Positions 1-64,000 of a DNA stretch of 64,000 nt are shown piece after piece. Under the pieces are notes generated by a model that was not told where the DNA came from, searched no databases, and saw nothing but the letters and a program-made list of their open reading frames with translations. This stretch comes from Bryopsis sp. KO-2023 (Eukaryota; Chlorophyta; Ulvophyceae; Bryopsidales; Bryopsidaceae), in NCBI GenBank assembly GCA_030272585.1, contig BSYQ01000002.1, forward strand, positions 5,394,001-5,458,000, written 5' to 3'. Every line of letters starts with the position of its first letter. Position 1 is the stretch's first letter. Position numbers and translations under genes: made by a program.

Positions 1-1003
1 TGGTTTTTGTTCTTGTTTCTGTTTCTGTTGCACCATCACACTTTTGAAGAGTGATACCAAGATTGATTCCAAGAGATAGTATCATCTGCTCCATCAGGAC
101 AGGGGCTGTTCTTTCCACAGGGAGAAATGGGGTAAAGCAAAAGAACACTTGACAGTTGTTCATGTATGACAAGGTCGAGAAGTGGTTCTTTAACAGGAGA
201 CTTTGGGAACGCGATTTTAAAATACGTCAAGGATCCCACACACTCTGGGGGTCTTCCATTGATTTCGAGCGTTTTGGGGTGATGTTTTATCCAGTTCGTA
301 GGCTGTTTTGGTTCTGTGGGTAGCAAATGTCTGAATATCTAAAAGATCATAAAATAAAATAAAAAGCTCGAAATCTACCTCTATTGTGGAGGCCACCTGA
401 GAAAAAGTGGAGATGGATTTCAGAAGTGTAGGACTTTTAGGGAAAGGTTCAGGCAATTCTACTCTGGGGCCATTTCTCTTGAAACAACACTAATTTACAT
501 TTGTCAATATTGATATTATTGCGCTGGCTGATGTCCAAAAAGTCAAGAGCGCTATTCCTGAGACCACTGAGCAACCAAACAAAAATACATACAAAGAATC
601 TATAAAAATGTAGTTCTCCAAAGCTACTTCTGAGGTGGGTGTGTGTGTGTGTGGGGGGGGGGGCTCCACATTTATACTTCTGCAATGTTCATGTTCCCGT
701 CAGATCCATTCGAGCCGATCTACTCCAGACCTAGCGCAGCCTATGAAGGCAAAAAACACCGGCAAACGTACACCGCAAACATGTCTCCCGTTTCTTGTTC
801 TCTGGGGCAACGGGCTTCCAATTGATGGATGGCTACACAAGGGGAAGCCTCCTGGCGTGCGATTTTATGGACATAAAGCAAGCGGTTTTTGATCACCACG
901 TTGTCGACAACACCTCCATCAGATAGCATCCATATTCGTCGGGTGCTGTGTTTGCTACCGTCCGCTACTCCTTGTCAAAAGGTGCTGAGTTGGCAGCATT
1001 CCG
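1..1003. other. Stretch without a recognisable gene
   Basis: I see no convincing exon here. Open frames are short and lack splice-phase partners. A (TG)n microsatellite followed by a run of ten or more G lies at about 634-662. The right end is the 3' flank of the minus-strand gene that stops at 1004. Confidence 0.5.
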
Positions 1004-1489
1004 CTATTGTTCCCAGACAGATGCTGCAGTATCCAGCTTGGCATTCGTTTCTGAGGCTTGAGTTTGCTGTTCCTGTCGAAAGGCTGCATTGACCACTTTT
1101 TCCTCTTGTGTTTCTTTTTCAATGGTCAGCAAACGTGCCTCAAGCTTTGAAACAACAGCACAGAGCTCCGACTGCGTTACCAATACGCTTTGACGAGGAG
1201 CATGAGTTGGTGACGACTGGGTATGAGTCCTGATCATATTTTGACACCACTCTCGCTGCGCAGCAAAGTCCGCTAGGCCTTCCGTTTTGTTGGCTGCGAG
1301 AGCCTTGTTGACCCCAGCAACTTCATGAACAGAGCACATGTGTTTCATATGCGCTTGCGTGAAGAACTGGATAGCCTCGAGGACGTCTGAGCAAAAGTGG
1401 ACCGGGTCATGCTCAAATTCCAGGGTCGTCGTGCTGGCTAAAGCGTCAAGGACAGCCCGCGTGGGTTTGACAAAGTTGTTCTCCGACAT
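1004..1489 (-). CDS. Hypothetical protein with C-terminal coiled coil
   Basis: Uninterrupted frame of 161 codons starting at the only in-frame ATG (MSENNF...) and ending in TAG. The frame stays open upstream to about 1609, but without an ATG. The first ~100 residues are mixed helical, rich in His, Phe and Ala. A charged stretch follows from about residue 115 (KLEARLLTIEKETQEEK, then a Gln/Glu-rich tail) with heptad-like spacing, consistent with a coiled coil. There are no membrane segments and no recognised catalytic motif. A low-complexity (TG)n tract lies just upstream of the start. I do not recognise the family. It could be a host gene or the Gag-like remnant of a retroelement, since no neighbouring exon or partner gene helps. 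Coding potential is inferred from length, ATG position and ordinary amino-acid composition. Confidence 0.4.
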   Translation of the reverse strand: MSENNFVKPTRAVLDALASTTTLEFEHDPVHFCSDVLEAIQFFTQAHMKHMCSVHEVAGVNKALAANKTEGLADFAAQREWCQNMIRTHTQSSPTHAPRQSVLVTQSELCAVVSKLEARLLTIEKETQEEKVVNAAFRQEQQTQASETNAKLDTAASVWEQ

Positions 1490-1612
1490 GGCGCGTGAGG
1501 CGGGAAGGACGAGAGCACAGTGGGAGGACGATAGAGAGGGAGCCCAGAGGCTAGAAAAACGGTTCGAGGAGCGGAAGCCAAAGTTCGGCAATGTGGGAAG
1601 CGCTGGCAAGAA

Positions 1613-1640
1613 TGTGTGTGTGTGTGTGTGTGTGTGTGTT
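1613..1640. repeat. (TG)n microsatellite
   Basis: About 13 consecutive TG dinucleotides, followed by T-rich and then G-rich homopolymer runs (to ~1680). This is typical of the flanking DNA in this window. Confidence 0.9.
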
Positions 1641-1827
1641 TTTTTTGTTTTCGTTTTTTTTTTGGGGAGGGGGGGGGGAGAAAAGGGGGTGCAATCCTCT
1701 GCTGACTTGGGATACTAAAAAAAATATATGATGAAGTGACCTGAACTAGGGGCAAACGTTGTTGAGAATGCGTGTTTTATATTTTTAAACAAGAATAGCC
1801 GAGGCCTGAAATGAAGCGGCGGCTGCC

Positions 1828-2790
1828 CCGACTATTCTGAGAAGACAAGTGGCCGGAAACCTTTTGGGTTTAGGGTTGGAATTCCTTCTCCTTTCGACCA
1901 GGATCTCGAAGGTCCGTGTTGCTTTTGCCTTCTGACATTATCTTCCTTTTTGGCAAAAGGATAAAGAGCTCCTAAAAAAAGAGGCTGAAGCTGGTGATGC
2001 ACCCTTTTCTTGTCAACCTTTTATCTTTAAAAAACTTTGAACTTCTTTCCATCTATACAGGAAATAACTTCCTTTTGTTTCTGTAAAACGAAGAGGATCC
2101 GAAATATCATTTGGCAAAGTTTTAGAGGAGAGTCTTCCATTCAGTGGTGTTTTTGGACCTGCTTTTTTTCTCTGGTTGATGATGTTTCTCCAGGGTGACC
2201 TGAGAATGTTGGAACAAGGTAGGGAAGATGCTTTTCTTCTTCGTTTCAGGTGAATTCCAGAGGCTGAGATTTTCTGGACCTAACCTTCTGAGCAAAACAA
2301 TGAGTATAGATATAAACCAGGCTGTATAAGTGGGGGAACACTCCCCCGCCCCCAACCTCCTTCTCGAGAAAAGTGCGTTTCGCCTCTAACTCAAAACTCC
2401 TCCACTCTTCTTCCCCCTTTATTATAACCTTCCCTTCTCTTTTGGTTTGTCTTTTCGAGGGTTTTGAGTTTTGATTATAACCTTTGTGGCTGTGGCTTGC
2501 CACAGTTGCAATTGCCCTCGCAGGATTGGGCCCAACTTTAATCTGATTCGCACTTTTTGTGGAACTGAATTTTGCAGCGGGAATGCACCCAGGATGGCTT
2601 CACTGGATGGGTATGAAACTGGCGGGGAGTTTGCAGTTCTGGTTGGCTCAATAGACCCATGTGGGGTGATTCAATGTTGTGATCTAACAGATGCAGGCAG
2701 CCCTGATTTGGATTTAGACCCAGGCTGATTCAGTGTGAGGCCCACTGTGAAGAAGCTGCATGTAAGCATTGTGCAATGTCCCAGGTTGCT
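1828..2790 (+). repeat. Family A dispersed repeat, diverged copy 1
   Basis: Shares ordered blocks with 9603-11582 and 55166-56985. These include the 'gctgccccgactatt' block near 1833, 'gctgaagctggtgatgcaccc' near 1985, the 'gaattccagaggctgagatt' block near 2250, 'ggcttcactggatgg' near 2594, and the end of the block near 2790. Much more diverged than the other copies, and the 5' third is missing. No coding capacity is evident. The repeat class (SINE-like, large non-autonomous or other) is unknown. Confidence 0.7.
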
Positions 2791-2885
2791 GGATTAAAGA
2801 CTACATTAAAGACATGGCACAGCACGGTGCTTCCCATAGTGTGATGCACAACAGGAATCACCGTTTTTACAGTTTCTTTTCGCCG

Positions 2886-3165
2886 CTTCTCACAAATGCG
2901 TCAGTCGTCGCTGGAATAGTGGGAACGTACAGAAACGGCCGAGTTTAAATACTGTTGGCTCGAATATGTGGGAGAAAGGTGTATTGGCGGTTTCTCTGGT
3001 CGACAGCTGCAGAATTAAATTCCCTCGACGAAGCGATTTTCTGACTGAAGTTTCTGTTTTTGTCTGAACTCCTCTGTTTCCTCTGTGAACGGGGTTTTCA
3101 TTGTCTGATTGTCGTTGAAGTGCTTCCGATTGTTGAAAGACACTAGCTGACTCCAGTGAGATCAA
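2886..3165 (-). repeat. Family B repeat, inverted copy
   Basis: Its reverse complement matches 4590-4845 over about 250 bp, clearly but imperfectly. The strongest shared core is the block around 'cagtcagaaaatcgcttc' (plus orientation at ~4695). The pair lies head to head 1.4 kb apart. Confidence 0.7.
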
Positions 3166-4112
3166 TTTGTCTTTCCTGCTCTGCGGGCCTTTTTTTGAGA
3201 GATAGAAAGAAACTTCAGGCAGTGGGCGTTTTGGTGTTGATTTTGCTGTATGTCTCTCTCAATGGATGTTAGCTCCTCAGCTTGTAGTGTCTGGTGCTTG
3301 TCTGTCAAAATCCGCAAGGGCCCTCATTTCAAGAATCCTCTTCAATATCGATAGACTCTCTCAGAGCGCTGTTGCTTCTTTCTCTGTTTTGCTTTTTGGA
3401 ACCTCTTTTTTGCGAAAACGATCGTCTCACCGAGGTTTCAAACAGGCCGTCATTTTCATAGATCTGATTAAGTCCATCCAAACGTTTAGCCGAGGCAGAC
3501 GTGCCCGCTCAGAGCTTCGGTGGGAGAGTTTTGTAGATAACAGAAGCTCATTGGTGAATCATACAGTTTTTGTCTGAAGGTTGGCGGGACTCTATCAGAA
3601 CACCCCGCTGGACGTCAACAGAGCCAGGGGTATCAGGATGAAGGAAAAAGAAGAAGGGAAAAAAAAAAAAGATAAAGGAAGCCGACCTCTACTTCAACTC
3701 GCCTCGAAGTAGGGGTAGATGCGATTGCAAAGATTAGGACCCCCATCACATTCCTATGCGTGGATTTGACGGTTCCAGTAGACCGCTCGCTCATTACTTT
3801 TTGCAGTAACAGAGAATAGCTCCTTTGATGTGGGCTCGAAGCAACAGCCATGCATTGCAACGGTATTCCGACGGTTCGTTGGCGGATAACTGGGTTCTAA
3901 TCTTGTTTTTTTTACCTTGGGGACTTTTCAACAAACAAGCAAACATCACCTTGGGGACCTCCCAATTGGGGACAGTATCATTATATAATGCATTCAAATG
4001 CTACAAATCATATTTCTGATTCTTTCCTACTGAACACCAACAATGACTAGATCTTACCTGATATGGGGAGGGAATGGAGGTTTATTGAATTGTCAAAGGT
4101 TGAATGAGAAGG
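3166..4112. other. Stretch without a recognisable gene
   Basis: A plus-strand open frame at 3266-3577 has no ATG context or splice partners that I can defend. An A-rich run lies at about 3657-3690. No repeat structure was found apart from the adjoining family B copy and MITE. Confidence 0.4.
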
Positions 4113-4353
4113 GGTGCATCCATAGGCGCAACCAGCATTTCAGGGAAGGGGGGGCCAAATTTTTTTTTGGGAGGCCCAAGTTTTTTTTTGGGGGGCCCAA
4201 ATTTTTTTTAGGGTAAGAAACAGTTGGTTAAGTGGATTTCAAGAGGAAATTTTTTTTTTTTTCCTTTTTCCTGGGCTTCTTTGGGGGGGCCAGAAAATTT
4301 CTAGGGGGGCCAGGCCCCCCAGGCCCCCCCCTGGTTGCGCCTATGGGTGCATC
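4113..4353. mobile_element. hAT-type MITE with intact 8-bp target duplication
   Basis: The element body 4121-4345 (225 bp) begins CATAGGCGCAACCAG and ends CTGGTTGCGCCTATG, a perfect 15-bp terminal inverted repeat. It is flanked on both sides by the same 8 bases, GGTGCATC (4113-4120 and 4346-4353). An 8-bp duplication is the hallmark of hAT-superfamily insertion. The interior is non-coding, made of G-, T- and C-runs. Intact ends and duplication show a clean, fairly recent insertion. Confidence 0.85.
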
Positions 4354-4589
4354 ACTAGTGTTTTTTTTTTAATCTCTGTTCTTCAGGTCATCGTTATTGA
4401 GAGCAGAGAAACAATACAGTGTTGAGGAAGGTTTTACTTTCCGCAGAGATGATTTCGAAACAAGCACTGTTTTCGATTCAAGGGAGAAAACTCACCAGAC
4501 AGTGTTATAACAGCACAAGGCAGCAGAAAAAGAAAGTATGTTCCGAAGGACAAGCAAAGAAAAGGAAAGCTAGTTCGACATTCACTGCA

Positions 4590-4845
4590 GGCGGTTTCAG
4601 CTGGGCAATGCTATTTGAAAGTACCGGAAACCCAAGGCAGCGAAAGGAAACCTGTTCACAGAAAAAACAGAGGACTTCAGACAAGAACAGAAACTTCAGT
4701 CAGAAAATCGCTTCGTCGAGGGCAGTTTTTTCTGCAGCCGACGACCAGAGAGCACGTTGAAATATCTTTCTCTACCACAGTGACGCCAAGAGTGTCTGAA
4801 CTCGAGCGTTTCTGGACGTACCTGTCGATCCAGTGACGACTGGAC
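4590..4845 (+). repeat. Family B repeat, direct copy
   Basis: Partner of 2886-3165 in opposite orientation. Open frames crossing it look like by-products of the repeat rather than a gene. Confidence 0.65.
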
Positions 4846-5084
4846 GCGGATTCTATCTGCATCGGGTGACGTCCTTGGCGGAAAATCAAAACCTGCAGTC
4901 GGAAGCTTCACACGAGTGTCGTCGACAGCGTCTGCAATCCAGGAGGTTTCTAAAATGAACGAAAAAGTATATCGAGGAGCTTTGACACGATGTCCGAAAG
5001 AGGGAGCGACGGACAGAATCACGGCCAGGTACCTACCAGGTCCGAACGCAGGAGGCAGACTCTTAAATTTCTTAGCGGCCGACT

Positions 5085-5150
5085 CTTGGGGGGGCCAGCC
5101 CCCCCCCCCCAACCCCCCATGGCTACGCCTATACCCAGGCCCCCATTGAT
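5085..5150. mobile_element. Solo end of a MITE-like element
   Basis: G-run, then C-run, then ATGGCTACGCCTATA. This resembles the right end of the 4121-4345 MITE (C-run then CTGGTTGCGCCTATG), with two or three changes in the inverted repeat. I find no matching left end nearby, so this is a fragment or a related family. Confidence 0.45.
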
Positions 5151-7109
5151 TAATGACAGACTTGGAAATATGCAGCAACTGCGAACAGAACGCAGTTCGA
5201 GGTTTGAGGTTTACCCAAACCGTGAGAACTCGACCGAGCTTCTCCAAAACAGGAAAGCGTTTTCCTGTCCCCCACACTCTCACCCACCTGACTCTTTTGT
5301 GGCTTTGGTCACCACGCGTGAGCATCGCGAGGACAGGGTTTCGGACGGCTGGTTTGGACCAGGGACGCCTTCGAAGACGTCGGAGAGCCGCTCGACGCTC
5401 GCACCGCTGGAGTTTCTGGCGGTTGGGTGAATCATCCTTGGGGGGGGGTACTTGAGTGCGACATCGCTGCATGTCATCGTTCGGCCCGCTGGTCAAGGGG
5501 ATCTGCTAGAGGATCCTTGGCCACCAGGTCCCGGGTTTGAACCTTCACTCTCGAATTGTCATGCGCCAGAGAGGTCGTAGCCGCCGGTGCTGAAACCGCC
5601 GGCGGGGTTTTGTTTTCGTTTTGGATTCTACTTTCACTTTTTTTGGGGGGATTTTCATGCATGTTGGGGAAAAACTGCTGTTGTTTTCGGCGTGTTTTGT
5701 TGGATCCTGGATGTTAATGGTTATGTTATAAGTTGCACCAACCCACTTGGCTCCCAACAAAAGCGAAAAACCCCACAGCCAACCCATCCACCCATTCCTC
5801 AGGATCAGTCAGACTGTGGGTGCAGCTCCAACCAGAGACCACCCAATCACCACCCATCTACTTTTCCGATCAGCTTGGAAAAGCTGGTTTCGGCTGCACC
5901 CAACGGTCAGTCTGACTGACGTCCCTGACGTCCCTTTCGAGGGGAATTCCACATCTCCTTTGGCCACCCTGACCAGCCACGTGTGGTGACATCTCATAAA
6001 CACGCATGCAAGCCAGCAAACCAAAGCTTCCATACTTTCGTTCCCGAAAAGCCACTTTCTACCACCATAAATAAATCAACTTGGCCTGATTCACCGCCGA
6101 GAGAGAGCTACCTGAAGCAAACCCACGTCTCTGAAGAGGGGCTCTTCCTCCGCTTCGGGGTGCCACGTCTTTTGACGCTGGGATTTTACCCCCGCAAGAA
6201 AACTAACAATCCTGCTTGAAAGAGGAAAAAAAAAACAGGCAGGGCTCCCTCAGACTTGAAATCTTGAAACGCTGAGAACAAGCACAAGCGCGAGGCTAGC
6301 TCTTACTGGCCCATCGGTGACAAAACAGTTAAATTTGGTTTTCCAGGTTGACGATTTTGGGTCCACTCTGCTAGTTTCTTTTGTTCATCCTTAGGGACTC
6401 CTGGAGACCGTGTTCCGACATATTTCACACCTCTGATGTCGTTTTCCGGAAGGTTCTCAGGCGTCCTGGCGCTCCTGCACCACCAAGATAAAAACCGCCC
6501 ACTTCTCACCTACCGCATACTCTTCTCGATTGACTTTCGATCAGCTTTTCGTTACGCATTCACAAGTGTTTCTTATGGCAGCGTTTTTTTTTGTATTCTG
6601 CCAAGCTATAGACAACGAGAAGCGAGGTGTCGGTCACAATGATGGGCGCAGCAGCGACTACGCTTTTTGTTCTTCTTTCGTGCACAGTGGTGGACAGCAC
6701 GCCCCTAAAAACTACCCCTTGTTTCAAATCTACTGGTGAGCAAACCTACGCACGTGATCATGCGGCTCTGAGTTAAGACTGAGATCTCCAAAACCTTGCA
6801 CAGTGTTGGAGTCGTGATAAGTTTAGATGCTTTTGTTATTAACGTATCCGGCTTGCTTGTGTTTTTTTTTTCCACACGAGGTTCCGTGTCCTCTTCGAAC
6901 CCTCACCGTGACTTCAGAAAACTGCTTCGAGATGAGGTGGAAAAATCCAGATTTCTTCTGCGTGTCATGAAAAGCATGACGAGACTCCTTTCCGCCCTTG
7001 GCGCTTGTATCTGTGTGTTTGATGTTGTTCGTTTGTTCTGTGTAGTGGCTTGAAAACAATTGTTCCCGCAGGCTGACATGGAGATTTCGAATCGGAATTC
7101 GAGGCCTCC
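5151..7109. other. Stretch without a well-supported gene
   Basis: Several 60-110 codon frames are open on both strands (for example 6303-6509 minus and 5983-6219 plus), but none recruits neighbouring exons or shows a known motif. Homopolymer runs are common. Confidence 0.4.
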
Positions 7110-7564
7110 ATGGAGGAGGTTGCTGGATTTTCGTTGGAAAATGAGGTATTGTGACCATTAGTGAAATGCTGAACTTTTGAATGATGATTGTTAACCCCTT
7201 TGGGCTTCTTTGGTAATGCAGAAACCTGCTGAGACCAGTTTCGTGTCAAGGATATCGATGAGAAGCTTTTGGAGGCCGCCTGGGATGGAGATCTTGCCCT
7301 GGTGAAGGTAAGCCCATCGTTGAAAACTTATTTGCTGCTGGAGCTCCACATGCAAATTCAACATGGGTGGGCAGACGTTTGAATTTCACAAGATTGAAGA
7401 TCGAAAGGATTCTTCTGAAAGCGATGTTTCGCCTCAATTTACTATGTCGAATCAAGCGCTGTTCTCACACTTGCAGGTGTTGGTTGGCCGCGGGGCGAAC
7501 TTGGATTTTGTCGGTTCGACCAACCGCAATAGTGGCAAGAGTGGCAAGGCTGACTTATTGGGAG
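7110..7564 (+). CDS. Ankyrin-repeat-type protein, N-terminal exons (partial)
   Basis: Three exons join in phase: 7110-7145 (ATG, 12 codons, donor GTATTG), 7239-7307 (23 codons, acceptor CCAG, donor GTAAGC) and 7477-about 7564 (acceptor TTGCAG). The joined reading contains LLEAAWDGDLALVK followed by VLVGRGANLD. This is the helix-turn-helix-loop pattern of an ankyrin repeat (small residues plus G-D in the first helix, L-L-G-A-N/D after the second). Only one repeat is convincing. The third exon may end earlier, at a GTTCGA donor near 7534, because after GANLDFVG the sequence becomes Ser/Gly/Lys-rich instead of the usual TPLH. No downstream exon could be fixed, so the gene is either longer or decayed. 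Ankyrin domains bind proteins; the partner is unknown. Confidence 0.4.
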
Positions 7565-9602
7565 GTAGAATTTATGGTGGGATTTAGTTTTTCTTTTTTT
7601 TCAAGTCAATCCAAGCTATACCAGTTTATCACCAACTTCACAGGGTTTTTTTCTCTTCGATTTCACAAATAAAGAAATTTGGCAGGAGGTCTCAATAGTC
7701 AGTTTACGAGGGGGGGGGGGGGTGTTGCATAAACAAAGAGAATGGGGAAAAACGAACAAGATATATTTTTGCCCAAGCACTCATTCAATTCAGGTGCAGA
7801 GTTGCACTTTGGTTTCATTCTGGATTACTTACCTGATCGCTTTCACCACATGTTAATGAAAATGCTGGTTGGCTGGATGGTCTACAGCACTCAGAGTTGG
7901 ATTTTGTTTTTATTCCGAATTGCTTACCTCATGCATATACATCGATGCATTGCACCCCTTCCATCTCCAGAACAGGAGGGAGGGTCAGACACGGCCTCCA
8001 CCAACATTCTCACCATATGTGGAAATGCTGGTTGGCTGGCTCATTTTTCCCACATGGAGATGTTGGCTTCCTGGCTGGCTGGCTGGCTTTCACTACATGT
8101 TAATGAAAATGCTGGCTGGTTTCCAGCACCCCAAACATGGTACAATTCGAGGTTAAGAATTCAAGAAGGAAATTTTCATCATCAGGCAGGCGGCGCTCGA
8201 CATAAAAGTGTCAGGAAACTGGAAGAGAAAAAAGATACTGAAAAAGGGGCGTCGAATTTCTTGAAAGACAAATAAATATTTGAAAAATGAATATTGAATA
8301 GAACTTAAAAAAAAATAATATACTAAGTTGAATAAATACATGCAAACGTTTTAGGAACAGCACTGACCCCTGCGCCATTACACCTTGAACTTTATTCCGA
8401 AATGTCTGGGGAAAAAAAGGTTGAAAAAATAAAAAAAGTTATCAACTCGAACAGAAAACCACAGACTTTTCTCTTTTATTTTTTAAAAGAAAAGATATAG
8501 TTAAGAAAAAAGAGACGATCAGTAGAAAAAGAAAGAAAACTTTTTATCAAAGCAACACAGGGGATTCGAACCCCTACTGTCGTCCACCAGTTTATCTCAA
8601 ATATAATCAAATTCTAAGAATAGTTTTTAAAATGACCTGTGCCTGTGGGCACGAACAGTTGATGTGACTCTTTATTTTCAAACAAAATAAATCATTCTTT
8701 CAGAATTGAACTAGAAAAAAAGATGAAGAAAAGAACACTGGTGAGGAGCAAAGGTTTTCTTATTCATTCTTTTTAATCTCGGAAGAAAACACCACTGATA
8801 AGAAACAATCTCACAGTATCTTTCATCATTCAGAGGGTTTCTTTTTATTTGCTTTTTTTTGGGGGGAGGGGGGGTTATTTCCAATATTTTTTCATTTCCT
8901 TTCTTAGCTTCATGCCTGAATTTATCATCCTGAGAAAGAAGCATGTTTCTGTTGTGAAAGAAAAAAAAAGTTATTCAGAGTTGTCTCATCTTTAGTTTTC
9001 CGGCTGTTTCAAGTTTTGATTAATTTATTTGTTTTCAGAAAGGCCTGGATTCTTTTACCAGTTGAGAGCCTCGGGGTTCCCTTTTCAAAATTATTTAACC
9101 CCGCCCCACTTGAAAAAACACTCTCCAAATATCCACAAAGACATCCACAGGCCGCTTCTTCGCCAGGAAAACAAAAAAAATGGAACAAGTCCTATCAAAT
9201 ATTTTGCCCCAGTCCTCCCTGAGAAACGAGAAAGAAAAAAGAAACATGCCAACAGATCCACGGCGTACCCTTGTTTTTTTTTCTACAACGAGTTATCCCT
9301 GTGACTTGAAAAAAAATAAATAAATAAATAAACCCTTGTCTTATAGAACTGCCAGACCTGTTGAACCTTTTGTTGTCGAGATAGGCACGGCGTCACCTTT
9401 GGCTTCGAGTTTGACGGCGACTTCTTGATTTGTGAGTGTCATCGAAAGCGCTTTCCAGTCGAAACACTGCCACGACCATTGTGTCAACCGAGCAGTTATG
9501 TTCCTTGAGCCTCACCACCACAACTCGATCATGACAACCATCCTAGGCGTGGTCGCTCCACAAGAAAATACTTTTTGAGAGTCGTTCGGGGATACGTCGG
9601 CT
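7565..9602. other. Gene-poor stretch with decayed small repeats
   Basis: A ~35-bp segment around 'catgttaatgaaaatgctgg' occurs at ~7841 and ~8088 among GGCT-rich tandem bits. A long plus frame (7742-8275) spans these repeats and is not trusted. On the minus strand at 8559-8575 there is a perfect tRNA T-arm-like stem-loop (AGGGG / TTCGAAT / CCCCT) with no full cloverleaf around it. Confidence 0.45.
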
Positions 9603-11582
9603 CGCTGTTGACGCAATGCCACATTGAAAGTTGCGAAAAGTTGCGAGCTGCAGTGGCTGTCCTGGTCCGACCCTTGAACAGATCCCAACACGATCACTGA
9701 TCACCACCTAAATCCCAAAGCACTGTGATCCAAACAGAAAACTGTTTCGCAGCTGGCGGCGCCACAGTCCGTCATTGCCGCCAGCGTGGCGAGCTCCCAG
9801 CCACTCATTCCACCGACGTGTCAGTTGCAGAACTGACATTTGCTTTTGACGCCTCAACCGAGTTTTGGTGCGAACCCTCAAACCGACCCATTCAACTTCG
9901 TATACAGGTTAGCTCGAGTCACCGTGCATCTGAGGATGGCCGGGCCTACCAATGATGATGCATGGGTGACTAGGAGCGGGACCCCTCAGATGAAGTTGGA
10001 GAGGGGGGTTGGGAGAGGGGGGGGACCCAGCCACAGTTTTTTTTCGCAACTTCGGGCGAAGTCATACCCAAGGTCGAGTTCAACACACAGCGTTCCACCA
10101 TCTCTGGTGGTTGGGGCAGATATGAAATTGGGCAACAAGTACAATAATACACTTCCAATCGTTTCTTGTTGAGGTCGTTCAGACTGGAGTCGATTGAATA
10201 TCGACGCAGCGACAACCAGAGGTTGGGAGAGTTTTGTTGATGTTTTCAAAAGAGACGTGCACGATCAAGCTGGTCGCTTGCTTTGGGGTGTCGAGCCTGC
10301 AATTTGCAGGTTTCAGAAAAAACCAGATTGAAACTGGTCGTGGTGATCGCTCGTTTGCCAAGCTTGTGTTGGGCTGCTGCCCCGACTATTTCGAACGAGA
10401 CAAAGACAAGAGGCAAGTGCGGGGAAACCTCTTGGTAGGTTTGTGATTCGACTTCCTTCTCCGTTGACTAGGACCCTGAAGAAAAAAAAAAAAACTCCAA
10501 AATACGATTTGTTGGATTGTGGCTTTCATTCAGTTGGTGTTGTTTTTGGACTTGCTTTTTTTTTTTTTTTTCTGGTGGATGATGATTAATCTCCAGGGTG
10601 AGTAAGGAGTGTTGAAAAAAAGATAGAAGAAAAGATGCTATTATTCTTTTCCAGATGGATCCCAGAAGCTGAGATTCTCTGGACCTGGGCTTCTGTTAAA
10701 AACAATGAGTGATTAAGCTTGGCTGTATTGCATATTCACAGAATTGGGGGGAAACACCCCCACCCACCCTCTGGATAAAAGTGCCTTTCTTGAATAACCC
10801 AAAACTTCTCCATTTTTCTTCCTCCTTTATTATGACCTTAAAGGAGTAATATTTATTTTAGTTTGCTTTTTCCCAGGATTCCAATTGTGATTACAAAAAA
10901 AAAAAAATAAGGATAATATTAATATTTTGATTTTTAATTTGGGCTGGGGCTAGCTGTGGTTGCAATTGTCCACACAGTATTGACCCTACTTTAATCTAGT
11001 TTGCACATTCTGAGGAATATTTTTGCTTGACAGTCAAGACTTCACTGGATGGATGGGGATGAAACTTCTGGGGAATATTTTGGTTCTGGTTGGCTCAATA
11101 GACACATCTTAGGGAAAAATCAATGTTGTGAATCAATTGCTACAGGCAGCCAAACAAGGAATCATCATCTCACAAGCTGTTCTTGCATTGGATAATCACT
11201 TCAAGAGCCTATGACTGACCATAAGCATGGAGGCTCCGACTTGCTTTCTGGAAGCAATTTTTTCTTGCACACTCTGATTTCGCTGTGGGTAGGGCTGAGG
11301 CTGCTACATCAACTCCCCCCCCATTTCCTCTACTACCTGCAGGTATTCCATAGAAGCGATCTTTGACTGCAAGTTATCCGCACTGTGCATTACATAGGTC
11401 GAAAGCACCAGTACAAATGGATCACAGGAATCCACAGGGAAATTATTACCAATGTTGTGTAGGTCAGACTCAAAAGAAGCCAACAAAAGAAAAAAACAAG
11501 AAAGGGGCCAGGGGGGTGATTGAAATGCTTTAAAGAAGCGTCTATGTCTGACCCTCTGCTGTGGAGTGGGGTGCAGCCCTTG
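9603..11582 (+). repeat. Family A dispersed repeat, long copy 2
   Basis: Homology with the 55 kb copy begins at 'cgctgttgacg' (9603 and 55166) and is near-identical over long stretches (for example 9690-10030 versus 55250-55590, and 10170-10450 versus 55820-56110). Its 3' part (11200-11582) matches the reverse complement of 62732-63360 and ends at 'gggtgcag.cctt'. This is the most complete copy, about 2 kb. No open frame is conserved between copies, so it is probably non-autonomous. Confidence 0.85.
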
Positions 11583-12584
11583 GCATTTCCACCCTCTGAA
11601 ATCGTGGCAGGAGCAAATTTTTCATGACTTCTTTTTTCTCAAGTGTTATTTTGCGCTGCCAGGTGCACGCTGGCCGAACCTTTTTCGCTCGTATTTCGTT
11701 TCGTTTTTTGTTTTTTTTTGGGGGGGGGGTGTAAGGGTGGTGAGAATCTGGCTTGTGGATATCGTCCTACATGGGGAAAAAAGACAAGGGTTACACATAA
11801 GAGGGAAGTAAAAAAAAACACCGGCACAATCCATGTGTGTGTCTTAATTTGAACCAATTGACTGGGCATTCGCCACTAAACACTCCAGTGACTCTGGTGC
11901 ATTTCTGCCCCTTTTTATTGTGAAAAATTCCTTTTCGGTCGTACTAGTTTTGTTTCAGGGGCCAACCAGAAACATGCAAAAGAGAAATTCCTTGCAAAAA
12001 CCATAAAGAATGTAAAAAAACTAAAGTTGAGTTCCAAAACTGATTGGCTTGCCCACAAGAAATCCCCTTTGCATATTTTTTTAACCAAAATTTTAAAACA
12101 AAGCTTCCCCTTCCTTTTAGTCTTGTTTGGTTGGTCGTCCATTTCATTTTTGGAAGTTTTTGGGTGCCGGAAGACAGCTGAGGAAAATACAGCAGTCATA
12201 GGTAGGTTCACCCCTTCAGGTTTTTACTGGATAGTAACTCCTGACAGAATAAATTGTGCACACACAAACAGACTGCCCCCCCTAAAAAAAGGAAAATAAA
12301 CAACAACAAAGCTCCAAAATGTAGCTACCGCTTTTCAAATATGTGCACACTCAGAGAAGAAAATCGATTTAGAATTGACATGACCACGGAAAACGAGATG
12401 AGGATAATATATTTTTTTGGTTTGGGTTATGACGCTCTTTTATCGATAATAAAACGAATCGATTTTTCCCCCCACACACACGCTTTGTGGAACACACTGC
12501 TGGTGATTCCTGAAATCACAAGCAATGGCATTCATATAATAGTTTGAGCTGTGGGCTGGTTCCTCCACAGAAAAAAAGTTGCAC
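11583..12584. other. Stretch without a recognisable gene
   Basis: G- and A-homopolymers, and short frames on both strands with no splice-phase support. Nothing further seen. Confidence 0.4.
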
Positions 12585-12887
12585 TCATCCACAGGCTGGA
12601 CCACAGCCCTCATACTGCCAGTAAAGTTGGTTGTGGCTTTTCTCCTGGGCATCCTCAATCCACGGCAGCAGCGATGTGGCGCTGAAAAATCCAGGCAGAA
12701 CAGCAGCATACTGCGATTGGGGTGTAAGGGGGACCCTCCGAAGTCCGTTTCCTGGGCACCACTGCGAAACAGAAATAAGGGCAGCTTGAAAACCAGAAGC
12801 GAAAGACTCCCAAAAAGTTCCGACCAAAGACGCCACCAAGCCACAACATAACGAGTAACCGCAACCGTGACCGTTGAAAATTGCTCA
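12585..12887 (-). CDS. Candidate 3' exon of an unrecognised protein
   Basis: On the minus strand a frame of about 100 codons runs to TGA at 12585-12587. A strong polypyrimidine tract plus CAG sits at about 12768, so an exon of about 61 codons from there to the stop is likely. Its translation includes QYAAVLPGFFSATSLLPWIE and ends YEGCGPACG, a natural-looking composition. If the frame instead continues upstream, it adds a Gly/Cys/Phe-rich hydrophobic segment. Two other frames are also open across this stretch, which lowers confidence. No upstream exon and no family identified. Confidence 0.25.
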
Positions 12888-12954
12888 ACAGGCCCATCGA
12901 GTCAGTGGGGAACTTCTAAACCCAGAAAAATCAATGGGCAAGTAAAAATGTGAC

Positions 12955-12976
12955 GGGAGGGATTTGAACCCCCGCC
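12955..12976 (-). other. tRNA T-arm-like (B-box) sequence
   Basis: The minus strand reads GGGGGTTCAAATCCCTC, a T-stem and loop, preceded by a Leu-like ACTTAAAC loop region. The 5' acceptor strand that should pair with CCGTCAC is absent, so this is not an intact tRNA. Confidence 0.4.
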
Positions 12977-13624
12977 GGAAACTCGGGTTTAAGTCGCAAG
13001 GACAACACTCGCATGCATCTTGTTAAAGATAGCGGGTCTGTTCCAACTTCAGCGTGGTATAGCACCGCCACGCTCATTCTGGCCCCCAAAAAAGTGATGT
13101 ACCGAAAACCTTAACAACAAAACGATCAACGTAAGGCCTTCCCCCAGAAAGCTCCACAAGAGAACTATTTCACGACAGCAACTCGTCTCCCCCCCCCCTC
13201 CCCCGCCGACCCGAACTGCTCGCACCTTAGCCGTGGATCTCACAGCAGTTGGAAGGTGAACCCGCCATTTGAGTCGTGTTTTCGCTTGAGATGGGCGTAT
13301 TCCAAGAAAAACCACGCTTTTTGCAAGGGGCAGTCGCATACGTTATTTGTAAGCACAGCTACCAGCCAGAAGCTTTGATATTTGTTTTTTTGGTAAAGAG
13401 TGTATACGAAAACCATGGTAGACTTCTATCATCTTTTTTCACAAACAGCAATGGACGTGGCAGTCGCAGACAGATTCCTGTTGCCAGAACCCGAAACGTC
13501 CAAGACTCGCTTCTGATGTGGCTGGAAGCGCCGTTTTGTCGAAACGTATAGTTATGAAGTCGAAACAAAATACGTTGTTCGTCCGTCGCACGTTCGTCCG
13601 GCCACCAACAAGAGTGTGAATATA

Positions 13625-13877
13625 ATGGGTGGAGGCGAACTGAGTGTCGACTCCGAGTGTGGAGCCGGAGTCGAGGGAAGCGCCGCCGCCACAAACGTCA
13701 ACGAAGAGGTCGACCCTGTGCCAACGACAAGCTGTCTCCTCCCAGCTTGTACCACCGAGCAAGAGCACCCCTGCTGCTTGGACTCTCAGGATTTGGATTG
13801 CTGTTTTTGTGTTGGGGTTCATCTTTGCATTCATGTGCCTATCAGTTTCACGCCTAATCAACAAAACTCATAGTTGA
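13625..13877 (+). CDS. Small putative tail-anchored membrane protein
   Basis: ATG at 13625 opens an acidic, Gly/Ser/Ala-rich stretch (MGGGELSVDSECGAG...) of 28 codons. A second frame, open from 13644 to TGA at 13877, ends in a strong hydrophobic helix (IWIAVFVLGFIFAFMCLSVS) followed by a short basic tail, as in C-tail-anchored proteins such as SNAREs. The two frames join exactly if 13709-13745 is removed. That 37-nt segment starts GTCGAC, ends with a pyrimidine-rich CTCCCAG and keeps phase 0. Without splicing the frames are separate. The membrane helix is what I see; the tail-anchor role and the mini-intron are inference. No family recognised. Confidence 0.35.
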
Positions 13878-14253
13878 GAGCTGCTCAATACATGCATGAA
13901 AAAAGAGAAAAAAAATTAAAAAAACAGAAGAGAAAAGATGGGGTAGAAATTGTTATCTTTCTTTCTGACATTCGTTCTGTTTGTTGAAAGAGTAAGACCT
14001 CTGGTGTGTCTCTGGTGTTTTTTGCACCTCCTGAAAGCAATTAATTCAAATATTTCCTCCTTGAAAAAGGACTATAGACTTCATTGTCGTGACTCTAATT
14101 TCCCCCTGTCGCTTGTGTTATGCGATGAGCGTGGTGTGTTCGTTTTTTCGAGTGTTGTTTTGATTGTATTGGCAAATTCATAAACTGGGCTTTCAAGCTT
14201 ATTCGGTTACAGCCCTGAACTGGGGTGAAGAGTTTTCTGGACTTGTTGTGAAA

Positions 14254-14589
14254 ATGAGTGGACTAAATTCGTCAGCTAGCTATTTGATTGCGGGAGGGAA
14301 TCCTCGCCAGTGTGAAACAAACTTTCTTGAAACTGCTGGGGTGCGAGAAATGTATGCGCTTCCGGGGTGGGTAATTTCTAGACGTCGCTTTTGCTGCGGT
14401 AATAATTGCATACTCGGCGCCCCTGTCGATGGACGGCTAAAACGTGTGCGTCCGCCACGGAAAATATTCCAAGCGGAAGGCCAAAAACTGGTTGTGTCAA
14501 TTGAGTTGCAACTCCATTCTCGAAATGATTTTCATCATGAACGCAAGTTTTCATTCATGAGCTGTGTGCAACAACTATGCTATGCGTAA
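14254..14589 (+). CDS. Unrecognised open frame
   Basis: ATG-initiated frame of 111 codons (MSGLNSSASYLIAGG...) within a longer open stretch from 14164. The middle is Arg/Cys/Gly-rich and the C-terminal third is His/Phe-rich. No motif, membrane segment or splice partner recognised. It lies 220 bp upstream of the next gene on the same strand and might be a 5' exon or chance. Confidence 0.2.
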   Translation: MSGLNSSASYLIAGGNPRQCETNFLETAGVREMYALPGWVISRRRFCCGNNCILGAPVDGRLKRVRPPRKIFQAEGQKLVVSIELQLHSRNDFHHERKFSFMSCVQQLCYA

Positions 14590-14807
14590 CGCCAGATTTC
14601 TTTCTTCTTTTTTTTGTTTTTTTAGTTTTTTAGTTTTTTCTTCTTTTCAGAGCAGGGAAGTGACAGATATTACATCATCAAAAAACGAGCGGGAAGAAGG
14701 GGATTCCGACCAAGGCATTTATATCGCACTGTGCGCTGCTCTTCTTGTGTCTTCGTCAAAAAACAGTCTTGAAAAGGGAGTGGTTATACAAAAGCTCTCT
14801 GGTCGCA

Positions 14808-16666
14808 ATGGCCTTGCTCAAATTTCTCTGTGGGGTCGGTATGGTTATCGCGACTATATTTATCAACAAGGAATTGGACAGGAGATGTAACCATACCCCC
14901 CCACCAACCACGTTTGACGAAGATGCAAGTGACTCGTCGTCATCTGACGACGACGCTAATAGCGAAAGCTCGGTACGATTGCAAAAAAAAAAGCTATTTG
15001 TGTGTTTTTTTTTTGTGGTCAAAGCCATGTGAAACCGCTGTGACGTTTTCGTGACGACTTATTAGCCGCCATTTGCATCTACAGGGAGAGGAGGAGGAGG
15101 GAGGGGGTTGGTACCCCTGAGTAGTTAGGGGAGTAGTGAAGAACAGGGGGAGGGGGGGGAGCTTCATGCACGGGGTTCATGTCGCAGAATGCGACTCAGG
15201 AAGGAAGGCAGCAGAGGAAAAGTAGCGTGTGAATGGAAAGGAAAACAGAGGTGAGTTAAAAAACCCCCAGTGGCTCAACATGTGTGACACCTGGCGATTC
15301 TTCCCGATAAACTCGAAATACGCTTCACAGTGAGATGGTTGTTTGCGTAAAACGAAGGAGAAGAGGGGAAACGGATGTGGTCAGTCATATAAACAACTGT
15401 AACCAGAAACCAGAAACCAGAAACACAACTGTTGTGTTTCTGGTCACTTCTTACCATGAGCAACAATCCTCCGACTCGGAGGATTGAACAGTCAAATGGC
15501 TTGTTCTTTTTTTCGACGTTTTCCCTCTTGTTTACACCTCTCCTCTGCTCTTTTACGTATCATTGGAATTTCGTATTTGCAGGGTCGACGATGATGCGTT
15601 CAGAGAAGCTACTGTGAATGACGTTCTGGTTGCTGATGACCGTGCCCGCCACATTCAGAAAGTCGGTAAGTCGATAAGCGCAAAAGTGGGGTTCCTCTCG
15701 TACCAAACAGACAGCTCAGGCCAACAAACTAGTTCCTCCAAACATGCGATTCTTTTCGTCTTCTTGAATCCAGTTTCCCCAAACATGCGATTCTGCTTTT
15801 CTTCTTCCTTTCCAGTTGTAAAGTGTGATCAACAATTAGAATTTCTCTCGCTGAACCACTCCGAGTTGGACTGAGTAGGGTTGGAATAAGAAGGAGCTCC
15901 AAACAATGCACCATTTTTACTTGCTTAAAGATACAATTTCTTGTCAACTCTCTGCGCCGACGTAGCGTCACCACAGGGCTTGAATGGCTCCACACCTGAC
16001 GAGAAATCAAACGCTTGCTGTGTTAGGGTCTGCTTGGAGTCGCACCAAAGCGCTCAGCACCGGAGGAGTTTTCAGTTTTTCGGTGTCGCGATGTATGTAC
16101 AAGACGATCTGCACCCGTTAGCTATGGGTTTCTTCGAGTGGCGGCGCTTTGGTTTTAGCACCCAGCTGAAAAGCTAAAGAGCAGTCACGACGATTTGGAT
16201 GACGAGGTAAGCGGGGTTGGAGCTCTGAAATCACGACCAAGGATATTTATTTATGTATATATATATAATTTTTTTTGGCGACGAAAATTTGGATTGTTCT
16301 CTTCACCAGGCGATGCACGGTCTAGACAACTCAGGCTCGTCATTCCTGAGCCGACGACTATTATCAATGCAGATGGAGCATGCCCCCTCCTCCTATATAG
16401 GTAGACTTGTATAGGTATTTGAGTTGAAGTAGCGGGGGGGGAGGGAATCACAAGTTCATTTAATTTCAGGATAATATTTGGAATTCTTTTATTTGAAGTT
16501 AATGTCCGCATCTCCCTCTACTCAAGCTCTCCCTTCACAAAGTGTGCAGCCATAGAGGTTTTTTTTCCAAGTTTGATTCATTCTTCTAGTGTTCCTGCCC
16601 CCTCAGCCATATTGCCACTCGCTCAAAGACTGTTTTTTCCTTCTAGGTTGCCTTATCCGCAGACAG
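14808..16666 (+). CDS. Acidic membrane-anchored protein, multi-exon (function unknown)
   Basis: ATG exon 14808-14972 encodes an N-terminal hydrophobic helix (LLKFLCGVGMVIATIFI), then a Ser/Asp/Glu-rich run. It can join a 26-nt microexon (15085-15110, GEEEEGGG) and then 15583-15665 (VDDDAFREATVNDVLVADD...). The first and third exons do not fit each other without those 26 nt, so the microexon rests on phase. From 15665 two continuations keep phase. (a) Exons 16166-16206, 16310-16400 and 16647-16666, giving a continuous amphipathic helix (HIQKVAEKLKSSHDDLDDEA) and more sequence. (b) A single terminal exon 15816-15874 with a stop, giving a 110-residue protein. Alternative splicing could use both. 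The N-terminal helix suggests a signal anchor with an acidic cytosolic or lumenal domain. An upstream acceptor at 14650 suggests a 5' UTR intron. No family recognised. Confidence 0.4.
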
Positions 16667-17030
16667 GTGACGTGTGCATTTCTGTTTTGTTTTTTTTTCT
16701 CTCCAAAGAGAGCAAAGAGGGGCTTGCGCAACGCCCCCCCCCCCCAAGTTTACTTTAAAGTGCACAGGTCTGACACTTTTCCTGCCACAATTTTTCGTTC
16801 AAAAGTCGCGGCCCTGATGCAACAAATTTTTGGCCAGCTAGCAGGCCCCTCCACAACGCCGAAAAAAAAAAGAAGATCATCCGCCTGTGCGCCCTTTAGC
16901 CAGCACCAGAGGGATTTTCGACCTTTGGGGGTCGATTGACCACAAAAAAAGAAAGAGAGACCCCACCGGCACTCTTTCACTGTCATCAACTCCAGAAAAA
17001 AGCGACCCCACCCCTTTCTTCAGCTTTCAG

Positions 17031-17409
17031 GAGAGTTATTGGTGCACGACCACAGCCCCCAAAACTCGGCTTGACACACGATCGAGTGACAGAGATCTGC
17101 AGAAAACTTGCTTGGACGTTCGATTGGAAGTTCTTTTCCCATCTTTTGCGGCTGCTCTCTGGCCTTGTTACTCGTAAGTTTCCAGCAACATAGGAGCGGG
17201 AGGGGAGGGTGTTTCCTGTTTGTCTGCTTGTCTGTTTGCTGGTTCTGGTGCTGAACATCCTCACAGCTCTATTTCGCTTGAGAAAACTTGCGCGCGTTAG
17301 CCAAGGCAATGAAAGTCTCGCTTGGGGGAGCATCGTTTTTGGAAAAGCAGAGTGGCTCCACCAGACAGTGTTCTGCAATCAGGAGGGACCAGTGCTTGCA
17401 CATCCCTGA
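17031..17409 (+). CDS. Two 3'-terminal exons of an unrecognised protein
   Basis: Exon 17031-17173 (acceptor CTTTCAG, donor GTAAGT) joins exon 17267-17409 (acceptor CACAG, stop TGA) with matching phase. Together they give about 95 residues, including RVIGARPQPPKLGLTHDR, then FFSHLLRLLSGLVTPLF, then a basic stretch. A second frame is also open through the first exon but stops soon after the junction. The hydrophobic-basic segment may be amphipathic or membrane-associated. This may be the 3' end of the gene beginning at 14808, since strand and spacing allow it, but I could not find the connecting exon between 16667 and 17030. Confidence 0.35.
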
Positions 17410-18159
17410 AACAAACGTATCTGACTTTTTTTAATTGACACATTAAAAGGTCCCTGATGGAGAGAACTCAGTGACGGCGGGTAGTCTGCACAGCATTAAC
17501 GAATAACGTAAGCGTCTGTCCGTGAAGCTCCAGGCGCGGGTTTCAGTGGGAAAGATAAAACAGCCTGGGCCGAAAACACCACCACGACCCGATCACCAAG
17601 TCGAGTCGCTGGACACAGGGACCGCTGGGGACCTAATTTCAGCGCACCATTTTTCTGAAACTTCATGGAGCGAATAACGTTTCGAGGAAAAAACAGCAAA
17701 CAAACTCACAAAAGGGTCGGAAGTTGACGGGCTTAGATATTCAAGAACAATTAACCTGTGCGCCGACATTGCTCAGCCTGAGTCCAGAGCTTCCTCCAGC
17801 TCCCGCCTTGAAGCTCGTATCATAACCACACACACACACACTAAAAAACCTTTCGAGGTTAAACACAACGTCTGGCATCATAGTATCCCTGACACCAGAG
17901 ATGAGGATCTCTTAGCCGAACAAAATGCAAAAGCATCCCACAATGGAAGAAGATATCACTTCAACTAGACCTCTGGTCAAGTTTCTTCGAGGAATTTCCA
18001 AGAGAGATGGTGGCATAAAATACGTGTAACGCAGTACCAACCGCTTTTTTAACCACCAGAGGCAGGCGGGACGCAGCACTACATAGCTACCTTTCATTTA
18101 GACGGAAACCACTCTCTTTCTTCAGGCTTTTCGACTCAAGAACTCTGGAGGAACAAACT
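17410..18159. other. Intergenic stretch
   Basis: Short (CA)n near 17828. No exon supported. The right end presumably carries the promoter of the thioredoxin-like gene, but no TATA element stands out. Confidence 0.4.
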
Positions 18160-18952
18160 ATGAGAAGCCTTCGAGCAAACTTGACCCACGGGTTGGTCGG
18201 CGGCCGCCACCCTGAGTCGTTTCTGATATGCGTTCTGTCGTTTTCGACGGCGCCACAGCTGTCGCGCGGCATTTTTAAGGTACCCTCCTGCAAACAAGAG
18301 TATTTCTGTCCCCATCCAGACGCTCTTCGGAGGCGTCGAGAGGCGGAAGCTAGGTTCGTGTTGCTGGTCATCAAAAAACCATGCAAAGCTGTGAATCTAT
18401 TGAGTTTTTTTCTTCTAACAGAACTCGTCATGCTGTGAATAGGCGAGAGCGTCGAATGAAAGAGCTGGCGGAGATGGTGGCGGAAGTCTCGGGCGGGTGA
18501 GGTTTTTCGGCATTTCGTATGGATGGTTGTGCTCGGTTAATGAAAAACGTTCAGTTGATGAAAGCGATAAGTTGCTTTGTGTGTGTCGTTTGTGTGCTTT
18601 CGTTTCCTTGCTTCTTTCTTTCAGATCGATTGATGTCCCAAACATTATCAAAATCAACAGAGCGTCGGAACTGGAGCGGCACGCAACAGCGGTTGTCTAC
18701 TTCAAATCCTTCTCGTGTCAGACGTGCACGCGCATCTTCCCCAAACTCAGGCGAATTTTTGGGCTTAACCCTGACATCCACCTCCTGGTGGTAGACGTCG
18801 GCGGCGCGGACGTCAGGCGGCTTTGTGGGGCGATGGGAATCTCGAAAATCCCTTTCTTTCAGTTTTACAGAAAAGGGTCGCTTATCTCTCAGGGCTCGTG
18901 GAACGAAACTGAAATCCTGAAAGCTTTGGCGGAAGAAAATCACCTGGTCTGA
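18160..18952 (+). CDS. Thioredoxin-like protein (CQTC active site), probably organelle-targeted
   Basis: Three exons join in phase: 18160-18353, 18422-18496 and 18625-18952, giving 198 residues with TGA at 18950-18952. Donors are GTTCGT and GTGAGG; acceptors AACAG and TTTCAG. Residues 1-65 are basic, poor in acidic residues and look like a targeting peptide. Residues 66-90 are a charged helix. Residues 91-198 are a thioredoxin fold: a hydrophobic strand (TAVVYFKSFS), the active site C121-Q-T-C124, a second strand (HLLVVDV), the conserved cis-Pro at 166 (SKIPFF) and a terminal helix. The usual Trp before the first Cys is Ser. The family exchanges thiols and disulfides; CQTC lacks the Gly-Pro of classical thioredoxins, so redox potential and partners may differ. 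Subfamily uncertain; plastid thioredoxin-like proteins are the closest idea. The start is the first in-frame ATG. Confidence 0.7.
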
Positions 18953-20797
18953 CCTGGATGCACCCTCTCGGAGCCACATTCCGGAAGGTCTTCTGGCGGC
19001 CGCTGGAAATGCGTGGCGGCGGAAGGGGGGAATTACAAAAAGGCAGGGGAAGGAGGGGTTGGATGTTTTGATGAACAGCTCTGCGTTGGAGTGGGTTCCT
19101 CTGGAGCCCAGGTCGGAGAAAGAGTAATGAAATTGTCTTTGGGTCCCTCTTTTGGCAAGAAATATTGGGCTGAGGGTTGAGTGTTTTTATCAATTCGGAA
19201 AAGTTGAGAAGAAAGGTTTGGCGAGAAAACAGGACGTAATGCTAGGAACGCAAGGGGGGCAGAGACAGGGAAAGGGAAGTCGAAAAACACTGAAAAGAGT
19301 GTTGTAATTGGATCTATATGCAGTTGACAAAGTGTTTAGAAATCTGCGAGAAAAGAAAAATGAGAAGAAAGACTCAGAAGAATGAGTAAGTCCAAGCATT
19401 AAAAAAACCTCGCAAATGACTTTATCAGGAGAAGGAAAATACCACCCCTAAAAAGGTGCTGAAGTTTCTCACAGCTTAAAAAAGGGTCATCCTATCGGAT
19501 AAATTAAAATCACTCAAGAATAATTGGGACCCTTGGGCTGTCGGACCCTCAAGCTTTTGCTTGGTACAGCGCTCATAATAACAAGAAACACAAACCGGCA
19601 GTCCTTGCTTGAAAAACAAAATAAACGAAAAAAAAACAGTTAGTATATCGACGAGAGAGGAACGATGAACCTCACATCCAACGCTCGATGCACTATTCAT
19701 TGCAATGACTTCCAGAGAAAAGAGGATGCTCCGGACCGGAGATAACCGCACAGTCCGATCCAAAAGAACTCAAAATACCACAGCCCTATAGGATGGCAGG
19801 TAGGATGACAGGTAGGATGACTGACTGGCTGGGCCATTGACTCGTTGCTTTTAGAAGGGGTGATGACCTCTGTTTGCTATGATGAAAGTCGACCTCTGGG
19901 GACTCGGACGCGAGGGAATGTCCCTCATCAAGCGGGTCCTACAGATTGCTTTTAGAAGCGAAATTTGGTGGAAAGCGCGATGAGGTAATAGTGTCCTCAT
20001 GTGGATTTTTGTTTTTTGAATGCGCCAACGCACCCCACGACTGCAAACACAGAGCCTTAACCTGCAAACCTTGCTGGCTGAAGGTTTTTCTCTGTACATA
20101 CTCCCGATGCTATGGGCTCTGTCCTAGGGTCTGTTGTAATATTTAGGGTTGGTTGGAAAAATGGAGTACGCTACACGGCTGGCGGTGCGGATTTTCGTTT
20201 CTTCAAAACAGCAACCTGACAACCAAACAGGGTGTTGATTGCGTCATCGCTATTGTGTCGAGTGGCGTCTGCGCCTGTAAACAACATCAACCTGTGTGTG
20301 TGTTTATGTGTGTGAGGGGCGGGAGGGGCTGGAGGGGCTGGAGGGGCTGGAGGGGCTGGAGGGGCTGGGGGGGCTGGGGGGGCTGGAGGGGCTGGAGATG
20401 TTCCAGGTGGAGCAGCACCTTTCGCATCTTTTTAGTGAAAAAGGGGTGTGAGGGAAGGTCGATCGCGGTTATAACCGCGCTGGTGGACAAAGGCCAAAAA
20501 AATGATCGAATCAGAAAAAGAAAAAAACCCTTGTAAGAAAAAAAACAACCATACCTTGCGTGTGTGGAGCTGGTTTGTTTTGTTTTTTTCGTTTCTATCC
20601 ACGTGCGCATGGATAGAAAGAAAAACCGCTGTCAGTTTTTCCACCCTCTTTGTTTTTAGAATCTCACTTTTTTTTTCGAAATTACGTGAGCGCGTTTTGC
20701 TGTCACCATTCTGGGGTTTCTTTCTTTGACCCCTGTTTTTTTCTCGGTTTCTTTTCTTTTTTTCGTCCAGGGCGCTGATCGCAGAGGAGAAGAAAAA
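18953..20797. other. Gene-poor stretch
   Basis: No supported exon. Contains a GGTAGGATGAC-type short duplication near 19795, the minisatellite at 20313-20398, a perfect 16-bp palindrome CGCGGTTATAACCGCG at 20464-20479, and a 10-bp-stem hairpin (TTTCTATCCA / TGGATAGAAA) at 20592-20619. Confidence 0.45.
20313..20398. repeat. 9-bp G-rich minisatellite (GGGCTGGAG)n
   Basis: About nine consecutive 9-bp units of GGGGCTGGA type, two of them with GGGGGGCTG. It translates as Gly-Trp-Arg repeats, so the open frame across it is not evidence of a gene. On the G-rich strand the runs could form quadruplexes. Confidence 0.9.
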
Positions 20798-21142
20798 ATG
20801 AAAACCGGCGCTCCACTGCCGGCCCCAATCCCCTCCCTGTTCTTCCCGCTGTTTCGATCGCGCTGGACGCATCAGGTAACGAAAACCTCGACTAATTCGA
20901 AAACGAGTTAACCCCTGCGAGAAAAAGATGGAAAGAAAAGGGGTATGCCCGACCAGCGGTCGAAGAAAAAAAGATTGGAAAGAATCTCGACAGAAAAAAC
21001 GGCTCCTGCGCGGTTGGTTTGGTTCCTTTTCCCCCTTTTTCTTTCCTGTTTTTTCGAGAATTCTCTTTTCACTGTCTTTGTTTTTTCTTCTAACCTTCTG
21101 TTTTTTATTTTTCGTTTTTTTGCTACTCAGGTCGGAAAATAA
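20798..21142 (+). CDS. Possible small two-exon reading frame
   Basis: A GC-rich island at 20771-20875 in A/T-run DNA has a good acceptor (CGTCCAG) before it and a GTAACG donor after it. It contains an ATG at 20798 and a Pro/Phe-rich reading (APLPAPIPSLFFPLFRSR). Joining to an acceptor at 21130 gives Val-Gly-Lys-stop in phase. The product would be only 29 residues unless upstream exons exist (the frame is open back to 20771). No family recognised. Confidence 0.18.
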
Positions 21143-22430
21143 AAAAAGAAGGTTTCTGAAAGAAAACAGGGTGCCTGTTTTTTTGCTAGAGAATGAATGG
21201 TGAGAAAAAAATTAGTATTAATATTACTGTCACTTTATTTTTTCTTAAAGGGGGGTGGGGGCCTGGGGGCTGGGGGGAGTGAAATTGTTTTTCTCTTGTT
21301 TGAGAAATAAAACATTTTCAAGAAAAAAAAATCCAGGGAAGAAAGATTTTTATTTTATATACAAGCCAGGAAAAGAAAAACAGGGGCAGAACTAAAAATA
21401 TATTTCTGTTTTTTTGTTCTTTGTTCTCATAGGAAAAGGAGGATTTTTTTTTCCCTATTTTCAGCCTGTGGTGTCCCCCCCCCCAAAAAAAAAAAAAGAA
21501 GGAAAAACTGGAATAAAGGTGATAAATATTCCTTTTTTTTCCCGAGCAAAACATACTTTTTTTACAAACTGGTGCGAAAATACTCGACCTCTTTCCCCTT
21601 CCAGAAAAAAAAAATTACTGATGAAAGATGAAGGGAAAAAACAAATTAGCAAAAAAAATGAAGAAGAAAAGAATATTTCATTGAAGGTTGAGAAAGAAAC
21701 CACCGACATCTGAATGGGGTGGAAAAAAAGATCTTTCTTTCCCCCCTTTTCCTCCCTGTTCTTACCTTTTTTTTATTTTAGTGGAATATTATCGTATTAA
21801 TTAATTTTTTTGCAATTTTTTTTTCAGAGCTTCTAAAGTGGAGTGAGAAAAAAGAGGTGACGATTTCAAAAACACCGATTGTTTTTTTTCCCTTCACTCT
21901 CAATTCCTTAAAAAAAAAAAAAAAAAAATAGTAGCAGGTTTATGACAAACGAATATAAACCTGATTTTATACCCTTCTCTTTCATATCATAGGAATTTTT
22001 TTCCCCTTTTTTCGTCTTTTTTTTGGCTCCCTCTATGAATCATTGGTAATGTGAATTACCAATATCATTTGCAAGTATGGGTATCACCTCAATAACCAGA
22101 GTGTTGCACCCCCACCCCCTCCTCGGTACGAAAAAGACAACTTCTAGAGAGTTGGTTCTTATTTCGAAAAACAATGAGCCCAAAAATGGTCTTGAGAGGT
22201 TTATCGTGAAAAACAAAAGCTAAGACCTATAGATAAACAACAATCAAAAACTGAATTATTGCCCCCCCCCCCCCTTTACGAAAAAGACAACTTCTAGGGA
22301 GTTGGTTCTTATTTTGAAAAACAATGAGCCAAACAATGGTCTCGAGAGGTTTATCGTGAAAAATAAGGGCTAAGACTTATCGAGATAAAGATATTGAGGA
22401 AACGTCGTGCAACTTATCTAGTTAGGATTT
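21143..22430. other. Homopolymer-rich stretch with a 105-bp direct repeat
   Basis: Dominated by A-, T- and C-runs; open frames are low-complexity. A direct repeat of about 105 bp occurs at 22126-22230 and 22276-22381 ('acgaaaaagacaacttctag' through 'gctaagac.tat', about 10 differences), each preceded by a C-run. It sits at the left edge of the compositional island. Confidence 0.6.
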
Positions 22431-22698
22431 CTTTTGCCGTAAATTGGTACAAGCCAATGGTGGTGGGCTCATCCTACATATGAGATATAATATTCGATCA
22501 AGGCTCGTTAAGATTAGAGGAGCAATCGTACTTCCATTGTGCCAACCAACCCTTGCGGGATGAAATGCTATTCGAGAATATTTCATTATATAGGCATACT
22601 TAATATATCTAGATATCCATGCAAAACGGGTTATTGTAAATCGGGTAAGTTCCGTGTCGCTCAAGTACCTCACGTTTTTCTTACCGAATATTTCAAAA

Positions 22699-22952
22699 CC
22701 AAACACCGGTGGGTGTTCGGTTATTAAATGTATGAAAGGAACGTTTGGATATCCTTGGATATCGCAAGGATTTTCTCTTCTTTCTTGCCCTTTTTTATCG
22801 TTGCGAGATGTGAATTGTGTAAATGATGGTGTTTGTGTCGCTGCAACTTGCAGCCTGCAAGAGTGAGGTTTGAAACTAGAATCTCTTGAAGCAAATTTCC
22901 GGACGCGATTTTTGATCGAATGTTTGCAAACCAAACAGCGGTGGCTGTTCGG
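22699..22952. repeat. Two related 22-nt hairpins
   Basis: 22699-22720 is CCAAACACC-GGTG-GGTGTTCGG and 22931-22952 is CCAAACAGC-GGTG-GCTGTTCGG. Both have a 9-bp stem with one shared A/C mismatch and an identical GGTG loop. Flanks are also related (cgaat.ttt..aaa before each). One stem pair is switched from C-G to G-C between the copies. Confidence 0.7.
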
Positions 22953-24386
22953 TGGTTAATTGTGTTCGAAAATTTCTCGATTTACAATACTTCACTTACC
23001 TAACATCATTCTATACGACTTTTGCTCTTTTTCCACATTTTGGAGTATGTTTTTTGCCCTATTGCTTGGTCGACTTTCTATATACATAAACGCTTGTTAT
23101 TTATGTGTGCAATTAATATTAGGAATAGGAAATTCCCTTTGTATTAAAACATACTTTGCTTCATCTTAGGAGGTGATCTTGAGTATAAATGTTAATATGG
23201 CAGATTCGCTTCGGTTAAATAATCGATATTGAAAAAAATATAGGGTTTACTTATGTTCTAACACATTCTATAATGTCGCTTTTACATTAAAACCTACTTA
23301 AAAAAGGTGGAAATCAAACCATGATTACACATGAAGAAAGCTATTCGAGCTCATAAAACTCTGTCACCCCTCCTAGCAGTCAAAGCCACAAAGAAAAAAG
23401 GTTGGCGGAATCGGTAGAGTGTTTATGACTGTTCGTGTCCTTGGGAAGTCAAAATATTGGAATAATCTTAGCATGATTTTTCAATTATCATGGGTTGCTT
23501 CTTCCGTGCAAGGACGGGTATTAGCCCATTACCAATTGGGGATTCGGAATGAACTCTTTATATGGATCATTCAGCCACTACCTAATGATAGTCTTAACAT
23601 CGATATTAGTCAACTTTCATAAGGGTGAATCGGACCAACAACATTAGTGTGCGTCTATGTCAACCATATAATATTCTTGGGTAGTTAAGTGCTTTGGATA
23701 TTCGTTATCTGTCATATGGAGATTGTCACCCAAATCTGCGTAGCATATTTCTTCTTTCATTCGTGAATAGGTTGGATATGATGTATATGCTCAATCAACA
23801 CATCTCTCATCCCGCTTTGATGAGTGTTATATTTCAGTTTCGTTTTGAGGTTTGTTTCCTTGAAACATGTGAGCTGGAACGACGACCTTTCGTATTCAGC
23901 TCGTATCAAAGGCAGAATCATCGAGCATGTTCCCGATAAACTAGAAGGAAGGTCTCTTCATCCCCCTCGTTTGCCACGTCTACGTTTTTTTTGTTTATTA
24001 TATTTTTCTAGAATGAACCACTTCCTTAGGTGTCGTTGAAGGAGGATGTTTGTAGTCGATCTGGTCAAAAATCCGACATCGTGTAACTTTTCACGATAGA
24101 GGTGTTGCCATGCTCCTCCATCTCAACCTGTTGCCGGCTGCTACCTACACTTTTGCTGCAGCAACTGTTGGCCTCCAACTTTGAGCACTTTCTTTGATAT
24201 GATCCTTTAAAGCCGCCAGCTCTTTTGTTTCGCCTTGCTTTAACTCATCACACCCGTAGTTTTCTTTCCCCTAACTTAATGAGTAATATGTTCAAGATCC
24301 TTCATCCCTTGCTTAAAGCTCTTGTAGACATCAACTTTACAGGAAGCTGAACAATGGTTTGGGGGAGGAATCAAAGTGACTTCGAA

Positions 24387-24613
24387 GTTGTGCGTCGTTG
24401 CAACGGCGCACAACTCTGGATCACACCACAGTCGCTGAGCAGCGGGGTTCGCTCGCGCTTTGGTGGGTGCTTGTCGTAGCACTCAAATCACATCATTGAA
24501 AAAAGTGTGAGAGTCGTGCCGACGTCGTTTTTGCGACAACGACAACGGCCGTTAACCGTTAACACCGTTAACGGTCGTTGTCGTTGTCGCAAAAACGACT
24601 TCGGCACAACTCT
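24387..24613. repeat. Nested palindromes (fold-back element)
   Basis: 24510-24613 is a 104-nt near-perfect palindrome: 47-bp arms with about three mismatches and a 10-nt loop around 24557-24566. A second, 28-nt palindrome with a GTTGCAAC core lies at 24387-24414. Both are bordered by CACAACTCTGG, suggesting one decayed fold-back element. Confidence 0.75.
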
Positions 24614-25576
24614 GGGTGACTTTCATGTTATAGATTCGTCAATCCTATTGAATATTTAGAAAAAGACTATTCTCTTCTTCGGTTGTGAAATATGCTCTTC
24701 ATTAATTGCTTGTAGCCACTCCTCTAACTCAGAGGCTCTAAGAGGCTTTCAATTGTCCTGGTAACCTTCTGGAAAACAAAAGGTCCCCGGGGATTGAGTA
24801 CACTCACTCGGGGATTTACTCACTATGCAATATTTTTACGGGCTACCTTCCATCCATGCTCCATTGATTTCTTACACGAGGTAAGAGCTGAGTTCTGAGT
24901 TGTTTTAACAGATCCTAGCGCTATTTTTATACTCGCAGCCAGTTCCCTCACCGTGTGCCTTTTGATGGCAACACCGGATCTGTTATTTGTATAACTAAAC
25001 CCTCATCGGTGGTTTAAAATGGTGTTTCAAAATACTTTATAAACGTTCCTTTTATCTATCGACTTTAATCTCTCTCGAGTACTTTCTTCAATAGGCTCTC
25101 GCTCGTTATATTTTCGAGAAAATTCGGGAAAAGATGGTCAAGGGCCTTGACTCAAGGTAGTACTTGTCCTCTAATCAATGGGAGCGCCGGATTTGTAAGC
25201 ATTGTGCATTCTTTGACTAACATAACTTCAAATATACTACAAGCTTAACTATTCGTTCGTTCGTGGATGTTGACTTCTTGCCGTTATATATATATATACC
25301 CTTTCCTCGACCTCTCAATCTCAAAGCATTTGGGTCAAATTCATTTTTTGTACCAACTATAAATACATCATAACAATAACTTTTGCTTGCGCGAGAGATG
25401 ACATATGCCGGGTGTTTGATTTGATCAAAATAAATCTTGAGCGACATTGTCGATTTCTTTAATACACCTGTGGAGCTCATCTTATGAGTATGATACGTTC
25501 AAATAGCATGAAGAATCTCATCAATGTATTTTTTTCGAGAGTAAATTGATGATCGTCGTCTTTTCACGCGACCAAG

Positions 25577-25862
25577 TGTGGTGAAAAATGAGAGTCGATA
25601 GTTAGATGAGAAGGGGAAATGGGACGAAATGAGACGCGTGGGTGTTTGCGGCTGAATGGCCGAGTTGTGATGACGGGAGAAAACTTGTGGTTGATCTGTG
25701 TTGTGAAGTTGTGGCTGTGGATTCGGGAAGAGAAACAGGAACGATATTTAGAGGGACTGTTTTGTTGTAAAGACGCCTTATTTGCTTTGAGTTAACGGAG
25801 CGACTTGTCTGCGAACGTTTCGTTTCAGTGTATCAAACAGTTTGGAAAAACTTTATTCCACA
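25577..25862 (+). repeat. 5' LTR
   Basis: 286 bp, starting TGTGGTGAAAAATG and ending TTTATTCCACA. Differs from the 3' LTR at one position (25738). A GATATTTAGAG stretch near 25745 could serve as a TATA-like element; the U3/R/U5 borders cannot be fixed by eye. Confidence 0.95.
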
Positions 25863-28393
25863 TGGTTTCGGAGCGCAACCCCCTGGGGTTTTTACTCCTG
25901 TTGTATGGGCTTCTTTGGCTCACTATGACGAGCCCTTTCGCGCCACATATTCTGGTCGAAAGGTCGACCCTGTTGCGTCGCAAGGAGCGACGAAAAATAT
26001 GGAGCGCGACTCTTGCTCCTCGTCCGGTAACACTTGTTGAGTTTTTGCGTTGGGTTTCGAGGGCGCTGTTATTAACTCTTCTTCAGATAGGAGGGGTCGA
26101 ACAACACCCTGGACCTTCGTCTGGGGAACAGCGCTACTCGGCCTGGACGCGAGAACTGGACCAATGGCTGTGGGCAGTGGTGACTGCAGCCAATACTTCG
26201 TTTGGCTCACGACTCAAGGCGCTGCTCAAGTATTTCGACTTGAACGCCTCGGGTGGCCAGGTTATCGCCAGGATCGCCGCTGAGATTGCAGAGAAGGACG
26301 CAACTGAGTTGGTGAACGAATTTCACGGAGGGACGGTTCCTGGCGGAGGGTTTACGACGTCACACCGGTGGGATTGCTTAAGAAAACGCTTGGAGGAGAC
26401 CTTTCCGCATCCAACAACACTGGATGTTGAGCGATTACTGACGAACATGAAGAAGGGACCCCACGAATCGTTACGAGGTTTTGTCAAAAGATTCGTTTTG
26501 AGAGCACAGTCATATCCTACCTCTCAGTTGGATGTGCAACGTGCGGCACATATATTATATCGAAAGCTGCCTTCGTCCCTCCAACAAGGTTTAGCGGTTA
26601 CTCCTTTGACTAATTGCTCTCTTGACAAATTGGAGGAAACGGTGGTGACTTACGTCAATTGGAATACAGTGTCGACTTCTCCAGGCAAACTCCCGGCGCC
26701 CGATTACATGGATTTGGATCAGTTGCAGTTAGGGGCGCATGGCTTGGCGAAAGAAGACGAATTGGAAAGGGAACAGCACGTGGAGGGCTTGAGATATCAG
26801 CGAGGGAAGTCACGACCCCCAGTCGTGGAAGGAGACAAAATCCATTTTGATCGTATCGATGGTCCGATGTCCCTGGTTGCGGCGTGGAAAGCATTGGTGA
26901 CGACAGGTCGTTATTATCGACAGCTTTCTCAGGAACATCTACAGCGTTTGGGGAATAAGGACATGCATCGTCACATGCGTGATATGGGGATTCAGCAAGT
27001 GCGTTTTCGTGATCACACTGTGGTGCCTGACGACTATATTGACGAACACTCGGTCCAGGGATCTGATGATGCGGACCAGGTGGGACGTGTGACCGAGTTA
27101 AATGACGACGACGCTGATGCGTTGTTTCCTATGACGACGGCGCCATGTTCCAAACATCCACAGTCGTCGATCGTGATCCGTGCAGAGAATTCGTCTCTCA
27201 CTGAATATTATGATGCGCGAGAGGATTTTTCGCAAAGCAACGGTTCGATGGCAGTTTCTCACGTGGATGAGGGTGAGGTGGTGGACAGCGGGCCTCCTTT
27301 TTCGGCCACACGGTTTTTGGGAATGCGTCTTCGAGATGTGGATCTCTCCAGACTTTCGATTCCGGATCAAGTCTTACAGCAGCCGCCATTTACGTCATCT
27401 CCCCCAATTCGACCTGTGGTTTCGAATGTTGAAGTTCCCCCTGCGCCTCCGTTTTCCTGGGCTGCACCCATTTCTGGCGGACCAATCGTGAATGCGCCGT
27501 TCCCTGCACCTTTGGATGATGGGGCGCCTTCCCGCCAGCTGGCTTTCGCGGATTTGGATATTGCGTCGTCTTCTTCTCGCGATGTGTCCATGTTGGAGGC
27601 TCCAGTGGTGGAAACGATTTTGGAATCATCGACGACGACCTCTGATGTGGGCGACCAGGTGGAATTGCTCAGTTGCCAGCTTTTGGATTCCACTCCTCCA
27701 TTGAAGTGTAATCATGTCCAAGGCAAACAAAAAAAATCGCTGCATGTCCCTCTTTGGGCGAATGATACGCGACTGTCCGCCCTTGTGGATACGGGGGCGA
27801 CTCATAGCTTTGTGCAACTGGCCCTCGTCAAATCCTTACATCAAGAAGGACGCATGCGCCCTTGTGGTCGCAGTGTGGTGTTTGGTAATGGCGAATCCGC
27901 TCCTATTCTTGGACAGCTGGAGTTGGAGGTTCGAGTCTCGCCTAAGGCGACGGAAACGTTTTCTGTTTCCTTATATGTGCTTTCAGGCAAGGGGCCACCT
28001 CTCATTTTGGGCTTTCCATTTTTAGAGCAACACGGCTTTTTGGTGGACTGCTCTCGCCGGTTGTTAACGCGCCCCCATTCTCCTGTCGTTCACTGCGATC
28101 GGGCATCCTCCACCTCCCCTCCTGTGCGCCTCCTGTCTACTCTCTCACCTCTGACGATCCCTGCCGGCGCCACCCTGGCTGTGCCCACTGATGCCTCCCT
28201 CTCCAATGCAGACTTGTGCCATGTCCAAGTCCATCCCCAGCTGGCCCAAAAATACCACCTTCACGTGCTTTCTTCGGGCATCGACCGTGCGGGTACCTTC
28301 AAGGTGGTCCTCCACAACCTGGCCTCCTCCCCCTGTTCCCTCCCCACTGACCTCCCCTTCTGTCAGTTGTGGCTTCGGTCACAAAAAAACTGA
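25862..28393 (+). CDS. gag-pro: Gag-protease polyprotein of Ty3/gypsy element
   Basis: 843 residues from ATG 25862 (last LTR base plus the first two bases of the primer site) to TGA 28391-28393. Residues 8-30 and 58-76 are hydrophobic/basic. They lead into a 2A-like motif at about 77-85 (GGVEQHPGP), which might release the leader co-translationally. Residues ~115-267 are a retrotransposon Gag domain (helical; YFDLNASGG start; VKRFVLRAQS and LPSSLQQGL motifs). No CCHC zinc knuckle is seen. The central part is acidic/Pro-rich. Residues ~620-740 are a retropepsin-type aspartic protease: D-T-G-A at 643-646 (nt 27788-27799) and ILGFPFLEQHG near 714. Gag packages the RNA; the protease matures the polyprotein. 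The frame remains open upstream inside the LTR without an ATG. The stop lies exactly at the frameshift site, so most translation yields Gag-Pro. Confidence 0.9.
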   Translation: MVSERNPLGFLLLLYGLLWLTMTSPFAPHILVERSTLLRRKERRKIWSATLAPRPVTLVEFLRWVSRALLLTLLQIGGVEQHPGPSSGEQRYSAWTRELDQWLWAVVTAANTSFGSRLKALLKYFDLNASGGQVIARIAAEIAEKDATELVNEFHGGTVPGGGFTTSHRWDCLRKRLEETFPHPTTLDVERLLTNMKKGPHESLRGFVKRFVLRAQSYPTSQLDVQRAAHILYRKLPSSLQQGLAVTPLTNCSLDKLEETVVTYVNWNTVSTSPGKLPAPDYMDLDQLQLGAHGLAKEDELEREQHVEGLRYQRGKSRPPVVEGDKIHFDRIDGPMSLVAAWKALVTTGRYYRQLSQEHLQRLGNKDMHRHMRDMGIQQVRFRDHTVVPDDYIDEHSVQGSDDADQVGRVTELNDDDADALFPMTTAPCSKHPQSSIVIRAENSSLTEYYDAREDFSQSNGSMAVSHVDEGEVVDSGPPFSATRFLGMRLRDVDLSRLSIPDQVLQQPPFTSSPPIRPVVSNVEVPPAPPFSWAAPISGGPIVNAPFPAPLDDGAPSRQLAFADLDIASSSSRDVSMLEAPVVETILESSTTTSDVGDQVELLSCQLLDSTPPLKCNHVQGKQKKSLHVPLWANDTRLSALVDTGATHSFVQLALVKSLHQEGRMRPCGRSVVFGNGESAPILGQLELEVRVSPKATETFSVSLYVLSGKGPPLILGFPFLEQHGFLVDCSRRLLTRPHSPVVHCDRASSTSPPVRLLSTLSPLTIPAGATLAVPTDASLSNADLCHVQVHPQLAQKYHLHVLSSGIDRAGTFKVVLHNLASSPCSLPTDLPFCQLWLRSQKN
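25863..25880 (+). promoter_or_regulatory. Primer binding site (tRNA-primed)
   Basis: Begins TGG directly at the LTR edge (TGGTTTCGGAGC), as required to pair with the 3' CCA end of a tRNA. It resembles the initiator-Met type TGGTATCAGAGC at 10 of 12 positions. The tRNA is not certain. The gag ATG overlaps this site by two bases. Confidence 0.7.
26093..26116 (+). promoter_or_regulatory. 2A-like ribosome-skipping motif (coding)
   Basis: Encodes GGVEQHPGP at about residues 77-85, preceded by a leucine-rich segment (RALLLTLLQI). The canonical 2A motif is D-V/I-E-x-N-P-G-P. Here Asp is Gly and Asn is His, so activity is uncertain; the Pro-Gly-Pro end and the upstream hydrophobic helix are as expected. 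Confidence 0.45.
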
Positions 28394-28426
28394 ACCCTGT
28401 CCCGGTGGCCCCCCCCGGCCGCCGGG
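28384..28426 (+). promoter_or_regulatory. -1 programmed ribosomal frameshift cassette
   Basis: Slippery heptamer A AAA AAC at 28384-28390, in the gag frame, is followed at once by TGA (28391-28393). After a 10-nt spacer comes a 10-bp hairpin: CCCGGTGGCC (28401-28410), loop of six C, GGCCGCCGGG (28417-28426), with nine Watson-Crick pairs and one G-U. The downstream frame is exactly -1, so slippage enters the pol frame at 28390. Confidence 0.9.
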
Positions 28427-31224
28427 ACCCCCCCCCCTCCCCTCCCCTTCCCCCTCCCTCCCCTCCCCCCTCCCCCCCTCTCACCTACACTGAGACCCCC
28501 CCCTTTGTCCCCTTTTACCATCACCTCCGTCTCCACTTCCCCTTCGGGCGCAGTTGGGTCCTCCCTCCCCATTCCAGCCGTAGCCTCACCCTCCCCCTCC
28601 GCCTCCCCCCTGGTTCCCTCTCCGACCTCGTCGACTCCCTCCCCCTCTGTGGCGTCCATTTTCGCGTCAAGTCTGACGGCTGCCGCATTTGGGGCATTGT
28701 GACCAACACCACCTCCCGCCCCCTCCACCTCACTGCCCGGATGACCCTGTGCTCCGCCCGTTCCACCCTGTCCTCCTTCGTCGTCCCCGACTCCTCCTCC
28801 TCGTTTCCCATTCCATCTCGTCCCTCCACCTGTCCTTTCCGTCTCCCCTCGGAGTTGGCAGGGAAGATTTCCTCTCTCCCGGCAGACCTGGCTACAGAAC
28901 CGAACCCTGAAGTGGCGAAGTTGATTCGGGAATTCCCCGAGGTGTTTTCCAATACTCTGGGCTGCTGCAAGTCTCACACTGTGGGACCGCTACCCTTCGA
29001 CTTTTTGCCCCCTCCTCAAGAACATGTCAAGTCGTTACTTAGCGGCCCAGTGGAGGAGGAAAAATTATGGTCTCAAATTCAGGAGTGGGAAAGCCAGGGC
29101 ATCGTTCGAGAGGTACAGAAAGAACCTTTTCTGATCCCGATTTTTGGTATACCGAAAAAAGACAGCACCCTGACTAGATGGGTTTCTGATTTTCGACGAT
29201 TAAATGCATGTGTGGGAAAAAGGCCTTGCCAGTTGCCAACTGTTGAGCATTCGATCGCAGGAGTGAGACCTTTTTCGATTGGCAGTTCTATTGACCTCAA
29301 GGATGCATATTTTCAAGTGAAAATGCATGCCGATGCATCTCGTTTTATGGGGCTGCAATGCAAAAATCGGTGGTACGTGTGGAATAGACTCCCACAGGGG
29401 TATTCTAATGCCAGTTTTGAATTTACTCGAGCGATTAGAACCGCTATAGTTCGGGCTCAGAAAAGAATGAATTCTCAAGTATTGTCTTATTTGGATGACG
29501 TTATTTTGCTGTCAGAAAATAAGGTGCAGCACAAAAGGGACTTGCGAATTTTGCTGGAAGAGTTGCGTAGGGATGGGTGGACTGTAGGGTATAAAAAATG
29601 CGCTTTCTTTCGAACTGAATTCGAATTTTTGGGGATAAAACTATCGACACAAGGGATGACGCCAGGTGCAAAACTGTGGAATAAATTGGAAACGTTAAAA
29701 AAACCAGTGACGAAAACAGAGTGGCGTTCGGTGAGAGGCTGGTTCAATCAGTTGGCTCGTTTTGTTTTTCGAGGACAGGAAGCGTTAAAAAGTTTACAGC
29801 AGGCAGAATTGTTATCGTGTGAAGTGAAGTGGAGGGAATTCCTAGACTTTTTGCGCGCACATACTGTTCGTTGTAGTTATGTTGGAAAAAATTCCCAGTC
29901 TTTTGTTGTGTCAGTAGACGCTTCGAAGTTTGGGTGGGGGGCAGTTTTATTAAATAAACAGAAAATAATAAAGTGCGCCAGTGGTTCGTGGGCTAAGTCT
30001 TTTAGACACAAAATGTCTAACGAATTAGAATTAGAAGGAGTGTTGCGATCGCTGGATGTGTTTAGGCCCTGGATATTTGGCCAGCCAGTAGTCGTGATGA
30101 CTGATAATTCTTCAGTACAAAGTTTTATGAATCCGGCTAACACTAGCGATTTTATCAAGAGGCGGCTTGATAAAATATTAGCGGTGGCTCCAGAGGTCAG
30201 GTTTATTCCAGGTGCAGCCAACGTGGTGCCTGATTTATTATCGCGTTTTGAAGAAGGAAACAAGGTACATGCAGCGACGGTTAATCCAACAGACAGAGAT
30301 TGGCAAGAGGTGCATCAAGGGCATGTGGGTGTCTACCAATCGTGGGCTCGTGAACGGAGATTGAAGAAGGGTTTTTCTCACGACGAAATAAAGCGAAGAG
30401 TGTCGGCGTGTGAGGTGTGTCAGCGTTTTCAAAAGCGAACGCCTTGCGCGGAGTTTGGTTATATACAGCAGTCGACAGCTCCGAATGCGGTGGTCGCCTT
30501 AGATTTCGTGGGTCCAGTACAGAAATCTGCAAAGGGTAATAAGTTTTTTTTAGTGTTGATTGATGCTCTTACAAGACAAACTCTAGTTCGAGCTTGTAAG
30601 CTTAATTCGGCAGCGGCAGCTGTAGCAGCGTTGAAAGAATGGGAGGTCAAATTTGGGAAAATAAAAAACGTAATGACCGACAACGCTAGTTGCTTTTGGT
30701 CTTGGGCGTATACTGGATTTTGTATTTCACGAGATATTGAGAGGATTTATGTGCCGCCGTATTCGCATAAATCCAACGGTCTCGTGGAGCGAGCCAATCA
30801 GAATGTGATTGGGCGCATTCGTCGGCTGATGTTGGCGATGAAAACGCAGGACTGGGAGAGCGTATTAGGTCAGACGCAACAGGCGTTAGATACTATGGTG
30901 AACAGGGTAACGCAGTTTACTCCGACAGAACTCAGGCAAGCAGGGCCATCTATGTGGAAGGTCGCAGTTCGACGTATGATGGCTCACAGACAAAAGGTGA
31001 ATGCGAAATATCGCAAGGGCTTGCGAGAACGAGAATGGAAGAACGGGCAGAGAGTTTACGTGTACGATTTCAAAAGGGAAACTCGTAAACAGCATAAATT
31101 CGATCCTTATTGGATTGGACCAGGACTTATTGTAGGAAGGGAATCGAGAACTATTTTGAAGGTGTCAATGCCACACCAAGTGATTAGAGTTCACTCTGAT
31201 TTTGTTTTTCCTGTGAACGGTTAG
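28390..31224 (+). CDS. pol: Pol: reverse transcriptase, RNase H, integrase
   Basis: 944 residues in the -1 frame, expressed by frameshifting; stop TAG at 31222-31224. Residues 1-160 are an unusual Pro/Ser-rich linker from C-rich DNA. Reverse transcriptase spans ~220-470 (SDFRRLN, LPQGYSNASFEF, catalytic Y-L-D-D at nt 29488-29499, FLGIKLS). RNase H spans ~500-620: D in SVDASKFGWG, E in ELELEG, D in MTDNSS, D in NVVPDLLSR. Integrase starts ~640 with the zinc finger (H-x3-H in HQGH with C-x2-C in CEVC). It continues with catalytic D in ALDFVGP, D in VMTDNASC and E in GLVERANQ, the last two separated by exactly 35 residues (D,D35E). The C-terminal part has the GPGLIVG SH3-like segment. No chromodomain is evident. 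All catalytic residues are intact. Confidence 0.93.
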   Translation: MNPVPVAPPGRRDPPPSPPLPPPSPPPSPPLTYTETPPFVPFYHHLRLHFPFGRSWVLPPHSSRSLTLPLRLPPGSLSDLVDSLPLCGVHFRVKSDGCRIWGIVTNTTSRPLHLTARMTLCSARSTLSSFVVPDSSSSFPIPSRPSTCPFRLPSELAGKISSLPADLATEPNPEVAKLIREFPEVFSNTLGCCKSHTVGPLPFDFLPPPQEHVKSLLSGPVEEEKLWSQIQEWESQGIVREVQKEPFLIPIFGIPKKDSTLTRWVSDFRRLNACVGKRPCQLPTVEHSIAGVRPFSIGSSIDLKDAYFQVKMHADASRFMGLQCKNRWYVWNRLPQGYSNASFEFTRAIRTAIVRAQKRMNSQVLSYLDDVILLSENKVQHKRDLRILLEELRRDGWTVGYKKCAFFRTEFEFLGIKLSTQGMTPGAKLWNKLETLKKPVTKTEWRSVRGWFNQLARFVFRGQEALKSLQQAELLSCEVKWREFLDFLRAHTVRCSYVGKNSQSFVVSVDASKFGWGAVLLNKQKIIKCASGSWAKSFRHKMSNELELEGVLRSLDVFRPWIFGQPVVVMTDNSSVQSFMNPANTSDFIKRRLDKILAVAPEVRFIPGAANVVPDLLSRFEEGNKVHAATVNPTDRDWQEVHQGHVGVYQSWARERRLKKGFSHDEIKRRVSACEVCQRFQKRTPCAEFGYIQQSTAPNAVVALDFVGPVQKSAKGNKFFLVLIDALTRQTLVRACKLNSAAAAVAALKEWEVKFGKIKNVMTDNASCFWSWAYTGFCISRDIERIYVPPYSHKSNGLVERANQNVIGRIRRLMLAMKTQDWESVLGQTQQALDTMVNRVTQFTPTELRQAGPSMWKVAVRRMMAHRQKVNAKYRKGLREREWKNGQRVYVYDFKRETRKQHKFDPYWIGPGLIVGRESRTILKVSMPHQVIRVHSDFVFPVNG

Positions 31225-31246
31225 AGAAAGAAAGCGCAGGGAAGCG
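31223..31246 (+). promoter_or_regulatory. Polypurine tract
   Basis: Purine-rich AGAGAAAGAAAGCGCAGGGA run abutting the 3' LTR, the expected primer for plus-strand synthesis. It has two or three pyrimidine interruptions. Confidence 0.65.
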
Positions 31247-31532
31247 TGTGGTGAAAAATGAGAGTCGATAGTTAGATGAGAAGGGGAAATGGGACGAAAT
31301 GAGACGCGTGGGTGTTTGCGGCTGAATGGCCGAGTTGTGATGACGGGAGAAAACTTGTGGTTGATCTGTGTTGTGAAGTTGTGGCTGTGGATTCGGGAAG
31401 AGAAACATGAACGATATTTAGAGGGACTGTTTTGTTGTAAAGACGCCTTATTTGCTTTGAGTTAACGGAGCGACTTGTCTGCGAACGTTTCGTTTCAGTG
31501 TATCAAACAGTTTGGAAAAACTTTATTCCACA
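31247..31532 (+). repeat. 3' LTR
   Basis: 286 bp, identical to the 5' LTR except at 31408. Followed by the target duplication CAAG. Confidence 0.95.
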
Positions 31533-31536
31533 CAAG

Positions 31537-34500
31537 TCAAGGTTTCTTTCATCTTAAAAAAACCTTATCTTTAGCACAATGAGGACCTAATTCCCGTCGT
31601 TATTTTTAGGTTGAAGAAACTCCCCTCAAGAACCAAATTAACTTCATGAAACACACCTATGCGGCCTTATCATTGTCTGGCCTATGCTTGATAAGGTTGA
31701 TGGTACGAGTCTTCATTTTTGGCCCTTGTTGTCCTTAGTAGGGATGCAAGCCCCCTCGTAATACGCAATCGTTCAGTCTTGGACGATCTCCTTGAGTTTG
31801 CATATTGTCCGCTTGGGGAAGCAAACTTGAGGCCAATCGGAATCTCGAGCCCATCCATAATATTAGCCCCCCTGCAAAAAAAATACAACCTGTGTTGCAC
31901 AATTCATCCATTCGAATACCGAAATCAGATCTATTGTTAATATATCCTTGCTTGCAATGGTTGGGTGCAAGGAAACACGACTCTAATATGAGATCAAGGG
32001 ACAATGGTACCTGCTGTTCTTGTGCACAAGTCGATTCCTGCCGCGTCTTTAAACTGTTGTTTAGGTAATGGAAGACTCGTATCCACCCTCTGTACCCTAA
32101 GTTGAAGTCTCTCTTCTTGGCACAATGCTCGGGACTCGCGAAGTGAACCTGACATAGGAAATGATGAGATGAATGCTGAGAGTCCAACTGCTCCCCGAGC
32201 GATTCAATAATAACGTAACCTACGAACAAAACGATCACTTCCTATCGATTATTTGTCGTTAAAACATAGAGGCTCCCTCGACTAGGGCTCCGTTTCGTTT
32301 TGCTCCCAAACAAATTCGAACTAACAAGTAAACCCTTGGCTCTCGTCTCATTCATAGCCCCTTATATATCCGTGGTAAGAACTCTCTTGGTCATCCACTT
32401 GTACTGACGCTAGGCGGAATCGGAACAAACACGCACGAAAAAGAACCAAATAGCAATATCTAGTATATAAGGTGAAGGCAATCCGTCTAACTCCCCTGAT
32501 GTTCCCACAATAATGGTGCAACTAGGATGCCTATCCTACACGCGATAACAATTATTTTGGTTAATTCTTTTTAAATAAAGGCAATCAAGCTCTTTGATTA
32601 CGTTGGGACATTCTTACTATTTCTTTGCACATCCGTGGCCTAGCAGGGGTCAACAACGTAGTCATCAACCATCCTCCAGTGGAAGAAAAACACACCGTGA
32701 GTCTCGCCCTTGAAATCCGAGAGCATCGAGAGCTTGTAATCTAGTCGAAGGATGGAATCAAATAGTTTGCGTCAAAGTACCGGCTGTATGATATAATTGT
32801 GAGGATGCACACGTAAACTCCACATGAGTATAATCTATTTGTTGAAGTTTATGTCTAAACAAATCTAAGACGATATTGAAGTAGTTTGCGACTCCACTCA
32901 AGACCAAGGTCATGGCTGCCTTCACGCCCACCAAAGATTTGTTATAGTGCCCACCCCTGTTTTCAACAAGACTTCCACCTCGCTAATTTGCGATCAAAGT
33001 AGCTTTATCGATAGCTATAACTCTGATACTATTATACTAGAAAGTTTACATTGGACCACCGCTCTTTTTTGTATCATGACTAGGATTATAAAACATCCCC
33101 GTCATCATCAACATTGAATCTTATATCAATATCGCAATCCTCAACGAGATGTGCTGTGCATTTCCGTATATCCTGCTCTCGATAGCAAGTGTCAAACTAT
33201 CCTTAAAGGTTTCTTTATCTTGTTGGTTTTCTAGTAGGGTATCTAGACGAACTGAACCAAATTAAAAGGAACACATGATGGGCAACATGTTATAGTTATG
33301 AACCCGTTATCCACTATAGGTACGACCAATGTATCGCATCATCGAAATCACTCGATCGGAGGTTATTGTTAAGAAGAGTCCCCTAGGGCACAACGACCAG
33401 GGAATGTAAATCTCTTCTGCCCTGTGTACCTGTCTTGTCCCAACGTTTATCAAAGCTAGTCGGTGGTAACTTACCGCCTTTCACTATTGCAATTCTTCTT
33501 TCAATTCATTTAAGTCCTTCTCATAGCGATATTTTGAACCACGGAAAAAACACCACCACTATTTGTCGCTATCGTCGTTTGCTTCAACCTTCCACCAAAC
33601 TAAAAGTGGTTAAACTAGCCTTGTTACAACAAAAAACTCTTGAATGATGAGACCTTGGCTTTTTCTTACGCATATTGCTTTATCCTAATATTTTTGTTTC
33701 ACTGGTTCCTCTCTGAGTAAGAGGACAAAGAAGGTGAAGAGTAGGGCAAATATAGGTGGTGGTTACAGCGCTCAACCCCGAAGGGAAGTTAGCGCACTGC
33801 GGACACGACCACTCTGGGGAATAAAATTCAAGTTACAAAGTTCACTATGTGCTCAGGTATAAATGTCTACCACGATCTCATTGATGTGACCTTTCTAGTC
33901 TTCTTGTTCCATGAAAAGACAATACACTCCCGATCGTAACAATTGCCTTAAAACTTTTGCTCTTAACAAAAGATAATGCCCACCTTGATTGCAACAATAC
34001 TCTAATCGGCTCGTGTGATTGTGCTGAACGATGTGTCAAAATATTTGTGTAAAGCCGATATTAAGGAAGTACCAAAAAAGAGGTTTATACACTGTACAGT
34101 TTGTTGGGCTCGGGCAATCCCTATTTTTTTAAATTGGAGAAAGAAAATTTCGTTTCGGATCACGACCTTGTTATAATACCATCATGATCCCGTAAACGTC
34201 CCAGAAGCTATAAGAAACTATATTGGGAAGGAAGGAATGTCGGGGGGCTTCGCTATTTTCATTCCTTTTTTATACTTCGGCATGTAATTTAGGTGTCACT
34301 CAAGAGAATCCGGGCCAGAAAAGTTTCGTTTTGTGCTTGATGTGCAGGTCGTCAACACGTGTTTCCAAACCCCGAAGTTCCGGCCGGAGGGCATCGCTAT
34401 AGTATGCGAGCTTCCGCGCAAAGGGCGACTATATCTAGGGGTTTGATTTGATAGACTCAATAGCAATCTTGTAAAGGGAACAAAGATAACATCCTGGCAG

Positions 34501-35361
34501 CAATTGAGTACCTTTTAGAACATCCTTCGCTCGATGCGAAAAGATAAACTACAATTATTCAATTCAATCTATCATTAATTTCCCTTAACGTGAAAGATAT
34601 GAACCCCCCCAAAATCCTCAACCGGTGTTTCTTTTAACAAGTTTTTACTTGTGCTTACAATGTTACTCGAAAATTCCCCAGCATCTCCTTCACCAGCTTG
34701 ACCACGAAGAAAACCGATCACTTCATTGCAATATGTGAAACGAATTTTCTTTCATCTAGTACTTAATCGCCACCTCGGGGAATCGAACCCCAAGTCACAG
34801 CCACCAAAGAGTGGCACTGATACTTCTTCCAAATTATCAGTTTTTCGTTATCTCCTTCTCGTTGCAATCCGACGTCGGGTGGAACTTCCTTCTCTTTGGA
34901 ATATATTCTAATCCCAGAAAATCAGGCGAACACGTAGGTGTATGTGAAAGAAACTTCGCCATGAAGAACTCCGAAAAAAAAACTACTTCGAAAAAATTGA
35001 AGTACATATAAAAATCTAACTCCGAGAAAAAAGGTAAAAAAAAATCTGACTTCGAAAAAATAAAAATAAAAATCTAACTCCGAAAAAAAAGGTTGAAAAA
35101 AATCAACTTCGTAGAAAAAAGTTAAAAAAAATCTGCAACTCTACGATGTAAATTGGAGGTAACATTATATAAGATATTGAGAAGCCTCTAATATGGGAGC
35201 GAAAATAATTTTTCAACATTCTTGATTGCTTTTAATAAATCGAAAATAATTATCATCGACTCCTTAGCTACTAATGTCGTTTTGGTAGAATCAAAATGCG
35301 TTTTTCCATTCTCGTCTTGTTCGTTAAACTGGTAACAAACGCAAGTTTATATAAAAAACGC
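31537..35361. other. Island DNA without recognisable genes
   Basis: The longest open frame is 167 codons on the minus strand (31735-32238), with no ATG near a sensible domain and no known motif. The rest is densely interrupted in all frames. A tRNA T-arm-like sequence (minus strand, GGGGTTCGATTCCCC) lies at 34776-34792. Otherwise I see only decayed sequence. Confidence 0.45.
34955..35135. repeat. Degenerate A-rich tandem repeat
   Basis: Roughly seven imperfect units of AAAAATCTRACTYCGARAAA type, 20-35 bp long with variable A-runs. It looks like a decayed minisatellite. Confidence 0.7.
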
Positions 35362-35913
35362 TTATATAAAGTCTCGCCAATCGGGATGTAATACATCCAT
35401 CAACTTCACAAGTGCATCGCACATTAATTCCCCACTGTGTTGATCAAATAACGGAATTGCAAAAAGATGGAAGTTATAAAGAGTGCCTTCCACTGCAAAC
35501 CGGACTCTCACGTCCAAGTAGGACATTCCATGAATAGTAGAAGAGTCCAGAGCAAGAGAAAAACTGGTGACACCTCTCATACACTCACTAAGCATTTGTA
35601 GACCGTGGGCGCAAACCACCCTGATATAATCCGATGCTATCTTTTTCGTGCACCCTGAGTAGAAGGCCAAGCCTGTCTCATCTCGAACGAGTTGAACGGT
35701 ACGAGCAGCAAGGCGAAATGAGGATCCCATTCCAACAAATCCAACAAGCAAATCAAATCGCTTGATGGTTTTAATGGTGATGGTGTACACATGTGCCCCA
35801 ATATTTCCTGCCTCGTCCCCACTCCCTTCGGACAAATGACGTGTTGTATCTATAGTGACCGACATGTATCGTATCAACCATAAAGCTAATCTGTTTGGAG
35901 AATATCTGCTCAC
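35362..35913 (-). pseudogene. hAT-like transposase fragment
   Basis: A 183-codon frame without an ATG at the proper place. The C-terminal third reads SFSLALDSSTIHGMSYLDVR, then NFHLFAIPLFDQHSGE, then a DALVKLMDVLHPDWRD segment. This order (LALD-S-T-H-G-SYLDVR, NFHL-AIP-F--H-G, L-DAL-P-WR) is what I know from hAT-type transposase genes expanded in stramenopile and other protist genomes. Such proteins normally continue with a VSTDGA-type catalytic motif, but here a TAA stops the frame at that point. The upstream half is weakly similar at best. I infer a truncated relic that cannot encode an active enzyme. Confidence 0.5.
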
Positions 35914-38900
35914 GGTTCGGTGACTATTTTTCTAGTTTGCACATGTTGTCGTACCAAAAGATTGCCGAAAATTGTTCCCACAATGTAACAAAATGCAGAA
36001 CTCAAGATCGTGGGAGAAAGAGTCCACTGGTGCATTGCAAAACTGAGTGGTGCTTGCTTCTGAACCCCTATGTGATATGTGCCGGTTAAGACGACCCAAA
36101 TGACCCAATGCCCAAGAGCCAGGGACCAAGGGGGGATCCTGGGACTAATTAGTGGTTGAGAGCTCTCCGAACAATTTATTAAAACTAGCTCGATATTGAG
36201 CTCTAACGAGCAAGATACGGCCGACGAAAGTTTCGACAATTAAAATTCTCAATCCCCCCACACCAAAAACTCAACCTTTGAAAGAAAACCAATCATACAT
36301 GGGGTCGAGTCAGCCTGACCATGTTTCTTGGGATCGTTCTTACTTCTTATAGCTATTACCCTATTGGTGCACCAAGAAGATAGACCCCGTTGCTCCACAT
36401 GGTTTGAAGATCATTCTGGGCAAAGAGCCCACTACATTGAAGTATTGTCGATTCAACGCTTTGTCGCTATTTTCTTATCCTCCATCAAGAACTTCATTGT
36501 TTTTTGGTTGAAGTCCTGTCCCTTCCCTTCCCTTCGGGATTATCTTCCTATTGGTCTAAGGTAACTTTGGCATGTAATAAAGCCCTTGCCACATTTTCAG
36601 ATCGTGAATATTCGCCCTTCTGAATATCGGCAATCAGAATGATGTTTTCTCTTAATCCTTGATAAAAATAGCGACCACCATCCAAACTGTCAAAATCACT
36701 TAAAGCAAGATCGCCATCTGACGCACACTTTCCTTCTTTCCCTTTGATATTGCCTATCACTTTTGATAGCAATAAGTCCTTGACAAGAGTTCCTTCATGT
36801 GAATTGAGGGACAAGAGGTAATATTATTGTGATAAGAATCCTCTCCAATTAATATTCTTTCGAACAACTAAATAATATACAGTTTTAGACCTGAGGCGAG
36901 TTTTCATTTAGGATTTACTGGGGTAGGGCAAACCACCGGCCCCAAATTTAATTGATTCGACCCAATGTTCTTTTAAGTGTAGGAAAGAAAAGGATGATGC
37001 AAGAGAACTAAAAATATATCGGTGGAACTATTCCTACACATAATGGATTTGTTTGTTAGTCGTTCCCCCACCCCTGAGCTCACACATAACTTTCTTGTAG
37101 AGCACGTTACTTGAGTTAGACGTTCGCGTAAGTAGGAGATATAAAAGTTACCCGAGATGACAAAAAAAAAATATAATAATGTAGATTATTAATGTGGAGG
37201 GCTATAACAATACCCTCCACTCTAACAAGTATGTCCCTTTGCTAGTGTTTTTTCTTTCTCAACTTCTTGAACTTATTGATGGTTTCTTTCCCATTTCTCA
37301 AGCATTTTCAATTTTGTAACTTAAGGCCTACTCTAGCTTTGGCTCTTGTGCTACCCTTCAAGATGGATTTATGAAAGCAAACGATCGCGGTAACATTTCT
37401 TTTTGCTTTTTTGTTGGAGCCGTTTCAGAAAATGTTACATGTGCATGTATATCATGCTCTCATTGGGGTGAACCGTGAGCGATAATGTTTCGAGCACAAT
37501 CGGTATGCGTCTACCACAAGTTTCACCTCGCCCGAAAGTGCACAATGGTGCGTAGATTGATCCTTGGTCTTGCTAAGTTTCCACCCATCAAAGCATCTAA
37601 TATTGTAACCGCATCGTCTTTGATGTTACGTCATAATCATTTGGCATCGCGTTCCATAATGTAGCTGTCGCTCTCGGCATTTCCACTATAGTAACAAGTG
37701 TTTAAACGCCACTTTGTAGCTCTTTCCAAAGCAAGTCAATTTGGCAAGCATACGCTTCTATGTTTTCAACCAATACTTCTTCAACGCTGACAGCAATTTG
37801 CATCACTTACATTATCATGCTTGATGTCTTTTGTCAACCGCTAAAGAAACGGCATAGTGTGGATGAAACTCAATCTGCTATACGAATAACACCAGAATGC
37901 GCGATTGCAAGATCATAAAAAGGTTTTAGTCCATTCACTAAAAAAGTCTATGCAACAATAATGGTCGTGAACACAACAAGCTTCAAATATCGCCCACAAG
38001 GCAGGATGAAGTCCAATTTATGACCTCGGCAAACGAGAATGAAGTTCTCATGTGTACCACTTCTCGTCTACTCATTATGGAGGCTTCGTAAGTGAGCAAT
38101 CCATGGTCCTGAACTTACCTTATCTTTGAGTTCTCTTGAATATCTATTGCAAAGCGACGGTATCCGCACTTCTTCAAAAAATCGACCCTTTCCATGATAA
38201 CTACGTTACCCTGAACTTCTTGGAAACCAAACCTTCTTGGTATTGGAGTATATCGGCTTTGCCTGGTCGAGCAACAGGAGTGTCGAGACAATCAGACGCT
38301 GTCTTAGGCTGACTTCCTCCAGGCGGGGCACGATCTGCGTTGAGTGTCGATATGACGCGAATGGGTTGGGGCTTCCACTATCCCAACGGGTTGTTCCACT
38401 ACTCGATGGATCATTTTGAACCCATTGTTTGTCACTCTGAGGAAATCTTCCTTCCTCGTCTTCGCCTCCGTTTGCATCCTCTTAAGATGCACCAAGAGTT
38501 TGTTGGACTGCCGATTCGCAACCGCCACTGCCATGAGATGGTCTGCAATTTGTTTTTTCAAGTCTTCAACACTAAAGATCAGTTCCTTATTTCCCCGATA
38601 AAAAAGAAGTTGCCTTCTCAGCACCTTGAATTTTTTTTTATTTCTAGGATCCCTTTGTGATACTAAAAATATTCTTTTGACAGTTTTAGGATCATTGTCA
38701 CGAGGGAAATTTTTGTAGGGATCATAGTGCTCAAGGCTCCCCTCCAAGCACTGTCTCATCGTCAACGAATTTCAGAAACAGACCCTCAAGGCGTCTGACT
38801 CTTTCAACAGAAACTCCTCTCTATGTTATGGCCGCCATTGTAAAACTCTACCCCAAGGCTGGGCGGAAATGCGGCAACCAACTGTAGAGGGTCACTTCTG

Positions 38901-41413
38901 GTGAAAGAACGTTCGGACGTGAGAGGGTGGTTGGTATCATCTCCTGTATGGTACATACTTTCCAACTCATTCCATCCAAAACAGAAAGCAAGAGTGAGAA
39001 TGCCAGCAATTAGGTCGGACTTACTAGATACCACGGGACTCCAAAAGCGGGGTTTATACGCAAAGCCTCTAACGCCAAGCCTGTTCAAATAACGAAGGTG
39101 CTCAACGGTGAGGTGCAAAGGAAAATATTCGCCGACTGGGATTCCTTTAGGACTTGTAAACAAGCTTCCGCCATTTCCTTCGTATGAAAAACATGTTCGA
39201 TTCAATATAAGATGCGTTTTCGGCGCTTGACGCTATATATATGCAAGGAAAACATGGATAAAGTTTCCAAATTAAAAAATAACAAAAAAATGAGGCTTGG
39301 AGGTGGTTGAGTATTTGCACTTGATAAAAACAACTCCTACATATGTGCTGCAAATCTGAGAAAAGATTGTAGATAGACGTGGCAAGACGTCTCGCGGAAA
39401 AAAGATAAGTCGCGATTTCAACTCGACAAGGTGGTTAGAACCATTGTCCCGAAGACCTTTATCCTAGGTGCCATTAGGACATCCAACTCCAATGCGCTTC
39501 TACCTAATTGGGTATGGACAGTAGCAATGCTGCCCGGGATCACGGAGTCAAACCAGAAGTTGAAGGCATTTGCCTCACTCGTTAGCTATTTCTTGTTTCA
39601 TAATATCTTTGGTATATATTCGAATCTTTCGATAACCGGCATTATTCAAATATAAAACGAATTTTTTTTGCATCCCTTCGCTTATGGGCATTAGAAAGAG
39701 CCCATCTTTCAAGTCCAATATTGTGTACTATCGCCAGAGAGGGCTTATATATATATATAGTCACCCCTTGTGACTTTAAATCCTCGAACTCGGCGAGGAC
39801 TTCTGACTTCTCGAATAAAGCACTAATCATGAAGGTGTCGCTTGGTTTGCGCATTGTTGCCTAGTGGAATCTAATCTCGGTGATAGTAGGCAGTTCAAAA
39901 ATCTAATTCTGGAGAGGTCAAGTCACTATTTGATGTTATGCAAGATAGCTTGTGTTGTGGGTCTCAGCCGTGTTGTGGGACTACGGGTTCCGGATGTTCA
40001 TAAAGACAAGTTTGGACCCCCATCCGTGTACGCATAAAGTCGATTAGTTATCATAACGCTACAAAGAGGATATCTAATTTGCATGATACAACCTACTCAA
40101 CGACGACATTTCGCATTGTCGACAATGTATTTCAAACTCTACCCGTGAATACGCAAATACCATACATGTTGCAATCAAGGATGTATGCCTATTTTTTCTC
40201 AAGGTTCGATAGCCATACTATTTCAATAAAGCTTTTGACCCCGACATGGGTAATGGTTTGAGAATATATATTGTGTGAGGTAGGAAGACAATGTCTTCAT
40301 TTTATCTTAAGATAACATTGTATTGGTTCATCCATAAGCACAATGACAATCGATTGATTCCATTTAAGTTTCGAAAAATAACGAGGACAATCATTGACCT
40401 TCTTAACAACTCTTTTATTAAAAAATTCTTGATAAAGTGAAACACCCGTATTGTGAAAGAAACCGAAGGTGGATTATTTGGCACACCATGAAGACTCCCT
40501 CGATATGTTTGAGAATAATATTGATTTAAAAAGTCCCAACTGCTTAGGTGCAACAGCAAAATGTTGCGGGTGTAATAGCAAAACGCCAGAATTTTTTTTT
40601 CCCTTTTTGAAAAATATATTCGTTGTATTCCTTGTTGAATGCGCATTTCGATATCGATCATCCACCTCGTTGCTTACCTAACGAGGTGTGTTGGAAGAGT
40701 GACAATCCAAACATTTTATTGTCTTTTCTGTGCCCTTAGTGGCCGCAACCATTGGACACTTCTTGTGCCATGCTTAACTCTATCAGTAAAAAATCCTTTC
40801 CTCGAGCGAGTGACTTATTGCGCCTTATACCTATCCCGGAGAAGTTCGAGGTAAAACGCACTTTGTAAACTTTAGTTTAAGCTTTATTTGGGAGAAAACT
40901 TACCATTTTCACATCTTTAAGTGTTGTAAAAAAAATTTGAAAATCCGAGAAGGTAAGCTTCTCCCACTTTCGCTCGTTAATTCAAAAAAAAAATGTAAAA
41001 AGGGATTGTTATCTTGTGAATTGTCCTAAAAAACTCGCTTCATCTTCCGCGGTGACGAAGTTAACGAGGAATCTTTAAATATTCAATTAGAATCTTTAGC
41101 ACCCTTGCTAAATCAACACCCTCAATTGACTTCTCTCCCCCAGACTTCTTCCTTTATGTGATACTGTTTATTCTGTCAATAATATCTGCAAAAAGCTTTT
41201 GCGAAGTAAAGTTTATCTTATGAAAACTTGTGATTAAGATTATGATGGAATACCTCTTTCGCATTCCAAGAGGTCGGGCTAATCCCTTGAAATCGTGAAC
41301 ACCTTGTCGAGAAGAGTGTGCCAACTATTATCCCCTCTTATGAGTCTAGAGCGGATGCGGGTGATGTGACTGCATACCAAAGCAAAAAGATCCAATAAGG
41401 ACTGCCAGGAAAG
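35914..41413. other. Island DNA without recognisable genes
   Basis: Two longer minus-strand frames (38304-38765, 153 codons, Lys/Arg/Gln-rich; 38804-39205, 133 codons) and one at 36548-36814 might be decayed element ORFs, but I recognise no motif. Short (TA)n runs occur at ~39234 and ~39749. Nothing else supported. Confidence 0.4.
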
Positions 41414-41570
41414 CTAACGGTGCGGCAAAGCCCCACATAATTCTTGGCGGGCAACCGCATGGAGAGGACAGTCCCACAATATGTGTTCTGGTGTCTCCCA
41501 AGGGGATCCACATGTGCAGGCAGCCGAAGAGGTGAACCCCATCTTAAAACGCTAGCGGTTGCAAAGTAGA
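41414..41570 (-). pseudogene. LINE (non-LTR retrotransposon) 3'-end relic
   Basis: One minus-strand frame contains ACTCGSPWETPEHILWDCPL followed by HAVARQELC. The spacing C-x-C...H-x4-C with E-T-P-E-H-x-L-x-x-C-P is the zinc-knuckle segment found near the C-terminus of Jockey/R1/I-type LINE reverse transcriptases. It is followed by a stop (41414-41416), and upstream the frame is broken within about 50 codons. No endonuclease or RT core remains nearby. The identification rests on this short motif. Confidence 0.45.
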
Positions 41571-43090
41571 GGGGGACGATATACCAATAGTTGGTGGGGA
41601 TCATTTTGAAGCGAACATACATGAAAACTTCTCCATTCACTCCTCAAAAGCATTCTCAAGGCACAGCGGAACATTTCTTTCAAACTCCGCAAGGGAAAGC
41701 TCCCCAACACTTTTTGCAAGCCAATTCGCTTTCTATACGTTGACCAACCAAGACTTATACCCGCGTAAAGCAATCTTGTGCCGATCGCAAAGAGTAGCTA
41801 TCGACTCTTCTTTTGTCCGCAAAGGAGCCTTGATAAGCAAGGATTGTGTATATTGTGGCAAATTCTTAATAGCGCTCCATGTGGCACGAATTGTCCGCGG
41901 GACACTCCACCCTCGTCTACCCACTTGACTATTTTTTTAATTCTGCTTCATTGCTACAAATCAAAAAAAAAAAAGTTGGCTGAATATGACCCCCTATGAG
42001 CGAGCGTGGTCACTAATTTTGGTGCTCGGTTTTTTCCGATAGGCCAATCTACTTGTTTTTCCCCGAAGTGAGCACTCAAAAAGGGATTACTCAACCCGCA
42101 TCCGCCCAAACAGAAGGTCTTCACTTGCATGAGAATGTATACATACTGAAAAGGGTACCAATACTATTGTATCTAGGCTCAACTATTCGCCAGACTCACA
42201 TCAACATTATTACGAAAAGAAAAGGACGAACCAGGAGTTACAAGTAGTTCAGAATACAACGCCTTTTTATTCACGGAAAGACTGCGAATTGGATTGTGCC
42301 TGGAAGCTAGAACCTTGTAAATTCACCGTGAACTTGGGTTCTAAGTTCCAGGAGCTTCTCAAAACTCACTCCCATCAAGAAGCTACCGATTACACGTGGT
42401 CACAAACCCCCATGTGGCACTCCAACTCCCTTGAACCTTTTCCAAACGTGATCTAAACTTCCCACACGTAACAATCCTCCTTCCTTAAAGAAATTTGTCC
42501 TCAAATTTGAAAATATCAATAATCTTTTTGACCTTCCTTTCGTTCCATAAATTTCCAAACTCTGATTGTTCCTTTTATCCACCGAAACTTCATCCTCTTC
42601 ACATCTTCTCTTTTACCCTTTTCAAAACCAAAAGCACCAACTCTCTATTCATGGCAAAGTTTCCACCAAATTCCTTCACATCATCCAAAATCATTTTCAA
42701 ACATTCTGACTGCATCCTTCCATCTCACACTCTGTAAATTTCTGGAATCTGACGCCTCTGTCATTGTCCCAACGATTAAAACGTCACACTCTGCCCAATA
42801 AACTTCCACGCTTTGCTCTCGTCCTCCAAGACTTACACCGCGAATCAAAACTTCCATGCCCAAGGGTCCTTCTTCCTCTAATCGGCATCTACTATCCATG
42901 CTATCTATCAATTAGAAAACTAGATTTGTGTTGGCCTATAACGAACTACATCATGGGATACCTAGCAAAAAACCTCGACCCCAAGTTTTTTGTGTCATGA
43001 AAGAGTCATCTTGCCAACGGAATTGTTAAGAACCGATCAGAGAAGCCCCAAACGTCCACGCTCAAGGCAAAGTAAGGCCCAAGATGAGAC
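41571..43090. other. Island DNA without recognisable genes
   Basis: Only short frames on both strands. The first part may extend the decayed LINE. Nothing else seen. Confidence 0.4.
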
Positions 43091-43414
43091 CTACCATGCA
43101 ACACCGCGCGCAGACGGCGCGGCGGAGGCCTCCGCCGAGTTCACGTCTACAAATGGTGGGACGTCCTGAAAGGCAAATTGTACAATTAGATCCATTGTTG
43201 TGGACAAACTGTTTCTTATTTGTTTTTCCTTTTCACTTGAAACATCAATGGATGTAAAAAATTCCAACCAAAATCTCAAACGGTTCCAGTTCGATGAGAA
43301 AATCGGGCTCCGGGTTACTCAACTTTCTGATGGAATCGGTAGCTTGTTTTTCACTTTTTGAAGAACAGTTTCCTCCTTGTACATGAAGACATTCATGAGA
43401 TTGAGGCCGTCCAT
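43091..43414 (-). pseudogene. Unrecognised frame interrupted by one TGA
   Basis: From ATG at 43414 a minus-strand frame runs 31 codons (MDGLNLMNVFMYKEE...) to a single TGA. It then continues open for about 76 codons (WLEFFTSIDVSSEKEKQ, then DLIVQFAFQDVPPFVDV) to the stop at 43091. Apart from the TGA it looks like ordinary helical protein. The 3' end is markedly CpG-rich and holds an 18-bp perfect palindrome (CGGCGGAGGCCTCCGCCG, 43120-43137). Family unknown; the TGA followed by GTAACC could also be part of an unrecognised splice site. Confidence 0.3.
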
Positions 43415-44091
43415 CCTGCTACAAAAAAAATGAGCAAAAGTCTTAAGTATTCATTTATAAATGAATACTAGACCTGTAATTACAAATCTAGAAAAGAGAG
43501 TCTCAATGATGATCACTATACGTTGTATCCCTATTTCCCAATAAACGTACTACTTGCAAGTAGTACGTCAATGACCAAAGTCGAGCAAGCTTGTTCCTCA
43601 GCTCCCAAGCATCCTTACTCAAGTGATGAAGCAACCCCGTCCAACTCTTTAAGCGGCCACGTTCCGGAAGGACAGGATAACTTTCGACGTCCCTGGTTCA
43701 TTGTTACTCTCAAAGAAAGGCCGTCTACCTTCGTGTCACTCAAATAACTCCAAAAAGGTATTGGAGTGGAGAATTTTCTTGGAAGATTCCACCCCTCATC
43801 ATTGCTTTGCAATGGATCGTTTCTACTACATTCAAAAGCTGAAATGGACGTCATCGCCGACTTGTCTTGATATAAGTATAGTATCATCCCAAATTGAAAG
43901 ATGTAATACACCAATTCCACAGGGGTCATTTAGGAGCAGATTTATTTGTATATCTTTTGCAACATCATTATCTCTCTCTTATCATTTTGAAATTATCTTT
44001 TGCGAAGTGCCTATGATTGGCTCTAGGTCATTACCAAAAGTGAGTCCAAAATCCATATAGTCCATCACAGTTATGGGCTAAGACCCCCGTG

Positions 44092-44309
44092 CACAGGACA
44101 GAACAGAATAGACCGTCTGTGCGCGGAACAGGGTCGGACCTGTGCGCACAAACTGCACAGCATACGACAAACCGTGTCTGTGCACGTGTCTATGCAGATT
44201 CTGTGCAGATTCTGTGCACGTTTTGTCCTGTTTTGTTCAGTCTGTGCGCCTGTGCGCACAGGTCCGACCCTGTTCCGCGCACAGACAGTCTGTCTTGTTC
44301 TGGCCTGTG
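44092..44309. repeat. Fold-back element with 59-bp arms
   Basis: The left arm 44092-44150 is the reverse complement of 44251-44309. The inner 36 bp is perfect (44115-44150 with 44251-44286); the outer part has a few mismatches. The loop is 100 nt. Arms, loop and the right flank to ~44400 are all built from CTGTGC/GCACAG words. Confidence 0.85.
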
Positions 44310-44687
44310 GAATTGCGCTCCACAAGACAGAACAACACAGGCTGCACAGATTCGGAACCCTGTTCTATGCACCGCACAGAACAGGGGTTTGTCATGTGCA
44401 GCCCATGATTGGTCCAATGCTCTCAGCATCACCTTTTCGTAAATCGACTGGTTTTTATTTTTCCAAGTAACCAAAATCTTTCGTTTTTGGTGTGAGTGCT
44501 CTTGCATATGCACACAACAATATAAAGATGTGTCATCCTTGGCACGAAGTTAAACAATAAGAACTTTTGGGGGCACCTACATTGTTGCGTGTCTTAGTAT
44601 AGCGGCTGTGCTATTACTCGGCCCGAGACTCTTTAACTTGTCGGAACGATTGTTATCCAAAAGGACTTAATAGCGCTACGTATAGCC

Positions 44688-44739
44688 ACTTCTTTTTTAC
44701 AAAAGCGTTAAGTACTTCTTTTTTACAAAAGCGTTAAGT
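44688..44739. repeat. 26-bp perfect tandem duplication
   Basis: Two identical adjacent units beginning ACTTCTTTTTTAC and ending GCGTTAAGT. Confidence 0.9.
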
Positions 44740-47700
44740 GGCCCCACCTAGCCGTAGGGAGCGATGCTCTAGACTAAGTCAACTCGAAAATATCCCCTCT
44801 ATTCTAGGCTACCCATTTCATAAATCGCTAGGACATCCGTCGAGGGGCGACCAACCCCTTTTCATGTGGTAGTAACACTATCTTGGATATGTTGGGGTTC
44901 GTTCTCCCCACCAGCCCTTCAACAAAACCTATCGTTCGATAAATAAAACCATTGTGAACAATCCACACCTTCAATCCTCACCGATAAATTAACCAATTCA
45001 CACGGAGATCATTTGGATCCTTATGTTGTACCTAGTACGCTTTATAGTTATTTCTAAAACGTGAACCGCAAGCATGTCACATAATTTGCGATAATGTTTC
45101 ATTCACGACGGCACAAGCAATCATTGTTGTGGAGTATGACGAGTTCTGCTTAACGTAGCCCATAACATTTACCACTTAATTCCGTTTTCGGGAAGTGTTT
45201 ATTCCGCCCAAGTATTTGAAAGAGATCATGGGGCATTGTCCTGACATCAAACACTCTTCCCCTCTAAGAGAAAAGTCTCACGTGAACTGTCTTCGGATGT
45301 AATCGCAATAGTTGTCCTTATCTTGTAGTTTTTTTTTGCAATAAGAAAGACATACTTTCAAAAGCCTTTAAAAGACATTTTCTCAAAAGACTCTACGAGG
45401 TGGTTAAAACCCGAGTAAAGCATAGCATTCGATATCCCGACCTCTACGAATGACATGTTTTGTCAAAGAGGCCAAGCTGCCTGCCCAATATAAAGCTCAT
45501 CCGCTTCTTCTAGCTCCTGTTGCTTTGTGGTGTTTTCTTTCTTCCAATTTGGGCTCTCGCTTTGTACTTCCAACCCATTTTTTGGGGCGCTTGCGAGTGT
45601 AAGATTCTATCCTATATACCAAGTAGGCGCTCCTACTTTTATACGTATTTGAAAGTCCCTAACTATGTTGTCTACTTGATTGAGATGGGCGTTATTCTAC
45701 CCATTCGACTTGTTCACATGATTCTTAAGAAGATCGCACCAGAGTGCCCCCAAGCTTGCTTTACAGCACGAAGGGCAGTCTTGAAACGCCTGGTCCAGTT
45801 GTCCACTTTTTTCAGAAGGGTACTTTCGTAGTCTCCAGGTATTTTTTTCTTTGTTGAAATCTTGACGACCCCTATGGTGTAGCTTCTTTATATTCGAACT
45901 TTTCTCGATCAAACAACCCAACCCACTTATATTGCATATATAGTTGATGCTTTCAAATATGGGTATACAATGCAAGTGGCCTCGAAAAAAACGACCTCAC
46001 GGTCGTATCCGGGGAACGCCAGAGTTTGGAGTTGTTCACTCGATAGAGTTTTTTCAAGGGGGGAGTGGTTTCGCTTGAACTTTATGCCACCCCCTCTGTC
46101 TATTCTTTCCATATGTGGGGCAAATCTGATTATCTGATTATGTAGCCGAAAAAAAAGGAAAAAAAGGAATATAAAAGAGAGAGAGAGAGAGAGTTTTGGT
46201 GGGTTTTAGTGGAAGCTTGGATCCACTAATAGTTGTTGTCATGTCCCTTACTCGAGTTTACATGACGAGTTGGAGCTCTTCTAACAATCCAAACTCTTGT
46301 TGATGCATTCTGTATGTCGGTAGCTACTTCGTTTTACTTATCATCGAATTTGATCCACGATCGAAGTCTTGCATCTCGCGGGGGAATTAAATACATGAAG
46401 ATATAACTGCCTCTGCTTTCGTAAGTCGATTCTAAGCCATTGAGATTGATTATGCTTCTAAAATTTCTACACAATTCAACCAAAGCCTCGTACAACTCGA
46501 ATTTTCTTGGTTCAGATGTTGCGCTATGATATGTTTCAATAATTGACAATGAATAACTTGACTTTCTCGTTTGATCTTTCACATCGCTTGCCACAAACAA
46601 TCGTCCCCTATGATAGTATGGCATCCTATCATGATGATGGAGTGGCAATTTCAAGACGGCTGAGCTGCCAAGCTCATCACCGCCTCCAGACGCACATTTA
46701 TTTTAATGAAAATAAAGAATGGGCTCTAAGAATCGCATCATGAGTCATGACCTAAAATTGAGAAGGAGCCAACTATCTTCACCGTTATTAAAGATCGATG
46801 CCATCAAAGGCAATAACGAGAGTCTTCCTTTTAATTCCTCTTGACGAGCCTTGGGTATCCGAAAAAAGTGCAAAAAAAAATCTGCTAAATGAGGGTGGCA
46901 TTGTAGAAAGTTAGAGCCTCATCGTCCTAACAAGCTTTCTGTTGAAAAAAACAATGCCCTCTTATCTTTTCTTGTAACTTTTTTTGTACCAAACTTTACA
47001 TCGCTATTTGCGATTTGCCAGGAACCTACAGTGGGCCTCGATCAGATCGATCGAACAAAGGAAGCCTTGCATTTCGACTATTTCTACCCTCATCGCCGTC
47101 CTATACTCCACAGCCCTTTCGGAGTTGACCGTAAGGATCTCCATCATCGACGCCTTTAATTTTTTTTCGTAATATGGAAGCTTCGCCTTGAGCCCGCACC
47201 AATACAATGACTTTGGATGTTGGATCGGAATTTAAATATTGTTATAGCGATAACATAAGTGAAGAAAAATCTTAATTTCTACAAACTATTCTCGGATGTA
47301 CCGTTTTTGAAGAAAAAATTGCATCGAACAAATAATATCAAGCATCTTTCGGCAATTGGCTCAAAAAGACTTTGAAGTATGGAGGGATCGAGTAACTCTA
47401 GTGCGGAACAAATCCTCTAAAATTTTAACAAACATTAGGAAAGAAAAACCTTCGGTCTTAAATTGAAGAAAAAACACTTAGACGCATATCTTTTTGCTTT
47501 GACTCATCTTCAATCCTATCAAAATGTGATCTCAGGTTAAATCTTAGACCAAAACTGGTGGATGATGTGCCTTGAAGAAATGGTCCCATATGTGAGTTCA
47601 CTTGTTGGCCAATCTAACTTGAAACAAAATACAAAATGCGGAATTCACTCATGTTCGCGAAAAGATAAAAAATCGACTTTAAAACAGACGTAGTATGTGT

Positions 47701-49232
47701 GAAAATCACACTACAAAGTGCAAAGTCGTGCAAGTCAACGGTGGAGGTTGGATGTCGCAAAATGATGCATTCATTATAGGCCTTTTTTTTTCAGGAATCG
47801 TCCCTCTCCCCCTCCTTTTTTCTTCGTTTTCATATATACATCTATACATCTAAAACCAACACCACTTAAAATTCCACCACGTCCTTGAGAGGGCAAGCAA
47901 AGAATACCCGATGGTTGTATGTTTTGGAGTACTAGGGCATTTTCAACGGCATTTTCATAGTGAAAAGGGCACCCAAGGTAACTTATAACGTACCAGACTG
48001 GCGTGACGCCCATACGATAGGCTAAAACCTGAGGTTTTGTACCATACTCATATAGAACCCCACCCGTGGTTTCAATATGTTGTTTATGCAAAAACCCTAT
48101 TAGATCTCGCGCGACTATCCTATACTTCGGTATTTCATGGTCCTTCCCGAAATAGATTAAAAAAAACACGAAAAAAAACAGAAAGGTGCACTTGGATACT
48201 AAAACGACCTAAACGAAGAAAAAACAACAAACTCCTCTATAAAACACTCATGAAACACCACCTGAATAGTTAGTGATGACCTACTTTTCTTCCCTTTTTA
48301 TTGTCATTCGCTTTTGCCATGCACTCCTTCTGTCCAATCAACAACCTTTCCTCCTTTTTCATAACAAAAATAGTCGCTCTCTTCTTCTTCCTTTTCCATA
48401 AGAAAGAAGTCCGCCTCTTCCTCTTTTTCTTCACGAAACACGATGCACGATGATTCTCGCGACTCCGTCCTTTTCTTCGACTTGAATCCAAGGAACTTCA
48501 AGTGATCGGAGTCCAAAAGATATGCTACTCCCTACACACCCCAATTAGGTAGCTGAATACGACGCAGACCACCTGCCCACCCGTCTTGTCTTGTCTTATT
48601 ATTGTGGAATCCATATTTTGATATTGACAATTTTCTCATATTGATGTTGTTTCCCAAAGATCAACTTTCAAACTTTTAAAAGAAAAATATTTATGGGTAT
48701 AGGCAAGAAGCCATCCGCAATAAGCAATGTTAATCGTATCGTTAGCCTTCAAACCCACAACTAGTAAAAGAGCCTTAGGTGTTGTTCGAGAACTGCACGG
48801 GCCGGACTACCCCAAAATCAGGTTACTTTCACAACGTTCAGTCTCAATAAGTACCCCACATCCGATCGCTAGGGCTATGACTCATTTCACTCTGAACCAG
48901 CATTCCCCCACATTTGGGCCGGTGCAGCAAGGCACAAATGTACCCCAAAACGATTAGATAATCACGTCCCCTCTACCCCTTTGGGTTGATCACGAAAAAA
49001 CTTGTCCCCAGCCTGGGACACCTTTCTTTTACCCCATCTTAAACACTTTTGTCCAACATTAACCCACAGCATTTCCCAACTTTCCACCTGCCACAGCAAA
49101 ACTGGTTTTATTTCACTCCCTACAGCGGTCCTTGACTTCTCAGGAGCCACAGCAAAATAGACTTCCTTTCAAGCCCCAATCAATCACTTCAGCCACATAA
49201 AATTCCCCCACAGTGAAATGCAAACCCATCCC

Positions 49233-50414
49233 CTAGGGCTGACAGACAACAGAAAGCCCTACAGTCCCCATGGTTCCCACAAACGAATTAATCCTGTTGA
49301 TGTTCGCGATCATATGCTGACCTCGAAAATTCCAAAACCCCACCGTATTCATGTCCCCCACATAGTCGATAGTAAAAGGGCCGACCCAATCAGCCTCGTA
49401 CTTTCTTCCCACAGACGTCACTGCGGCCGTATTGTGCATCAAGATCGCGTCACCCAATGCAACCTTCGGCACTCAGACACTCTTTTCTTGCTTCTCCATT
49501 CGGCGTTCCCCTTGGCTGCGCGTGAGCTCCCTCACATCTTTTTGTATCGCGTCCAACCAGAAAAGCCTCTGCCGCACCGCGCCTTGCCTGTCGCCTTCGC
49601 TGGCCTCCAAAGTAGCCCCGCGATGCACCAATGGTCGTTTGCCCAAAACGAAACGCCGGGTCCGAGCCTCAGAGGCAGTCTTCATTTTGCAACCGAACAG
49701 GGCTTCGAAGGGGGTCATCCCGATCACCGCATTGACGCGGTTATTTACAACCAGAACAGCCTGCCCCAAAGCATCATCCCAGCTCCTCACAGCCCCGGTC
49801 TCCTCCATCCATTTCTTAAGCTTCGTTGTGATTAGCTTGTTTGCCAACTCGACCGCGCCGTGCGCTTCTGGGTGATAAGGGGAAAATACCTTGCGCGTTA
49901 CTCCAAATTGGATACAAGTGTGATCGAATTGACCTTTGAAATGTTGGCCCCCATCAGTAAGCACGTACACCGGGCTGCCAAAGCGGTAAAGAACTCGCTC
50001 CCTGAAGAACTTAGACGCGACCGCAGACGATGCAGCGTGAACCGCCTGCGCGTCGACGTGGCGTGAAAACAAATCCACGCACACGATAAGGTGTTTCCGA
50101 CCATCCATTGTGACCGGCAGGTTCAACACAAAGTCCAACGCAACAATCTCAAAGGGCTCCTCTGTCGCGTTCGGAAACTCACGCCCCTGAAACTTTCGTG
50201 CTCCGAACTTCTGGCACACCACACAAGCTGCACAAAAGTGTTTTATTGCTTGCCACATCCCTGGGAAGTAAACCTCCTTTGCCAGTCTCGAATACATGGC
50301 TGCAGTCCCTAGATGCCCTGCCACAGGGCCGGCGTGATACTCTCGCAACGTCTTGTCCACCTGCTCCTCCCTAAAACACCGCCTTAGATCTTCAGTCCGG
50401 TCAACATAAAACAT
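49233..50414 (-). pseudogene. Ty3/gypsy integrase remnant with in-frame stop
   Basis: The minus-strand frame shows the integrase zinc finger (H and H in HAGPVAGHLG, C-x2-C in CAACVVC). The core follows with D in VALDFVLNLP, D in VLTDGGQHF and E in HGAVELANK; the second D to E spacing is 34 rather than 35. A single TGA at 49473-49475 interrupts the frame. The same frame continues with the C-terminal SH3-like part (RKYEADWVGPFTI). The N-terminal end before ~50380 is the linker that normally joins RNase H to integrase. The NG-x2-ER motif is degenerate (HGAVELANK). Broken and not expected to work. Confidence 0.8.
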
Positions 50415-50456
50415 CGTTTCTCCTTTCAGCGCGAACCTCAGGGCCTTTGTACGTAG

Positions 50457-51216
50457 TTAGTGCCTCTCTTGTGACGTCTTCCCGCGAGCAACCAAAGTAG
50501 ACAGAATTTCGTAAACAGGAGCATACCAACTGTCCTCTGCGTAAGCAGCGTGCAAGGCGACCGCCAAGGCTCCTTCCGTCACACTCTCAGCACCCTCCAC
50601 AGACGCTCTCCCATTGTTCACTGTTTCAATATCCTCCTCTCCCAAAAGAGCGTCATGCCTCACTGTGTCCACGCGAAGTCCTCTGAGCCAGTACCTGCGA
50701 AGGTGGCTCGCAATAACCAGAGGATCGTCCAGAGTGGCGACTAACCGCCTGAACCTATCGGCATACGCAAACACATCCTCGCCCCTCTCTTGGCGAGGTG
50801 ACCGTAAGTATTCTTCCAACGCATCCCTTTCTTTGTGACTTCGAAACCGTGCAATAAACTTGAGCTGTAAAATAACCTTGTAACCACGTTTGAGCAGATC
50901 CTTTCAATAACGACCCTAAAACCGAGGCTCTTTCGTTTTCGTCCCTTACTCCCATTCCTCGCAAATACTGTCGCACCTCGAATAAAAACTCATGTATCTC
51001 CCTTTCATCCTCATACCCTTCATAAGCTTGCGGGAGTTTCAGCCTGATCTTTTCTCTCAATACCCCACTGCGTACTTGACTGTCTCCCCCTTGCACTCGA
51101 CCCTGAGAAGGCGCTCCTTCCAGCATCTGCAAACGTGCTTCCAAGTCGCGTATCGACTTTGTTCGTGGCGAGTCTCTTTCGCCATGGCTGTTCTCACTGC
51201 CCTGTTCGCTGTCCAT
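50457..51216 (-). pseudogene. Ty3/gypsy Gag remnant, frameshifted, fused to the integrase linker
   Basis: ATG at 51216 starts MDSEQGSENSHGERD, then a heptad helix (RDLEARLQMLEG) and a Gag domain (IRLKLPQAYEGYEDEREI, EFLFEVRQYLRG, LGSLLKGSAQTWLQ). At about 50870 the reading shifts frame. The rest of Gag continues in the other frame (FRSHKERDALEEYLRSPRQE, DRFRRLVATLDDP). The tail then reads ALHAAYAEDSWYAPVYEIL, which resembles the spacer preceding integrase in Ty3 elements, and runs to within 50 bp of the integrase remnant. So protease, RT and RNase H are missing between the two. No LTRs recognised. Confidence 0.7.
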
Positions 51217-52949
51217 GTTTCCCGTCGCTTCTTCCTAAAGTTTCCCTAGGAATACTTGCTTCGAAACCATGTAAAAAGACGTGTAGTCTTGTATAAGTCG
51301 GGCTAGAGCCCTGAGTTCCGCAAAGGCGGTGAAGAAAGGAGTCGATAACAACAAACTTTCTTATAGGAAACAGCGACACCAACAATCAAATAGTTCCCAC
51401 CACGATCTCCTCCAATCTATTCCATATTCCTCGATCTACCCAAAATAGAGACACTCTCCCTTTTTACAGACAGGACTGCAAGGTCTGATAGCTTGCAGTA
51501 CTGATGCGGATTGATGTTACAGCCTATGATCAGTTGGGATCAAAGTTGCTAGGGTATTCTATGAGTTCTTGGGGTTTGAACGTTCTTGTAACTTAACCTA
51601 ACTTTAGTTTGGAACTTATCTCGCCCTTGAACCTTGCTAGAATCAAGTCTGTCTCTCATGGCCGTTCAATAGAACAGGCGGTTCAGACTGGCAGACCGAC
51701 AGGGTCGCAATCCTCGGTGGACTGAAGCAGAAAAAGTGGACTGTAGGGCTGCAGCCGTTATAGTGTTCCATACTGAAGACGAACTGTTTCGACTGTTGTC
51801 TTTCCTTGCAACAAGTGTTTCCACCTCTGGCTTCATAATCATTTTACAATGCATCGACAGTAGCATCTGTAGTTGCAGCATCAGTAGTCGTAATCATAGC
51901 AGCAACAGCATTCTGCTTTGCTTTTTTCTATGATTGTTAGACCCTTCTTAGGGTAAAATTGCCGTAGTATTGGTCCAGCTCTGAATTGTTACAGTTGCTA
52001 TCACTTCGTTTCCACTCGTCCGCGCCTAAAACCGACCCGGTCGATCAAGGAACAACAAAGTAAGCTCCTCTTGAATAAGTTACTAAAAGCAAAAACAATG
52101 TGCTCTTCCTCTCAGATGTTGTGAGTGTATGGGAAATAATCGATGTATTGATGTTTAACTCGGGGCGTTGTAGCGCATGACACCGTAACAAGCCTTTCAA
52201 AGGGTGCATGAATGTAAGACTTTATATTTAATTGGATCATCACCCCTCAGGGAATCGAACCCTCTACGCTTAAACCTTTGGGGATTGACGCCTACTTTTT
52301 CGAGGCAAACTATTTGTAAAAAGGATGAATGCTCGTTACAATCTTCATTATTTTACTCCAAAGCCCCTTCAATCCTCACAATACAAAAGAATACATGATC
52401 CATTTCCAACAATGATTTCCGTTTTTTTTTCTCCTTTTTGTTTGCTATTGTTCTGTGCCATATACAAATCCCCATCGATGAGCTGATTTTTTCCGATAAC
52501 AAAAACATGTACATCTCAATGGAGATGGCTCATTTTTCTAAACTAGCGTTGCTCTTTGCAGCTTTGCTTGCAAATAAACGTCAAAACACAAATTTTGATG
52601 AACAAGAAAAAATTCAACACCACGGAGTTTTTTAATTGCATCCCGTTGAGCTTCATATTAGAGACACTTTTTTAATTCGTTCGGTCTTTATTATCCATTC
52701 GATCATTTTTTTAGAGTGATACTATTCCGCATTGTTTCGTATTTTTTTCATATGTTTAGAAATTGAGTTCCCTCTTTTACAAGTGAAATAAAATATATGG
52801 CTTATAATAGTGGTTATATTATTATACTGAATAAATTAATCAAAAATTAGGTGCAGTAATTTTAGGTGCAAGTTCTTAAACGAATTGCATTGTAAAGAAT
52901 CGTTTATAGAAATAGAGAATGAATTTTTCTTTAGGGGAGGTGGGAGGAA
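51217..52949. other. Island DNA without recognisable genes
   Basis: No supported exon. A tRNA T-arm-like sequence on the minus strand (GAGGGTTCGATTCCCTG) lies at 52248-52264. Its flank resembles that of the 34776 sequence (gaggggtg versus gaggtggc downstream). Confidence 0.45.
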
Positions 52950-54496
52950 TATATATTACATTCTGCACAGTCATAACGCTAGTCGTCGCTTTGTACGTAG
53001 CTTCGCTTGAAAAAAAATTGACTTATAGGAGTTAGCTGAGTTCTCTCGTCGTGCTAAAAATAGTGAGACTACACCCTCTTTTTGTTGATTCACCAACCCC
53101 CCTAGTTTTTGTTGCCCGCAGTTTTCCCTTTTGAACTCGTGACCACAGCCTCGCAACCCACTCCACCCAAGGATGTATATCAGACCCGCTCGCATTCACC
53201 AGGGTATTGTTACGGGTGGCAACTGTAACATGTATGGTGCGCAATTGCTTAATGGAGTTGGTAAGCGCAGGTTGTAAAAAGAGCAAGTCGTTGTGTATAG
53301 ACAATCGCTCAGATCGTTTGTTGAAGTAAAAACCCAGTGAGGCTTATTAAACTACTTTATTTCTTTTTTATTCTACCCGGAATTGGCCCAACAAATCCCA
53401 TTTTTGTCCATCTTTTTGTTGTTTGTTCGCTTCGAGTCCCAAGCCCTCTCCGTCCTCCTCTCCCTACCCCCGCTCTCTTCCCCCCTTTTTTCTTTCATAA
53501 TATACCTCTTGATCCAACTGAAGCATGGTTCGAAAGAGGGTTTTTCTCTATCACAGTAAAAACACAAAAAGAAAGGAACAGTTTGCACAAACCACAACAA
53601 ATTTTCGTCCAAATTATACATAGGAATGAAAAGTTTTTTTCTCCCTACTGAGTTACTGTTGGGCTGATGGATAAATGTATGAGGGCAAACATGATTTTTT
53701 TTCATGAAACTTGAACTATCATCTACCTTAGTATATCAGTGGTTTGTGAGGTCAGTTAGCCAAGAGCATTCTTGATATTTTTACAGCAAGGCTTTCTCTT
53801 GATATGTTCACAATTCTTTTTTCAATACTTCAGTGTGTCTTTGCAGAAAATCAAGTTATGATCCTCAAGTATGGTTCGTGAAGCTTGATTCAATATTCAT
53901 TGTTCAATTAATAGTTGAGGGGGGGGGGGGGGTGATGGTCCACCCAAGACTTTCACAACCTATCAAAAACTCGTTCTCCTTACAGTGGATCGATTTTTGC
54001 TTGCAAGAAAAAGGACTGAATTCCAGGTGTTTCTGTGGACTGGTGCACTATTATTAGCCTCGAAAAAAGAAAGGATAAGAGAATTCTCGAAAAAGGAGGA
54101 GTCCAATCTTTTCCCAGCACAATATTTTCTTTGGCTTAAACTCCCTCTGGAGCTCTTATGTTCCTTTTTTTTTTGCAGCTGCTCGCCCAACAATATTAGT
54201 TCCCCCCTGCGTTTGCAAATCGAAAATGTAACAATAAAAGTTTAATGGAAAAAAGAAAAGGGGCTTTCAGAGTTCGAAACGCAGTGGGGAGTCGAACCCC
54301 GTCACTCTGAGCCGTTTCCAGTGCGTCTGAGACCCCCTCAATTTTTCAACACCAAATCAACCCGCACAAAGCTTTCCTACTCCCTTCAGTGGAGCGAAAA
54401 AGAGTAACCCCGACGACTTCGTCGCGACTTGTCCCTGGTGGTGTACCGTGGTTCGATTCCGCGGATAGGTAGATGCAAGGACGACCACCAATCAAA
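52950..54496. other. Right margin of the island, gene-poor
   Basis: G-run at 53921-53933 marks the return of flank-type composition. T-arm-like stem-loops lie at 54287-54303 (minus) and 54447-54463 (plus, CGTGG-TTCGATT-CCGCG), both without a complete tRNA. No exon supported. Confidence 0.4.
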
Positions 54497-54922
54497 ACGT
54501 TTTTCAGCCTCAGCCCCTTGAATAGGCCTTGCACTTCCTCGTGAGAAGCAGTGTGTTTTTCCGACTCGCTGGTGATTGAGTCCTCAGCGGGGGTCCTGTG
54601 TGTCAGACTTGAACCCTCACCTTCCGTTTTGCGCAAGGCGGAAACATTCTCCCCCCCTGAACGAAACTATGGCGGCAAGTCTGGGAATACACCTGCGCAG
54701 TCAGAGTCAACGTTTTTCAGCCTCAGCCCCTTGAATAGGCCTTGCACTTCCTCGTGAGAAGCAGTGTGTTTTTCCGACTCGCTGGTGATTGAGTCCTCAG
54801 CGGGGGTCCTGTGTGTCAGACTTGAACCCTCACCTTCCGTTTTGCGCAAGGCGGAAACATTCTCCCCCCCTGAACGAAACTATGGCGGCAAGTCTGGGAA
54901 TACACCTGCGCAGTCAGAGTCA
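54497..54922. repeat. Exact 213-bp tandem duplication
   Basis: 54497-54709 and 54710-54922 read identically, base for base as far as I can follow. On the minus strand each unit is open and encodes a Ser/Thr/Glu-rich stretch (SITSESEKHTASHEEVQG), but the unit junction leads to a stop, so coding is doubtful. Confidence 0.92.
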
Positions 54923-55165
54923 AACCTGGGCATTAACTCTAGGCCCTCGAACAGATCTGGCGACGCGGTTCGTGATATGCTTTGTAGCTGTGGGCAAGGG
55001 GACGAAACGTTCGACTTTTTTCGACCTCCAACAGTCGACATCCGACCTCCAACCACGTACACGGGTTGAAAGCTGTGGCTAACCCCGGCGTCGATTGACG
55101 ACAGTGCACTCTGTCGGAGCCACTCTGCAAAACACCCTCTGCGGGTCATTGAAAGCGAGTGGGTC
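54923..55165. other. Short unassigned stretch
   Basis: Linker between the tandem duplication and family A copy 3. Nothing recognised. Confidence 0.4.
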
Positions 55166-56985
55166 GCTGTTGACGTATTACCACATTGAAAGTTGCAGAA
55201 AGTTGCGAGCTGCAGCGGCTGTCCTGGTCCGACCCTTTAACTGATCCCAACCCGATCACTGATCACCCCCTAGATCCCAGAGCACTCTGATCAAAACAGA
55301 AAACTGTGTCGCGGCTGGTGGCGCCACAGTCCGCCACAGCCGCCAGCGTGGCGAGCTCCCAGCCACTCCTTCCACCGACGTGTCAGTTGCAGAACTGACA
55401 TTTGCTTTTGACGCCTCAACCGAGTTTTGGTGCGAACCCTCAAACCGACCCATTCAAATTCATATACAGGTTAGCTCGAGTCACCGTGCATCTGAGGATG
55501 GCCGGGCCTACCAATGATGACGCATGGGTGACTAGGAGCGGGTCCCCTCAAATCAAGTTGGAGAGGGGGGTTGGGAGAGGGGGGGGACCCAGCCACATTT
55601 TTGAGCTTCTCTGACGCGCATTGTCGTACAATTTGTGTGCGACAGACGAGGTCATTAGAATGAAAAAACAATCCTACCGCCGCCATTGCTGTCAAGCAAG
55701 TTCACGCAAGGTTTAAGAAGTTAAGTCGAGTTTAACACACAGTTTTCCACCATCTTTGGCGGTTGGAGGAGATATGAAGTTGAGCAACAAGTACAACGAC
55801 ACAATTCCAATCGTTTCTTGTTGAGGTCGTCCAGACTGGGGTCGATTGAATATCGACGCAGCGACAACCAGAGCTTGGGAGAGTTTTGTTGATGTTTCCA
55901 ACAGAGACATGCACAATCAAGCTGGTCGCTTGCTTTGGGGTGTCGAGCCTGCAAGTTGCAGGTTTCAGAATAAAACCTGATTGAAACTGGTCGTGGTGAT
56001 CGCTCGGCCAAGACTAGTAGACTTGTGTTTGGACTGATGCCCCGACTATTTCGAAGGAGACAAAGACAAGAGGCAAGTGCGGGGAAAACCTCTTGGTAGG
56101 TTTGTGGTTCGACTTCCTTCTCCGTCTGACTAGGACCCTGAAGCCCTTAGACAAAAACAGAGCTGTGATAAAAAGGGGATGAAGCTAGTGATGCACCCTT
56201 TCTTTCTCAACCTTTTATCTTTTAAAAAATTTGAACTCCATTTCTTCCTCATATCAGCCAATAGCTTATTGTTATTGTTGCTTTGAAACAAAATCCAAAA
56301 TACCATTTGTTGGATTGTGTCTCTCTTTCAGTTGGTGTTGTTTTTGGACTTGCTTTTTTGTGAGTGATGATTAATCTCCAGGGTGAGTAAGGAGTGTTGA
56401 CGAAAAGATGGAAAAGATGCTATTCTTCTTTTCTTGGTGAATTCCAGAACTTGAGATTCTCTGGACCTGGGCTTCTGTAAAAAACAATGAGTGATTAAGC
56501 TTGGCTGAATTGCTTATATACAGAATCAGGGGAAATCACCCCCCCATTTCCCCCCCACACACTCCCATAATATGAATAAGAATTCCTTCGCCACTAACTC
56601 AAAACTCCTCCATTTTTCTTCCCTTTTTATGATGATCTTCCCATTCTTTTAGTTTGTCTTTCCCAGGGTTCGATATTTATTTAAAAAAAAAGATAAAAAT
56701 ATTATTAATATTTTGAATATTAGTTTTGGATGTGGCTTGCTGTGGTTGCAATTGCCCACACAGGATTGTCCCTACTTCAATCTAGTTTTTGTACATTCTA
56801 TACAATCCCTTTTTTTGACAGTCAAGACTTTAATGGATGGATGGGGATGAAACTGCTGGGGAATAATTGGTTCTGGTTGGCTCAATAGACACATCTTAGG
56901 GAAAAATAATGTTGTGAATGAATTGCCACAGGCAGCTTAAAAAGGAATCACCATCCCAGAAGCTGTTGTTGCATTGGATGGTCAT
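55166..56985 (+). repeat. Family A dispersed repeat, copy 3
   Basis: Near-identical to 9603-11190, with one unique insert at about 55600-55720 and loss of the 3' ~390 bp. Ends soon after the 'tgcattggat' block near 56975. Confidence 0.85.
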
Positions 56986-58020
56986 TTAAGAAGCCCTCCA
57001 ACCATGGTTGTGTGGCCACACAATCAATCAATCAATCACCATAAAATTCACGCCAATCGGGGACGTAATTCTCGGACCGGGGAAATACCCATCCTCCACC
57101 TGAGACACAAATATTTTTTTCTCCTCCAGTTTTTTGCTTTCTTGGTGGTCCAGCCGAGAAAAAAACAAAGTGCGATTCCCGACATGCCATCGAAAAACGA
57201 TTGGCCATTTCCCTCCCAAAAGAAAAAGGAGGAACAAAAAGCACCCCACCCATCTCCCTGCCCCAAAAAAGGTTCATCCCAAATTCCAAACCGTATCAAC
57301 ACAGAGCAGTTTCACTCTGTGTTTTTGCATCCAGTGGAGTTATGGCTCCATCAATTTCATTCGTTCAGTAACCCCCATCTCGACTGACTGTCGGGGTACA
57401 ATATCCCAAGTTGGGATTCCCAACCCAAGCAGACCTTTTTTTCCAATTTTTTTTCCATTCTTTCCAAATTTTCTCCTTTTTATTCTCCTCGTCTGTAGGG
57501 TGCAAAGGTGCCAAAACATGTCCAAAAATGCACTCGAAAAACAGTCGACCATATCCCCAGTCTTCCCCGATAATGAAAGAAAAAACCCAAACCCCTTTTT
57601 TTTGTCTTTTTTGTTGCTTTTTGTTCAGCAATTTTTTTGTATTCCACCCAAGCATCGACCCACAGCCGACCGCCAATGTTGTACAGAATCAAGGGAAGAC
57701 TGGAATTTGTAACGATAAAAGAAATTCCAACAACAGTTGAATGTGTCGAAATAAGAATCAATCCCTTTTTCGTAATTTTTTATCAAATAAATAATAAAAA
57801 AATCATCACCTTATTTTTTTTTCAAAATACCCCGCTGGGCCTGTATCTTTCAACAGATCCCATTTAACCCCACCCCGTTTGCCCCACACGATTCACTCGT
57901 TGCATGAAAACAGTCTTTTTTTTTTTTTTCAATTTTTTTTTCTTCCTAAAATTCCCCCTCCCTTCCCTTTCCCCTCCCAACCTCCCCCTATCCCATTTTC
58001 AGCATTAAGAATAAGAAAAC
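56986..58020. other. Intergenic stretch, 3' flank of the phosphatase gene
   Basis: CAAT-repeat (four units) near 57022, then A- and T-runs. The 57134-57712 frame (192 codons) is low-complexity Phe/Lys/Pro with no splice partners and is not accepted as a gene. Confidence 0.4.
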
Positions 58021-61000
58021 CTACAAGTCAGTTGTAGGACCTGTGTCAGACACAGAATTTTCAGCTTCAGCCCCCTCTTCAATTGTTGGGGCGCTTTTTG
58101 GGCTCCCAGGCGGTGGATCTGTTACACCAAAATCCAAAAAAACGATCCTCACATATCTTTTGGATGTTTAAAAATAGACCATGTTTTCGGTTTCCAAATA
58201 TACGCCGACTGTCCCACAGACAAGAGTGTGGGTGTGACTGACTTGGACTGACCAAACCATCGGATCGTGAAAAGGATACAGGAAAACCGGCACTCCCAGC
58301 CATCCATATAGAAAGAAGAAGAGAGTGAATGTTGAGACAGAACTTACCACGGAGGGCCCTCACGCTGGTTTCCGCTATTTCCCTGAGCCCCTGGCGTAAA
58401 CCCGCGATCTCGTTGTGGGCGTCGGCCAGCTCAACGAAAGCCGCATAGCAGCTCTCGGATTCGGACTCGCCATCCCCTACACAGACAGACAGACACCATC
58501 AGCATTCAATTCAATCCAGCTGCACAATAAGCCAAAACGACATCATAACTGTCCATCGCTCCCTTTCCAACAAAAAACACCGTTCATTCATCTTGAATAT
58601 CGAATTTGTGGGTCATTTTTTTCTCCCCAATTCAAGCATTTTCAACCCTTCAGGAGCGCCAGTGTTGCTGATTGATCCTTGCCGTTTGTTCTGAATTCCA
58701 ATGATATCCTCACAGCACAAACAAATCGAATCCTCACCGGTTGCAGACTTGTTTTGGGCCCCGGCGAGGGAGTTGCCATGCTCCAGGGAAAAGAGCGCCG
58801 CACGCAGGCTGGCTCTTTCCCCCTCCAAATCCTTCTTGAGCTCGGCAATTTCTTGCTCCGCTCTGTCCATCTCCTGCGGTGTGATGCACACCGCGGCGAC
58901 GGACGCTGCCTTCAGCTCCTGCAAACAAAACCCCACCAACACACAACCGTCGTTCAATTACAATCACTGTGTTGGTATTTCTCAGACAACCGCCCTACTT
59001 CTTTCACAACTTCGACATCAGCAAACGAGGAGCGGGTAAAACCATCCCAACACAAAACTGCGGTGTTGTTTCGTATGTGGTGAATTTCAGCTCATTCATC
59101 TGCTCCATGTCAGGATTCCGTGGTTAGATCAGAGGAAGTCGTAATATTGAGACAGCACTGACACAGCATTAAAGAAAGCAAAAAGAGGGCAAAAAATTCA
59201 AACACTCACCGTCAGGGACGAAACCAGCGACACGCTGCACCCGAGCTGTCGCCTGAAGGTCTCCTGGATGAGGCGGTTTTCGGCCTCGATCCAGTCGCCG
59301 AACGAGTCTCCCTTTTTCGAGCTCGACTCGCTCGACAACCTTCTCGCCATGGCCACCACCTCATCTATTCGACCTTGCAGGAGCCTGGACTTGGTGCTCT
59401 GCAAGGAAGAAGGGGAGAGGAAAAAAAAACAACCCAACATCAGAAATGCTGATCGGGAAGAAACATATCTTTCATCTCCTGGTGCTCAATTAATGATCCA
59501 AGCGATTGGCTGATTGCCTTTTCCAGTGGGCATTGGATTGTCACAATGTAAATGAACAGTTATGACCCCAGCAGTGTAACCGCAGGCGAAAGAAAATTTT
59601 GAACTCCATGTCGAGTTTCCATGTAGATTGTGTTGGGCACAGCAAAGCAAAAGAAATATCCAAAAGCAATGTGATTCTGAAAGGGATTCTTTCCCGATAA
59701 CAATTAGACACAATGCCTCCCTCTTTCCAATCCAATGATCAAATTTTTCATGCTTTGTTTGCTGGATGACGTTAAACCTTTACTCATTTGGTTGGCAAGA
59801 GTCCATTCAGCTGTATATGTAGGCAAACTGTGCCCACAGGTTTTCCAATCGTAAAAAAAGGCAGTGCAAGTAAAGGCAATATCGAAGCGAAACAGACAAG
59901 CAAATGGACGACCCACCTTCCAGCAGTCGACATACGGGTGGGCTTGGGGGCGCTTCGCCTTGATGAACTCCAGGGCGCTGTGGAGTTCCCGACCCTGAAA
60001 TTCAAACCACCAAAAAAGACAGAAAGGCAATCGAAACTTAATCCACAGCACCACCACTTCATTACACAACAAAAAACCATCAAAGCAAAGTTGAAACACC
60101 ATTATGCAATTCTTATCTATATGTATAAACAATCCGGATGCACGTTCTATGCAAGTTTTCTCCCAGTTGAATGACCTCGATCGATGCTTTACCTGCACGA
60201 AGGTCATATACCCCAACACAGTCAGGGTGGCGCGGTTGATCCCCGCTGTGCAGTGGACGTAGACTCTATTGTTGAGGGCCAACAACATCGCCAGCGTCCG
60301 CACAGCTTCCGGCAACATCAGGGTTTGATCCCCGTGATCGAAATCACGTATGGGGACCCTGGTCATTGCCACGCCCTTCTCCACAGCTCGCACCCTGATG
60401 GCCTCCCAATCGATGCCCAGTGCTTTCAAGCATAGGTCGCACTGTGAAGGGAACACAAGGTGTTAGAGGATGGCTGTCCCAGGTCGAAGATTTGAAAAAA
60501 GGCAACGGAGAAGGGGGGATTCCGCAATTGATAATCAAGAGCATGCATGCATTTTGAAGGTTTCTGCCCTGGATGGCAACATCAGAATGGAGAAAGGGAA
60601 AAACACTGGGACAATATGATCACCAGGTCAAGCTGATGGCCCTAATGATAATTTTGATTATCTGATGGACCTCCCTAATACGAGGTATCGTACAAAAGCA
60701 CTACGTCGCAACATCTGGAATTCTTTTTTCGTTCGGCAAGGATGGGAGGACAGGAAAGAGCAACTCCGCGAACAAACCTGCAGGGACAAGACGGCCGTCG
60801 CTCCGGCCTCCTCCGCGATCCTCTCCTGCAAGTCGAAAAAAGCAATCAAGAAAATTATCAGCGCTCGTAGAACACCCCGAAGACAAACTGATATGTAGCA
60901 GGAAAAACCAAAACGAAACGATGATGACGCGGGAAAACAACTGGATGGTAATAATAGCATTGAAGGAAACGCACCAAGTCTTGCGGAGCCCTGGGACAAG

Positions 61001-61477
61001 AACCGACGATGACGTTATCCATTATTTCGTCCCAGTTCAATGTCCACTTCCTGCAAGGAAAAGCATCCAAACAATAAGGTCGGTATTTTTGACTACCCTG
61101 AGCGCGCGCGCCCCTTTCTGTGATATGGAAGTACCTTTATCTAATCATCAAGGAAAAAAAATATGAAGAAGAAAGAAAAGAACCCGAAAGAACAGCATCG
61201 CACTGGCTCACCACTCGTTCGAGTCCCCTTTCTGGCCCGACTCCTCCCAGCGCTTGTCGTTGGCCTCCTGCTCGGCGTCGGAGACCGCCTCGACAGCGTT
61301 GCAAACGATGAGGTCCCTTTCGTATGAACCCATGGCGGTTCTTGGGAGCATCAAAGTCGATGGGAAGCCTGCTTGCCCCGCTCGCCGACAACGGATGCTG
61401 CAGGTTTTGGGGCTGGCCCGACGAACGACAACGTTCGCGGCACTCCGGCAAGTCTGCGCTCTCCTCGACATAATCAT
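58021..61477 (-). CDS. Phosphoglucan (starch) phosphatase, SEX4/LSF2-like, nine exons
   Basis: Exons 61477-61212, 61050-60975, 60825-60778, 60441-60193, 59994-59917, 59398-59210, 58918-58738, 58476-58348 and 58118-58021 join in phase at all eight introns to give 437 residues. Residues 1-45 are rich in Arg/Ser/Ala with almost no acidic residues, like a plastid transit peptide. Residues ~90-240 are a dual-specificity phosphatase domain with the family's entry motif (NVIVGSCPRAPQDL), the D-loop IRDFD (163-165) and the catalytic loop H-C194-T-A-G-I-N-R200. The SEX4/LSF2 loop normally continues G-R-A-P; here it is N-R-A-T. SEX4 and LSF2 remove phosphate from glucan chains during starch breakdown. 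There is no CBM48 domain. Instead residues ~240-363 are helical, with coiled-coil-like charge (AEQEIAELKKDLEGERA), and the tail is acidic. Essential Cys and Arg are intact, so activity is expected. Confidence 0.85.
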
Positions 61478-62278
61478 GTTTTCCTCCTTTTTCTCGTTGC
61501 GGAAGCAGATTTTATGTCACGGTGGTTTATTCAGCCGAGACTCGTGAAACAGTGGTTTTGCAAACGGGTCGTCAAGCTTTTCCTGACTGCGCGCCACCAG
61601 TTATCTCCCAGAAGTCTGAATGCAAAACAACGAAAATGTCTCTCTTAGGAAAGGGTCCGATGCGGTGCGATGTGAGTGAACGAAAATATCACGTGGATCA
61701 AGACGTTTGTCCTACAGAAAACGAGCTTGTGGCGCTGGACGGTCGGAGTTCCTGTACAAAAGGTACTTATCGCAATGGCTTTCTTGCGAGGGGAAAGTAC
61801 GGACCAATGGGAGGGGGGGGAGGGACCATACCTCGAAAAACAGCACATTCCAACTGGGCACCTGACTTGCCTGAAAGTACAAAAGGTTTACCGTTCTTTG
61901 CCCAGTAGGAATGCGCTGTTTTTCGAGGTATGGTCCCTCCCCATTCTTGCAGGGAAGGTCGAGCTTACCACACTGTTGAGGATATGACACTTTCTCTGCG
62001 GGCCGCTGAAGGTCAGCGATGTTCGCCATACTGATTGCCCACTTGAACGTGGGGCCCCAGAAAAACACTGCGCAGGTCGAAAGAATAATGATCAACAACT
62101 CCACAAGACTTCCGGGATAAACTGAATAAACAAAAAGGGGGAAGAAATCTCCTGCTGAGACAAAAATATCCATTGAGAGTCGCACTCACCGCCCCCAGCT
62201 ACTGGTCCAGCAGGTCCATTGAACCATTGTTAACAAACAAACATGTTTGAACGCTCCTCCCGCCGCAGCCATCGTTGT
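61478..62278. other. 5' flank of the phosphatase gene
   Basis: Contains the 61817-61942 hairpin. No core promoter element stands out; no exon is supported. Confidence 0.4.
61817..61942. repeat. 126-nt hairpin with 44-bp stem
   Basis: The left arm 61817-61860 pairs with 61899-61942 with only two mismatches (one A/C, one A/A); the loop is 38 nt. Size and imperfection resemble a microRNA precursor or a short fold-back MITE. Confidence 0.8.
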
Positions 62279-62700
62279 AGAACAAACGTACCAGCGCTAT
62301 ACACCAGGTTCGATTCAAAACAGAGGAAAGAGTCGCACACGAAGCGTGGAGGAAACGAAAAGTTTTTGTTGGCACCGGCCTTGGGAAACCTTGGGAAGTG
62401 ACCAGCTCGTATGTCTGTCAGGTATACATGCCCGCCATGCTGGGTCTACAAATTGGCTTCTGTTTGGACGTCTTTGCAGGGGTGTTTATTCGATCGGCAT
62501 TTCACCATGGAACCAGCGGGCAGATGTTTCGTGTGGGGTCGCGCTTGCTGGCGGGAGTCGAACAGCGAGCGTCGAGCGCTTCGCCTTTATCCAAGTTCAC
62601 AGGGGATGCAATCAAAAGCTTGATTGGTGGCATCGATTTCCACACCAGTACGAGCAAGCTAAAACGCTCGGAAGGTACTGTAGCCAGCAGGATGGAATGA
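62279..62700 (+). CDS. Candidate exon of an unrecognised protein
   Basis: A plus-strand frame is open for about 141 codons after a possible acceptor (GTTGTAG at 62278) to TGA. It reads a basic N-terminal part (VAHEAWRKRKVFVGTG), then a hydrophobic helix (MPAMLGLQIGFCLDVFAGVF), then a Ser/Lys-rich C-terminus. The first in-frame ATGs are at 62425 and 62434. A second plus frame is open over the same stretch (62247-62723), which halves the confidence. No family recognised. Confidence 0.25.
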
Positions 62701-62731
62701 CAATTCCACATTTTATGATCTAATCCCAGCT

Positions 62732-64000
62732 AAGGACTGCACCCCACTCCACAACAAAGGGTCAGACATAGACGCTAATCCAAAGCATTGCAATCCCCCC
62801 CGGCCCCTTTCTTCTTTTTCTTTTTTGGCTTCTTTTGAGTCTGACCTACACAACATTGCGAACAGTTTTCCCTGGGGATTCCTGTGATCCATTTCTACCG
62901 GTGCTTTCGACCTATGTAATGTAGAGTATGGATTACTTACAGTGAAAGGTCGCTTCTATGGGATACCCGCAGGTAGTAAAGGAAATTGGGGGGGGGGAGT
63001 GCGTGGAGCAGCCTCAGCCCTACCCACAGCGAAATAATAAAAGAAAAGAAAAGAAAAACTGAAAGAAAAGATGTGTGCAAGAAAGAATGGCTTGCAGCAA
63101 GCAAGTCAGAGCTTCCATGATTATGGGCAGTCATAGACCCTTTCAGAGGTTCCTCAAAACCTGTGTTCTGTATACAAACCAACCACAAAACTCCAGCATT
63201 TATTTTTTGGGGGGGAGTGGGTGTAGCAACCTCAGCCCTACCCACAGCGAAATCAAAGTGTGCAAGCAAAAATGGCTTCTAGAAAGCAACTCGGAGCCTC
63301 CTTGATTATGGTCAGTCATAGGCTCTAGAAGTGACCATTCAATGCAACAACAGCTTGTGAGATGATGATTCCATTTTGGCTGTCTGTAGTAGCAATTCAT
63401 TTACAACATTGTTTCACCCAATATGTGTCTATTGAGCCGACCAGAACCAATTCTTCCCCAGCGGTTTCATCCCCATCCATCCAGTGAAGGCTTGACGGTA
63501 AAACAAAAAGCGATTCCACAGAATGTGCAAACTAAATTGAAGTAGGTTCAATCCTGTGTGGGCAATTGCAACCACAGCAAGCCACAGCCAAAATTAATAA
63601 TCAAAATATCAACATTATCTTTACCTTTTTTTTTAAATCAAAATTCGAACCCTGGAAAAGACAAACTAAAAGAAAGGGAAGATCATCATAAAATAGGAAG
63701 AAAAGTGGAGGAGGTTTGAGTTAGTGGCAAAGGAATTCTTACTCATAAGGGAATGTTGGGGGGGAAATAGGGGGGTGGTTTCCCCCCGATTCTGTCTATA
63801 TGCAATACAGCCAGGCTTACTAACTCATTGTTTTTCACAGAAGCCCAGGTCCGGAGAATCTCAGCTTCTGGAATTCATCTGAAAAAGAAGAATAGCATCT
63901 TTTCCATCTTTTCGTCAACACTTACTCACCCTGGAGCATCATCATCACTCAGAAAAAAGCAAGTCCAAAACCAACACCAACTGAAAGAGAGACACAATCC
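62732..64000 (-). repeat. Family A dispersed repeat, copy 4 (runs off the window)
   Basis: The reverse complement matches 11582 back to about 10500. It contains an extra tandem copy of a ~215-bp segment ('tttcgctgtgggtagggctgagg' occurs twice, near 63030 and 63250). The 5' part lies beyond position 64000. Confidence 0.85.

Follow-up and report, generated by a model that had tools for sequence, protein, structure and literature searches.

A probable −1 ribosomal frameshift signal between protease and reverse transcriptase in a Ty3-like LTR retrotransposon of the green alga Bryopsis

Introduction

In the alpharetrovirus Rous sarcoma virus, the protease is encoded in the gag frame, and a −1 shift leads from there into the reverse transcriptase (RT). 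The pattern expected for this virus is given as '0/-1' in excerpts of PMC1224870, and among chicken alpha ERVs the same excerpts report -1/-1 more often than 0/-1. Unlike that source, excerpts of PMC5009743 place the protease within the 5' portion of pol. They further name A_AAA_AAC as one of the heptamers most prone to shifting on mammalian ribosomes, give 5-9 nt as the most-studied spacers, and cite a 2003 survey in which pol was in the −1 frame in 28 of 51 animal LTR elements, many of them with classical heptamers (PMC5009743). For plants, the excerpted account of that survey has just two element types with separate frames known at the time, both of them +1 (PMC5009743). Concerning 2A sequences, excerpts of PMC4981915 describe sea urchin NLRs in which a 2A at the N-terminus is joined to a signal sequence. 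Literature searches naming Bryopsis found no paper on Bryopsis LTR elements, and literature searches found no report of a gag-protease / −1 / pol layout such as the one described below.

The DNA scanned here, referred to as the window, is a stretch of 64,000 nucleotides (C2:5394001-5458000) from Bryopsis sp. KO-2023, the assembly of which comprises 91.1 Mb in 28 contigs. It contains a young, intact Ty3-like LTR retrotransposon, and a cassette between the two reading frames of this element is, to judge from sequence comparison, very probably a programmed −1 ribosomal frameshift signal. Frameshifting of this kind is a textbook mechanism; the novelty lies in the host lineage, in the conserved set of families that share the signal, and in its occurrence together with a 2A-like leader and with dUTPase-like domains on either side.

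Like the gag-pro/pol arrangement of Rous sarcoma virus, the Bryopsis element has its protease in frame with gag, and RT is predicted to be reached by a −1 shift. Unlike the virus, it has A_AAA_AAC followed by a stop codon and a plain predicted hairpin, and it is an algal LTR retrotransposon with dUTPase-like domains beside the junction and no third ORF noted. With the animal −1 LTR retrotransposons of the 2003 survey, as excerpted in PMC5009743, it shares a pol frame that is −1 to gag; it differs from them in its green-lineage host and in that several −1 families occur in Bryopsis.

Structure of the element

The element spans 5,956 bp (25577-31532; all positions are those of the window, and all features of the element are on the + strand). 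Its two LTRs, of 286 bp each (5' LTR, 25577-25862; 3' LTR, 31247-31532), are direct repeats of the form TGTGG...CCACA with limits set by eye. They differ by one mismatch, which, together with a CAAG target-site duplication (25573-25576 and 31533-31536), points to a recent insertion. LTR ends of TG..CA with a short (4-6 bp) target duplication, and the domain order protease-RT-RNase H-integrase found with Pfam, are those of Metaviridae and make the element Ty3-like. The LTRs, this domain order and the short target-site duplication are likewise shared with plant Ty3/gypsy elements such as those of Selaginella. Unlike the Bryopsis element, the plant Ty3/gypsy elements described in excerpts of PMC3350952 carry gag and pol in a single ORF.

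ORF1 (25862-28393), the zero frame, encodes a leader, Gag, an aspartic protease (27746-28021; Pfam Asp_protease_2, E 1.5e-7) and a dUTPase-like tail, as read from the ORF list and Pfam; the Gag core gave a weak match to Retrotrans_gag (E 0.14, under the cut-off). ORF2 (28351-31224; ORF list, Pfam) encodes a linker, a putative second dUTPase-like domain, RT (29149-29643; RVT_1, E 1.9e-23), RNase H (29893-30162; RT_RNaseH, E 1.7e-13) and the integrase core (30475-30765; rve, E 4.7e-8). The two frames overlap at 28351-28393. The linker corresponds to a C-rich tract (28429-28489) that is Pro-rich in the pol frame and varies in length among copies. The ATG of ORF1 (25862) stands at the junction of the LTR and the presumed primer-binding site. 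The first codons of ORF1, MVSER, coincide with that presumed site (25862-25880), and an MVSE start is common to families B, C and E and to the relative P0201, all of which are introduced below.

The frameshift site

ORF1 closes with the zero-frame codons CAA AAA AAC TGA (28382-28393). The slippery heptamer A_AAA_AAC (28384-28390; zero frame AAA AAC), which has the form X_XXY_YYZ, thus lies in the upstream frame and inside the overlap, and the UGA stop of ORF1 (28391-28393) is directly 3' of it. A spacer of 8 nt that includes the stop (28391-28398) separates the heptamer from a predicted 12-bp stem (5' arm, 28399-28410; 3' arm, 28417-28428), located by folding and by comparison of copies and capped by a predicted C6 loop (28411-28416), so that a 3' structure is predicted at a distance inside the range of 5-9 nt. 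An earlier, sequence-only reading of this DNA had already noticed the heptamer in the upstream frame, the stop immediately after it and a pol frame that is exactly −1, and all of these are as it had described them. The hairpin that it placed there is also predicted here, but with a different size and distance: it was described as 10 bp at ten bases downstream, and these 10 bp are the inner part of the longer stem.

The predicted stem holds one G.U pair and has a folding energy of −27.3 kcal/mol. Its stability corresponds to z = −6.2 over 50 nt and −7.7 over 100 nt, and at both lengths none of 200 dinucleotide shuffles was equally stable; within the 3.3-kb piece, the 60 nt 3' of the heptamer ranked 11th in stability among 1080 folding windows. 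When folding began at 28391, the minimum free energy (MFE) structure made up 0.93-0.94 of the predicted ensemble and every stem pair had a probability of 0.99-1.0. With 20 nt added upstream, a small second stem formed at the heptamer and the share of the full MFE structure fell to 0.63, while the 12 pairs stayed at 0.99-1.0. Since a single register dominates the predicted ensemble, the earlier suggestion that alternative pairing registers exist within the C-run was not borne out.

From this arrangement we infer a ribosomal shift at the site, its frequency and its stimulation by the hairpin. Most ribosomes would decode AAA AAC and terminate at the UGA, which yields Gag-protease together with the dUTPase-like tail. 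Slowed by the predicted 12-bp hairpin that begins 8 nt farther on, a minority would slip back by one base at A_AAA_AAC with re-pairing of both tRNAs, and would then read the Pro-rich linker, the second dUTPase-like domain, RT, RNase H and integrase. The shift would in this way set how much structural protein is made relative to the copying enzymes, the enzymes being a rarer extension of the shell protein.

Copies of the same family

Relatives of the element were collected from at least 150 RT matches, and 60 stretches, besides the window's own element, were fetched for reading of the junction. Family A was defined as 18 copies among the matches listed, namely the window's copy and 17 others, with RT identity of at least 93.9%. 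Heptamer, TGA and hairpin are present in 15 of these 18 copies; in the remaining three (L020, L021, L025), the matching sequence starts only downstream of the heptamer and the region is missing. Related copies without the heptamer or stem, which the sequence-only reading had named as evidence against its proposal, were thus limited in family A to these three.

All 12 stem pairs are kept in 14 of the 15 copies, and L016 keeps 11, with one mismatch. One stem position is G.U in the window's subfamily (5 copies) and A-U in nine of the ten A2 copies. The compensatory stem changes that had been proposed as a further check were not found among family A copies, the stem of which barely varies: there is only this one G.U/A-U difference and one broken pair. 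In the comparison of A1 with A2, the cassette was no peak of nucleotide conservation. Despite changes in the length of the C-tract, 13 of the 15 copies have a spacing between site and RT that equals 1 mod 3 (763, 781, 790, 841, 853 or 862); the exceptions are L022 and L023, in which pol is out of the −1 frame.

Related families in the genome

The heptamer is conserved in families A-E, that is, in five of the seven families with a −1 overlap, and four of those five have a hairpin. RT identity to the window's element is 38-46% for families B-G and 40-46% for B-E. Family B (L028-L031; 4 copies) has AAAAAAC TGA with a long branched hairpin 7 nt downstream (−40.5 kcal/mol over 60 nt; rank 2 of 1081 folding windows), and one copy, L030, keeps heptamer and hairpin with a pol frame that is interrupted farther down. 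Family C (L026, L027, L055) has AAAAAAC and a 15-bp hairpin at 7 nt (rank 10 of 1114), with the stop at the loop of the hairpin. In family E (L040-L043, L047; 5 copies), AAAAAAC is followed directly by TAG, and the 10-bp stem at 8 nt is weak (rank 338 of 1114). The hairpins of B, C and E, at 7-8 nt, are unrelated to that of the window. Family D (L032-L035; 4 copies) has AAAAAAC GAT TAG and no hairpin, the sequence 3' of the heptamer being A-rich and unstructured (60 nt fold, 0.0 kcal/mol).

Families F (L036-L039) and G (L044-L046, L048) have −1 overlaps of 46 and 31 nt without a canonical heptamer; these contain the U-runs CGG TTT TTT CCT and CCG GTT TTT CAG, respectively. In related families J (e.g. 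L063, L064) and N (L072), pol overlaps in +1, by 32 and 38 nt, and in related family I (e.g. L059) there is a single long ORF. The protease lies in ORF1 in the −1 families A-G and also in the +1 families J and N. Its upstream position, which the sequence-only reading had set against the many Ty3/gypsy elements that shift at gag/pro or use one ORF, is therefore real but general to all seven −1 families and to J and N. In an RT-only tree of 20 rows, limited to elements of the Bryopsis sp. KO-2023 genome, A clusters with B and C (84/96), and a second cluster unites D, E, L053 and L054 (94/98, drawn open); the placement of F and G is unsupported, and I together with J sits on a long branch that falls within the same group of 15 rows.

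The families bear on whether the hairpin has a part in the shift at all. It might be incidental, with the C-rich linker forming stems readily and the heptamer working alone; the base composition around the site is extreme, and family D keeps heptamer and frame without any stem. We nevertheless regard this as unlikely, because the hairpin stands well outside the dinucleotide shuffles described above and because families B and C, which have no C-tract at that place, have unrelated and highly ranked stems at nearly equal spacing. They bear likewise on a second alternative, in which slippage on the run of A, during either transcription or reverse transcription, would insert one additional A into some RNAs, from which pol could be read with no ribosomal shift. 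For bacterial IS elements, excerpts of PMC5009743 give slippage during transcription as a known alternative, and the window does have a run of seven A (28383-28389), as do families D and E. Subfamily A2 and families B and C, however, have just six A and then C, which indicates that conservation concerns the tandem-slip heptamer rather than a long A run, and the hairpins that four families are predicted to have at 7-8 nt are in keeping with ribosomes; slippage of this kind is very unlikely.

With a programmed ribosomal shift as the preferred reading, the element and its relatives supply well-supported −1 frameshift cassettes for LTR elements of the green lineage, where the 2003 survey, as excerpted in the 2016 review PMC5009743, had only +1 cases for plants. 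As one genome holds heptamer with hairpin, heptamer alone, −1 overlap without heptamer, +1 overlap and single ORF, a change of recoding strategy can be compared directly.

Selection and overlap statistics

For estimates of dN/dS, the window's element was compared with the A2 copies L013 and L017, two of the ten A2 copies with the cassette. In these comparisons, dN/dS was 0.17-0.18 for the last 400 codons of ORF1 and 0.21-0.25 for the part of pol that precedes RT; in RT it was 0.014-0.031, with dS near saturation. These low values show that both frames are maintained: ORF1 and ORF2 are both under purifying selection. The claim of the sequence-only reading that Gag and protease lie upstream and only RT-RNase H-integrase depends on the shift is thus supported by anatomy, by related copies and by selection.

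Within the overlaps, 5 of 68 codon positions carry an in-frame AAAAAAC, compared with 2 of 4589 in the remainder of the ORF1 parts that were read (Fisher p = 1.2e-8). This test took one representative for each of families A-G, picked for having pol in −1, and left out the +1 families J (L061-L065) and N (L072), the single-ORF elements I (L057-L060) and L069-L071, and the broken or unclear copies L053-L056 and L066-L068.

The constraint on pol also weighs against the least probable of the alternatives, a separate message or start for pol, either by splicing with the C-rich tract as acceptor context or by re-initiation at the earliest pol-frame ATG (28741): although the tract at 28429-28489 is pyrimidine-rich and this ATG, 390 nt into ORF2, is still upstream of RT, no in-frame ATG lies close to the ORF1 stop, so that a separate start would lose most of the second dUTPase-like domain, while the C-tract is absent from families B-E, pol upstream of RT is as a whole selectively constrained, and the site stays in frame with RT in all but two of the family A copies that have it, which leaves this explanation barely credible.

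Protein relatives and the flanking domains

In protein searches, no protease domain was detected at E 0.1 in the six top-ranking pol relatives out of 79 (identity of these six, 32-41%); among more distant pol relatives, some carry a protease within the same protein. Four ORF1-like proteins, P0200-P0203, were found at 32-40% identity. P0200 (40%) ends in TQKN, compared with SQKN for ORF1, an end that would be expected from CAR AAR AAY plus a stop and that is seen at the protein level only. It is alone in this among the four, the QKN end being absent from P0201-P0203.

Two dUTPase-like domains appear to flank the shift site, the first, a degenerate one, recognized by its sequence and the second by its predicted fold. 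The first, at the C-terminus of ORF1 (28133-28375), matched Pfam dUTPase at E 0.05, with 13.8 bits against a cut-off of 22, and therefore stays under the cut-off, but it aligns with clear dUTPase domains in P0201-P0203. P0201 and P0202 have DAGxD, which we take to be the first dUTPase catalytic motif, and in the alignment the aspartates of this motif are missing from the ORF1 tail. The second is a predicted all-beta domain at the start of pol (28486-28773).

The 2A-like leader

The hydrophobic N-terminal leader of ORF1 ends in a 2A-like motif, GGVEQHPGP (26090-26116). At the same place, one A2 copy has HPGP, and families D and E and relatives P0200-P0203 have NPGP; the motif is GCVESNPGP in family D and GCVEVNPGP in family E. 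The copies concerned in families A, D and E, besides the window's own, are L035, L040-L042, L047 and L073. It was absent from the one family B leader and the one family C leader examined. Like viral and non-LTR 2A/StopGo sequences, the leaders of D, E and P0200-P0203 end in GxxExNPGP-like motifs. Unlike those known cases, the Bryopsis motif precedes the Gag of an LTR element, and it departs from the published consensus -D[V/I]ExNPGP-: the window has G for D and H for N, and the consensus D is absent from families D and E and from P0200-P0203 as well, though NPGP is present there.

Taken together, these features would allow two recoding signals in series on one green-algal LTR message, a proposal that, going by sequence features, we consider evenly balanced. 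A 2A-like StopGo would free a membrane-targeting leader from Gag, and a −1 shift between two dUTPase-like domains would yield Gag-protease-DUT and Gag-protease-DUT-DUT'-RT-RNaseH-IN in a set ratio, while related elements in the same genome use +1 overlaps or one ORF. Both the 2A-like leader before Gag and the pair of dUTPase-like domains that flank the site are additions that lend themselves to testing.

Other features of the window and genome

A separate second integrase ORF lies on the minus strand at 49473-50456, with an H2C2 zinc-binding motif and an rve core; it is probably a remnant of another LTR element. The window also contains a tandem duplication (54496-54923) with two copies of a 213-bp unit at 100% identity, and a host-like protein encoded on the minus strand at 59707-60462, which matches a Bryopsis sp. 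KO-2023 protein with 93% identity across 36% of its length. Elsewhere in the assembly, COX1 was found in four matching pieces (L049-L052) over about 12.6 kb of contig C27, which is probably an intron-rich mitochondrial genome.
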